A stretch of 38,985 bases of DNA from Oscillospiraceae bacterium. Lineage in GTDB: Bacteria > Bacillota > Clostridia > Oscillospirales > Oscillospiraceae. Location of the stretch: assembly GCA_017428565.1 (NCBI GenBank), contig JAFRQP010000049.1, forward strand, positions 1 through 38,985, read 5' to 3'. The translations under genes and the position numbers were made by a program. Under the pieces are notes generated by a model, which worked only from the letters and a program-made list of their open reading frames with translations, searched no databases and was not told where the DNA came from. Numbering within the stretch: the first letter of the stretch is position 1; each line of letters begins with the position of its first letter. Shown piece by piece: positions 1-38,985 of this stretch.

Positions 1-239
1 ATTCCTTTTCCATGTGCAGTAAACCATTCTCCAGTAACTGCTACAACAGGGTTATTGCGAATTTGCTGCATTTTGTTCGAAAGTGCGTAGGTAATAACAT
101 AAAAGCATTCATCCTCATAATATGCATTCACATAACGGACAAATGGGATTCCATTTTCTTCTGTTGCTAAAGCGATCACGCTGTCTTTTCCAAAACGTTC
201 TTTCATTATTTGTTCTGCTTCAATACTTAGTCTTTTCAT
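1..239 (-). CDS. Pyridoxamine 5'-phosphate oxidase-family protein, N-terminal part (cut by window edge)
   Basis: Reading the minus strand from the ATG at 237-239 gives an open frame of 79 codons running off the window. It begins MKRLSIEAEQIMKERFGKDS and continues with IALATEENGIPFVRYVNAYY and a NKMQQIRNNP..EWFTAHG stretch. This is the start of the split-barrel FMN-binding fold of small PNPOx-family (general stress protein 26-like) flavoproteins, about 130-150 aa when complete. A GGAGAG ribosome site sits 6-10 bases upstream. The gene follows a leftover rlmD tail and is AT-rich compared with the genes after 1 kb, so it belongs to the foreign or differently derived segment at the left edge. The substrate cannot be told from sequence. 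Confidence 0.75.
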   Translation of the reverse strand, partial: MKRLSIEAEQIMKERFGKDSVIALATEENGIPFVRYVNAYYEDECFYVITYALSNKMQQIRNNPVVAVTGEWFTAHGKG

Positions 240-263
240 GGCTGCTCTCCAATTCGTTTGTTT

Positions 264-356
264 TTAGCGCTGTTTTAGATAGCTCGCATCTTTCGGTTCA
301 TACGGTACGGAAATGAAGTCTTTCTTTTGGTGGTACAAGCAACATACCGTCTCAAC
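264..356 (-). pseudogene. Detached 3' tail of an rlmD (rumA) gene
   Basis: The minus strand encodes VETVCCLYHQKKDFISVPYE followed by PKDAS and a short extension YLKQR before a TAA at 264-266. This nearly matches the last 25 residues of the complete RlmD at 1009-2208 (VETVCCLYHQKKEFISVPYE, then PKDVE). Nothing upstream in this frame supplies the rest of an rlmD gene; the kinase gene at 352-1005 lies there instead. The fragment is therefore the displaced end of an rlmD gene, left behind when the 730-bp segment carrying the kinase was placed in front of it. It is probably not translated as a functional product. Confidence 0.75.
286..356 (-). repeat. Copy A of a ~71-bp imperfect direct repeat (rlmD 3' end)
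   Basis: This stretch matches 1016-1086 at a constant offset of 730 bp. Positions 320-341 and 1050-1071 are identical, and the whole repeat is roughly four-fifths identical by eye. The repeat covers the codons of the RlmD C-terminal tail. The kinase gene's TGA stop (352-354) lies inside the boundary, as would be expected of an attachment-site duplication around an inserted cassette. Confidence 0.75.
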
Positions 357-1005
357 TGGATTTTGATTGTACTACCTGCAAACCGAAGGCCTTTTCTACC
401 ATTTCCAGTGTTTGCTCAATGCTTCGGTTTTCATTCCTGATTATCACATGAAATCCAGAATGTAAATAGCGGTCATAGTTTTCCTGCGAATTGATCAGCA
501 TGAGCCCTTTCCGATAATTCTCCATCGCCTTCTCTGGATCAGGTTCATCCATTATCAGCCGATATAAGAACTGTTTTTCCCGATCTGGCCTTTCAAAAAA
601 ACGCCGCACAGATATTTGAGGATCCGCCAGCATGACCAGCACATGATCTTCTGGAGCAATACTTTTCAGTGTCTCTATCGAAATATTTGTATCAACAAAT
701 ACTGGTCTGCCCTGGTCTTTAAGGCCATCCAGAAGCCTGAGTTCCAGTATCTCACACTCGCGAGACACGCCGTCCATCCATGCCTTGTATTCCTCTGGGG
801 TCCTTCTAATGAAGTCATGCCAGTCCTCCAGATCACGGGTATAAGTCAGAAAAGGAAACTCTGTACTGTCAAGCCCTGGCAACAGCTGGTCATGATAGTT
901 CTCTTCACACAGGATACCGTTATATTTCTCTGCAAGCAGTTTTACCATGGTTGATTTGCCTGCATAGGCCGTTCCAGTAATAAAATACGCGTTGTCAAAT
1001 CTCAT
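352..1005 (-). CDS. Small P-loop NTPase / kinase-like protein
   Basis: A 217-aa protein with a Walker A loop near the N-terminus (FITGTAYAGKST, residues ~8-19), like shikimate/cytidylate-type small kinases. A DTNIS stretch near residue 105 and an Arg-rich segment SVRRFFERPDREKQFLYR (~132-149) could be the lid; the substrate is unknown. It starts three bases after the rlmD stop, and its GTGGAG ribosome site lies inside the last rlmD codons, so it is probably translated in tandem with rlmD. Its stop lies within the direct repeat at 286-356. GC content is clearly lower than in host genes further right. I read it as cargo of a 730-bp cassette inserted at the rlmD 3' end. The P-loop is clear; the biological role is not. 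Confidence 0.8.
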   Translation of the reverse strand: MRFDNAYFITGTAYAGKSTMVKLLAEKYNGILCEENYHDQLLPGLDSTEFPFLTYTRDLEDWHDFIRRTPEEYKAWMDGVSRECEILELRLLDGLKDQGRPVFVDTNISIETLKSIAPEDHVLVMLADPQISVRRFFERPDREKQFLYRLIMDEPDPEKAMENYRKGLMLINSQENYDRYLHSGFHVIIRNENRSIEQTLEMVEKAFGLQVVQSKSS

Positions 1006-1008
1006 GTC

Positions 1009-2208
1009 TTACTCCACATCCTTCGGCTCATAGGGCACTGAGATAAACTCTTTCTTTTGGTGGTACAAGCAGCATACAGTTTCCACATGCTCCGTCCAGG
1101 GGAACATGTCCACCGGCTGGATCTTCTCCGCCCGGTAGCCGCCGGCGGTGAGAAGCTTCAGATCCCGCGCCAGGGTAGTGGGATCGCAGGAGACGTAGAC
1201 CACCCGCTCCGGCGAGCATTTCAGCAGGGAGCGGAGAAAGCGCTCGTCGCTGCCGGCCCGGGGCGGGTCCAGAAAGACCACCTCCGGCCGCAGACCGGAG
1301 CGGGCGGTCTGCTCCATGTATTCGCCCGCGTCTCCCGCGGTGAACCAGCAGTTTTTCAGCCCGTTCAACTTCGCGTTGCCGATGGCGTCGCGCACCGCGT
1401 CCCGGTTCAGCTCCACGCCGATGACCTGTCTGGCCTTGTCCGACGCCGTGATGCCGATGGTGCCGATGCCGCAGTAGGCGTCCAGCACGGTCTCCTTCCC
1501 GGTGAGAGCGGCGAAATCCACCGCGCAGCGGTAGAGCTTCTCGGTCTGGATGGGGTTGACCTGATAGAAGGAGCGGGGAGAGATGCGAAAACGGTGGCCG
1601 CAGAGCAGGTCCTCAATATAGCCCGGGCCGAAAAGCAGCTTTTCCTTCGTCCCCAGCACCACGGGGCCGAAGCGGTCGTTGAGATTGAGCACCACGCTGC
1701 GGATCTCGGGGTGCTTTTCCGTGAGAGCCTTCACAAAGGGCTTCTGCAACGGGAAAATGGGGGTGACCGCCACCAGCACCACCAGCATCTCCCCGGTGGC
1801 GAAGCCCCGGCGGATCAGCACGTGCCGCAGCCAGCCGGTGCCGCTGCGCTCGTCAAAGACCTTGATCTTGAATTCCTTCAGCATGTCCCGGATGCTCCGG
1901 ATCACGGCGTCGGAGGCGGCGTCCTCGATCAGGCAGTCCTCCACCGGGACGATGGCGTGGCTCCCGGGCTGATAGATGCCGCAGACGGGCCTGCGCCGGT
2001 TGTCCAGGGCGAAGGCCGCGTGAACCTTGTTGCGGTAGCGGAAGGGCTCCTCCATGCCCCAGATGGGCTCCACATGGCCGAACTCGCCCAGCAGGGCGAT
2101 GCAGCGCCCGGTTTTTCGCCGGAGCTGCTCTTCATAGGGGAGCCGCTGCAGCTGACAGCCGCCGCATTTTCTGGAATAGGGGCAGGGGAGCGTAAAGGCG
2201 CTTTCCAT
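1009..2208 (-). CDS. rlmD: 23S rRNA (uracil-5-)-methyltransferase, RlmD/RumA family
   Basis: A 399-aa SAM-dependent RNA m5U methyltransferase. The start is ATG 2206-2208, preceded by GGGAGGA at good spacing; the longer open frame to 2634 is only antisense to the next gene. The Fe-S cysteines are seen as CPYSRKCGGC near the N-terminus plus a later VEDC. The SAM loop is LDAYCGIGTIGI, and the catalytic Cys lies in VSCDPTTLARDL. There is no N-terminal TRAM domain, as in many short clostridial members. The last ~25 codons (after ...WTEH) switch abruptly from GC-rich host codons to AT-rich ones (TTG, CAA, AAA, TCA). That change coincides with the attachment-like repeat and suggests that the tail was supplied by an inserted element. 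Position-specificity (U1939 or U747) cannot be told. Confidence 0.92.
   Translation of the reverse strand: MESAFTLPCPYSRKCGGCQLQRLPYEEQLRRKTGRCIALLGEFGHVEPIWGMEEPFRYRNKVHAAFALDNRRRPVCGIYQPGSHAIVPVEDCLIEDAASDAVIRSIRDMLKEFKIKVFDERSGTGWLRHVLIRRGFATGEMLVVLVAVTPIFPLQKPFVKALTEKHPEIRSVVLNLNDRFGPVVLGTKEKLLFGPGYIEDLLCGHRFRISPRSFYQVNPIQTEKLYRCAVDFAALTGKETVLDAYCGIGTIGITASDKARQVIGVELNRDAVRDAIGNAKLNGLKNCWFTAGDAGEYMEQTARSGLRPEVVFLDPPRAGSDERFLRSLLKCSPERVVYVSCDPTTLARDLKLLTAGGYRAEKIQPVDMFPWTEHVETVCCLYHQKKEFISVPYEPKDVE
1016..1086 (-). repeat. Copy B of the rlmD-tail direct repeat
   Basis: Partner of 286-356 at an offset of 730 bp. It forms the functional 3' end of rlmD. On the minus strand the outer edge reads CATGTGGAAACTGTATGC, the HVETVC codons. 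To my knowledge this part of rumA is used as an integration site by some serine-recombinase integrative elements in Firmicutes. Confidence 0.75.
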
Positions 2209-2248
2209 GGATGCTTCCTCCCGATTCTTTCTTTTTACTCTTTTCATC

Positions 2249-2254
2249 ATTATA
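2249..2254 (-). promoter_or_regulatory. Candidate -10 box for rlmD
   Basis: The minus strand reads TATAAT 41 bases before the rlmD ATG. The matching -35 around 2271-2277 is poor, so only the -10 is supported. Confidence 0.4.
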
Positions 2255-2270
2255 TCATAAGGAATGGGCT

Positions 2271-2298
2271 TTGCATAGGGTGGCGGCTGTGATAGAAT
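2271..2298 (+). promoter_or_regulatory. Candidate sigma-A promoter for the RluA-family gene
   Basis: TTGCAT (2271-2276) and TAGAAT (2293-2298) are separated by 16 bases, just upstream of the start at 2315. The promoter is divergent from that of rlmD. Confidence 0.55.
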
Positions 2299-2314
2299 AC
2301 AGAAGAAAAGCGAG

Positions 2315-2974
2315 GTGGAGGATTTGGAGATCCTGTATCGAGACAATGCGATCCTGGTCTGCGTGAAGCCCGCGGGCGTCCTCTCCACGGACGAGCCCGA
2401 CGGCGTGCCCGCCCTGCTGCGCCAGCAGCTTGGGGCCGATGCTCCGGCGCTGCGCACCGTGCACCGGCTGGACCGGGTGGTGGGCGGCCTGATGGTGCTG
2501 GGCTGCGGCGCCGAGGCCGCGTCCGCGCTCTCCCGGCAGATCCGGGAGGGGAGCTTCGGCAAGGAATACCTGGCCGTCGTCCATGGGGAGACCCCGGCGG
2601 CGGGGAGCCTGCGGGATCTGATGTGGCGGGACAAGGCCCGGAAGATGAGCTTTGTGGTGCCGGAGCCGGGAAAGGACGTGCAGGAGGCCCTGCTGGACTA
2701 CCGCACTCTGGGCCGCGCCCGGGAGCTGAGTCTTGTGCGCATCCGGCTGCACACCGGGCGCACCCACCAGATCCGCTGCCAGTTTGCCGCCCACGGCTGG
2801 CCCCTGGCGGGGGAGCGGAAGTACGACACCCGGGAGGATCCCTGGCCCCTGGCCCTGTGGTCGGCGCGGCTGCGCTTCCGCCATCCGGCAACGGGGGAGG
2901 AGATGAACTTTCGCCTGCCGCCGCCGGAGGCGGAGCCCTGGAGCCTTTTCCCGGACACAGGGAGTTTTGAATAA
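2315..2974 (+). CDS. RluA-family RNA pseudouridine synthase
   Basis: A 219-aa member of the RluA/RsuA-like pseudouridine synthases, which isomerise uridine in rRNA or tRNA. The catalytic Asp lies in VHRLDRVVGGL (residues ~50-60), followed by the KEYLAVVHG strand and the GRTHQIRCQFAAHG motif near residue 147. There is no N-terminal S4 domain, so this is a short single-domain enzyme. The start is ambiguous: GTG 2315 opens the frame, while TTG 2324 gives MEILYRDN..., the usual family beginning, with AGGTGG-type pairing upstream. The gene is divergent from rlmD, another RNA-modifying gene. The target nucleotide is not determinable. Confidence 0.9.
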   Translation: MEDLEILYRDNAILVCVKPAGVLSTDEPDGVPALLRQQLGADAPALRTVHRLDRVVGGLMVLGCGAEAASALSRQIREGSFGKEYLAVVHGETPAAGSLRDLMWRDKARKMSFVVPEPGKDVQEALLDYRTLGRARELSLVRIRLHTGRTHQIRCQFAAHGWPLAGERKYDTREDPWPLALWSARLRFRHPATGEEMNFRLPPPEAEPWSLFPDTGSFE

Positions 2975-2998
2975 TCTGAAAACTGACAAGCCCCGCCC

Positions 2999-3027
2999 TT
3001 GCAAAGCCGGGAAGGGGAGGGTATAAT
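2999..3027 (+). promoter_or_regulatory. Sigma-A promoter for plsY
   Basis: TTGCAA (2999-3004), a 17-base spacer and TATAAT (3022-3027), 33 bases before the plsY ATG. Confidence 0.75.
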
Positions 3028-3060
3028 ACGGCCTAAAGATTGATTGATGCGAGGTTCGTG

Positions 3061-3672
3061 ATGGAAATCCTGAAATACGCCGCTGTCATCGTGGGCGGCT
3101 ATCTCCTGGGCTCGCTGAGCGCGTCCATTCTCCTGTCCCGTACCGCCTGGGGCGGGGACGTGCGCGAGAAGGGCAGCGGCAACGCCGGGGCCACCAACAT
3201 GGCGCGGGTCTACGGCCTGGGCGCCGGGTTTCTGACCCTGGGCTGCGATATGCTGAAGGCCGTGCTGGCCTGCCTGCTGGGCAAGCTGCTGCTGGGCGAC
3301 CTTGGCCTGGCCGTGGGCGGGATCTGCTGCATGATCGGCCACTGCTTCCCGGTGTTCCACCAGTTCAAGGGGGGCAAGGGCATCTCCGTGGGCGCGGCCC
3401 TGGGCCTGATGATCGACTGGAAGGTCTTCCTTTGCATCATCGGCGTTTTCCTGATCGCCGCTTTTCTGAGCAGAAAGGTCTCGTTCGGATCCATCTGCGC
3501 CTCGGTGGGCATCGCGGTCTTCACGGCGATTTTTCGGATCGGCACCCCCCAGCTGGTGCTGGCCTGCACGGCGGCATGCCTGGCCATCTTCCAGCACCGG
3601 GCGAATATCCGGCGCCTGCTGAACGGCACCGAGCCGGACTTCAAGGCGGCCAAGCGAAACAAAGACTCTTGA
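3061..3672 (+). CDS. plsY: Acyl-phosphate glycerol-3-phosphate acyltransferase PlsY
   Basis: A 203-aa integral membrane enzyme that transfers the acyl group from acyl phosphate to glycerol-3-phosphate, the first step of phospholipid synthesis. Signature loops are GSLSASILLSR at the N-terminus, GSGNAGATNMARVYG (~residues 40-55) and GHCFPVFHQFKGGKG (~95-109), separated by hydrophobic helices. Start ATG 3061 has GAGG six bases upstream; an upstream TTG (3040) in frame lacks a ribosome site. The gene has its own consensus promoter and ends at a strong bidirectional terminator. It is monocistronic here. Length is normal for the family. Confidence 0.95.
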   Translation: MEILKYAAVIVGGYLLGSLSASILLSRTAWGGDVREKGSGNAGATNMARVYGLGAGFLTLGCDMLKAVLACLLGKLLLGDLGLAVGGICCMIGHCFPVFHQFKGGKGISVGAALGLMIDWKVFLCIIGVFLIAAFLSRKVSFGSICASVGIAVFTAIFRIGTPQLVLACTAACLAIFQHRANIRRLLNGTEPDFKAAKRNKDS

Positions 3673-3685
3673 TCTTGAATAGAAT

Positions 3686-3726
3686 AGAAGACAGGGAGCG
3701 GGCAACTTGCCCGCTCCCTGTCTTCT
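3686..3726. terminator. Bidirectional terminator between plsY and the GNAT gene
   Basis: Perfect 20-bp inverted arms (3686-3705 and 3707-3726, centre GGCAACTTGCC). The outer ends are A/T-rich on both strands (TCTTCTTT rightwards), so the hairpin serves both convergent genes. Confidence 0.85.
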
Positions 3727-4182
3727 TTATGTTCCCTGCCGCCGGAAGACCAGAAGACCGTCCCGCTCTTCCGCGAGCACGAAGCCAAAGCGCAGGGCGA
3801 TGTGCCGCGTGGCGCGCTGCTCCGGGCAGCATTCCAGCACGACGTCGCCCCGGGTCAGCGTGAGCGCCGCCTCCGTCAGCTCTCCGGCGAAACCCTTGCC
3901 CCACTGGTCCCGGCGCAGGAGCCAGCCCAGCTCCATGGCATTCTCGTCCCAAGGGTGCCAGATGAGCTGCCCGATCAGCGCCCCGCCGCGCTTTTGCGTC
4001 ACCGCGTAGACCAGCGGCGGCTCACAGAGTCCGGCCTGCCGAAGGAAGCGCTCCGTCTGCTCCCGGCTGTAGGGCGGCTCCAGATAGCGCATCACCTCCG
4101 GATCGGAGAGCAGCGCGTGCAGTGCCGGCGCGTCAGACGCGGCAAAGCGCCGCACCAGGAGGCGCTTCGTTTCAACCAGCAT
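3727..4182 (-). CDS. GNAT-family N-acetyltransferase (RimJ/RimL-like)
   Basis: A 151-aa acetyltransferase beginning MLVETKRLLVRRFAASDAPAL, the typical start of the RimJ/RimL-type GNAT group. The acetyl-CoA-binding motif A is degenerate but visible as LGWLLRRDQWGKGFAGELTEAAL (residues ~85-107). The C-terminal HIALRFGFVLAEERDG block matches the usual R-L-G-F turn. It overlaps the upstream GNAT gene by 11 bases, so the two are one transcript and probably translationally coupled. The acceptor could be a protein N-terminus or a small molecule; the sequence does not say. Confidence 0.85.
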   Translation of the reverse strand: MLVETKRLLVRRFAASDAPALHALLSDPEVMRYLEPPYSREQTERFLRQAGLCEPPLVYAVTQKRGGALIGQLIWHPWDENAMELGWLLRRDQWGKGFAGELTEAALTLTRGDVVLECCPEQRATRHIALRFGFVLAEERDGLLVFRRQGT

Positions 4183-4678
4183 CGAAGTCCTCCTTGGTCA
4201 GCAGAAGCTGGACCAGCCCGGCGTCCCGGGCGATCTCCCGAAAGCCCAGGTCCAGGTGGAGCCGTAGGGCAGCCGCCCGCGTCGGCTCAAACTCGTTGTG
4301 CACTCGGGAGACCCCGTCTGTGCGGAAGGCCCGCTCCAGCAGCAGGGCGAGGCCCAGCCTGCCATAGCCTCTGCCCCGCTCCGGGGCGTGGATCAGGATG
4401 CCGATGTCCCACCAGTCCCGCTCCGGGACGTAGTGGTAGTTCACGTCGCCCACAAAGGCGCCGTCGGACTTCCGCTGCAGATAGGCGAAAAAGCGTATGG
4501 GTTCCCGGCCGATCCACTGCGCGTGCCAGTCCGGCCAGTCCGCCTCGGGAAAGTCGATGCAGCCCTCCGGCGGAAACCAGGGGGCGTTGTAGGCCATAGT
4601 GGCCGGGTCGGAGAGCATCCGGCGGTAAAAGCCAAGCTCCTCGCAGCGGGGGAGATAGAGGCGCAGTTGATCGTTCAT
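4172..4678 (-). CDS. GNAT-family N-acetyltransferase
   Basis: A 168-aa GNAT protein. The acetyl-CoA loop appears as IHAPERGRGYGRLGLALLLERAF (residues ~95-117), with R-G-x-G-Y-G as the pyrophosphate-binding turn. It is followed by VHNEFEPTRAAALRLHLDLGF, the canonical end of the fold. Start ATG 4678 has GGAG eight bases upstream, and a consensus promoter lies at 4709-4737. It is first in a two-gene minus-strand unit with another GNAT (11-base overlap). Two dissimilar GNATs paired this way may act on related substrates, but that is inference. Confidence 0.85.
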   Translation of the reverse strand: MNDQLRLYLPRCEELGFYRRMLSDPATMAYNAPWFPPEGCIDFPEADWPDWHAQWIGREPIRFFAYLQRKSDGAFVGDVNYHYVPERDWWDIGILIHAPERGRGYGRLGLALLLERAFRTDGVSRVHNEFEPTRAAALRLHLDLGFREIARDAGLVQLLLTKEDFDAG

Positions 4679-4708
4679 GGGCAGGACTCCGTTTCATGTC
4701 TTTGCCCC

Positions 4709-4737
4709 AGTATAGCACGCTTTTTCGGCTTTGTCAG
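4709..4737 (-). promoter_or_regulatory. Sigma-A promoter for the two-GNAT operon
   Basis: On the minus strand CTGACA (4732-4737), a 17-base spacer and TATACT (4709-4714). Confidence 0.75.
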
Positions 4738-4817
4738 GGGGAATAGGAGGAGACGGGGAGAAAAAGCTGCGCGGCGGAGGCTTGGACGGCGGCCTGTCCG
4801 CGTCTTCGCCTTCGGAC

Positions 4818-4846
4818 TTGCAAAAAAGAGCGTGGGGACGTATAAT
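4818..4846 (+). promoter_or_regulatory. Sigma-A promoter for the M20 dipeptidase
   Basis: TTGCAA (4818-4823), a 17-base spacer and TATAAT (4841-4846); the coding start is 46 bases downstream. Confidence 0.75.
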
Positions 4847-4891
4847 GCAGAAGAGCGATTTCACAAATACGATTGAAAAAGGAGCGATCTC

Positions 4892-6277
4892 ATGGACGAA
4901 GCCTTGCGCCGCGATCTGGAGCGGTTTGTGGAAGAAAACGAAGCGGGGATCTTTCGGGATATCGCCCGGCTGGTGTCCGTCAACAGCGTGGAAGGGGAGC
5001 CGGAGCCCGGCGCGCCCTTCGGCCCGGGACCCAAGGCCGCCCTGGAGCTTGGCCTGCAGATCGCCCGGGAGCTGGGCCTGGAGGCCGTCAACTGCGCGGA
5101 CAAGATCGGCTATGCCCAGCTGGGAGAGGGCCCGGAGGACCGGTATCTGGCCACCATCACCCACCTGGACGTGGTGCCCACCGGCGAGGGCTGGGAGCAC
5201 GATCCCTTCACCATGCGGGAGCGGGAGGGCTGGATCATCGGCCGCGGCGTGATGGACGACAAGGGGCCCAGCGTCCTTTGCCTCTATGCGCTGAAATATC
5301 TGAAGGAGCGGAACATCCCCCTGAAATACCCGGTGCGCGCGCTGCTTGGCGCCAATGAGGAGAGCGGCATGGGCGATGTGGAGCACTATCTGGCCAACTA
5401 CCCGGCCCCGCTCTTCTGCTTCAGTCCGGACGCCAACTTCCCCCTCTGCAACGGGGAGAAGGGCATTTACCACGGCCGCATCTGCTTCAAGCTCCCGCTG
5501 AACGAGATCGTGGACATCCGCGGCGGCATCGTCATCAACGCCGTGCCCGACAAGGCGGAGGCCACCGTGAAGGCTGCGCGCCTGGAGAGCGCGGAGCGGG
5601 TGACGGTGAAGGAGCTGGAGCCCGGTCTCTGGCATGTGAGCGCCGAGGGCTTGGGCGGCCACGCCTCCCTGCCCAAGGGCACGGTGAACGCCATCGGCGT
5701 GCTGGTGGATTATCTGCTGGCAAACGGCGTGGGAGACGAGAACGAGAAGCGGATGCTGACTCTGCTGCAGCGCCTGCACAGCGCCTGGGACGGAAGCGGT
5801 CTGGGCGTCCAGGCGGACGACGGGCTTTTCGAGCCGCTGACCATCATCGGCGGCGTCATCGGCCTGGAGGACGGAAAGCTTGTCCAGACTCTGGACAGCC
5901 GCTATCCCACCAACACCAGCGGCGAGAAGATCGCCGCCGGCATCCGGGCCCTGGCCGGAGACCTGGCAGAGGTCACCCTGGACCGGGACGCCGCGCCCTT
6001 CTACATGAGCCTGGACAATCCCGCCGTGCAGGTCTGCATCAATGCCTATAACGACGTGACCGGGGAGAACGCCAAGCCCTACACCATCGGCGGCGGCACC
6101 TATGCCCGGGATTTCCCCAACGCCGTCTCCTTCGGCCCCGAGCATCCGGAGCGCCCCGCGCCGGACTTCGCCGGACCTATCCACGGCGTGGACGAGGCCG
6201 CCAGCAAGGCCTGGCTCCTGGAGGCGCTGCAGGTCTATATCCTGGCGCTGATCGAGCTGGAGAAGCTGGATTTCTGA
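4892..6277 (+). CDS. M20-family metallodipeptidase (Sapep/PepV-like)
   Basis: A 461-aa cytoplasmic di-metal aminoacyl-dipeptidase. Metal and catalytic motifs are HLDVVPTGEGW (first His and catalytic Asp, ~residue 91), GRGVMDDKGP (bridging Asp, ~120) and the NEESG glutamates (~155). Further ligands are likely in CFSPDANFP and, near the C-terminus, GPIHGVDE. The length and the lid-type insertion (~180-300) match the Sapep/PepV group rather than short M20 exopeptidases. Start ATG 4892 has AAAGGAG upstream. The gene is alone between its own promoter and a terminator. It probably finishes breakdown of imported dipeptides, which fits a proteolytic organism with a large secreted protease nearby. Confidence 0.92.
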   Translation: MDEALRRDLERFVEENEAGIFRDIARLVSVNSVEGEPEPGAPFGPGPKAALELGLQIARELGLEAVNCADKIGYAQLGEGPEDRYLATITHLDVVPTGEGWEHDPFTMREREGWIIGRGVMDDKGPSVLCLYALKYLKERNIPLKYPVRALLGANEESGMGDVEHYLANYPAPLFCFSPDANFPLCNGEKGIYHGRICFKLPLNEIVDIRGGIVINAVPDKAEATVKAARLESAERVTVKELEPGLWHVSAEGLGGHASLPKGTVNAIGVLVDYLLANGVGDENEKRMLTLLQRLHSAWDGSGLGVQADDGLFEPLTIIGGVIGLEDGKLVQTLDSRYPTNTSGEKIAAGIRALAGDLAEVTLDRDAAPFYMSLDNPAVQVCINAYNDVTGENAKPYTIGGGTYARDFPNAVSFGPEHPERPAPDFAGPIHGVDEAASKAWLLEALQVYILALIELEKLDF

Positions 6278-6388
6278 TCCGGTCCGGAGGGGAGCCGCGG
6301 CTTTCCGCAAAGGATCATTTTGCGTATCAACAGCTGGAAAATCCGCTAGATAATTCCAGATTTTCCCTCTCTTTCGTCACATTTTACC

Positions 6389-6429
6389 AATGGTTCCGGG
6401 ACCCGAGTGTCCCGGAACCATTCTTTTGC
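6389..6429 (+). terminator. Rho-independent terminator after the M20 dipeptidase
   Basis: 14-bp stem (6389-6402 with 6409-6422, AATGGTTCCGGGAC), a 6-base loop and a TTCTTTT tail. A weaker inverted repeat, GGAAAATC/GATTTTCC (6336-6343, 6359-6366), precedes it. Confidence 0.85.
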
Positions 6430-6443
6430 CATGCTGTTTTACA

Positions 6444-6472
6444 TTGACAAACGCTTGTAAAAACAGTATACT
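6444..6472 (+). promoter_or_regulatory. Consensus sigma-A promoter for the secreted lysozyme-like gene
   Basis: TTGACA (6444-6449), a 17-base spacer and TATACT (6467-6472). Confidence 0.85.
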
Positions 6473-6494
6473 GACTTCATGTATACATCAGTAT
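6464..6494 (+). promoter_or_regulatory. Candidate operator: two 10-bp palindromes 15 bp apart
   Basis: CAGTATACTG (6464-6473) and ATGTATACAT (6479-6488) are both perfect palindromes sharing a GTATAC core, with centres 15 bp apart. They are followed by TCAGTAT, which also pairs with ATACTGA at 6468-6474. They cover the -10 box and the expected transcription start, a position suited to repression. No regulator gene is adjacent. Confidence 0.4.
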
Positions 6495-6540
6495 TGTGGG
6501 GGGATTCTCCCCTCAAAAAAACGGAAAGGAGGAGATCACC

Positions 6541-7206
6541 ATGAGAGCTCGGAGGGCGCTGCGTGCGGCGGCTTCTGTCCTGCTGGTTTTCACACTCCTT
6601 TTCTGCCTGATCCCGCTGCGGGCCCAGGCGGTCTGCCTGCGGGAATTCCTGGACCCGGAGCTGGAGCGTGCCAGCCTGAGCCTTGAGGAGCGGGAGGCCA
6701 ACCTTCTGCGCATCACGGCCTTCCTGCGGGAGGAGCTGAAGCTGCCGGATTCCGCGGTGGCGGCCATCCTGGCGAATATGGACCGGGAGAGCAGCTTCAA
6801 CCCCCGCGCCATCGACGAGAGCGGCAACTTCTTCGGCCTGTGCCAGTGGAGCCGCACGCGCTGGCTGAACTGCTTCCACTTCTGCCGGGAAAACGATCTG
6901 GACCGCTTCTCGGTGGAGGGGCAGCTGGCCTTCCTGCAGTATGAGCTGAGCGGGGAGTACGAGTGGGTCTACTCCGGCTTCCTGCTGAACGCCGAGGACT
7001 GTGAGGACGGCGCCCAGGATGCGCAGTATGCCTTTTGCCTGCACTTCGAAGCTCCTCTGGAGATGGAGTGGGAACAGGTGAGACGCTCCTGGCTGGTGGC
7101 GGAGGTCTACTGGCCTATGATCACCGAGGGCAAGCTCAAGCCCGCGGAGGAGACTGCGGAGGAGGAACCGCCTTTGCCCGTCTCTCCGGACGCGGCCCTG
7201 AACTGA
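6541..7206 (+). CDS. Secreted phage-tail-lysozyme-like protein
   Basis: A 221-aa secreted protein. Residues 1-30 form a signal peptide (RARRALRAAASVLLVFTLLF, then ...RAQA). The core (~55-150) matches the phage tail lysozyme / transglycosylase-like fold: LPDSAVAAILANMDRESSFN supplies the catalytic Glu in DRES, followed by FFGLCQWSRTRW and a helical EGQLAFLQYELSGEY segment. A Pro/Glu-rich tail ends the protein. Start ATG 6541 has AAAGGAGGA upstream; a longer frame to 6496 has no ribosome site. It probably cleaves peptidoglycan outside the cell, perhaps to let large surface proteins through the wall. It shares a transcript with the small I9-like gene (19-base gap) and possibly with the giant protease. 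Confidence 0.8.
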   Translation: MRARRALRAAASVLLVFTLLFCLIPLRAQAVCLREFLDPELERASLSLEEREANLLRITAFLREELKLPDSAVAAILANMDRESSFNPRAIDESGNFFGLCQWSRTRWLNCFHFCRENDLDRFSVEGQLAFLQYELSGEYEWVYSGFLLNAEDCEDGAQDAQYAFCLHFEAPLEMEWEQVRRSWLVAEVYWPMITEGKLKPAEETAEEEPPLPVSPDAALN

Positions 7207-7225
7207 AAGCGAGGGCTGCGGCGAG

Positions 7226-7486
7226 ATGCGTGCGGAAAGGATCCGGGTCACGGTAAAGCTCCGGAAGGACGCGGACGCGGATGCGGTGCTGGCTGCCGCG
7301 GAGGAGGCCCTGGGCCATCCGGTGCAGCTTGTGCATCGGCTGCGCAGCTCCCCGGTGCTGTCGCTGTGGCTGCTGGATAGCGAGCTGGACACGGTTCGGA
7401 TACTCCCGGGCGTGGAGCGTGCGGCGCCGGAGGGACGGATCGGCCTTCCTCCCGCCCCGAAGCGGCCGGAGCCGGAGCTGAAATAA
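7226..7486 (+). CDS. Small protein resembling a subtilisin propeptide / inhibitor I9 domain
   Basis: An 86-aa protein with no signal peptide. The predicted order is beta-alpha-beta-beta-alpha-beta: RIRVTVKLRKDADADAVLAA, a VQLVHRL turn, SSPVLSLWLLDSELDTVRIL, then PGVERAAPEG. The last part strongly recalls the family ending (a helix, then PGV..VE) of I9 propeptides, which chaperone and inhibit subtilases. It sits directly upstream of a giant subtilase that also has its own N-terminal I9-like region. A Pro/Glu tail follows. The family assignment is by pattern only; the absence of a signal peptide means it would act in the cytoplasm unless exported otherwise. It could instead be an unrelated ferredoxin-fold protein. 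Confidence 0.6.
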   Translation: MRAERIRVTVKLRKDADADAVLAAAEEALGHPVQLVHRLRSSPVLSLWLLDSELDTVRILPGVERAAPEGRIGLPPAPKRPEPELK

Positions 7487-7508
7487 AGCTTCGGCCAAAA
7501 AGAATCTG

Positions 7509-7536
7509 TATATAAAGTGGAGACACCTTATATAAA
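7509..7536 (+). repeat. TATATAAA direct repeat upstream of the giant protease
   Basis: Two exact TATATAAA copies (7509-7516, 7529-7536) start 20 bp apart, about two helical turns. Either could serve as a -10 region, but neither has a good -35 (TTCGGC at 7490 is the best, with a 15-base spacer). They may form a regulated or activator-dependent promoter for the protease. Confidence 0.4.
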
Positions 7537-7569
7537 CCAGTCAATATTTTTTTGAAGGAGGAAAGAAGC

Positions 7570-10500
7570 ATGAGAAGGACTTGGAAAAACTTCCTGTCCT
7601 TGCTGCTGGTCTTCGCGATGGTCCTCTCCCTGGGTGCCACCGGCTTCGCTCTTGAAGAAGAGCCCGAAGTCACCGCGCCTGCGGAAGAGCCCGCCGAGGA
7701 GCCCGGCGGCACCGGTGTCGAGCTCTCGTTTGAGAAGGTCGACAACGACATCATCCCCGAGCGGCTTAATCCTGCCCACGACCCCGTGGAAGAGGAAGAG
7801 CCTCTCTACGCTGACGACGAGTACGTCCGCGTGACCATCATCCTGCAGGGCGCTTCCGCCATTGACGCGGGCTATGCCCCTGCCAGAGCCGGATCCTACC
7901 GTTCCGGCCTTCTGGCTGAGCAGCAGGCGATGGCGGAGAAGATCTCTGCCGAGGCTCTGGACGGAGCCGAGCTGGAGGTCGTCTGGAACCTGACCCTGGC
8001 GATGAACGGCATCTCTGCCTACGTGCAGTACGGCCAGATCGAAGCCATCCGCAACGTCATCGGCGTTAAGGATGTCGTGATCGAGCTCCAGTACTTCCCC
8101 ACGGAAGAGGTCGAGAACATCATCGCCACGGAGATGACCGGCGCTTCCGCCGCCTGGAACCTGGGCTACACCGGCGCGGGCAGCAAGATCGCCATCGTCG
8201 ACACCGGCCTGGACATCGACCACCAGTCCTTTGACGCCGGCGCCTTCGAGTACGCCATCGACGAGCTGAACGAGACCCGCGATAACCCCGTCGACCTCAT
8301 GGACGAGGCCGACGTGGCCGCCGTGTGGGATCAGCTGAACGCAGCTTCCTTCATCGGCAGCTACGACGGCGTGTACCGCAACGCGAAGGTCCCCTTCGCC
8401 GTCAACTATGTGGATCGTGACCTGGACATCATCCACCTCAACGACGCCCAGGGCGAGCACGGCTCTCACGTGGCGGGCATTGCCGCCGCCAACAAGTACA
8501 TCCCCAGCGGCAACGGCTATGACCGAGCCCTGGATACCGTGATGACCCAGGGCGAAGCTCCCGACGCTCAGCTGCTGATCATGAAGGTCTTCGGCAAGGG
8601 CGGCGGCGCTTACGACTCCGACTACATGATCGCCATTGAGGACGCCATGACCCTTGGCTGCGATGCGGTCAACCTGTCTCTGGGCTCCTCCGTCGCCGGC
8701 TACACCACCAACGACGAGTACGTGAATACCCTGAACAAGCTGGTCAATTACGGTCTTGTCTGGGCCAACTCTGCCGGCAACAACTACAGCTGGACCCAGT
8801 TCTCCGTCGGTCCCAACTTCCTGTATGCGGACGACGTGAACTATCAGACCGGCGGTTCTCCCGCAACCTACCACAACACCCTGTCGGTTGCGTCTGTTGA
8901 CAACACCACCGGCGTCCTGTCTGTCCCCATGCAGCTGCTCGATGGTACGAACATCACCTATTCGGAGACCTCCGGATACGGCAACGAGTCCATCAGCACC
9001 ATCCCCGGCACCTACACCTATATCATGCTGACCCGTGCCGGCTATGAGGAGGAAGACTTCGGTGCCCTTGGCCCCGACATCCTGGAGGGTAACGTGGGCG
9101 TTGCCTGGCGCGGCAGCTCTTCCTTCTACGTGAAGGCTAACGGCGCCGCTGCCAACGGAGCGGTTGCCACCATCGTGGCCAACAACCAGCCCGGCACCAT
9201 CAACATGAACCTGTCCGGCTATCTGTACTCCGCGCCTGCCGTCTCCATCATGCAGAACGACGGCTACCTGATGCTCGAGTCCGGCGAGGTGAAGGAGGCC
9301 AACGGCGTGGTCTACGTCGAAGGCACCATCATCATTCCCGAGGGCGTCAGCAACACCACCGCTTCCCCCTTCCAGCAGATGAGCAGCTTCAGCTCCTGGG
9401 GCGGCAACGGTGCCCTGACCATGAAGCCCGAGATCACCGCCCCCGGCGGCAACATCTGGGGCATCTGGGGCGCGAACAGAGGCTCCAGCAGCCCGACGAG
9501 CGCGCATGACGGCTACGAGTATATGTCCGGTACCTCCATGGCCTCTCCTCAGGTGGCCGGTACCACCGCTGTCCTGCGCCAGTACATCCGCGAGAGCGGC
9601 CTGGCGGAGAAGTTCCCCAACCTGACTGAGCGCGCCATCGCCCAGTCCCTGCTGATGTCCACCTCCATGCCTCTGCGCGAGGCGGCCACCGGCAACTACT
9701 GGTCCATCATGAAGCAGGGCTCCGGCCTGGTGGACGTGAACGCCGCCATCACCGCCCGCTCCCTGATCCAGATCGCGGCCCTGCCCGAGACCGCTCCCGA
9801 ATCCGCCTGGACCGCCATTGCCGACGGCAAGGTGAAGGTGGAGACCGGTGAAGTGTACAACGGCTTCTACACCGCGTTCACCGTGACCAACTTCAGCGAT
9901 GAGGACATGTCCCTGTACCTCAACGGTGAGCTCTTCACCCAGTTCATCAACGGCTCCTACCGCACCGAGTACACCGTTCCCGTGTATTCTCGCATCAACT
10001 GGACGGTCAACGGCGAGCCCTACACCCCGGCTGCCCTTGCCCTTGACTTCAACGGCGACGGCGTCTCCAATGGCCTGGACGCCCAGCGTCTGCTGGATTG
10101 GTGCGCTGACGATACCGTTGAGATCTACAACCTGGAGAACGCCGACCTTGACGAGGACGGCAACGTTGACACCGCCGACGCCAAGATCGCCTTCGAGACC
10201 CTGAACGGTGCTTCTGTTGAGCTGGCCGGCGGCGAGACCGCCCTGATCGAAGCCCACGTCTACTATGACATGAGCGACTACGACGCCTTCAACGGCAACT
10301 ATGTCGAGGGCTTCCTCTTCGTCCAGGAGGGCGACACCAACGACGGCGCCCTGGGTGTCCTGCACTCCATCCCCATCTATGGCTTCAACGGCAATTTCTC
10401 CGATGCCACCATGTTCGACCGTGGCTCCCGTCTGGAGTACATGTATGAGTTCGGCGATGGCGAGACGATCGCTCCTTACATGTATTATGCCAGCACCACC

Positions 10501-13500
10501 GCGGGCGGCCTGGGCGAAGCTGCGCTGGAGGAAGAGACCTTCCTGGTGCAGTATGCCGGCGACAGCGACACCTACTACTTCGGCGGCAACCCGCTGCTCG
10601 ACGACGAGACCTACCACCCCGAGCGCAACGCGCTGAACTCGGCTGACATGCTTGCCGGCGTCCGCTACACGCAGATCCGCAATGCCGGCGCTTCCCGCTT
10701 CTTCATCACCGACAAGTACGACCGTACCGTGACCGGCACTGAGATGCAGGGCGGTCGCTCCTACGCGGCCTACTACTATCAGAACCAGTCCACCTGGCAG
10801 CAGACCAGCACCTCCACCCCCTTCAACTACGTGCCCAGACACGTGAACGAAGGCGATGAGCTGACTGCTCACTTCCAGCTGGCCCTGGAGTACTACGTCA
10901 ATTCCGACGGCTCTGTCCGCTGGGATGCTCTGGGCAAGGGCAGCGAGCTGACGATCCCCTTCGTGATCGACAACACCGCTCCTGACATCGTGAGCGTCTA
11001 CCGCAACACCACCGAGGAGCCCGGCGGCGACGACTACGAGCTGCCCATCAACAGCGGTGCTGCTCAGCCCAACGAAGACGATACCCCGATCATTGACGAT
11101 CCCGAACCCACCGATGAGCCCATCGAGGGCGAAGAGGCCGCCACCGATACCCTGGAGATCATCACCCACGATAACCAGTTCATCGCGGCTGTGGCCGTCT
11201 TTACCGACGAGGGCGAGCTTCTGGACGCCAAGGGCGCTGTGGAAGACACCATCCGCGGCAAGGAAGTGTACTACAGCTTCGACCTGAAGGAGATCTTCGG
11301 CGATGAGGAAGTGTACCCCTACCTGCTGGTCCAGGTGTACGACTACGCCATGAACCTCTCCACCTACAAGATCAACTTCACCGACGAGCTGGAGGACGCT
11401 GAGGTCGAGTCCGTCACCGTCAATCCCGAAGAGGCTCTCATCATCGGCACCGGCAGCATCCGTCTGAGCGCCGACGTGCGGCCTTGGGGCATTGACGACG
11501 CGGTCGAATGGACCTCCTCCGACGAGAGCATCGTGACCGTGGACGAGGACGGCGTCGCCACCGGCGTGGCCGAGGGCACTGCCACCATCACCGCCACCTC
11601 TCTGCTGAATCCCGAGATTTCGGGCACCTGCGAGGTCACCGTCAAGTTCGTCGACAAGGATCTGAACGGCATCGTCTGGGACGAGAACGGCGCTGTGTGG
11701 TTCTCCGCCTTCAACCTGAAGACCCTGCCCGAGTATGAGAAGCTGAACGGCTCCAACCTGCGTCTGGCCATGGCTTCCCTCACCTACGACGGGTCTGGCG
11801 CTCTGTACGGCGCCACCTTCGACTCCAATGCTCATACCTCCACGCTCTACAGCGTCAACCCGAACGACTGGAGCGTCACGCCTGTGGGCGCCGAGTCTCC
11901 CATCGGCTTCATGGACATCTGTGCTGCTCCCAACAGCGGCGAGAACATCCTGCTTGGTGTGTACGGCACCTACGTCCTGCTGATCGACAAGACCACCGGT
12001 CAGTATTTGGGCGCCTTCGTCTCCGGCGCTTCCGCCAACCTGGTCGGCATTGCCTACGAGGGCTCCTACGACTACACCGCCTACGGCTACGGTTATGCAG
12101 ACTACTTCTTCCTGCTGGACGAGAAGGGCAACATCTACGAGGGCGCCATGCTGGATCAGAACGTCGTTTCCGGCTGGTTCCGTCCGTCGCGCATGGGCAA
12201 CCTGGGCTACACCTGCGATACCCCGTACTTCCAGTCCCTGTACTATGACGGCGCCAACCTGTTCTGGAGCTGCTTCAATGAGGGCGCCAACAAGGTCGAC
12301 ATCATCATGGTCGACGATCTGTGGGGCGACGGCTACATCTACAATGTGGGCAGCTTTGCCGACGGTGTGTGGCCTGTCGGCGGCCTGCTTGAGCTCGGCG
12401 TCGATACCGGCGAGTTTACGGCCGGCATCACCCAGCCCATCAGCGTTGATCGCTTCTCTTCCGAGGACTTCCTGGCTGTGATCCCCGGCGCCGAGCCCGA
12501 CGCCGAGCTGGATGAGGTTATCGAGGAGCCCATCGACGAGGAGGAGCCCATTGAGGAGCCCGCTCCCGCTGAAGAGCCCATCGAGGAGCCCGTGGGCGGC
12601 GGTCTTGACTTCGCCCGCGTGGAGCTGCCCGGCGACGCGGATCAGGAGAAGGTCGAGGAGCAGGCTGTCGTCATCATCAAGCCCGATGAGCTGATGTACA
12701 ACGGCAAGATCGTCATCGACTTCGATCCCAGCACCGTGCACCTCACCAGCATCGCTATCACCCCGCAGTACACCGCTGTCGTGGATCGCACCGAGGATCT
12801 GGGACACCTTGTCCTGGCCTGGGTCGACCTGGAGGGCATCAGCCCCGAGGATCCCATCCTCACCCTGACCTTCACGCAGGACAGCGTCGGCACCGTTACC
12901 ATCACCACCTATGAGGAGAACGAGCGCGATTCCGACAACGACGAGAACCTGCCTCGCGAGGAGCTGGTCTTCCTGGGCGCCTCCTCCATCCCCGAGGATC
13001 ACGATCACGAGTTCGAACTGGCCCACTGGATCTGGGCAGATGACTTCAGCTCCGCTGTCGCCGTGTTCTCCTGCCCGCAGGACGGCGCTTCCAAGAGCTA
13101 TGAGGCCGAGATCACGGCCTTCGCCGTGAACGCCAGCTGCACCGAACCCGGCTACATCCGCTACACCGCTACCGTCGTGGTGGACGGCGAGACCTACACC
13201 GACGAGAAGGTCGTGGAGATCCCCATCGCCGATCACCAGTACGGCGAGCCCGAGTGGAACTGGAGTGACGATCACATGAGCGCCACCGCCACCTTCACCT
13301 GCTCCATGTGCCACGAAGAGCAGGTCCTGGAGGCGGAGGTGAAGGTCAGCGCCACCAGCTCCACCTGCATGGAGCAGGGCGTTGCCACCTACATCGCTAC
13401 CGTGGAGTTCCAGGGCGAAACCTACACCGACGAGTACGAGGAGCTCCTCCCGCTCGACGAGCATCAGTACGGCGAGCCTGAGTGGAACTGGATCGACCTG

Positions 13501-14763
13501 ATGAACTGCACCGCCACCTTTACCTGCTCCGTCTGCGGCGACAAGCAGGTCCTGGAGGCTGAGATCACCGGTGCGGTCGGCTTCCCCAGCTGCACCGAGA
13601 CCACCTACAACAAGTTCATCGCCACCGTCGAGTTCCAGGGTGAGACCTACACCGATGAGAAGGACGTTGAGGTTCCTCCCACCGGCCACACCTATGCTCC
13701 GCCCACCTGGGAGTGGGATGGCTACACCGCCAAGGCCACCTTCGTCTGCATCGACTGCAGCGATGAGCAGATCCTGGATGCCGAAATCACCAGCGAGCTC
13801 AACGACGACGGCACCATCACCTTCACCGCCACGGTGGAGCTGGACGGCGAGACCTACACCGACACCAAGACCGCTCCCGTGGGCGCTCAGGTTTACGGCA
13901 GCAGCATGGTCATGGGCGAGAACTTCTCGGTCAAGGGCTACCTGTTCCTTTCCGCCGACGTTCTGGCTGACTCCGGCGCCTATGTTACCGTCAACGGCAC
14001 CAAGATCCCGGTGAAGAGCGGCAACAAGGTCAAGGTCAGCGGCAAGTACGCCTACGGCTACAGCTTCGACATCGGTCCCAAGATGTTCAACGACCAGGTC
14101 ACCATCAAGCTGTACAACGGCGCCGATGAGGAGCTCGTGATCCTGGACAAGGAAGGCGAGTACCTGCCCGACGGCTTCATCTTCACCGCGCAGGAGTACA
14201 TTGACAAGGTCATTGCCAACTCCACCGATGAGAAGCTGGTCAACACCATGATCGCGCTGAATGACTTCGGTCACTACGCGCAGGTGTACTTCAAGTACAA
14301 CACTGCGAATATCGCTCCTCTCAAGGGCGACATCAGCGCTGTGACTGCCGAGGATCTGGCCGAGTATGCCGGCGTGATCACCACCATCGACGAGGATGTC
14401 CTGACCTATGTCGGCTCCTCCATGATGCTGGAGAACGAGATGAAGATCCGCCAGTACTTCACGCTGGGTGACGGCGTGGAGCTGAGCAGCCTGACCTTCA
14501 AGATCAACGGCACCAAGGTGAAGCCGGTCCAGAAGGACGGCATGATCTACATCGAGAGCAAGAACGTGCCTGCCAAGAACCTGGATAAGCCTTACACCTT
14601 CGTTATCACCGACAGCACCGGTAAGGTTGTCTACAGCAGTGAGTACAGCGCCTTCAGCTACATCCTCAACTGCATGCAGAAGAGCACGGACGCCAAGCTC
14701 CTCAACATGGTCAAGTCCATGGTGATCTACAACCAGACCGCCAAGCTGTACTTCGGCAACTGA
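7570..14763 (+). CDS. Giant secreted multidomain subtilisin-family serine protease
   Basis: A 2397-aa exported protein; start ATG 7570 has GAAGGAGG at 8 bases. Approximate domains: signal peptide 1-28; acidic Pro/Glu linker; I9-like propeptide 84-178; S8 catalytic domain with Asp211 (AIVDTGLD), His297 (GEHGSHVAG), oxyanion Asn404 (NSAGNN) and Ser656 (SGTSMASPQ); a PA-type insert between Asn404 and Ser656; an Fn3-like domain interrupted by a dockerin (826-880); a bacterial Ig-2 domain (1278-1358); propeller-like repeats (1363-1620); an EEPIEEP linker; a cohesin-like beta-sandwich (~1691-1797); four ~75-aa CxxC repeats (1810-2104); and a duplicated C-terminal module (2110-2397). It resembles C5a peptidase/lactocepin proteases but lacks an LPxTG anchor. 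Codon choice is strongly biased (CCC, GGC, CGC; almost no CGG or GGG), unlike its neighbours, suggesting very high expression. Confidence 0.93.
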   Translation: MRRTWKNFLSLLLVFAMVLSLGATGFALEEEPEVTAPAEEPAEEPGGTGVELSFEKVDNDIIPERLNPAHDPVEEEEPLYADDEYVRVTIILQGASAIDAGYAPARAGSYRSGLLAEQQAMAEKISAEALDGAELEVVWNLTLAMNGISAYVQYGQIEAIRNVIGVKDVVIELQYFPTEEVENIIATEMTGASAAWNLGYTGAGSKIAIVDTGLDIDHQSFDAGAFEYAIDELNETRDNPVDLMDEADVAAVWDQLNAASFIGSYDGVYRNAKVPFAVNYVDRDLDIIHLNDAQGEHGSHVAGIAAANKYIPSGNGYDRALDTVMTQGEAPDAQLLIMKVFGKGGGAYDSDYMIAIEDAMTLGCDAVNLSLGSSVAGYTTNDEYVNTLNKLVNYGLVWANSAGNNYSWTQFSVGPNFLYADDVNYQTGGSPATYHNTLSVASVDNTTGVLSVPMQLLDGTNITYSETSGYGNESISTIPGTYTYIMLTRAGYEEEDFGALGPDILEGNVGVAWRGSSSFYVKANGAAANGAVATIVANNQPGTINMNLSGYLYSAPAVSIMQNDGYLMLESGEVKEANGVVYVEGTIIIPEGVSNTTASPFQQMSSFSSWGGNGALTMKPEITAPGGNIWGIWGANRGSSSPTSAHDGYEYMSGTSMASPQVAGTTAVLRQYIRESGLAEKFPNLTERAIAQSLLMSTSMPLREAATGNYWSIMKQGSGLVDVNAAITARSLIQIAALPETAPESAWTAIADGKVKVETGEVYNGFYTAFTVTNFSDEDMSLYLNGELFTQFINGSYRTEYTVPVYSRINWTVNGEPYTPAALALDFNGDGVSNGLDAQRLLDWCADDTVEIYNLENADLDEDGNVDTADAKIAFETLNGASVELAGGETALIEAHVYYDMSDYDAFNGNYVEGFLFVQEGDTNDGALGVLHSIPIYGFNGNFSDATMFDRGSRLEYMYEFGDGETIAPYMYYASTTAGGLGEAALEEETFLVQYAGDSDTYYFGGNPLLDDETYHPERNALNSADMLAGVRYTQIRNAGASRFFITDKYDRTVTGTEMQGGRSYAAYYYQNQSTWQQTSTSTPFNYVPRHVNEGDELTAHFQLALEYYVNSDGSVRWDALGKGSELTIPFVIDNTAPDIVSVYRNTTEEPGGDDYELPINSGAAQPNEDDTPIIDDPEPTDEPIEGEEAATDTLEIITHDNQFIAAVAVFTDEGELLDAKGAVEDTIRGKEVYYSFDLKEIFGDEEVYPYLLVQVYDYAMNLSTYKINFTDELEDAEVESVTVNPEEALIIGTGSIRLSADVRPWGIDDAVEWTSSDESIVTVDEDGVATGVAEGTATITATSLLNPEISGTCEVTVKFVDKDLNGIVWDENGAVWFSAFNLKTLPEYEKLNGSNLRLAMASLTYDGSGALYGATFDSNAHTSTLYSVNPNDWSVTPVGAESPIGFMDICAAPNSGENILLGVYGTYVLLIDKTTGQYLGAFVSGASANLVGIAYEGSYDYTAYGYGYADYFFLLDEKGNIYEGAMLDQNVVSGWFRPSRMGNLGYTCDTPYFQSLYYDGANLFWSCFNEGANKVDIIMVDDLWGDGYIYNVGSFADGVWPVGGLLELGVDTGEFTAGITQPISVDRFSSEDFLAVIPGAEPDAELDEVIEEPIDEEEPIEEPAPAEEPIEEPVGGGLDFARVELPGDADQEKVEEQAVVIIKPDELMYNGKIVIDFDPSTVHLTSIAITPQYTAVVDRTEDLGHLVLAWVDLEGISPEDPILTLTFTQDSVGTVTITTYEENERDSDNDENLPREELVFLGASSIPEDHDHEFELAHWIWADDFSSAVAVFSCPQDGASKSYEAEITAFAVNASCTEPGYIRYTATVVVDGETYTDEKVVEIPIADHQYGEPEWNWSDDHMSATATFTCSMCHEEQVLEAEVKVSATSSTCMEQGVATYIATVEFQGETYTDEYEELLPLDEHQYGEPEWNWIDLMNCTATFTCSVCGDKQVLEAEITGAVGFPSCTETTYNKFIATVEFQGETYTDEKDVEVPPTGHTYAPPTWEWDGYTAKATFVCIDCSDEQILDAEITSELNDDGTITFTATVELDGETYTDTKTAPVGAQVYGSSMVMGENFSVKGYLFLSADVLADSGAYVTVNGTKIPVKSGNKVKVSGKYAYGYSFDIGPKMFNDQVTIKLYNGADEELVILDKEGEYLPDGFIFTAQEYIDKVIANSTDEKLVNTMIALNDFGHYAQVYFKYNTANIAPLKGDISAVTAEDLAEYAGVITTIDEDVLTYVGSSMMLENEMKIRQYFTLGDGVELSSLTFKINGTKVKPVQKDGMIYIESKNVPAKNLDKPYTFVITDSTGKVVYSSEYSAFSYILNCMQKSTDAKLLNMVKSMVIYNQTAKLYFGN
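10045..10206 (+). other. Dockerin type I-like domain inside the protease
   Basis: Two calcium-loop repeats, DFNGDGVSNGLD..RLLDWC and DLDEDGNVDTADAKIAFETL, show the D-x-[ND]-x-D-G pattern of dockerin/EF-hand pairs. The domain sits inside the Fn3-like domain rather than at a protein end, where dockerins usually lie. Confidence 0.75.
12997..13881 (+). repeat. Four tandem ~75-codon repeats with CxxC motifs
   Basis: Repeat starts at about 12997, 13225, 13453 and 13678 (periods 228, 228, 225 bp). Each unit has H-x-[YF]-x-x-x-x-W-x-W, then A-x-F-x-C-[SIP]-x-C-like, then a Cys/Thr turn and GETYTDE near its end. Units 2 and 3 share HQYGEPEWNW and VEFQGETYTDE. Unit 1 has a degenerate Cys pair and unit 4 lacks the second Cys turn. 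Confidence 0.8.
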
Positions 14764-14781
14764 TCAGAAAGGAAATCATTC

Positions 14782-15165
14782 ATGAAGCGCAGGAATCTTT
14801 GGATCCTGCTGGCGGCCCTGGCGGTTGTGGGCATCCTGGTCTACGCCGCGCTGGGCCTCCAGGGCGGGAAAAATGAGGACGAAGCGAAGGCTTCCCAGGA
14901 GACGTCCGAAGCAGAGGACGCCCTGCCCGAGGAAGCCGAAGCGGAAGAAATCGCTTCCGACCCGGAAACCGATCCCGAGGACGCCGAACTTCCGGCGGAC
15001 GAAACTCCCCAGATTCAGACCGGCGAGGGCTCGACGCAGGAGCCCCCCGCAGAGAACCCGGGGGAGACTGAGCCCGGCGAAAACCCCGGCGAAGACCCCG
15101 GTGAAAGCTCCGACGAAGAGACGCAGGTCTCTCTGGAAGAGAACGAGCTTCCGATCTTCCCCTGA
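14782..15165 (+). CDS. Single-pass membrane protein with acidic Pro/Glu tail ending ENELPIFP
   Basis: A 127-aa protein 18 bases after the giant protease, with AAAGGAAA upstream. Residues 1-27 (KRRNLWILLAALAVVGILVY) form an uncleaved-looking signal anchor with a positive N-terminus. The rest is a low-complexity acidic tail rich in E, D, P and G, presumably outside the cell, that ends LEENELPIFP. Both ends match the 80-aa protein at 15712-15954 (R-K-S-LWILLALLAV start, LEEDELPIMAA end). It shares the protease transcript before the terminator at 15203. No known domain is seen. It might anchor, present or be cut by the protease, but that is inference. Confidence 0.75.
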   Translation: MKRRNLWILLAALAVVGILVYAALGLQGGKNEDEAKASQETSEAEDALPEEAEAEEIASDPETDPEDAELPADETPQIQTGEGSTQEPPAENPGETEPGENPGEDPGESSDEETQVSLEENELPIFP

Positions 15166-15202
15166 TCTGCCAGGCCCTGGCAAGAACGATCCAAGCAACG
15201 GG

Positions 15203-15233
15203 AACCTCCCGGCCGAAAGGCCGGGAGGTTTTC
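15203..15233 (+). terminator. Terminator of the giant-protease operon
   Basis: 12-bp stem AACCTCCCGGCC (15203-15214) with 15219-15230, GAAA loop, then TT and a pyrimidine-rich run. Confidence 0.8.
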
Positions 15234-15458
15234 CCTTCCTGGAGCAGGGGAGTGAAGAACGGCGGGAGGCTGCTGCACCCGAAAACGGCGAAGGCAAGTC
15301 CGCCGAGGAGCTATGCCTGTGGCGCATTGCTCGGGAGAGCAGAGGGGAGCGCCGGGGCGCCTCGCAGGCTGCCGCATACTCTTCGGTTCGAAAACCGTTG
15401 TCATAAAAAAGTTAACATAAAAAATACAAGAAATGAACAAATTGTCATCTTCTTGTAC
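15234..15458 (+). other. Gene-free GC-rich then AT-rich spacer with possible RNA structure
   Basis: No convincing gene. In 15302-15386 CCGAGGAG..TATGC can pair with GCATACTCTTCGG, enclosing a TGCTC-GGGA-GAGCA hairpin and a GAGCGCC/GGCGCCTC hairpin, which together look like a folded RNA. CGGTT-CGAA-AACCG (15384-15397) is a further small hairpin. I match none of this to a known riboswitch. After 15400 the sequence becomes AT-rich leading to the next promoter. Confidence 0.3.
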
Positions 15459-15487
15459 TTGACAAGGAAATCGAACTGGTGTATAGT
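15459..15487 (+). promoter_or_regulatory. Sigma-A promoter for the 33-aa peptide gene
   Basis: TTGACA (15459-15464), a 17-base spacer and TATAGT (15482-15487). It implies a leader of about 110 bases, containing a GCCGCG..CGCGGC stem near 15509-15538. Confidence 0.75.
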
Positions 15488-15606
15488 TCAACATGTAGCG
15501 AAAGCCGCGTGGGTTATGTCTACTCTGATATGCGCGGCATAGCTGTTTTGCCCGGGCCTTTCCTTCCGGCAAAGCGGTATCTGGCAGAGAAGTGGAGGAA
15601 AACAAA

Positions 15607-15708
15607 ATGAAGAAGCAGTATGAGATTCCCGAGCTGAAGGTTGCTGTTCTTGCGAAGTCCGACGTCATTGTTACCAGCCTTGGGGAAAACGAGACGCCCA
15701 TTTTCTAA
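15607..15708 (+). CDS. 33-aa peptide ending ENETPIF (putative precursor or signalling peptide)
   Basis: A short gene missed by length cut-offs. ATG 15607 has GTGGAGGA eight bases upstream (near-perfect) and a consensus promoter at 15459. The product begins MKKQYEIPELKVAVLAKSD, continues with VIVTS and ends GENETPIF. The K-x-Y-x-x-P-x-[LV]-x-V...D-V-I-x-T-S pattern recalls small unannotated peptides that I believe are common in gut clostridia. The end matches the tails of the two flanking membrane proteins (ENELPIFP, EDELPIM). There is no classic signal peptide and no cysteine. The next gene starts 3 bases after its stop. Candidates: a RiPP-like precursor, a signalling peptide, or a leader/tag substrate. 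Confidence 0.65.
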   Translation: MKKQYEIPELKVAVLAKSDVIVTSLGENETPIF

Positions 15709-15711
15709 TTT

Positions 15712-15954
15712 GTGAATCGCAAGAGCCTTTGGATCCTTTTGGCTCTGCTTGCAGTTGCGGCGGTCATTCTTTTGACCGCCCTGCTGCATAGCGGGGGACC
15801 CGAAACGAGTGATCCGGAAGCGCCGGATCTTGCAGAGACAAGCTTGGACGAGACCGATGAGGTCGATGACCAGGAGACGGAGTACCGCACCAGGATTGAT
15901 CCCGCGACGGGATTGGAACTGGAAGAGGATGAGCTCCCCATCATGGCGGCGTAA
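15712..15954 (+). CDS. Small single-pass membrane protein ending EDELPIMAA
   Basis: An 80-aa protein starting at GTG 15712, three bases after the stop of the 33-aa peptide and without a ribosome site of its own, so translation is probably coupled. Residues 1-24 (NRKSLWILLALLAVAAVILL) form a signal anchor clearly homologous to that of the 127-aa protein at 14782. The remaining ~50 residues are acidic (SLDETDEVDDQETEYRTRID...) and end LEEDELPIMAA. It is a shorter paralogue of the same two-ended design. No enzymatic motif is seen. It probably sits in the membrane with its tail outside; its function is unknown. Confidence 0.7.
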   Translation: MNRKSLWILLALLAVAAVILLTALLHSGGPETSDPEAPDLAETSLDETDEVDDQETEYRTRIDPATGLELEEDELPIMAA

Positions 15955-15962
15955 AAAATAGG

Positions 15963-15980
15963 ATCCCTTTTCCAAGGGAT
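15963..15980 (+). terminator. Small hairpin after the 80-aa gene
   Basis: ATCCCTT-TTCC-AAGGGAT, 7-bp stem just past the stop. It lacks a strong U-run and precedes a better terminator. Confidence 0.4.
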
Positions 15981-16011
15981 TACTGCGCCCAAAAATCAAA
16001 TGACAATCCGG

Positions 16012-16039
16012 ACCGCCCGATTCATCGGGCGGTTTTTTC
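16012..16039 (+). terminator. Rho-independent terminator of the peptide operon
   Basis: 10-bp stem ACCGCCCGAT (16012-16021) with 16024-16033, followed by TTTTTT. Confidence 0.85.
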
Positions 16040-16124
16040 TGCCTTGCAGCAGGCTGGCTGTCCCTTTTGGCCCGGAGGGCCGCGAAGAAGCCGCCGTTTC
16101 CTCGCCTGCGCCTTTCGGTTTGCC

Positions 16125-16153
16125 TTGATTTCCCGCAGGGAATGCTTTATACT
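16125..16153 (+). promoter_or_regulatory. Sigma-A promoter for the D-2-hydroxyacid dehydrogenase
   Basis: TTGATT (16125-16130), a 17-base spacer and TATACT (16148-16153). Confidence 0.7.
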
Positions 16154-16200
16154 GATTTACGCTGGAAGAGAAAAGTATCGCGAGAAAGGAGCCATTTCCC

Positions 16201-17160
16201 ATGAAAACTGTTCTGCTCAATCTGGCGCTGGAAGAGCGCCATAAACAGAAGCTGGAGGCGGCTGCGCCGGGCTGCCGTTTCGTCTGCGCGCCCAGCGGGG
16301 TGCTGACCCGGGAGATGGCCCGGGATGCGGAGATCATCGTCGGCTTCCCGCCGGCGGACTGGATCGCCGGCTCGCCGAAGCTGGAATGGCTGCAGCTGTT
16401 CTCCGCCGGCGCCGACGCCTATCTGAAGCCAGGCATCCTTGCCCCCGGCGTAAAGCTCACCAACGCCACCGGCGCTTACGGCAAGGCGGTCTCGGAGCAC
16501 GGTCTGGCCCTGACCCTGACGCTGATGAAGAAGCTCCACACCTACCGGGATTTTCAGCGTCAGCACGCCTGGAAGGACGCCGGCCCCGTCACCTCCCTGA
16601 CCGACGCCACCGTGCTGGTGGTGGGCCTGGGAGACATCGGGCTCAACTATGCCCGCATGGCCAAGGCCCTGGGTGCGCCCCGGGTCATCGGAGTGAAGCG
16701 CCGCCCGGGAGAGCGTCCCGACTATGTGGACGAGCTCTGCCTTACCGCGGAGCTGGACCGGGTGCTGCCGGAGGCGGACGTGATCTTCTCGATCCTGCCC
16801 GGCACGCCGGACACCGTCCATTTCTTCACCGCCCAGCGCTTTGCCGCCATGAAACCCACCGCGATTTTCGTCAACTGCGGCCGGGGCAGCGCCGTGGAGA
16901 CCCAGGTGCTGATCGACGCCCTGCGGCAGGGGCAGATCGCCGCCGCCGGCATCGACGTGGCCGAGGTGGAGCCCATCCCGGCGGAGAGCCCTCTCTGGGA
17001 TCTGGACAATCTCCTGATCACCTCCCATGTGGCGGGCAATTTCCACCTGCCGGACATCCTGGAGCAGGTGGTGAACATCACGGCGGAGAATCTGCGGCGC
17101 TATTTGGCCGGTCAGCCTCTGGAAAACGTGGTGGATTTCACCACGGGGTACAAGAAATAA
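16201..17160 (+). CDS. D-2-hydroxyacid dehydrogenase family protein
   Basis: A 319-aa NAD(P)-dependent oxidoreductase. The Rossmann loop is VLVVGLGDIGLNYARMAKAL (residues ~140-159). The catalytic set is visible as Arg in FVNCGRGSAVE (~235), Glu in DVAEVEPIP (~258) and His in SHVAGNF (~282). The substrate domain starts EWLQLFSAGAD, the turn common in this family. AAAGGAG precedes the ATG. The gene has its own promoter and stands alone before nrdR. It should reduce a 2-keto acid to the D-hydroxy acid (or the reverse); glyoxylate/hydroxypyruvate and branched-chain types are possible, and the sequence does not decide. Confidence 0.9.
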   Translation: MKTVLLNLALEERHKQKLEAAAPGCRFVCAPSGVLTREMARDAEIIVGFPPADWIAGSPKLEWLQLFSAGADAYLKPGILAPGVKLTNATGAYGKAVSEHGLALTLTLMKKLHTYRDFQRQHAWKDAGPVTSLTDATVLVVGLGDIGLNYARMAKALGAPRVIGVKRRPGERPDYVDELCLTAELDRVLPEADVIFSILPGTPDTVHFFTAQRFAAMKPTAIFVNCGRGSAVETQVLIDALRQGQIAAAGIDVAEVEPIPAESPLWDLDNLLITSHVAGNFHLPDILEQVVNITAENLRRYLAGQPLENVVDFTTGYKK

Positions 17161-17181
17161 GCACTTTTTTGCAAAAAGCCG

Positions 17182-17210
17182 TGGAAAACCACAGCCCCTT
17201 GTGGTATACT
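17182..17210 (+). promoter_or_regulatory. Candidate promoter for nrdR
   Basis: TGGAAA (17182-17187), a 17-base spacer and TATACT (17205-17210) preceded by TGG (extended -10 character). The -10 lies inside the inverted repeat TGGTAT-ACTG-ATACCA (17202-17217), a possible operator. Confidence 0.5.
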
Positions 17211-17255
17211 GATACCAGTTTCCGCTTGGATTGCATGGGATAGGAGAGATCAGAC

Positions 17256-17714
17256 ATGAAGTGCCCCTTTTGCGCCTATACTGAGAGTAAAGTAATCGAT
17301 TCCCGCCCTGCCGAAGAGGGGGCGACCATCCGCCGCCGTCGGGAGTGCCTGGCCTGCCAGAAGCGCTTTACCACCTATGAGATCATCGAGCGCCTGCCCC
17401 TGGTGGTCGTGAAGAGGGACGGCAGCCGCCAGTCCTTCGACAAGGTCAAGCTCATCAACGGCATGGTTCGCGCCTGCGAGAAGCGGCCCGTCTCCCTCCA
17501 GACGCTGGAGCAGATCGCCGACGAGATCGAGCAGGAGCTGCAGAGCAATCTGGAGCGGGAGATCAGCACCGTCGCCATCGGCGAGATGGTGATGGCCCGC
17601 CTGAAGGATGTGGACGAGGTGGCCTATGTGCGTTTTGCCTCCGTCTACCGCAGCTTCAAGGACATCAACACCTTTATGGAGGAGCTCTCGAAGCTGCTCA
17701 CCGAAAAGCAATAA
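17256..17714 (+). CDS. nrdR: Transcriptional repressor NrdR
   Basis: A 152-aa ribonucleotide-reductase regulator. The zinc ribbon is CPFC...CLAC (residues 3-34) with [19 protein letters not shown], the classic NrdR signature. Residues ~50-140 form the ATP-cone that senses ATP/dATP ([16 protein letters not shown]). It represses nrd operons when dATP is high. Length and sequence are fully normal. Start ATG 17256 has ATAGGAGAG upstream. No nrd genes are in the window. It is monocistronic, ending at a hairpin shared with the convergent DUF4363 gene. Confidence 0.96.
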
Positions 17715-17733
17715 GACCTGTGCAGGGAGAAGA

Positions 17734-17766
17734 GGACCCCGTCGCGACAGCGGCGGGATCCCCCTT
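17734..17766. terminator. Hairpin between nrdR and the convergent DUF4363 gene
   Basis: 12-bp stem with one mismatch (17734-17745 with 17750-17761, GACA loop). Flanks are pyrimidine-rich rather than a pure U-run, so termination strength is uncertain. Confidence 0.5.
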
Positions 17767-17768
17767 CC

Positions 17769-18146
17769 TCAGAAGATCGAACGGATGCTGGGGTGTTCCA
17801 TCTGCCCCAGCATTTCCAGGTGATAGCGCAGCAGACGCAGCGCGGCGGGCCAGGACGGGTCCCGCTGGCGAAGGGCCAGCTCCAGACCGGAGAAGGCGTC
17901 CTGCAGGGCGTCCAGATCCGGGTGCCGGAAGAGGGCCTGGGCATAGCTCCTGTGCCCGTTCCAGAGCCGGAGGCCCTCCTCCAGCGCCTCCAGCGCCGTG
18001 TCATAGTCGCCCGCCCCGGCGGCCTGCTCTGTGCGGAGGAGACTGCGCTCTACCGCGCCGATCAGCCGGTCCGTCGTCTGCAGATGCCGGAGCGTGAGGG
18101 CGATCAGCAGCAGCAACAGCGCCGCCGCGGCGGCCTCCCGTTTCAT
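17769..18146 (-). CDS. DUF4363-family small membrane-anchored protein
   Basis: A 125-aa protein with an N-terminal hydrophobic anchor (AAAAALLLLLIALTLRHL, residues ~5-22). A helical domain follows (TTDRLIGAVERSLLRTEQAA, EALEEGLRLWNGH...) of the kind called DUF4363. Its start overlaps the stop of the YetF-like gene by 4 bases (ATGA), so the two are translated in tandem. In Firmicutes DUF4363 and YetF/DUF421 proteins are regularly neighbours, which supports both calls. No catalytic motif is seen. It may be a partner subunit of the YetF membrane protein. Confidence 0.75.
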   Translation of the reverse strand: MKREAAAAALLLLLIALTLRHLQTTDRLIGAVERSLLRTEQAAGAGDYDTALEALEEGLRLWNGHRSYAQALFRHPDLDALQDAFSGLELALRQRDPSWPAALRLLRYHLEMLGQMEHPSIRSIF

Positions 18147-18823
18147 GGCCGTGCCTCCTTGGGGGCAAAAAAGACCCGGCCGGCGGCTGTCGCCGTCATG
18201 AGGAAGACCTGCTTTGGCGAGGCTGCGCCCCTGGACCGCAGCTGCCGGTCCAGCCAGCGCCGGTCATATCCCAGATGCCGGAGATTGGCCTCCAGCACCC
18301 GCCCGTCGCTGATGACGATGATGGGATAGCCCCCCTCGCCCGCGTCTGCCCCCAGCTGCGCGGCGGTGGCGGGGCGTTCTGCCGGGAAGAGGATCACATT
18401 CAGCTTCCCGTTGGTCTCCAGGACCGCGTATTCGATTTGGCTCGGATCGGTGACGGACTGGGCCCGCAGCTCCTGCATCAGCTCGTCCGGCGTGAAGCGG
18501 TTTTTTCGCATTTCCTGCTGCAGGATCCTGCCGCGGACGATCAGCAGGCTGGGCTTGCCGAAGATCAGACCCCGCAGGCGGATGCTTTTCATGCTGCAGC
18601 CGGCGATCAGCACCTCGCAGCAGAAGAGCACCAGGATGGGGATCAGCCCGTTGAGGAGCGGAATGCCCATATCCTGCAGCGGGTGGGCCGCCAGATCCGC
18701 GATCAGCGCCGCTACCACGAACTCCGACAGCTCCATCTCGCCCAGCTGCCGCTTGCCCAACAGACGCAGGATGAGCAGCAGGGAGAAATAGATGATCAGG
18801 GTCCGGATCAGAACGATAGCCAA
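18143..18823 (-). CDS. YetF/DUF421-family membrane protein
   Basis: A 226-aa protein with three N-terminal transmembrane helices (IRTLIIYFSLLLILRLLGKR, ADLAAHPLQDMGIPLLNGLI, ...LFCCEVLIAGC). The conserved GKRQLGEMELSEFVVA block, typical of the family, follows helix 1. The C-terminal cytoplasmic domain (~90-215) begins KPSLLIVRGRILQQEMRKNR and contains DELMQELRAQSVTD, also diagnostic. The role is poorly known; relatives have been linked to spore or envelope functions. It is first in a two-gene unit with the DUF4363 gene. AAAAGGGGGTGG precedes the ATG. It is divergent from the NagB-like gene. Confidence 0.9.
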   Translation of the reverse strand: MAIVLIRTLIIYFSLLLILRLLGKRQLGEMELSEFVVAALIADLAAHPLQDMGIPLLNGLIPILVLFCCEVLIAGCSMKSIRLRGLIFGKPSLLIVRGRILQQEMRKNRFTPDELMQELRAQSVTDPSQIEYAVLETNGKLNVILFPAERPATAAQLGADAGEGGYPIIVISDGRVLEANLRHLGYDRRWLDRQLRSRGAASPKQVFLMTATAAGRVFFAPKEARP

Positions 18824-18885
18824 GCTTCCACCCCCTTTTCTTCGTAGTATTGCCGCTTCGGCGGGATTTTATAGAGGTTTTTGCC

Positions 18886-19584
18886 ATGAAAACGATCATT
18901 CTCAGCCGGGAGGACTGCTGCCGGGAGGCCGCGGAGCAGATTCGCGCGCTGCTGGCAGAAAAGCCGGAGGCCGTGTTGGCCCTGGCGGCCGGGCGCACGA
19001 TGGAGCCCCTCTTCGGGGAGCTGGCGCGCCTGTGCGCGGCGGGAGAGCTGAGCCTGAAGAAGGCCCGCCTCTTTGCCGTGACCGAATTCGAGGACTGCCC
19101 TGTGGAGCTCAGCTGCCTCCGTCAGCTGGAGCAGAGTCTGGTGGAAAAGACGGATCTTTCCCCGGAAAACTGCCGCTTCCTGTCCGCGGAGACGGCTGAA
19201 GGCTATGAGGAGGCCATGCGCGCCGCGGGCGGCCTGGATCTGGCGGTGCTGGGCATCGGGGACAACGGCCACGTGGGCTATAACGAGCCCGCCACGCCCT
19301 TCGCTTCCCGCACCCACCGCCAGAAGCTCACCGATGCGACCCGCCGCCAGCTGGCGGAGCGCTTCGGCGGGGAGGAAAAGGTTCCCGCCTATGCCTGGAC
19401 CATGGGCGTCAAGACGCTGGTGGAGGCGCGGGAGATCTTTGTGCTGGCCTTCGGGGAAGAGAAGGCCCGGCCTGTCCACCAGATGCTCTACGCCCGGGAC
19501 GACAGCTATGTGCCCGCGGCCTTTCTGCAGCTTCCCCTGCAGGTGACGGTCTGGCTGGACCAGGCTGCCGCCGCCAAAATCTGA
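18886..19584 (+). CDS. NagB-like glucosamine-6-phosphate deaminase/isomerase with altered active site
   Basis: A 232-aa member of the NagB/6-phosphogluconolactonase fold. Start ATG 18886 has GAGG eight bases upstream; an upstream extension has no ribosome site. The core motif LGIGDNGHVGYNEPATPFAS and the SRTH / TMGVKTLVEAREI blocks match Bacillus-type NagB. Two usual features differ: the phosphate loop GGTP reads GRTM, and the N-x-D-E-Y motif that carries the proton-abstracting Asp reads AVTEFED, with Thr in the Asp place. It lies ahead of glmM and a GlmU-like acetyltransferase, so it probably works in amino-sugar metabolism. Whether it is an active deaminase, a biosynthetic isomerase or a sensor is open. 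Confidence 0.8.
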   Translation: MKTIILSREDCCREAAEQIRALLAEKPEAVLALAAGRTMEPLFGELARLCAAGELSLKKARLFAVTEFEDCPVELSCLRQLEQSLVEKTDLSPENCRFLSAETAEGYEEAMRAAGGLDLAVLGIGDNGHVGYNEPATPFASRTHRQKLTDATRRQLAERFGGEEKVPAYAWTMGVKTLVEAREIFVLAFGEEKARPVHQMLYARDDSYVPAAFLQLPLQVTVWLDQAAAAKI

Positions 19585-19637
19585 TATGTTCTTCCCCGGC
19601 GCGTCCGGGGAGCAAATGCATAGATGGGAGGATTTCC

Positions 19638-20987
19638 ATGGGTAAATATTTCGGGACCGACGGTTTTCGCGGAGAGGCCAACAAGGGCCTGACCGTCGAT
19701 CATGCTTTCCGCATCGGCCGCTGGCTGGGCTGGTACTACGGACAGAAGCACAAGGCCGTTGTGGTCATCGGCAAGGACACCCGCCGCTCCAGCTACATGT
19801 TTGAAAGCGCCCTCTGCGCGGGGATCACCGCCTCTGGGGCGGACGCCTTTCTGCTGCACGTCACCAGCACCCCCAGCGTCTCCTACATCACCCGGGTGGA
19901 CGATTTCGACTGCGGCATCATGATCTCCGCCAGCCACAATCCCTACTGCGACAACGGGATCAAGCTCATCAACTCCAACGGCGAGAAGATGGAGGAGTCG
20001 GTGCTGGAGGGGATCGAGGCCTTTCTGGACTCCGATGAGGAGCTGCCTCTTGCCACCGGCGCGGACATCGGCCAGACCGTGGACTACGCCGCCGGACGCA
20101 ACCGCTACATCGGCTATCTGATCTCCCTGGCCACCCGCTCCTACAAGCGCTACCGGGTGGGGCTGGACTGCGCCAACGGCAGCACCTGGATGATGGCCAA
20201 GAGCGTGTTTGACGCCCTGGGCGCCGACACTTATGTGATCGCCAACCGGCCCGACGGGCTGAACATCAACGTGGACTGCGGCTCCACCCACATCGAGAAT
20301 CTGCAGGAGCTGGTGCGGGAGAAGCACCTGGACATCGGCTTCGCCTTCGACGGCGACGCGGACCGCTGCCTGGCCGTGGACGAGAAGGGCCAGGTGGTCA
20401 ACGGCGACAAGATCATGTACGTCTGCGCCCGCTACATGCAGGAAAAGGGCAGCCTGGGGGACAGCAAGGTGGTCACCACCATCATGTCCAACATGGGCCT
20501 GTACAAGGCTCTGGACGCCCTGGGCATCGGCTATGAAAAGACCGCCGTGGGCGACAAGTATGTGGCGGAGAACATGCGCCAGAACGGGCATCTCCTGGGC
20601 GGCGAGCAGTCCGGCCACATTATCTTCAGCCGCTACGCCACCACCGGCGACGGCCTGCTCACCGCCATCAAGATCATGGAGGCGGTGATCGAGAGCAAGA
20701 TGAGCTTGTCGGAGCTGGCCTCCGGCATGCAGACCTATCCCCAGAAGCTCAAAAACGTGGTGGTCACCGACAAGGACGAGACCCTCAACTGCCCGGAGGT
20801 CCTGGCGGCCAAGGCCGCCGTGGAAGCGGAGCTGGGCGAGAACGGCCGGGTGGTGCTGCGCAAGAGCGGCACCGAGCCCCTGCTGCGGGTGATGGTGGAG
20901 GCCACGACCCAGGAGCTCTGCGAGGCCAAGTGCGACCAGATCATCGAGGCCATGCGCCTGGCCGGAAAGCTCATCAGGGTGAAGTGA
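19638..20987 (+). CDS. glmM: Phosphoglucosamine mutase GlmM
   Basis: A 449-aa alpha-D-phosphohexomutase that converts GlcN-6-P to GlcN-1-P for UDP-GlcNAc and peptidoglycan synthesis. All four signature loops are present: phosphoserine ISASHNPYCDNG (~residue 97), metal site FDGDADRC (~240), sugar loop GEQSGHI (~325) and phosphate loop RKSGTEPLLRVMVE (~410). It starts GKYFGTDGFRGEAN, which is diagnostic for GlmM over other mutases. GGGAGG precedes the ATG. It lies 53 bases after the NagB-like gene and one base before the GlmU-like gene, so the three form one pathway operon. Confidence 0.95.
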   Translation: MGKYFGTDGFRGEANKGLTVDHAFRIGRWLGWYYGQKHKAVVVIGKDTRRSSYMFESALCAGITASGADAFLLHVTSTPSVSYITRVDDFDCGIMISASHNPYCDNGIKLINSNGEKMEESVLEGIEAFLDSDEELPLATGADIGQTVDYAAGRNRYIGYLISLATRSYKRYRVGLDCANGSTWMMAKSVFDALGADTYVIANRPDGLNINVDCGSTHIENLQELVREKHLDIGFAFDGDADRCLAVDEKGQVVNGDKIMYVCARYMQEKGSLGDSKVVTTIMSNMGLYKALDALGIGYEKTAVGDKYVAENMRQNGHLLGGEQSGHIIFSRYATTGDGLLTAIKIMEAVIESKMSLSELASGMQTYPQKLKNVVVTDKDETLNCPEVLAAKAAVEAELGENGRVVLRKSGTEPLLRVMVEATTQELCEAKCDQIIEAMRLAGKLIRVK

Positions 20988-20988
20988 C

Positions 20989-21651
20989 ATGATCGAGATC
21001 GAAGAATTGCTGGATCTGAGCCATACCATCGCCGCGCCCCTGTTTGCGGACAAAACCTACCCCTGGGAGGCGCTGGAGGGCATCAAGGATTTCATCCTGG
21101 CCCTGGGGCCGACTCTGGACCCGGCGGAGTTCGACCATCCCGAGGAGGGCGTCTGGATCGCGAAGGACGCCAAAATCTTCCCCTCGGCCTACATCGGCGC
21201 CCCCTGCATCATCGACCATGAGGCTGAGGTGCGCCATTGCGCCTTCATTCGCGGCAGCGCCATCGTGGGCAAGGGGGCCGTGGTGGGCAACTCCGTGGAG
21301 CTCAAGAACGTGGTGCTCTTCGACAAGGTGCAGACGCCGCACTACAACTATGTGGGCGACTCCATCCTGGGCTATAAGGCCCACATGGGCGCGGGCTCCA
21401 TCACCTCCAATGTGAAGAGCGACAAGACCCTGGTGGTGGTCAAGGAGCCGGGAGAGCCCCATCCCACCGGACGCAAGAAGTTCGGCGCCATCCTGGGCGA
21501 CAATGTGGAGGTCGGCTGCAACAGCGTGCTGAACCCGGGCACCGTCGTGGGCCGCCGCAGCAATATCTATCCCACCTCCTGCGTCCGCGGCGTCATCCCG
21601 CCGGACAGCATCTATAAGGACAGGGAGCACATCGTGCGCAAGGAAGAGTAA
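20989..21651 (+). CDS. Left-handed beta-helix acyltransferase, GlmU C-terminal-like
   Basis: A 220-aa protein made mostly of hexapeptide repeats (AKIFPSAYIG, EAEVRHCAFIRGSAIVGKGA, VGNSVELKNVVL...). It aligns with the acetyltransferase half of GlmU: HYNYVGDSILGYKAHMGAGS then ITSNVKSDKT corresponds to the His-containing H-L-x-Y-x-G-D and G-A-G-T-I-T-x-N motifs. The uridylyltransferase half is absent, so this is a stand-alone domain. It starts one base after the glmM stop and is therefore coupled. It probably acetylates glucosamine-1-phosphate made by GlmM; the partner nucleotidyltransferase must be elsewhere. A terminator follows. Confidence 0.85.
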   Translation: MIEIEELLDLSHTIAAPLFADKTYPWEALEGIKDFILALGPTLDPAEFDHPEEGVWIAKDAKIFPSAYIGAPCIIDHEAEVRHCAFIRGSAIVGKGAVVGNSVELKNVVLFDKVQTPHYNYVGDSILGYKAHMGAGSITSNVKSDKTLVVVKEPGEPHPTGRKKFGAILGDNVEVGCNSVLNPGTVVGRRSNIYPTSCVRGVIPPDSIYKDREHIVRKEE

Positions 21652-21666
21652 ACAAGACGAACACAA

Positions 21667-21719
21667 GGGACGGGAGACGCGGCGCCGTGCAGGAAGCCGC
21701 CCTCCCGTCCCATGTTTTT
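21667..21719 (+). terminator. Terminator of the nagB-like/glmM/glmU-like operon
   Basis: 10-bp stem GGGACGGGAG (21667-21676) with CTCCCGTCCC (21702-21711) and a long loop, followed by ATG then T7. Confidence 0.75.
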
Positions 21720-21801
21720 TTCACCTTTTTTCACAGCTCCCGGATTTCTTTGCCCCCTTTCGACCGTCTGAAACGTATTCTGGTTGAAAGGGGTGTTTTT
21801 G

Positions 21802-23991
21802 ATGCAAAAACCTATGTTGTCGTTTCTACTGATCCTGGCCCTGGCGGCAATTCTCTTCGCCTGCGGGAAACCGGCGGGAGGGGAAGACGGGCGAGAGGAA
21901 GGCACGGCGCTGCTCTCCGTCAAGGAGACTGCTGACAGTCGGGAGCGTCTTCGCTACAGCGTCGAGGAGATCCCGCTGCCTGAAGGACGGCGGATCGAGC
22001 TTGCGGGGATCACGCCTATGGGCGGCCGGCTCTATTTCTGCTGCAGGCTGGGGGAGCAGACCCAGATCTGCTCCCTGGCAGCGGACGGCAGCGATTTTCA
22101 GATGCTGGTGCCGGCGACCCGGCGGATCTGGCAGCTCCGCGCCGAGGAGGATCGGCTTTACGCTCTGGTGGATCGGGGGACGGAGGAGCGCGCCGACTAT
22201 GTTCTGGCGGAGCTCAGCCCGGAGGGGGAGGAGCTGGCCGTGCTTCCCCTCGCGCCGGAGGAGGCGCCGGAGGCTTGGCTGCCCTTTCATATCGAGGTCA
22301 GCGGCGGCCGGATCTACGCCCTGGGCAGCGGCAGCGGCGGCCGGATCAGCCTGTGTGTGCTGGACGGAGAAGAACTGCTCTGGTGCGAAGACTGCGGCTC
22401 CGCCTCGCTCTGCAAACTGCCGGACGGCCGTGTGCTGCTGAGCCGCAGCGCTGAGGGGCGCTTTGTCTACAGCCGCATCGACGCGGAGAACAGGCGCTTT
22501 GTGCCGCTGCTGAGCCTGGATCTGCCCCTGCGCTATGAGAGCGGGGACGAAAACGGCCTGCTCTTCAGCTATCAGGGCAGCGTCTTTCGCCTGCAGCCGG
22601 ATCTCAGCCGCCCGGAAAAGCTCCTGACCCTTGCCCGCGCAGGCCTGTCCTGCCGTCAACTCCTGCCGGAGGGAGAGGGCTTCCTCTGCCTGGATGCCGA
22701 GGGACGGCTTTACCGCCTGCGCCCCGCGGGAGAGCTGGGGGAGGAGGACGGAGCCTGCGTGTTGACCATCGCCGTGAACAGCGAGGTGTCGGTCTACCCG
22801 CTGGACAAATATGTGCTGGAGTGGAATCAGAGCCATCCTGACTGCCTGGTCGAGATCAAAAACTACTATGTCCCCACCGGCGTGGAGGGGGACCCTGCGG
22901 GCTTCGAGCGGGGTCAGGACGCTCTGGCCTTGGACGTCGCAGCCGGAAAGGCCCCGGACATGTATCTGCTGAATCCGGACACGGACCACATGCTGCTCAC
23001 GCGAAAGGGCTATCTGGAGGATCTCTATCCCTATATGGATGCGGATCCCCGCATGGGACGGGAGGCCTTCTATCAGCCGCTGCTGCGGGCCATGGAGTTT
23101 CGGGGCGGTCTCTATGAACTGCCCGGCTGGTTCTATGTGGAGACCTGCATCGCCCCCAAATCTCTTGTCGGAGGGCCGGAGAACTGGAATTATGAGACGC
23201 TCTGGCGCATTCGGGAGGAAGAGGGCTGCCAAACCCTGTTCCGGAACGATCAGAACCGAGACCGGATGTTCGAACTGCTGTTTCTGACCCATCTGTACAG
23301 CGAGAAGCTGGTGGATTGGGAGACGGGGACCTGTTTCTTTGACAGTCCGCTCTTCCTCCATTTGCTGAGAGCCGCGGCGGAGTTTCCCGCGGAGGAGGAT
23401 CCGGACTGGTGGCGCTACAGCGCGGATTTGCAGCAGAGTCCGGAGGCGCCTCCGGCGCTGCTGCAGCAGGACTGGGCCATGGACTGCTGGGTGACCCCGC
23501 TGCACTGCTGGCAGAGCTACGGCACCGAGGACTATGTGAACCTGGGCTACCCGGAGCTGGGCATGGTCTTTGAGCCCACCGGCAGCGTGGCCATCTCCGC
23601 CTATTCTCTGCACAAGCCGGAATGCTGGGACTTTCTGAGCTTCTATGTGAGCGGTAGTCTGGAGGGGCACGAGGAGTGCTTCAACGTGCTCTCTCGAAAC
23701 ATGAACGCCCACTACGGCTGCATGGTCCGCCGGGCGAGCACAAAGGATCCCTATTGGCCGGATGACGTGCCCTGGGAGAACCTGCTGGTGAAATTCGCCG
23801 GCATCGAGCCGATGATGGAGGAATACCTGCGCCGGGTGGACGACTGCACGGCGGTGTGCCGGCAGGACCGCAACGTGGATCGCATCCTGCGCAGCGAGGC
23901 TGCCCGATACTTTGCAGGGGAACTGAGCGCCGAGCAGTGCGCCGCCAACATTCAGCGCCGGGTGCGCCTTTACCTCGCCGAGCAGGGCTGA
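21802..23991 (+). CDS. Lipoprotein fusing a beta-propeller-like region to a solute-binding domain
   Basis: A 729-aa lipoprotein. Start ATG 21802 has AAAGGGG upstream. The signal ends in a lipobox, LFAC-G (Cys ~26). Residues ~45-310 contain propeller-type repeats (GGRLYFCCRLGEQTQICSLA, EDRLYALVDRG, GRIYALGSGSGGR, GEGFLCLDAEGRLYRL). From ~318 (CVLTIAVNSEVSVYPLDKYV) the sequence follows family-1 extracellular solute-binding proteins: D-K-Y-V-L-E-W-N-Q, then GKAPDMYLLNPD, and a C-terminal SFYVSGSLEGHEE. The propeller-plus-SBP design occurs in clostridial lipoproteins. There is no permease or ATPase gene nearby, so it may be an orphan binding or sensing protein. The ligand is unknown. Confidence 0.85.
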   Translation: MQKPMLSFLLILALAAILFACGKPAGGEDGREEGTALLSVKETADSRERLRYSVEEIPLPEGRRIELAGITPMGGRLYFCCRLGEQTQICSLAADGSDFQMLVPATRRIWQLRAEEDRLYALVDRGTEERADYVLAELSPEGEELAVLPLAPEEAPEAWLPFHIEVSGGRIYALGSGSGGRISLCVLDGEELLWCEDCGSASLCKLPDGRVLLSRSAEGRFVYSRIDAENRRFVPLLSLDLPLRYESGDENGLLFSYQGSVFRLQPDLSRPEKLLTLARAGLSCRQLLPEGEGFLCLDAEGRLYRLRPAGELGEEDGACVLTIAVNSEVSVYPLDKYVLEWNQSHPDCLVEIKNYYVPTGVEGDPAGFERGQDALALDVAAGKAPDMYLLNPDTDHMLLTRKGYLEDLYPYMDADPRMGREAFYQPLLRAMEFRGGLYELPGWFYVETCIAPKSLVGGPENWNYETLWRIREEEGCQTLFRNDQNRDRMFELLFLTHLYSEKLVDWETGTCFFDSPLFLHLLRAAAEFPAEEDPDWWRYSADLQQSPEAPPALLQQDWAMDCWVTPLHCWQSYGTEDYVNLGYPELGMVFEPTGSVAISAYSLHKPECWDFLSFYVSGSLEGHEECFNVLSRNMNAHYGCMVRRASTKDPYWPDDVPWENLLVKFAGIEPMMEEYLRRVDDCTAVCRQDRNVDRILRSEAARYFAGELSAEQCAANIQRRVRLYLAEQG

Positions 23992-24056
23992 AAGTTTTGA
24001 GTTTTGAGAGTTGCGTTTTCAGGAGAACGTTAGCTCAAAACTCCAAACGCAAAACG
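23992..24056 (+). repeat. Short palindromic AT-rich spacer repeat
   Basis: AGTTTTGAG is repeated and then mirrored: GAGTTTTGAG pairs with CTCAAAACTC and GTTGCGTTTT with AAACGCAAAAC across a central CAGGAGAACGTTAGC. It looks like a small dispersed intergenic element; other copies outside the window cannot be checked here. Confidence 0.5.
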
Positions 24057-24097
24057 GCCCTCTATGGGATGCGGGACACATCCCATAGAGGGCTTTT
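24057..24097. terminator. Bidirectional terminator between the lipoprotein and the minus-strand unknown gene
   Basis: Perfect 15-bp stem GCCCTCTATGGGATG (24057-24071) with 24079-24093, T-run to the right and A-run (CAAAAC) to the left. Confidence 0.85.
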
Positions 24098-24098
24098 C

Positions 24099-24890
24099 TC
24101 ATACCATGCTGCGGTAATCCTCCGCGTTTTCCACGGAGTTGGGCGGGAAAAACTCCTCCACCGGGAAGCGGATACGGCTGAAGAGCTCGCAGGGATCGTC
24201 CTGGGACGCCCCGGGGCACTCCTTGTCGGGCAGACTGTACTCGTAGGCCGGGATCAGCAGCTGGGTGTCCCGCTCCAGCCGGATGATGCTGAACTGACCG
24301 ATGGTGGCGTACCAGCGCCGGGCCGTGTCCGTGAGCACCAGGGGCTCCGGAAAGGCGTCTGCGATGAAGCCGGGGATGGCCCGCTGCTCCAGCTCCGTCG
24401 GGCCCAGGCTCTCTGCGTCCACCAGCTTCATGTACAGGGCGATGGGGTCCACCGAGTCCACCACCGCCACGGGCAGCTCCGAGCTCTCCTGCGGCGGCAC
24501 CGGGTCCTCGGAGGAGAAGGTCTTGACGCTGCCCTCGCTGCCGAAGAGCATGGCCCGCTTGTCGAACACCGCCAGACCCTGGATGCTCTGGCCGCCGGGG
24601 AAGGTCTCGCCCACGATGCGGTAAAAGTAGCTGCAGTCCACGGTGTAGTAGCCCCGGTTGAAGCTGATGGGCTCCACGTTCACCGCGCAGTAGAGCAGCT
24701 CCGCGCTGCGGGGCCGGACGCTCAGCGCGTTTTCTATGTAGGTCTGGCTGCTCTCCGTGGGGTAGACCCGCAGATCGTCGATGCAGTCCTTGTCGCGGCA
24801 GCTGTCGAAGATCTTGCGGGTGTTGATGGATACGGCCTCCCGGATCACGGCGTTGGGATTCGCCGGCCCGGGGGCGACGCGATCTGCCAT
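24099..24890 (-). CDS. Conserved protein of unknown function with a DSCRDKDC motif
   Basis: A 263-aa soluble protein with no signal peptide or membrane helix. GGAGG lies 7 bases before the ATG at 24890. The N-terminal part holds IREAVSINTRKIFDSCRDKD followed by C, then DDLRVYPTES. The motif with paired cysteines looks strongly conserved, and I recall similar unnamed clostridial proteins. Beta-rich segments follow (AELLYCAVNVEPISFNRGYY, VDCSYFYRIVG), then an acidic C-terminus. Upstream on the minus strand is CATAGACT (24923-24930), which resembles a sporulation sigma-K/E -10 element. A spore-coat or spore-envelope role is possible but unproven. It is convergent with the lipoprotein gene. Confidence 0.7.
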   Translation of the reverse strand: MADRVAPGPANPNAVIREAVSINTRKIFDSCRDKDCIDDLRVYPTESSQTYIENALSVRPRSAELLYCAVNVEPISFNRGYYTVDCSYFYRIVGETFPGGQSIQGLAVFDKRAMLFGSEGSVKTFSSEDPVPPQESSELPVAVVDSVDPIALYMKLVDAESLGPTELEQRAIPGFIADAFPEPLVLTDTARRWYATIGQFSIIRLERDTQLLIPAYEYSLPDKECPGASQDDPCELFSRIRFPVEEFFPPNSVENAEDYRSMV

Positions 24891-24959
24891 AAAAATGCCT
24901 CCTGTCTTTCAGGTTTCACCACAGTCTATGCGCCCGGGGGCGGCAGTGTGATTTTTCCC

Positions 24960-24987
24960 TTGAAAAAAGACGGGGATGCAGTATAAT
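24960..24987 (+). promoter_or_regulatory. Sigma-A promoter for the DUF4364 gene
   Basis: TTGAAA (24960-24965), a 16-base spacer and TATAAT (24982-24987). Confidence 0.75.
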
Positions 24988-25016
24988 ATAGAGAAAAGAA
25001 AAGGGGAGGGCTGGGC

Positions 25017-25532
25017 ATGGATCAGCTGGGCTTCATTCACGACAAACTGGATATCAAGATCCTCATTCTCTTTGTGCTGCGGCGGCTGCCGGCGCCTGTG
25101 GACCCTCAGACGCTGCTGGATCTGTGCCAGGTGGACGACGGGATGGGTTATTTTGACTATTCCGACTGTATCAGCGATCTGCTCAAGTCCGGGCACATGA
25201 CGGAGAGCGAGGAGGGCTTCCAAATCACCGAGAAGGGCGCCCGCAACGCCGACGCAACGGAGAGCAGCCTGCCCTACTCCGTGCGCTCCAAGGCGCTCAG
25301 AGGTATCGCCCCGGTGGAGGAGCGGATGCGCCGCATGGCCATGATCACCGCCCGCCACAGCCTGGACGAGAAGGGCTGCATGGTGGAGCTGGCTATGGCG
25401 GACGGCAAGGGCGAGATGATCCATCTGCAGCTGCTCTGCGCCGACGAGGAGCAGGCCCGCGGCATGGAGAAGCGCTTCCGCAAGGACGCCGAGGGCTACT
25501 ACCAGAAGATCGTGGAGCTTTTGAGCGAGTAA
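25017..25532 (+). CDS. DUF4364-family winged-helix protein
   Basis: A 171-aa cytoplasmic protein that starts MDQLGFIHDKLDIKILILFV, the hallmark of DUF4364. Residues ~10-75 fit a winged helix: LLDLCQVDDGMGYFDYSDCI for the recognition region, then ISDLLKSGHMTESEEGFQIT as the wing, with EKGARNAD closing it. The C-terminal half may be a ligand or dimer domain (ARHSLDEKGCMVELAMADGK). It is probably a DNA-binding regulator; targets are unknown. GGGGAGGG precedes the ATG. It is monocistronic with its own promoter and terminator. Confidence 0.85.
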   Translation: MDQLGFIHDKLDIKILILFVLRRLPAPVDPQTLLDLCQVDDGMGYFDYSDCISDLLKSGHMTESEEGFQITEKGARNADATESSLPYSVRSKALRGIAPVEERMRRMAMITARHSLDEKGCMVELAMADGKGEMIHLQLLCADEEQARGMEKRFRKDAEGYYQKIVELLSE

Positions 25533-25536
25533 AACG

Positions 25537-25590
25537 GCAAAAAGCATAAGACCCCGGGCCAGACTGACGATCGGACCCGGGGCTTTTTGC
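25537..25590 (+). terminator. Terminator of the DUF4364 gene
   Basis: Outer arms GCAAAAAGC (25537-25545) and GCTTTTTGC (25582-25590) flank an inner CCCCGGG/CCCGGGG stem. The T-run lies in the 3' arm. Confidence 0.75.
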
Positions 25591-25803
25591 GTCCTTCATG
25601 GGCGAGGCAGCAGGGGAAATCATTACAAGTATGAATCAGAAAAATACAACACGACGCGCGTTTTGCGGCCGCTCTGTCAGAAGTTTTTCAAGCTGTAACC
25701 GAACTGTTTCCTCCTTGCATCAAATAGAAACAAAAATGACGTAAAAAATTAGATTTAACATACATTTTACAACTTATTTTGCCCCTTTTTTTGCAAAAAA
25801 ATG
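25591..25803 (+). other. AT-rich gene-free spacer before the Nudix gene
   Basis: No open frame with a ribosome site. The left part is GC-rich; from about 25620, and especially 25735-25803, it is much more AT-rich than the rest of the host region (runs such as GACGTAAAAAATTAGATTTAAC). It probably holds upstream activating A/T tracts. I see no riboswitch or tRNA. Confidence 0.4.
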
Positions 25804-25832
25804 TGGAAATTTCATAAAAGCTATGCTATACT
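25804..25832 (+). promoter_or_regulatory. Candidate promoter for the Nudix gene
   Basis: TGGAAA (25804-25809), a 17-base spacer and TATACT (25827-25832), preceded by A/T tracts that could act as an UP element. Confidence 0.55.
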
Positions 25833-25896
25833 CAGAATGCTCGAATTATGTAAATCATTTTCATTATGAAGCGGGAAGAAAGCGGGGCGGTCTGCT

Positions 25897-26439
25897 GTGG
25901 ACTTCGCGGAGAAGCGCATCGACGGCGAGGAGAAATACAAGGGCGTCATCGTCCGGGTTCGCCTGGATCGGGTGGAGCTGTGCGACGGGAAGCTCAGCCG
26001 GCGCGAGGTGGTGGAGCACCCGGGCGGCGTGTGCATCCTGCCCGTGGACGAAAACGGCGTCTGCACCATGGTGCGCCAGTTCCGCTATCCCTTCGGCCGC
26101 ATGATGCTGGAAGCGCCGGCGGGCAAGCTGGAGTACGGCGAGGATCCGCTGGACTGCGCGGTGCGGGAGCTGTCGGAGGAGACAGGCTTCACCGCGGATG
26201 AGCTCATCGACCTGGGCGCCATGTGCACCTCTCCCGGCTTCTCCACCGAGGTGCTGCACATCTATCTGGCCCGCGGCCTGCACGGGGGTCAGACCCATCC
26301 CGACGAGGGAGAGTTTCTGAATCAGGAGAAGATCCCGCTCAAGACCCTGGTGGACATGGTCATGCGCAACGAGATCGACGACGGCAAGACCATCGCGGCG
26401 GTGCTGAAGGCCGAGCGCTGGCTGCGGGAACACGGATAA
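25897..26439 (+). CDS. Nudix hydrolase, ADP-ribose pyrophosphatase-like
   Basis: A 180-aa enzyme with a full Nudix box, GKLEYGEDPLDCAVRELSEETGF (~residues 77-99; G-x5-E-x7-REL-x-EE-x-G). The opening (KRIDGEEKYKGVIVRVRLDR, then REVVEHPGGVCILPVDENG) and the QFRYPFGRMMLEAPAGKLE block are typical of ADP-ribose pyrophosphatases (NudF type). It splits ADP-ribose to AMP and ribose-5-phosphate. The start is GTG 25897 with a weak GCGGGGCGG purine stretch upstream; no better start is in frame. It lies before murA, which has its own promoter. Confidence 0.9.
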   Translation: MDFAEKRIDGEEKYKGVIVRVRLDRVELCDGKLSRREVVEHPGGVCILPVDENGVCTMVRQFRYPFGRMMLEAPAGKLEYGEDPLDCAVRELSEETGFTADELIDLGAMCTSPGFSTEVLHIYLARGLHGGQTHPDEGEFLNQEKIPLKTLVDMVMRNEIDDGKTIAAVLKAERWLREHG

Positions 26440-26472
26440 GCGAGGCCTCGAGGGCCCGAAAAAAGAAAACAC

Positions 26473-26501
26473 TTGCGATTGACCACAAGATCTGGTATAA
26501 T
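26473..26501 (+). promoter_or_regulatory. Sigma-A promoter for murA
   Basis: TTGCGA (26473-26478), a 17-base spacer and TATAAT (26496-26501), preceded by TGG. Confidence 0.75.
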
Positions 26502-26557
26502 CAACAATCAGTGTTCCCCAACCGAGGGAAAGCCGTAGAATTTGGAAGGTGCTTACT

Positions 26558-27862
26558 TTGGAAAAATATCGTATCAACGGCGGAAAAGCCCTCCGCGGCG
26601 AAGTGGAGATCAGCGGTGCGAAGAACGCGGCCGTGGCCATTATCCCCGCAGCCCTGCTGGTTGAGGGCGTGTGCCGGATCGAAAATATCCCCCAGATCAG
26701 CGACACCGACATGCTTCTGACCATTCTGGCCGAGCTTGGCGCCAGAGTCAGCTATATCAATAAAACCACCATCGAGATCGACTGCACCAAGGCACGCTAT
26801 CAGGACGCGCCCTACGACCTGATGCGCAAGATCCGCGCGTCCTACTATCTGATCGGCTCCATGCTGGGCCGCTTCGGCAGCGCCAAGACCACGATGCCCG
26901 GCGGCTGCAACTTCGGCGTGCGACCCATCGACCAGCACATCAAGGGCATGACCGCCCTGGGCGCGACCATCGACGTAAAGAACGGATTTATTTATGCCGA
27001 CGCCGCAGGCGGCCGGCTTCACGGGGCCCGGATCTATCTGGACAAGGTCTCCGTGGGCGCCACCATGAACATCATGATCGCGGCGGTGCTGGCCTCCGGC
27101 CGGACCATCATCGAGAACGCGGCGAGAGAGCCCCACATCGTGGACCTGGCCAACTTCCTCAACTCCATGGGCGCGGACGTGCGCGGCGCGGGCACCGATA
27201 CCATCAAGGTCAACGGCGTGGACAAGCTCCACGGCGGCAGCTACTCCATCATTCCCGACCAGATCGAGGCCGGCACCTATATGGTCGCCGCCGCGGCAAC
27301 CGGCGGGGAGGTTCTGGTGAAGAACGTGATCCCCAAGCACCTGGAGTGCATCAGCGCGAAGCTCCGCGAGACCGGCACCATCGTGCAGGAGTACGAGGAT
27401 TCCGTGCTGGTCAAGGGCGCCAGCAATCTGCGCCGGGTGAACATCAAGACCATGCCTTATCCCGGCTTCCCCACGGACATGCAGCCTCAGATGGGCACCC
27501 TGCTGTGCCTGGCACGGGGCACCTCCGTCATCACCGAGGGCATCTACGACAACCGCTTCAAGTACGTCAACGAGCTGCGCAAGATGGGCGCGGAGATCCA
27601 GGTGGACGGGCGCATCGCCATCATCGAGGGCGGGCGCCGTCTCACCGGGGCGAAGGTCCTGGCCTGCGACCTGCGGGCCGGCGCGGCCATGGTGATCGCG
27701 GGGCTCTGCGCCGCCGGCGTCACCGAGGTGGAGGACATCCACTTCATCGAACGCGGTTACGAGAACTTTGTGGGCAAGCTCCAGGGCCTGGGCGCGGATA
27801 TCGAGATCGTGGAGGTCCGGGAGAACGCGGAGCTCAGCGAGAAGATCATCTCCATCGGATGA
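26558..27862 (+). CDS. murA: UDP-N-acetylglucosamine 1-carboxyvinyltransferase MurA
   Basis: A 434-aa EPSP-synthase-fold enzyme that adds enolpyruvate from PEP to UDP-GlcNAc, the first committed step of peptidoglycan synthesis. Key residues: Lys in SGAKNAA (~20), the catalytic Cys in MPGGCNFGVRPIDQHIKG (~115) and Asp in YPGFPTDMQPQ (~305). The Cys makes it a fosfomycin-sensitive type on family knowledge. Start TTG 26558 is preferred because GGAAGG lies 8 bases upstream; an upstream GTG (26549) overlaps that site. The stop overlaps the WalJ-like gene by 4 bases. It uses the UDP-GlcNAc made downstream of the glmM cluster. Confidence 0.95.
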   Translation: MEKYRINGGKALRGEVEISGAKNAAVAIIPAALLVEGVCRIENIPQISDTDMLLTILAELGARVSYINKTTIEIDCTKARYQDAPYDLMRKIRASYYLIGSMLGRFGSAKTTMPGGCNFGVRPIDQHIKGMTALGATIDVKNGFIYADAAGGRLHGARIYLDKVSVGATMNIMIAAVLASGRTIIENAAREPHIVDLANFLNSMGADVRGAGTDTIKVNGVDKLHGGSYSIIPDQIEAGTYMVAAAATGGEVLVKNVIPKHLECISAKLRETGTIVQEYEDSVLVKGASNLRRVNIKTMPYPGFPTDMQPQMGTLLCLARGTSVITEGIYDNRFKYVNELRKMGAEIQVDGRIAIIEGGRRLTGAKVLACDLRAGAAMVIAGLCAAGVTEVEDIHFIERGYENFVGKLQGLGADIEIVEVRENAELSEKIISIG

Positions 27863-28629
27863 TGCGGGTCCACGTGTTTGCCAGCGGCTCTTCCGGCAAT
27901 TGCCTGCTGCTGGAGAATCAAGAGACAAGAATCCTGATCGACGCCGGGATCTCCAAGCGCCGTGTGGACGGGACCCTGGCTGGCTTGGGTCTCGGAATGG
28001 AACAAATCGGCGGAGTGCTCATTACCCATGAGCACTCCGATCATATTTCCGGGCTGGAGAGCCTGGTGAAGCGGCTAGACCTCCCGGTTTTTGCGCCCCA
28101 CACCGTGGCCGCCCGGCTCCTGGGGGCCAAGCCCTGGCTCCAGGAGAAGCTGCGGGTGATCCCGGTGGGGGAGCCCTTTGACCTGGGGAGCCTGCGCATC
28201 ACCGCCTTCCACACCTCCCACGACACGGACGAGAGCGTGGGCTATCGCATCGAGGGGGAGGGAATCTATGCCCACGCCACCGACACCGGCTGCGTCACCG
28301 AAGAGATGCGTACGGCGCTCCTCGGCGCGGACACGGTACTGCTGGAGTCCAACCACGACGAGGACATGCTGCGCTGGGGGCCTTACCCCATCTATCTGAA
28401 AAAGCGCATCCTCTCCGCCCGGGGGCATCTGTCCAACGCGGCCTGCGCGGCCTTCGCCCGGGAGTTGGCGGAGGGCGGCACCCGGCGGATCATCCTGGCC
28501 CATCTCAGCCGGGAGAACAATCGGCCCGAGAAGGCTATGGAGGAGACGGGCAGAGCATTGGCGGGCACGGCGGCGGAGCTCTACTGCGCGCCGGTGCTGG
28601 GCTGCCTGACGATCGACATTCGGCATTGA
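27859..28629 (+). CDS. Metallo-beta-lactamase-fold hydrolase, WalJ/YycJ-like
   Basis: A 256-aa metallohydrolase. The metal motif HEHSDHISG (~residues 58-66) is the H-x-H-x-D-H signature. The first strand VHVFASGSSGNCLLLENQET and RILIDAGISKR are hallmarks of the YycJ/WalJ branch. Later metal ligands include H in FHTSHDTDESVGY, D in ATDTGCV and the C-terminal AHLSRENN. WalJ-type proteins are linked to cell-wall homeostasis and DNA-end processing. Overlap with murA (ATGA) indicates coupled translation and supports an envelope link. Two tandem ATGs (27859, 27862) are possible starts. Confidence 0.88.
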   Translation: MMRVHVFASGSSGNCLLLENQETRILIDAGISKRRVDGTLAGLGLGMEQIGGVLITHEHSDHISGLESLVKRLDLPVFAPHTVAARLLGAKPWLQEKLRVIPVGEPFDLGSLRITAFHTSHDTDESVGYRIEGEGIYAHATDTGCVTEEMRTALLGADTVLLESNHDEDMLRWGPYPIYLKKRILSARGHLSNAACAAFARELAEGGTRRIILAHLSRENNRPEKAMEETGRALAGTAAELYCAPVLGCLTIDIRH

Positions 28630-28713
28630 AATCAGGCGGAACGTCTCCGACGCAGGGGCCGTCCCCGAACGTCCCCTGGCCTTGCCTCCTCTTGCAGGGG
28701 AGCCGGGACAAGT

Positions 28714-28758
28714 CCGCCCGGACACAAGCAAAAACGCTTGCGTCCGGGCGGTTTTTTT
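28714..28758 (+). terminator. Terminator after the murA-walJ-like unit
   Basis: Long stem CCGCCCGGAC-a-CAAGC (28714-28729) with GCTTG-c-GTCCGGGCGG (28736-28751), then T7. Confidence 0.9.
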
Positions 28759-28766
28759 GTTATAGT
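28738..28766 (+). promoter_or_regulatory. Promoter overlapping the preceding terminator
   Basis: TTGCGT (28738-28743) lies in the 3' arm of the hairpin; a 17-base spacer covers the T-run, then TATAGT (28761-28766). Confidence 0.55.
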
Positions 28767-28821
28767 TATTATGGATATATATGAACAGAAATGCGATACG
28801 GATCACAAAGGAGGGACTTCC

Positions 28822-30840
28822 ATGAAGCGCGTGAGAAAGCTGCTGGCCCTGGCGCTGGCCCTGGTGATGCTGCTGGGCCTGACGCCTGCCGCCGCCCTGG
28901 CCGAGGACGGACATACCCACGACTGGCGGGAGCGGGGCCGCACGGAGCCGACCTGCACGAAAGAGGGCTCCGTGACCTACGTCTGCTCCTGCGGAGAGAC
29001 GAAGACCGAGATCCTCCCCGCCCTGGGCCATGACTGGGACGAGGGGAAGATCGTGGACCACGAGAGCAGCCCCGGCGGGAAGGCGCTGCGCTTCCGCTGT
29101 AAGCGCTGCGACGCCATCATCTTCCGGGATCTGCCCGCGGATGAGAGCGACGACTACGGCTGGGAGCCCCCCGAGGAGCCGGAGGAACCGGAGATCCCGG
29201 ACGGCGCCGTATCCCCTGCCAGCGGAGAACCGGCGGGAGAAGCGAAGATCGGGTTCGAAGTAGACCACATTTGGCACTGGAATGAAGATCACGAGGTCGG
29301 CGGGAAGATCAATATATACGGGTTTCTCCACAATCTCGGCGATGTTTCTTTGTTCGGCGCAGTGCTGGACTTGTATCGCTGGGACAAGAGCGCGGGAGCC
29401 TTCGTTTTTTATGAGACAGTGACGGTAGATAACAAAGGAGAAGGCTACAGTCTTTGGGCGAATCACTACAATTACGCTCGGATAAACTATGACTATACCA
29501 TCGACGAATGGGATCTGGAGAACGCGGAGGACGGACTGGCAAAGCTGCAGCTTGTTGCACGGGCCGAGACAGAGGATGGCCAGAAGGTGGAGTCGGAGCC
29601 GATGATTTACAGCTTCCCCATCTATGATCCCTCTCTGCTGCTGGAGGCGGAAGATTGCTCTGAGATCCAGGCCCCGGTGGACGGTTATGTGAAAGTCAAG
29701 ATCACGGTGACGAGCACCGGGACAGAGACCTACGCCTACGATTCCCTGAGTTCCTGTGGATGGGACAGCGAAGGGTATTATTATTTTGGTAATGATGAGC
29801 TTCACGACTATGATCTGAGCCATCTCCAGCCGGGGAAGCCTGAGAAAGCGGAGTTTTGGATTGAAGTGACCGCGGATGACGTGGCGGCAGGAGAGGTCAG
29901 GCGGGATCTGTGCCTGAGATTTGAACGGTGGAGCAGGGAGGATGGAAGGACGGTTTTTCCGGACACTCCGATGGAGGAGCAGGGCCTGGGATTTGTATGG
30001 TGGGGCGCTGTCGCTTATACAAACTGGGTCGAGATCGTCATTCCTCTTCCGGAGAAGTATGAGGCCGCGCCTGCCCCCGCGCCGCTGACAAGCTGCCAGC
30101 CCGCCCTCACCGGCCTGGGCGACGGCAAGGCGGAATGGACCCTGACGCGCTGCGGCGAGCATGCTGCCCTGGCAAGGGAAGCGGAGGGCAAGACGTCCGA
30201 GGAGGCGCTTCTCCTGTGGGCGGAGGCGCTGGACGCGGAATACGAGGAATGGCTCGCCGAGGCGGACGAGGCCCAGCGCCCCTTGATCGAGGCGGAGCGG
30301 GCGGCATTTCAGGAGCATTTTGCGGCCTGCGCGGTCGCCTGGGAGCTCCTCGGCGGCAAAGAAACCGCCGCCCGGATGGGCTTGGAGCTGGTGATGCACA
30401 AGGTCTCCCTGCTCTGCTTTGCCCGGGAGGCCGGGAGCGAGGACTGGGCCGCCATCTTCGCCGGAGCGGAGGAGCTGGACGCCGCCGATCCGGAGCAGGC
30501 GACGTGCTGGCGGCAGAGCCATGAGTTCGGCCTGAGACTGGAGGTCCGGGAAAGCCTCTGCCCGGAGCACGCGCAGATCGACACCTCGGCGGAGGACGAG
30601 GAGGGCTGGCGGGAGCGGAAGACGCTCTGGCTGGCTGCCCTGAACGCCGAGACGGACGCCCGCTGGCTCTCTGCGGACGAGGAGAGCCGGGAGCTGATCG
30701 CGGCGGAGCGGCAGAGCTTCGGCCGCTGGCTGGCCGCGTGGGAGACGCTGCTGACGGCACGCTATCCCGGGGATCCCGCCCTGGTGCAGGAGCTGCTGGC
30801 CCGGGCCGTCCGCGACCGCGCCCTGGCCTTCTGCCGGTAA
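28822..30840 (+). CDS. Secreted mosaic protein with CxC/CxxC N-terminal region and duplicated LprI-like helical modules
   Basis: A 672-aa exported protein; start ATG 28822 has AAAGGAGGG upstream. Signal peptide 1-30 (RVRKLLALALALVMLLGLTP...). Residues 31-105 carry a Cys module (HTHDWRERGRTEPTCTKEGS, CSCGET, then GHDW and CKRC), similar in style to the CxxC repeats of the giant protease. A Pro/Glu linker follows. Residues ~140-415 form beta-rich segments with clearly lower-GC codons than either flank. The C-terminus holds two related helical modules (~444-533 and ~580-672), both C-x-EHA...LW..AL.AE...WL..A-E..R.LI.AER.(A/S)F, recalling DUF1311/LprI lysozyme-inhibitor helices. Function is unknown; surface protection or ligand binding is possible. 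Confidence 0.8.
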   Translation: MKRVRKLLALALALVMLLGLTPAAALAEDGHTHDWRERGRTEPTCTKEGSVTYVCSCGETKTEILPALGHDWDEGKIVDHESSPGGKALRFRCKRCDAIIFRDLPADESDDYGWEPPEEPEEPEIPDGAVSPASGEPAGEAKIGFEVDHIWHWNEDHEVGGKINIYGFLHNLGDVSLFGAVLDLYRWDKSAGAFVFYETVTVDNKGEGYSLWANHYNYARINYDYTIDEWDLENAEDGLAKLQLVARAETEDGQKVESEPMIYSFPIYDPSLLLEAEDCSEIQAPVDGYVKVKITVTSTGTETYAYDSLSSCGWDSEGYYYFGNDELHDYDLSHLQPGKPEKAEFWIEVTADDVAAGEVRRDLCLRFERWSREDGRTVFPDTPMEEQGLGFVWWGAVAYTNWVEIVIPLPEKYEAAPAPAPLTSCQPALTGLGDGKAEWTLTRCGEHAALAREAEGKTSEEALLLWAEALDAEYEEWLAEADEAQRPLIEAERAAFQEHFAACAVAWELLGGKETAARMGLELVMHKVSLLCFAREAGSEDWAAIFAGAEELDAADPEQATCWRQSHEFGLRLEVRESLCPEHAQIDTSAEDEEGWRERKTLWLAALNAETDARWLSADEESRELIAAERQSFGRWLAAWETLLTARYPGDPALVQELLARAVRDRALAFCR

Positions 30841-30895
30841 GGCCGCATGTGCTTCCCTCAGCGGGGGAAAGACAAGGAACGAGAGGAGCGCATAC

Positions 30896-31378
30896 ATGCT
30901 TTCGGTCAAATTCATCTGCGTGGGCAAAATGAAGGAACGCTTTTATCTGGACGCCTTCGCAGAGTACCAGAAGCGCCTGGGGGCCTACTGCCGGCTGGAG
31001 CTTCATGAGCCCCAGGAGCAGCGCCTGCCGGAGAAGCCCTCCCGGGGGGAGATCGAGGCCGCTCTGGAGAGAGAGGCGGGGGAGATCCTCCGCGCCATCC
31101 CGCCCGACGCCTATGTGGTCGCCCTCTGCGTGGAGGGGAAGGAGCTGCCCAGCGAGGCTATGGCGGAGCTGGTGGAGGATCGGGAGAATTCCGGCAAGCC
31201 AAAGCTCTGTTTTGTGGTGGGAGGCTCCTACGGGCTGTCAGAAACTGTCAAAAAACGGGCGGATCTCCGTTTGAGCATGAGCAAAATGACATTTCCTCAT
31301 CATTTGGCAAGAATAATGCTTGCAGAACAGCTCTATCGGGGGTATAAAATAAGAGAGGGATCCCGCTATCACAAATAA
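30896..31378 (+). CDS. rlmH: 23S rRNA (pseudouridine1915-N3)-methyltransferase RlmH
   Basis: A 160-aa SPOUT methyltransferase acting on 23S rRNA helix 69. Diagnostic motifs are FVVGGSYGLSETV (knot SAM loop, ~residue 103), LSMSKMTFPHHLARIMLAEQ and the C-terminal YRGYKIREGSRYHK. AGGAG lies upstream of ATG 30896. Up to about codon 112 the gene uses host GC-rich codons; from about 31240 to the stop the codons become AT-rich (ACA, CAT, GCA, AGA, ATA, AAA). Such a change is seen at rlmH ends that have hosted SCC-type elements, whose serine recombinases recognise exactly this 3' end. The gene itself is intact and full length. Confidence 0.95.
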   Translation: MLSVKFICVGKMKERFYLDAFAEYQKRLGAYCRLELHEPQEQRLPEKPSRGEIEAALEREAGEILRAIPPDAYVVALCVEGKELPSEAMAELVEDRENSGKPKLCFVVGGSYGLSETVKKRADLRLSMSKMTFPHHLARIMLAEQLYRGYKIREGSRYHK

Positions 31379-31413
31379 GGCGGTCCCCTGACAGTATAAA
31401 GGAGTGCTTCTGT

Positions 31414-31728
31414 ATGGAAGGACCGAAAATCGAGTGGGGCCGCGAAGAGCTGGGCGGCCTGCTGAAGCGCTGGCCCAAGAGCGAGGACGGGCAGCCGGTG
31501 AAGGCGCGCTTCTTCTGTCACCGCAGCTGTGTGGACATGTCGGATCGGCTTCTGGTGAACATGCTGGAGGCCTATGGCATTCCCTGTGCCTGCGTCGATC
31601 CCGGCGACGGCGGCTTCGGCCGCGTGGTGCTGGGCATGAGCGGCCAGGGCGTGGATATCTACGTACCCGAAAATCTGTATGACGATGCAGTCGCATTATC
31701 AAAGGAGGAGAACAATGAGGAGCTATAA
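31414..31728 (+). CDS. Small DUF2007-like protein
   Basis: A 104-aa cytoplasmic protein with AAAGGAG before ATG 31414. The C-terminal half, GRVVLGMSGQGVDIYVPENL followed by YDDAVAL, resembles the DUF2007 'putative signal transducing protein' fold (a ferredoxin-like domain that often ends with VPE...D..AL). The first half has LLKRWPKSEDGQPVKARFFC and LLVNMLEAYGIPCACVDPGD, typical of the alternating strand-helix. It overlaps the phosphoglucomutase gene by 14 bases and lies 35 bases after rlmH. The function is unknown. Confidence 0.65.
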   Translation: MEGPKIEWGREELGGLLKRWPKSEDGQPVKARFFCHRSCVDMSDRLLVNMLEAYGIPCACVDPGDGGFGRVVLGMSGQGVDIYVPENLYDDAVALSKEENNEEL

Positions 31729-33442
31729 GGAAGAATACCAGCGCTGGCTGGACAGTCCCGCCCTCAGCGACGCCGAGTGGCAGGAGCTGGACGCCATCCG
31801 GGACGATGAGAAGGAGATCGAGAGCCGCTTCTTCGCGCCCCTGGAGTTCGGTACCGCGGGTCTGCGCGGTACCATGAAGGTGGGCCTGCACCAGATGAAC
31901 GTGCATGTGATCCGCTGGGCCACCCAGGCCTTTGCCAACGTCATCTGCGCCGAGGGCGAGGAGGCCAAGCGCAAGGGCATCGCCATCGCCCACGACTGCC
32001 GCCTGAACGGCGAGGATTTCGCCCGGGAGGCCGCCTGCGTCATGGCCGGCAACGGCGTCCATGTGCGCATTTTCGACGCCCTGCGTCCCACCCCGGAGCT
32101 GAGCTTCGCCGTGCGCTACTACGGCTGCACCGCGGGCCTCAACGTCACCGCCAGCCACAACCCCAAGGAGTACAACGGCTACAAGGTCTACTGGTCCGAC
32201 GGCGCCCAGCTGCCGCCCCGCCATGCCGAGGCCATTGCCCGCCAGATGGACGCCATCGACATCTTCTCCGGCATCAAGAGCTGCGATTTTGACGAGGCCG
32301 TGCAGAAGGGCCTCATCGAGATCATCGGCGAGGAGACCGACGAGGCCTTCCTGGAGCAGGTCCTGGCCCAGGCCATCGACCCCGAGGCTGTCAGACAGGC
32401 GGCGGACAATCTGAAGATCGTCTACACCCCCTTCCACGGCTGCGGCTACAAGCTGGTGCCGGAAGCGCTGAAGCGCCTGGGCATCAAGCACCTCATCCCC
32501 GTGCCCGAGCAGATGGTCATCGACGGCAATTTCCCCACGGTGGTCTCCCCCAACCCGGAGAACCCGGAGGGCTTCTATCTGGCCGTGGACCTGGCCAAGA
32601 AGGAGGGCAGCGACCTGATCATCGGCACCGACCCGGACTCCGACCGCATCGGCACCATGGTGCGCAAGGGCGACGAGTATGTGACCATCACCGGCAACCA
32701 GATGGGCGTGCTGCTGCTGGACTACATCATCCAGGCCCGCAAGGCCACCGGCAAGCTGCCGGCCAACGCCGGCGCCGTGGCCAGCATCGTCACCACCGGC
32801 ATGGCCCGCACCGTCTGCGAGGCCAACGGCGTCCATTTTGAGGACACCTTCACCGGTTTCAAGTTCATGGCCGAGCGCATTGCCGAGTGGGAGGCCGCCG
32901 GTTCCTGGCAGTACATCTTCGCCTATGAGGAGAGCTACGGCTACATGGTGGGCGACTACGTCCGCGACAAGGACGCCGTCACCGCCTCCATGATGGTGGC
33001 CGAGATGGCCGCGCACTACGCCCTGAAGGGCATGACCCTGCTGGACGCCATGAACGCCCTGTACGAGAAGTACGGCTGGTTTGCGGAGAAGACCGTGAAC
33101 CTGGTGATGCCGGGTCTGGAGGGCATGGCCAAGATGAAGGCCATCATGGACGACATGCGCGCCAACCCGCCCGAGGAGATCGCCGGCGAGGCAGTGCTCC
33201 GCCTGCGGGACTACCTGGACGGCAGCATCGACGTCAAGGGCCTGGGCAAGGTGGACCGTACGCCTTTCTTCGGCTCCAACGTGCTGTATTTCGAGCTGGC
33301 CGACGGTTCCAGCTTCATCGTGCGCCCCTCCGGCACCGAGCCGAAGATCAAGGTCTATCTGCTGGTCCGCGGCAAGAACGCGGAGGACTGCGCCGCCAAG
33401 GTGGAGAAGTATAAGGAATTCACCGAGGCTATCGGCAAATGA
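31715..33442 (+). CDS. Phosphoglucomutase/phosphomannomutase (PgcA-like)
   Basis: A 575-aa alpha-D-phosphohexomutase of the long PgcA type interconverting glucose-1-P and glucose-6-P (or mannose phosphates). Loops: phosphoserine TASHNPKEYNGYKVYW (~143), metal site GTDPDSDRIG (~310), sugar loop YEESYGY (~410) and phosphate loop RPSGTEPKIKVY (~540). The entry sequence FGTAGLRGTM is diagnostic. Start ATG 31715 has AAAGGAGGAG upstream, better than any earlier in-frame start. Codon use is strongly optimised, like the giant protease, suggesting high expression. It overlaps the small DUF2007-like gene and, by 4 bases, the chromate transporter. Confidence 0.93.
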   Translation: MRSYKEEYQRWLDSPALSDAEWQELDAIRDDEKEIESRFFAPLEFGTAGLRGTMKVGLHQMNVHVIRWATQAFANVICAEGEEAKRKGIAIAHDCRLNGEDFAREAACVMAGNGVHVRIFDALRPTPELSFAVRYYGCTAGLNVTASHNPKEYNGYKVYWSDGAQLPPRHAEAIARQMDAIDIFSGIKSCDFDEAVQKGLIEIIGEETDEAFLEQVLAQAIDPEAVRQAADNLKIVYTPFHGCGYKLVPEALKRLGIKHLIPVPEQMVIDGNFPTVVSPNPENPEGFYLAVDLAKKEGSDLIIGTDPDSDRIGTMVRKGDEYVTITGNQMGVLLLDYIIQARKATGKLPANAGAVASIVTTGMARTVCEANGVHFEDTFTGFKFMAERIAEWEAAGSWQYIFAYEESYGYMVGDYVRDKDAVTASMMVAEMAAHYALKGMTLLDAMNALYEKYGWFAEKTVNLVMPGLEGMAKMKAIMDDMRANPPEEIAGEAVLRLRDYLDGSIDVKGLGKVDRTPFFGSNVLYFELADGSSFIVRPSGTEPKIKVYLLVRGKNAEDCAAKVEKYKEFTEAIGK

Positions 33443-33981
33443 AAAAGCTCTGGCGGCTCTTTCTGGCCTTTGCCCGGGTCGGCGTCATGACCTTCGGCGG
33501 GGGCTACGCCATGATCCCCATCCTGGAGCGGGAGATCGTGGATCGCCACGGCTGGGCCAGCAATGAGGAGCTGATGGACTATTACGCGGTGGGCCAGTGC
33601 ACCCCCGGCGTCATCGCCGTGAACACCGCCACCTTCATCGGCTACAAGACGGCCGGCATCCCGGGCGGCATCGCGGCCACCCTGGGAGTGATTTTTCCCT
33701 CCGTGGTCATCATCACCCTCATCGCCGGCGTGCTGACCCATTTTGCGGACATCCCCGCGGTGCAGAGCGCCTTTGCCGCCATCCGCGTGTGCGTGTGCGT
33801 GCTGATCTTCAACGCCGTGCTGAAGCTCTGGAAGGGGGCCGTGAAGGACAAGGGAGCCCTGCTCCTGTTCCTGGTGGTCTTTGTGCTGTCCATCTTCCTG
33901 GACATCTCTCCGGTGTTCTATGTGATCCTCTGCGCCCTCGCCGGCATCCTCTTTACCAGATGGGGGGTGCGCGGAAAATGA
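33439..33981 (+). CDS. Chromate transporter (ChrA half), first subunit
   Basis: A 180-aa short-chain CHR-family membrane protein. It shows the family signatures FGGGYAMIPILEREIVDRHG (~residues 19-38) and VGQCTPGVIAVNTATFIGYK (~50-69), then GIPGGIAATLGVIFPS, with about five or six hydrophobic helices. Its start overlaps the pgcA-like stop (ATGA), and its stop overlaps the second chr gene. Short CHR proteins work as pairs with opposite orientation. Chromate export is the named family role; the real substrate may be another anion. Confidence 0.9.
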   Translation: MKKLWRLFLAFARVGVMTFGGGYAMIPILEREIVDRHGWASNEELMDYYAVGQCTPGVIAVNTATFIGYKTAGIPGGIAATLGVIFPSVVIITLIAGVLTHFADIPAVQSAFAAIRVCVCVLIFNAVLKLWKGAVKDKGALLLFLVVFVLSIFLDISPVFYVILCALAGILFTRWGVRGK

Positions 33982-34553
33982 TCCTGCTCCGGCTTTTCTG
34001 GGAGTTTTTCAAGACCGGCCTCTTCGCCGTGGGCGGCGGGATGGCGACCCTGCCTTTCCTCTACAGCATCGCGGAGCGGACGGGCTGGTTCACAGCCGCG
34101 CAGCTGGCGGACATGATCGCCGTGGGCGAGTCTACGCCCGGCCCCATCGGCGTCAACATGGCCACCTATGTGGGCTTTACCACGGCCGGGGTCCCCGGCG
34201 CGATCATCGCGACCCTGGGGCTCGTGACCCCCTCGGTGATCATCATTCTCATCATCGCCCGGGTGCTGCAGCAGTTCCGGCAGAACAAGCTGGTGGACGC
34301 CGCCTTCTACGGCCTTCGCCCCTGCTCCATCGGCCTCATCGCCGCGGCGGGACTGCTGGTGGTCAAGGTGGCCATGCTCCACACGGATCTCTATTTTGAG
34401 ACCGGAAAGCTCCTGGAGCTCTTCAACTGGAAGGCCCTGGCCCTGGCGGCGGTGCTGGTCGTGCTGACCCGCTTCGTCAAGCGGACGAAAAAGCTGCACC
34501 CCATCGTCTTCATCCTGGGCTCCGCCCTCGTCGGCGTGGTATTCGCTTTTTGA
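33978..34553 (+). CDS. Chromate transporter (ChrA half), second subunit
   Basis: A 191-aa partner of the previous protein with the same signatures in diverged form: VGGGMATLPFLYSIAERTGW (~residues 18-37), VGESTPGPIGVNMATYVGFT (~52-71) and GVPGAIIATLGLVTPS. It is translationally coupled to the first subunit by an ATGA overlap. The pair is the usual arrangement for short CHR proteins. The last residues precede a GTGAAGA-type repeat and a shared terminator. Confidence 0.9.
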   Translation: MILLRLFWEFFKTGLFAVGGGMATLPFLYSIAERTGWFTAAQLADMIAVGESTPGPIGVNMATYVGFTTAGVPGAIIATLGLVTPSVIIILIIARVLQQFRQNKLVDAAFYGLRPCSIGLIAAAGLLVVKVAMLHTDLYFETGKLLELFNWKALALAAVLVVLTRFVKRTKKLHPIVFILGSALVGVVFAF

Positions 34554-34587
34554 GTGAAGAGTGAAAAGTGAAGAGTGAAGAATTGCG
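34554..34587 (+). repeat. GTGAAGAGTGAAAAGTGAAG-type short repeat
   Basis: Several degenerate 7-8-bp GTGAA(G/A)A units, immediately after the chr stop. The same units occur at 38948-38985. A small GTTGCT-GA-AGCAAC hairpin (34590-34603) follows. Confidence 0.75.
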
Positions 34588-34612
34588 GTGTTGCTGAAGC
34601 AACAGATGGAAT

Positions 34613-34646
34613 AAACACGGGCCACCCTGTTGGGCGGCCCGTGTTT
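34613..34646. terminator. Shared terminator between the chr pair and ylbJ
   Basis: 11-bp stem AAACACGGGCC (34613-34623) with GGCCCGTGTTT (34636-34646), A-rich on one side and T-rich on the other, so it works for both strands. Confidence 0.8.
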
Positions 34647-35617
34647 TATAGAATTATTGGAACAAGCGTCCCCAATCCATAGGCCAGCGCCGCGCCGAAG
34701 ACGGCGCTCATCAGCCTCCCCGCCAGGTGCGGGGAGCTTTTGATTTCGCTGTCCGCCAGAACCGCCAGGGTCTGGAATTGGACGGAGACGCCGCCCCAGC
34801 CCACCAGTGCCGCGGCAAGGGCCAGGTTCCCCGGCGTGAGCGGCAGGCCCCGCAGGGCGCCCACGCCGCCGCCCAGTTCCCAGAAGCCCAGCAGCAGGGC
34901 CCGGGCCTGCTGTTCCCCCAGCCCCGGCAGGTGGGAAAGCCGGGCGGCCAGCGCGTCCAGAAAGCCGGCGGCGTCCAGAAAGCCGCAGAACACGGTGAAG
35001 AACACCACAAAGCCGCAGACGTTCAGCAGCGCCGGCACCGATTGCCGCACGGCCTCCGAAAGCGCCCGGGGGAAGGAGGGCTGCGGGGAAAGGGGAGGGG
35101 CGAGCTCCGGCGCGTCTGGGCCTGTCCGACTGCGCAGCAGCAGACCGCCGAGGACGGCCGCCAGGGCGTGAGAGAGGTACAGCAGCAGCCCGGCCCGGGC
35201 CGAGCCGAAGACCCCCGTGCCGATGGCGCCCACCAGGAAGGCGGGGCCGGAGTTGTTGCAGAAGCCCAGCAGCCGCCCTCCTTCCCCGGGGCCGATCTCG
35301 CCCCGCTCCTCCAGCTCCGCCACATAGGCCGCGCCCAGGGGATAGCCTCCGGTGAGCCCGATCAGCAGCGCCGTGACCCCCGCGCCGGAGGTGTGGAACA
35401 GCCGCCGCGCCAGGGGGGCAAGCTTCCGCCCGGCCAGTCTCGGAAAGCCCAGGCGACTCAGCAGGGAAGAGAGCACAAAGAAGGGAAACAGGGAGGGCAG
35501 GATCAGCTCCCAGCAGAGCCGCAGGCCGTAGGCGGCCCGCTCGATGGCTGTGTCCGAGGCGGCGGCCAGCAGAAACAGCGCGCAGAGCGCGGCCAGGATC
35601 GGGAATTTTTGCTTCAT
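34646..35617 (-). CDS. ylbJ: Sporulation integral membrane protein YlbJ
   Basis: A 323-aa multi-pass protein. The family hallmarks are ELILPSLFPFFVLSSLLSRL near the start, the LTGGYPLGA turn (~90-98), GFCNNSGPAFLVGAIGTGVF (~120-139) and the mirrored second half VPALLNVCGFVVFFTVFCGF, consistent with a nucleoside-recognition/Gate-type inverted repeat. YlbJ is needed for spore cortex formation in Bacillus and is made in the mother cell under sigma-E. AAAGGAG lies before the ATG, and a sigma-E-like promoter lies at 35653-35681. It is divergent from yqfC. Confidence 0.92.
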   Translation of the reverse strand: MKQKFPILAALCALFLLAAASDTAIERAAYGLRLCWELILPSLFPFFVLSSLLSRLGFPRLAGRKLAPLARRLFHTSGAGVTALLIGLTGGYPLGAAYVAELEERGEIGPGEGGRLLGFCNNSGPAFLVGAIGTGVFGSARAGLLLYLSHALAAVLGGLLLRSRTGPDAPELAPPLSPQPSFPRALSEAVRQSVPALLNVCGFVVFFTVFCGFLDAAGFLDALAARLSHLPGLGEQQARALLLGFWELGGGVGALRGLPLTPGNLALAAALVGWGGVSVQFQTLAVLADSEIKSSPHLAGRLMSAVFGAALAYGLGTLVPIIL

Positions 35618-35652
35618 GTCAGTCTCCTTTCGCAGCGGCCTGTCCGGTACTC

Positions 35653-35681
35653 AAAGTATGCATGTCGGCATAGAGATATAC
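35653..35681 (-). promoter_or_regulatory. Sigma-E-type promoter for ylbJ
   Basis: On the minus strand GTATATC (35675-35681), a 14-base spacer and CATACTTT (35653-35660), close to the mother-cell sigma-E pattern. On the plus strand a weaker match (GTACTCA, 15 bases, CATAGAGA at 35669) could serve yqfC. Confidence 0.6.
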
Positions 35682-35694
35682 GGAAAAGGGGTTG

Positions 35695-35994
35695 ATGCGG
35701 GTGAAAAACCGGATGTCCTTCGCGGCGGAGCTGTCGGAGCGGCTGTCGCTCCCCGGGGAGGCCCTGGGGCTGCTGAAGCTGAGTGTGGCGGGCTCGCACC
35801 GTGCGCTCATCGAAAACCACCGGGGCCTTCTGCTCTGCACGCCGGAGCGGATCGCCGTGCGGGGCGGGCGGGGCAGTCTGAGCCTGCGGGGAACGGAGCT
35901 GCGGATCGAGGCCATGAACGAGCGGGAGCTGCTCATCATCGGCAAAATCATCGGTGCGGAGTGGAGCGAACAGGAGGAAAGAGCATGGAGCTGA
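35695..35994 (+). CDS. yqfC: Sporulation protein YqfC (YabP family)
   Basis: A 99-aa protein of the YabP/YqfC fold. Visible family features are SLPGEALGLLKLSVAGSHRA, the IENHRGLLLCTPERIAV core and the closing LSLRGTELRIEAMNERELLI strand pair, ending in GKI. It is sigma-E controlled in Bacillus and is the partner of YqfD in the mother cell. The start is uncertain: ATG 35695 is used here, while GTG 35701 has better spacing from AAAAGGGG. It overlaps yqfD by 10 bases. It is the first gene of the conserved yqfC-yqfD-phoH-ybeY order. Confidence 0.88.
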   Translation: MRVKNRMSFAAELSERLSLPGEALGLLKLSVAGSHRALIENHRGLLLCTPERIAVRGGRGSLSLRGTELRIEAMNERELLIIGKIIGAEWSEQEERAWS

Positions 35995-37148
35995 TGGAAA
36001 GACTGCGGGGAGAGGCCCGGGTGGAGATCCTCTGCCCCGAGCCGGAGCTGCTGCTGAACCGCTGCGGCGCGGCGGGGATCCCCCTGCGGGAGATCCGCAG
36101 ACTGGATGCCCTCACCCTCCGCGCGGCGCTGCCGGAGCGTGCGCTTTCCGCCCTGCGGGAACAGACGGAGCGCTGCCGGGGGGAGCTGCGCCTTTTGTCC
36201 CTTCGGGGCGGCAGCCGCAGCCGGGCGCGGCTCAAGGCACGGCGGACCCTGCTGCTGGCCCTAGCGTTGACGCTCGCCCTGCTGCTGGTCTCCTCCCTCT
36301 TCGTCTGGGAGATCGAGGTGCGCGGCTGTGAGTCGCTGAGCCGGGGGCAGATCCTCCGGGCGCTGGCGGACTGCGGGGTGGAGCCGGGCTGCTTCTGGCC
36401 CGCTCTGGACAGCGACCTGGTGCGCAGCCAGATGTTGACAGAGCTGCCGGAGCTGGGATGGATGACGGTGAACGTCTCCGGCTCCCGGGCGCTGGTGCTG
36501 GTGCGGGAGCGGCGGGAAAAGCCGGAGATCTACCGGGAGGAACAGGCGGCGGATCTGGTGGCCGCCGCCCCCGGCGTGATCCGGGAGACGACGGTGCTCC
36601 AGGGCCACAGTCTGGTGCAGCCGGGGGACGCGGTGCTGGCGGGGGAGACCCTGGTCAGCGGGAGCCTGGAGAGCCAGACCGGCTCCGCCCGCGCGGTCCG
36701 CGCCCGGGGGGAGATCCGGGCGGACACCTGGCGGGAGCTCACGGCGGTTTGCCCCCTGGAAATGCTGCGCCGCCGGGAGAGCGGCCCTTCCTCCAGCCGT
36801 TTTTCCCTTCAGTTCGGAAAAAATCGGCTGAAAATAAGCGACTTTCCCGGAAAAGCCCTTGACGAATGTGATACAATCGTGCATGAATATACTTTGGGGA
36901 TAGAGGGGCTTTTTACGCTGCCCGTGAAGCTGATCCGGGAGGAGAGGCGGAGCATGTCCCCCGCGGACACAGAAGCGGCGCGGGAGCGGGAAATGGAAGA
37001 GGCCCTGCTGCGTCGGCTTGAGGAGCGGATCGACGGGGAGATCCTGGAGAGCAGCTTCTCCGTCGGAAGGACGGAGGGCCTTCTGGTGGTGACCCTGCGG
37101 GCCCACTGTGTGGAAAATATCGCGGAAACGAAGGAATACTACCCATAA
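35985..37148 (+). CDS. yqfD: Sporulation protein YqfD
   Basis: A 387-aa protein. Start ATG 35985 has AGGAGGA upstream; the open frame continues far upstream but only as a shadow of yqfC and the divergent region. Residues 1-80 form a cytoplasmic part (LNRCGAAGIPLREIRRLDAL), one transmembrane helix follows at ~86-106 (LLLALALTLALLLVSSLFVW), then an extracytoplasmic domain with VRGCESLSRGQILRAL, a POTRA-like start as in FtsQ. The RERREKPEIY and VQPGDAVLAGETLVSG stretches are typical of YqfD. It acts in the mother-cell membrane during engulfment or cortex assembly on family knowledge. Confidence 0.9.
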   Translation: MELMERLRGEARVEILCPEPELLLNRCGAAGIPLREIRRLDALTLRAALPERALSALREQTERCRGELRLLSLRGGSRSRARLKARRTLLLALALTLALLLVSSLFVWEIEVRGCESLSRGQILRALADCGVEPGCFWPALDSDLVRSQMLTELPELGWMTVNVSGSRALVLVRERREKPEIYREEQAADLVAAAPGVIRETTVLQGHSLVQPGDAVLAGETLVSGSLESQTGSARAVRARGEIRADTWRELTAVCPLEMLRRRESGPSSSRFSLQFGKNRLKISDFPGKALDECDTIVHEYTLGIEGLFTLPVKLIREERRSMSPADTEAAREREMEEALLRRLEERIDGEILESSFSVGRTEGLLVVTLRAHCVENIAETKEYYP

Positions 37149-37160
37149 AGGAAGATGTAC

Positions 37161-38177
37161 ATGATCGATAAAACCATTGAAGTGGAACGGATGGACGATG
37201 TGATCCAGGTTTTCGGCTCCTTTGACCAGAATCTGCGGATCATCGAGAACGAGCTGGGCGTGAAGGTCCTGGACCGGGACGATCAGCTCCATATCTGCGG
37301 CGAGGCCGAGGATGTGATGCTGGCCGAGAAGGCCATCAACGGCCTGCTGACCCTGGCTGCCAAGGGGGAGAACATCGATGCGCAGAACGTGCGCTATATC
37401 CTCAAGCTGGTGGCCGAGGGCAAGGAAAAACAGATCGACGAGCTGGCGGGGGATGTGATCTGCATTACCGCCAAGGGCAAGCCCATCAAGCCCAAGACCC
37501 TGGGCCAGCGGGACTACTGCAAGGCCATCCAGGACAACACCATCACCCTGGGCATCGGCCCGGCGGGCACCGGCAAGACCTATCTGGCCGTGGCCGCCGC
37601 GGTGGCCGCCTTCCGGGCGGAGGAGGTCAACCGCATCATCCTGACCCGCCCCGCGGTGGAGGCGGGGGAGCGGCTGGGCTTCCTGCCCGGCGACCTGCAG
37701 AGCAAGGTGGATCCCTATCTCCGCCCGCTGTACGACGCGCTTTTCGACACTCTGGGGCCGGACACCTATCAGAAATATCTGGAGCGGGGCAACATCGAGG
37801 TGGCGCCCCTGGCCTATATGCGCGGCCGGACCCTGGACGACAGCTTCATCATCCTGGACGAGGCCCAGAACACCTCCCGGGAGCAAATGAAGATGTTCCT
37901 CACCCGCATCGGCTTCGGCTCCAAGGTGGTCATCACCGGCGACATCACCCAGATCGACCTGCCCGAGGACAAGGTCAGCGGTCTGAAGGTGGCCATGAAG
38001 GTGTTGGAGGGCATCGACGATATCGCCATCTGCACCCTCACCGGCGCGGACGTGGTGCGCCACCGCCTGGTGCAGAAGATCATCGAGGCCTACGAGGTCT
38101 ATGACAAGAAAAACCCGCCCGAGACGGCGAAGAAGCCCCAGGGGCCGACACAGCGGGGCAGATTCCGGAAGCTGTGA
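37161..38177 (+). CDS. phoH: PhoH-like ATPase
   Basis: A 338-aa PhoH-family P-loop ATPase. The N-terminal KH-like region (~1-90) is followed by TLGQRDYCKAIQDNTITLGI, Walker A GPAGTGKTYLA (~133), the TRPAVEAGERLGFLPGDLQ block and Walker B FIILDEAQNTS (~232). Start ATG 37161 is preferred because AAAGGAAG lies at proper spacing; an ATG two codons earlier is too close. The protein probably acts as an RNA-linked ATPase or helicase with YbeY, whose gene follows. Expression is likely joined to yqfCD (12-base gap). Confidence 0.92.
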   Translation: MIDKTIEVERMDDVIQVFGSFDQNLRIIENELGVKVLDRDDQLHICGEAEDVMLAEKAINGLLTLAAKGENIDAQNVRYILKLVAEGKEKQIDELAGDVICITAKGKPIKPKTLGQRDYCKAIQDNTITLGIGPAGTGKTYLAVAAAVAAFRAEEVNRIILTRPAVEAGERLGFLPGDLQSKVDPYLRPLYDALFDTLGPDTYQKYLERGNIEVAPLAYMRGRTLDDSFIILDEAQNTSREQMKMFLTRIGFGSKVVITGDITQIDLPEDKVSGLKVAMKVLEGIDDIAICTLTGADVVRHRLVQKIIEAYEVYDKKNPPETAKKPQGPTQRGRFRKL

Positions 38178-38467
38178 GAATTCGGAATTCGGAATTCGGA
38201 ATTGACGGAAGGGGTATCCATGTAGGGGCCGACGCCCCCGGCGGCCCGCCGTTTCCCAAGCTCCCCTGTGCAAGGGGAGGTGTCACGGCGCGTCTCACGC
38301 AAGCGCCGTGACGGAGGGGTTGTTACCCCGGCGATCCGCTTGTGGAAGCGCGTCTTATCCGCGGGCGACCGCAAGGGTCGCCCCTACACTGTCATCGCGA
38401 ACCAGTGACCGAAGAGCCTGGCGTGGCAATCCGTTCTCCCAACAATCTACGAAAGCGAGAGAAGACC
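38178..38467 (+). repeat. Composite repeat-filled spacer between phoH and ybeY
   Basis: At least three kinds of unit follow one another: 3.7 copies of GAATTCG (38178-38203); a hairpin module with CTCCCCT/AGGGGAG (38261-38279) and GTCACGGCGC/GCGCCGTGAC (38282-38312); and GGGCGACC-GCAA-GGTCGCCC (38363-38383) running into CACTGTCATCGCGAACCAGT (38387 on) and GGCGTGGCAATCCG. The last unit resembles a dispersed intergenic repeat I recall from gut Oscillospiraceae. There is no gene. The spacer interrupts an otherwise tight operon. Confidence 0.75.
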
Positions 38468-38947
38468 ATGAACCATGAGATCTACGTCAGCCGCGAGGTG
38501 AAAAACCTGGGCCACCGCAACGCCGCCCGCCTGATCCGGGAGGCTGCCATTCGGGCGCTGGACGCGGAAAAGGTTGACGTAAACTGTATTATTTCAGTTA
38601 TGTTAACTGACGATGCCGGCATCCGCCAGGTGAATCGGGACTTTCGGGGCATCGACCGGGAGACAGATGTGCTCTCTTTCCCCCAGAACGAGTTGATCCC
38701 CGGGGAGTTTGACGCTGAGCTCTGCGAGCGGGATCTGGACAGCGGCGCGGTGCTGCTGGGGGACATGATGATCTCCCTGCCCCGCTGCGAGGAGCAGGGC
38801 GCGGAATTCGGCCACGGCTTTGACCGGGAGATCCGGTATCTGACGGTCCATTCCGTGCTGCACCTGCTGGGCTACGACCATGTGGACGAGGGCCCCATGA
38901 AGGCGCAGATGCGCGCCCGGGAAAAGGCCATCATGGGCGACGAGTAA
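38468..38947 (+). CDS. ybeY: Endoribonuclease / rRNA maturation factor YbeY
   Basis: A 159-aa metal-dependent RNase of the UPF0054 family needed for 16S rRNA 3'-end maturation and ribosome quality control. The zinc motif H-S-V-L-H-L-L-G-Y-D-H (~residues 126-136) is complete, and the leading blocks ISVMLTDDAGIRQVNRDFRG and TDVLSFPQNE are diagnostic. GAGAGAAG precedes ATG 38468. It normally follows phoH closely; here 290 bp of repeats intervene, so it may depend on read-through. The gene is intact and ends 38 bases before the window edge. Confidence 0.95.
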   Translation: MNHEIYVSREVKNLGHRNAARLIREAAIRALDAEKVDVNCIISVMLTDDAGIRQVNRDFRGIDRETDVLSFPQNELIPGEFDAELCERDLDSGAVLLGDMMISLPRCEEQGAEFGHGFDREIRYLTVHSVLHLLGYDHVDEGPMKAQMRAREKAIMGDE

Positions 38948-38985
38948 AAGTGAAGAGTGAAGAGTGAAAAGTGAAGAGTGAAGAG
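38948..38985 (+). repeat. GTGAAGAG-type repeat at the window end
   Basis: AGTGAAGAGTGAAGAGTGAA-type units, same family as 34554-34587. The array runs off the window. Confidence 0.75.

Follow-up and report, generated by a model that had tools for sequence, protein, structure and literature searches.

Non-covalent attachment of proteins to the bacterial surface is known from S-layer-homology (SLH) proteins and from anchoring scaffoldins that use cohesin-dockerin pairs, and the sorting tails of sortase (LPxTG) and PEP-CTERM systems are conserved C-terminal motifs on surface proteins. Among RiPPs, lasso-type precursors such as that of paeninodin depend on an RRE (PqqD) protein. Many proteins of 30-50 aa in gut and rumen clostridia have, to our knowledge, no assigned role. 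YxxP is described as a recognition sequence of RREs and PF05402 as including many RREs (PMC12710340), and HPr-kinase, PqqD and nucleotidyltransferase genes are described as occurring with lasso clusters of rumen bacteria (PMC7533575). In this study, we analyzed a 38,985-nucleotide stretch of an Oscillospiraceae genome (the window), in which a giant secreted subtilase gene is followed by genes for two small N-anchored proteins (A and B) and a 33-aa peptide (Table 1), and compared it with other genomes, which are incomplete MAGs. G000 denotes the window's own genome, other G numbers the compared genomes, C a contig and L a locus; gene calls made by script used a simple codon score, with the window as training set.

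As in lasso-type RRE systems, a YxxP leader and a discrete PF05402 protein were found, and HprK-like, PqqD and NTP_transf_5 genes occur here too; unlike in those systems, there is an S24/S26-like gene, the core has 9 residues, and the tail is common to anchored surface proteins. The lasso B2 protease (PF13471) was over cut-off in none of the nine, incomplete genomes that carry the tail, with weak partial matches (21 bits) within long ORFs in three of them, and inspection by eye of the genes listed for L196 and L198-L206 showed no Asn-synthetase-like cyclase. A likeness to radical-SAM/SPASM RiPPs (TIGR04463 and related, all under cut-off) is that the same leader type stands beside radical-SAM and PqqD genes in G033, G066, G070 and G076, and in G006 by similarity only. 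However, the window peptide has no recognised radical-SAM neighbour (no radical-SAM/SPASM maturase was seen by eye among the window ORFs) and its core lacks Cys, and where family members lie next to radical-SAM genes, they do not resemble copies of the ligand proposed below. No core-tailoring gene was recognised beside the window peptide; an HprK-like kinase is encoded in an operon on another contig.

With regard to surface attachment, SLH and cohesin-dockerin systems have parallels here in cohesin proteins that end in the same C-terminal domain as the subtilase (C-dom), in SLH proteins with tails in other genera, and in a subtilase in which SLH replaces C-dom. In contrast to those systems, the short C-terminal motif would here be the ligand and C-dom the module, and the tail itself is neither cohesin nor dockerin. 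Like LPxTG and PEP-CTERM signals, the tail is a conserved, LP-containing motif at the C-terminus of surface proteins, but it has no hydrophobic segment or basic end past the motif, the stop codon lying 2-3 residues past it in the 12 N-anchored tails, and it also occurs within lipoprotein linkers. No description of this gene layout was found among the titles and opening lines of abstracts of the open-licence PMC literature.

The subtilase locus and its counterparts

A Pfam scan divided the window subtilase into S8 and PA domains, a dockerin-like segment (19.8 bits, under the cut-off of 22.9), Big_2, cysteine repeats and the C-terminal C-dom. The next gene, that of protein A, starts 18 nt past its end and has counterparts in G059, G070 and G006:C56. 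The near-identical signal-anchor start that the sequence-only reading had pointed out in the two membrane proteins was indeed present, both opening with basic residues and then LWILLA.LAV. The 33-aa peptide consists of a YxxP leader (YEIPEL), D-V-I-V-T-S and the core LGENETPIF, and 3 nt past its stop begins protein B, whose C-terminal block DPATGLELEEDELPI is followed by MAA. Elsewhere in the window (28738-30840), a secreted protein with a signal-peptide-like start continues with HDW..CTKEG..CSCG, a sequence similar to that of the cysteine repeats in the giant subtilase.

Table 1. Positions of the main features in the window
Feature	Position	Strand	Remarks
Giant secreted S8 subtilase	7570..14763	+	2397 aa from ATG 7570
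C-dom, uncharacterised C-terminal domain, proposed tail binder	13873..14760	+	Common to many secreted proteins
Protein A, 127 aa, N-anchored	14782..15165	+	Signal anchor, acidic Pro-rich linker, tail LEENELPIFP
Tail motif ENELPI of protein A	15139..15156	+	
Promoter TTGACA-17-TATAGT of the peptide/protein B unit	15459..15487	+	
Imperfect dyad ATGTAGC...TATGTCTAC directly past the -10	15493..15523	+	Four-species alignment
33-aa peptide	15607..15708	+	ATG 15607 preceded by GTGGAGG; end GENETPIF
Tail motif ENETPI of the 33-aa peptide	15685..15702	+	
Protein B, 80 aa, N-anchored	15712..15954	+	GTG start; end LEEDELPIMAA
Tail motif EDELPI of protein B	15925..15942	+	

The peptide and protein B appear to form a unit with a promoter of its own. 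In an alignment of this region, TTGACA was kept in G059, G070 and G006 and the -10 in part, and the dyad, possibly an operator-like element, was kept in four species with a single left-arm change in G006. No Rfam element reached the gathering threshold in the window.

In G054:C61, G055, G059, G070 and G104, the giant subtilase gene is again followed by an anchored-protein and/or peptide gene and then by 2-hydroxyacid dehydrogenase and nrdR genes. The subtilase and a tail protein are kept together in G022 and G079, and G006 has the peptide, protein B and the dehydrogenase at one contig end, with the subtilase and an A-type protein on another contig. A different arrangement was found in G021, where the subtilase orthologue (G021:C15, L164 2111-6001; 54% identity to the window subtilase over 1104 aa) contains a dockerin that exceeds the cut-off (28.6 bits) and an SLH region at the C-terminus, where the window protein has C-dom. 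Two tail proteins come next, with the ends EDELPIIP and EDELPIATP and, in one of them, a GGSTQPGG repeat in the linker, and the genome has further C-dom matches elsewhere. This exchange suits C-dom as a surface module, as if the two domains could be interchangeable; on the other hand, tails beside a subtilase without C-dom argue against strictly local pairing of the two.

Frequency and conservation of the tail motif

The three small genes share their tail, as had been claimed from the sequence (ends ENELPIFP, ENETPIF and EDELPIMAA), and our counts confirmed that the shared pattern is real and far beyond chance. The pattern GARRAYGARNYNCCNATH (E-[ND]-E-x-P-I) had 5 matches in the 2.69-Mb genome G000 and its reversed form had 0; three matches were the tails of the window's small genes and two were lipoprotein linkers, one of which precedes a cyclophilin-type domain. 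A narrower pattern, GANRAYGARYTNCCNATH, which misses the T of the window peptide, gave 35 matches in 102 genomes of the genus versus 5 for the control. Almost two thirds of them (23/35) fell in nine genomes (G000, G006, G021, G054, G055, G059, G070, G079 and G104), which are related to each other, so that counts of co-occurrence among them are not independent. All 23 were read: 12 were tails of N-anchored proteins, 5 were small peptides and 6 were lipoprotein linkers, the sixth in a frame that appears broken downstream (G070:C66), and 14 of the 23 lay no more than 3 residues from the stop. In the other 93 genomes, none of the 12 matches belonged to these three classes: one lay in a secreted protein, past the signal peptide, ten were other frames, and the remaining one was a 13-codon frame ending 2 residues past the motif, with no peptide or anchored gene nearby. 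A spread over random C-termini, which the sequence-only reading had named as counting against its claim, was thus not seen within the genus.

Judged from codons and alignments, the tail is under protein-level constraint. Among 17 copies of ELPI, codon positions 1 and 2 were invariant and third positions varied, and in nine B-type proteins (36 pairs, 9 species) the block DPxxGxELEEDELPI was 81% identical versus 16% for the linker. The B-type protein of G054 has DENELPLDEP at the position of the block. Three simpler accounts of the tail were ruled out: recent DNA copying, because third codon positions differ; a C-terminal degron, because the residues past ELPI are not conserved (FP, F, MAA, ATD, IVD, DEP); and a strictly C-terminal signal, because the same motif also occurs inside lipoprotein linkers. 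Since the tail is conserved and common to otherwise different small proteins, the earlier suggestion that a common factor recognises it fits the data.

A looser stop-anchored pattern gave mostly noise and was not used. It also returned GAGGTGCCGATGTCGCCGTAG and near copies of it in many genomes of the genus, mostly once each, which is probably a conserved gene read in another frame.

C-dom, the peptide family and their neighbours

C-dom, the last ~300 aa of the subtilase, is common to other secreted proteins. In the search for C-dom genes, 31 of the 102 genomes of the genus matched at E <= 1e-10, 27 of them past the adjoining repeat and in C-dom itself, and all nine tail genomes had C-dom genes, although their relatedness means that these counts are not independent. 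We found no relative of C-dom in Pfam, NCBIfam or the PDB (the best E in a profile search of solved structures was an unconvincing 0.61), and the subtilase and four other C-dom proteins had no Pfam match to SLH or an LPXTG anchor. A leader-type peptide started within 200 nt after 13 of 51 C-dom genes versus 1 of 329 other gene ends (Fisher 1.3e-11), as counted on loci fetched by C-dom; some C-dom genes are close relatives and the p-value therefore overstates independence. The other 38 C-dom genes had no leader-type peptide within 200 nt downstream. Among the cores of the 13 peptides, 9 contained [ED][LT]P versus 0.98 expected from shuffled cores.

The C-dom secreted proteins directly followed by family peptides are the giant subtilase, cohesin proteins and Cna_B proteins. 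Pfam recognised no protease in several of the proteins that precede peptides with the same motif, namely cohesin proteins, Cna_B proteins and a Pfam-less protein of 1213 aa. Cohesin (PF00963) was over cut-off in eight of the nine tail genomes (21 matches), and within the 20 loci given, 7 of 19 cohesin ORFs also contained C-dom; five of these had a complete end, and after four of the five came a leader-type peptide (..SNDTPIFPAE.., ..DENELPED twice and ..SGQCEDEGELD). One such case lies in the window's own genome (L295 5986-7871, G000:C93): the peptide with SNDTPIFPAE begins 18 nt past the gene of a secreted cohesin protein with C-dom at its end, and the gene before the cohesin gene encodes a 694-aa protein that ends in a dockerin-like segment. 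In six loci of other species in the genus (L137, L139, L141, L142, L144 and L154), peptide-less C-dom genes were followed by proteins with Pro/Gln/Gly-rich linkers, N-anchored where the N-terminus was seen; acidic tails found after such genes were SNEAEPLAF, SSEGEAFMIG and DNEGEVIPIQ.

The peptide family is marked by an [YF]xxP leader, D-[IV]-[IL]-x-x-S and an acidic core, and its members often stand beside HprK-like, PqqD, S24/S26-like and ABC-exporter genes. Within the genus, the peptides do have recurrent neighbours, the lack of which had been named as a further point against the original claim. A profile search of 400 genomes drawn evenly from the family found peptides in 47 of the genomes and 25 of 106 genera, with a bias to ELPI-type cores, because the profile contained ELPI members. 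Among the 30 loci given (one from G000), C-dom was directly upstream in 11 and an HprK-like or PqqD gene lay in the 1.5-kb flanks in 10, with either in 18. We also examined 73 peptides picked by a pattern that itself requires [DEN] at -6 and [SN] at -1, and found D at -6 in 66, S at -1 in 72 and T or V at -3 in 60. YxxP was present in 36 of their leaders and [YF]xxP in 57 (YEIP in the window peptide), [EDYW][LT]P in 28 and Cys in 18, and the cores held 324 acidic versus 37 basic residues. Such residues at -3 and -1 of a putative cleavage site suit a signal-peptidase-like enzyme.

The peptide is probably exported by PqqD-type machinery. In G000, an operon with HprK-like, PqqD, S24/S26-like and ABC genes lies on contig C16 (L196), not adjacent to the window peptide, and contains one of the two PF05402 matches over cut-off in this genome. 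Both the S24/S26 and the HprK-like matches were weak and under cut-off, with about 16-20 bits for the latter, and a profile of the HprK-like protein had no match among solved structures. An HprK-like gene of the C16 type was found in eight of the nine (related) tail genomes, and exporter-type genes of this kind stand directly behind a C-dom gene and its peptide in G004 (L208). The earlier interpretation holds up in part. An exporter, which it had offered as a possible common factor, is encoded in G000, on another contig, but suits the leader of the peptide and not the anchored tails, whose topology would place them outside the cell. A second type of locus (L197, G000:C104:47001-62000; L201; L209) also has HprK-like, PqqD and NTP_transf_5 genes. 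It encodes an N-anchored protein with another conserved tail, EGDLIITIPEDEESDGF, which reads EGDLEIIIPDDQESDGF in G055, where a PqqD frame overlaps it; in G000, giant proteins of this locus are each followed by a ~90-aa protein of dockerin-like appearance, and one of these two small proteins was scanned and had no Pfam match.

In several other genera the tail differs, and in some of the loci the peptide and the neighbouring anchored protein co-vary. A lipoprotein-like protein with the end HGDILLPEVP lies behind a peptide with ..TSGDIELPEQPING in G197 (GDIELPEQP in the peptide versus GDILLPEVP in the anchored protein), and SLH proteins in G155 and G245 end GDIMLPEVP and GDIFLPEVP, respectively. 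The peptide of G168 ends ENMTDKG and is followed by an SLH protein ending DNMTEKG, with partly different codons. Further pairs were the peptide ..DDDELPPQG and, behind it, a protein that contains DELPIM internally and ends GDELPIIPIG in G362, and NEGEPIDIPTP with GEDEGEIIEL in G004. Scores of matched versus re-paired peptides and tails were 232 vs 174 in 10 loci (19 of 20000) and 362 vs 289 in 15 loci (4 of 20000), for a hand-compiled, non-exhaustive set of loci in which both genes were seen, with one tail per locus and with G054:C61 excluded because its peptide start is unclear. The match was not above background in G361, G245 and G055. When five pairs were shuffled, G000, G168 and G197 stood out (at most 1 of 5000), whereas G004 (928 of 5000) and G362 (574 of 5000) did not.

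A candidate surface ligand and its alternatives

Our favored explanation, which we hold tentatively and at somewhat less than an even chance, is that the tail is a surface ligand on anchored proteins, the peptide an exported soluble copy of it, and C-dom its likely binder. Anchored proteins would present E-x-E-L-P-I outside the cell, with the motif inside a disordered acidic linker or terminating it, and would be held by an N-terminal membrane anchor in the window's genus and by a lipoprotein or SLH anchor elsewhere. The location outside the cell is suggested by the basic residues before the signal anchor, in keeping with the positive-inside rule behind signal-anchor topology, and by the lipobox and SLH versions. 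A PqqD protein whose gene lies in another part of the genome would bind the YxxP leader of the 33-aa peptide, cleavage after D-V-I-x-x-S would fall to an S24/S26-like peptidase, and an ABC transporter would export the short acidic core with the same epitope. Because the motif works at the C-terminus, in linkers and in the peptide, and co-varies between genes of a locus, it is most readily taken as a ligand for one extracellular partner, and C-dom is proposed as this partner because it is the most enriched neighbour. This domain belongs to secreted proteins, such as the subtilase and cohesin-bearing scaffold-like proteins, that tail and peptide genes often follow; these proteins would be docked on the cell by anchored tails, and competition from the free peptide would tune their attachment or release. 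A fuller version, which we consider somewhat less likely, is a new system of surface attachment and release: a short C-terminal motif on membrane-, lipid- or SLH-anchored proteins would keep C-dom proteins (proteases, adhesin-like giants and cohesin scaffolds) on the cell, an exported, RRE-guided peptide bearing that motif would compete for C-dom and so control display, and receptor and ligands would co-evolve, with the motif shifting by genus.

Some of the same observations could be read in other ways. The promoter with its operator-like dyad kept in four species, the export-type operon with PqqD and ABC genes, and the presence of several peptide paralogues in some genomes would all suit a pheromone-like signal that is exported and read by a membrane receptor, with the anchored and lipoprotein copies as decoys or reservoirs and C-dom proteins merely as co-regulated cargo. 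We consider this unlikely, as none of the genes listed beside the peptides stood out by eye as a receptor gene and the enriched neighbour is C-dom. The adjacent protease, which the sequence-only reading had offered as a possible common factor, might instead hold the tails in its active site as tethered product-like inhibitors or substrates. A subtilase is followed by a tail protein and/or peptide in G000, G022, G054, G055, G059, G070, G079 and G104, and the pairing in G021, which holds even with SLH in place of C-dom, speaks for this reading. However, a protease domain is not a constant neighbour, and none was seen in other C-dom proteins followed by peptides (the cohesin, Cna_B and 1213-aa proteins), which makes the catalytic domain less likely as the common factor; we regard this role of the protease as quite unlikely.

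The leader, the PqqD genes and the radical-SAM maturases of some loci could also point to a RiPP bacteriocin with tethered immunity, in which the anchored tail would mimic a modified antimicrobial peptide and protect the producer. Yet no radical-SAM gene was seen by eye beside the window peptide or in the C16 stretch, the core is short and free of Cys, and lasso B2 stayed under cut-off in the tail genomes, all of which makes a bacteriocin improbable. It seems still less probable that the tails have no common function and are acidic Pro-rich linkers that look alike because of their composition or because they derive from a single duplicated tail. Proteins A and B, which have an anchor in common, may be paralogues, and the nine tail genomes are related; but the contrast in conservation between block and linker, the excess over shuffled cores after C-dom genes, the re-pairing result and the different anchors on which such tails ride all argue against this view.

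If the surface-ligand explanation is correct, it would explain how giant enzymes and scaffolds without a known anchor are retained on the cell in rumen Oscillospiraceae, and it would provide a short genetically encoded ligand with natural variants. It also links a large family of small proteins to export-type machinery, to a domain of giant and scaffold proteins, and to anchored copies of the same epitope. Taken together, our results suggest an undescribed way of organizing proteins on the bacterial surface.
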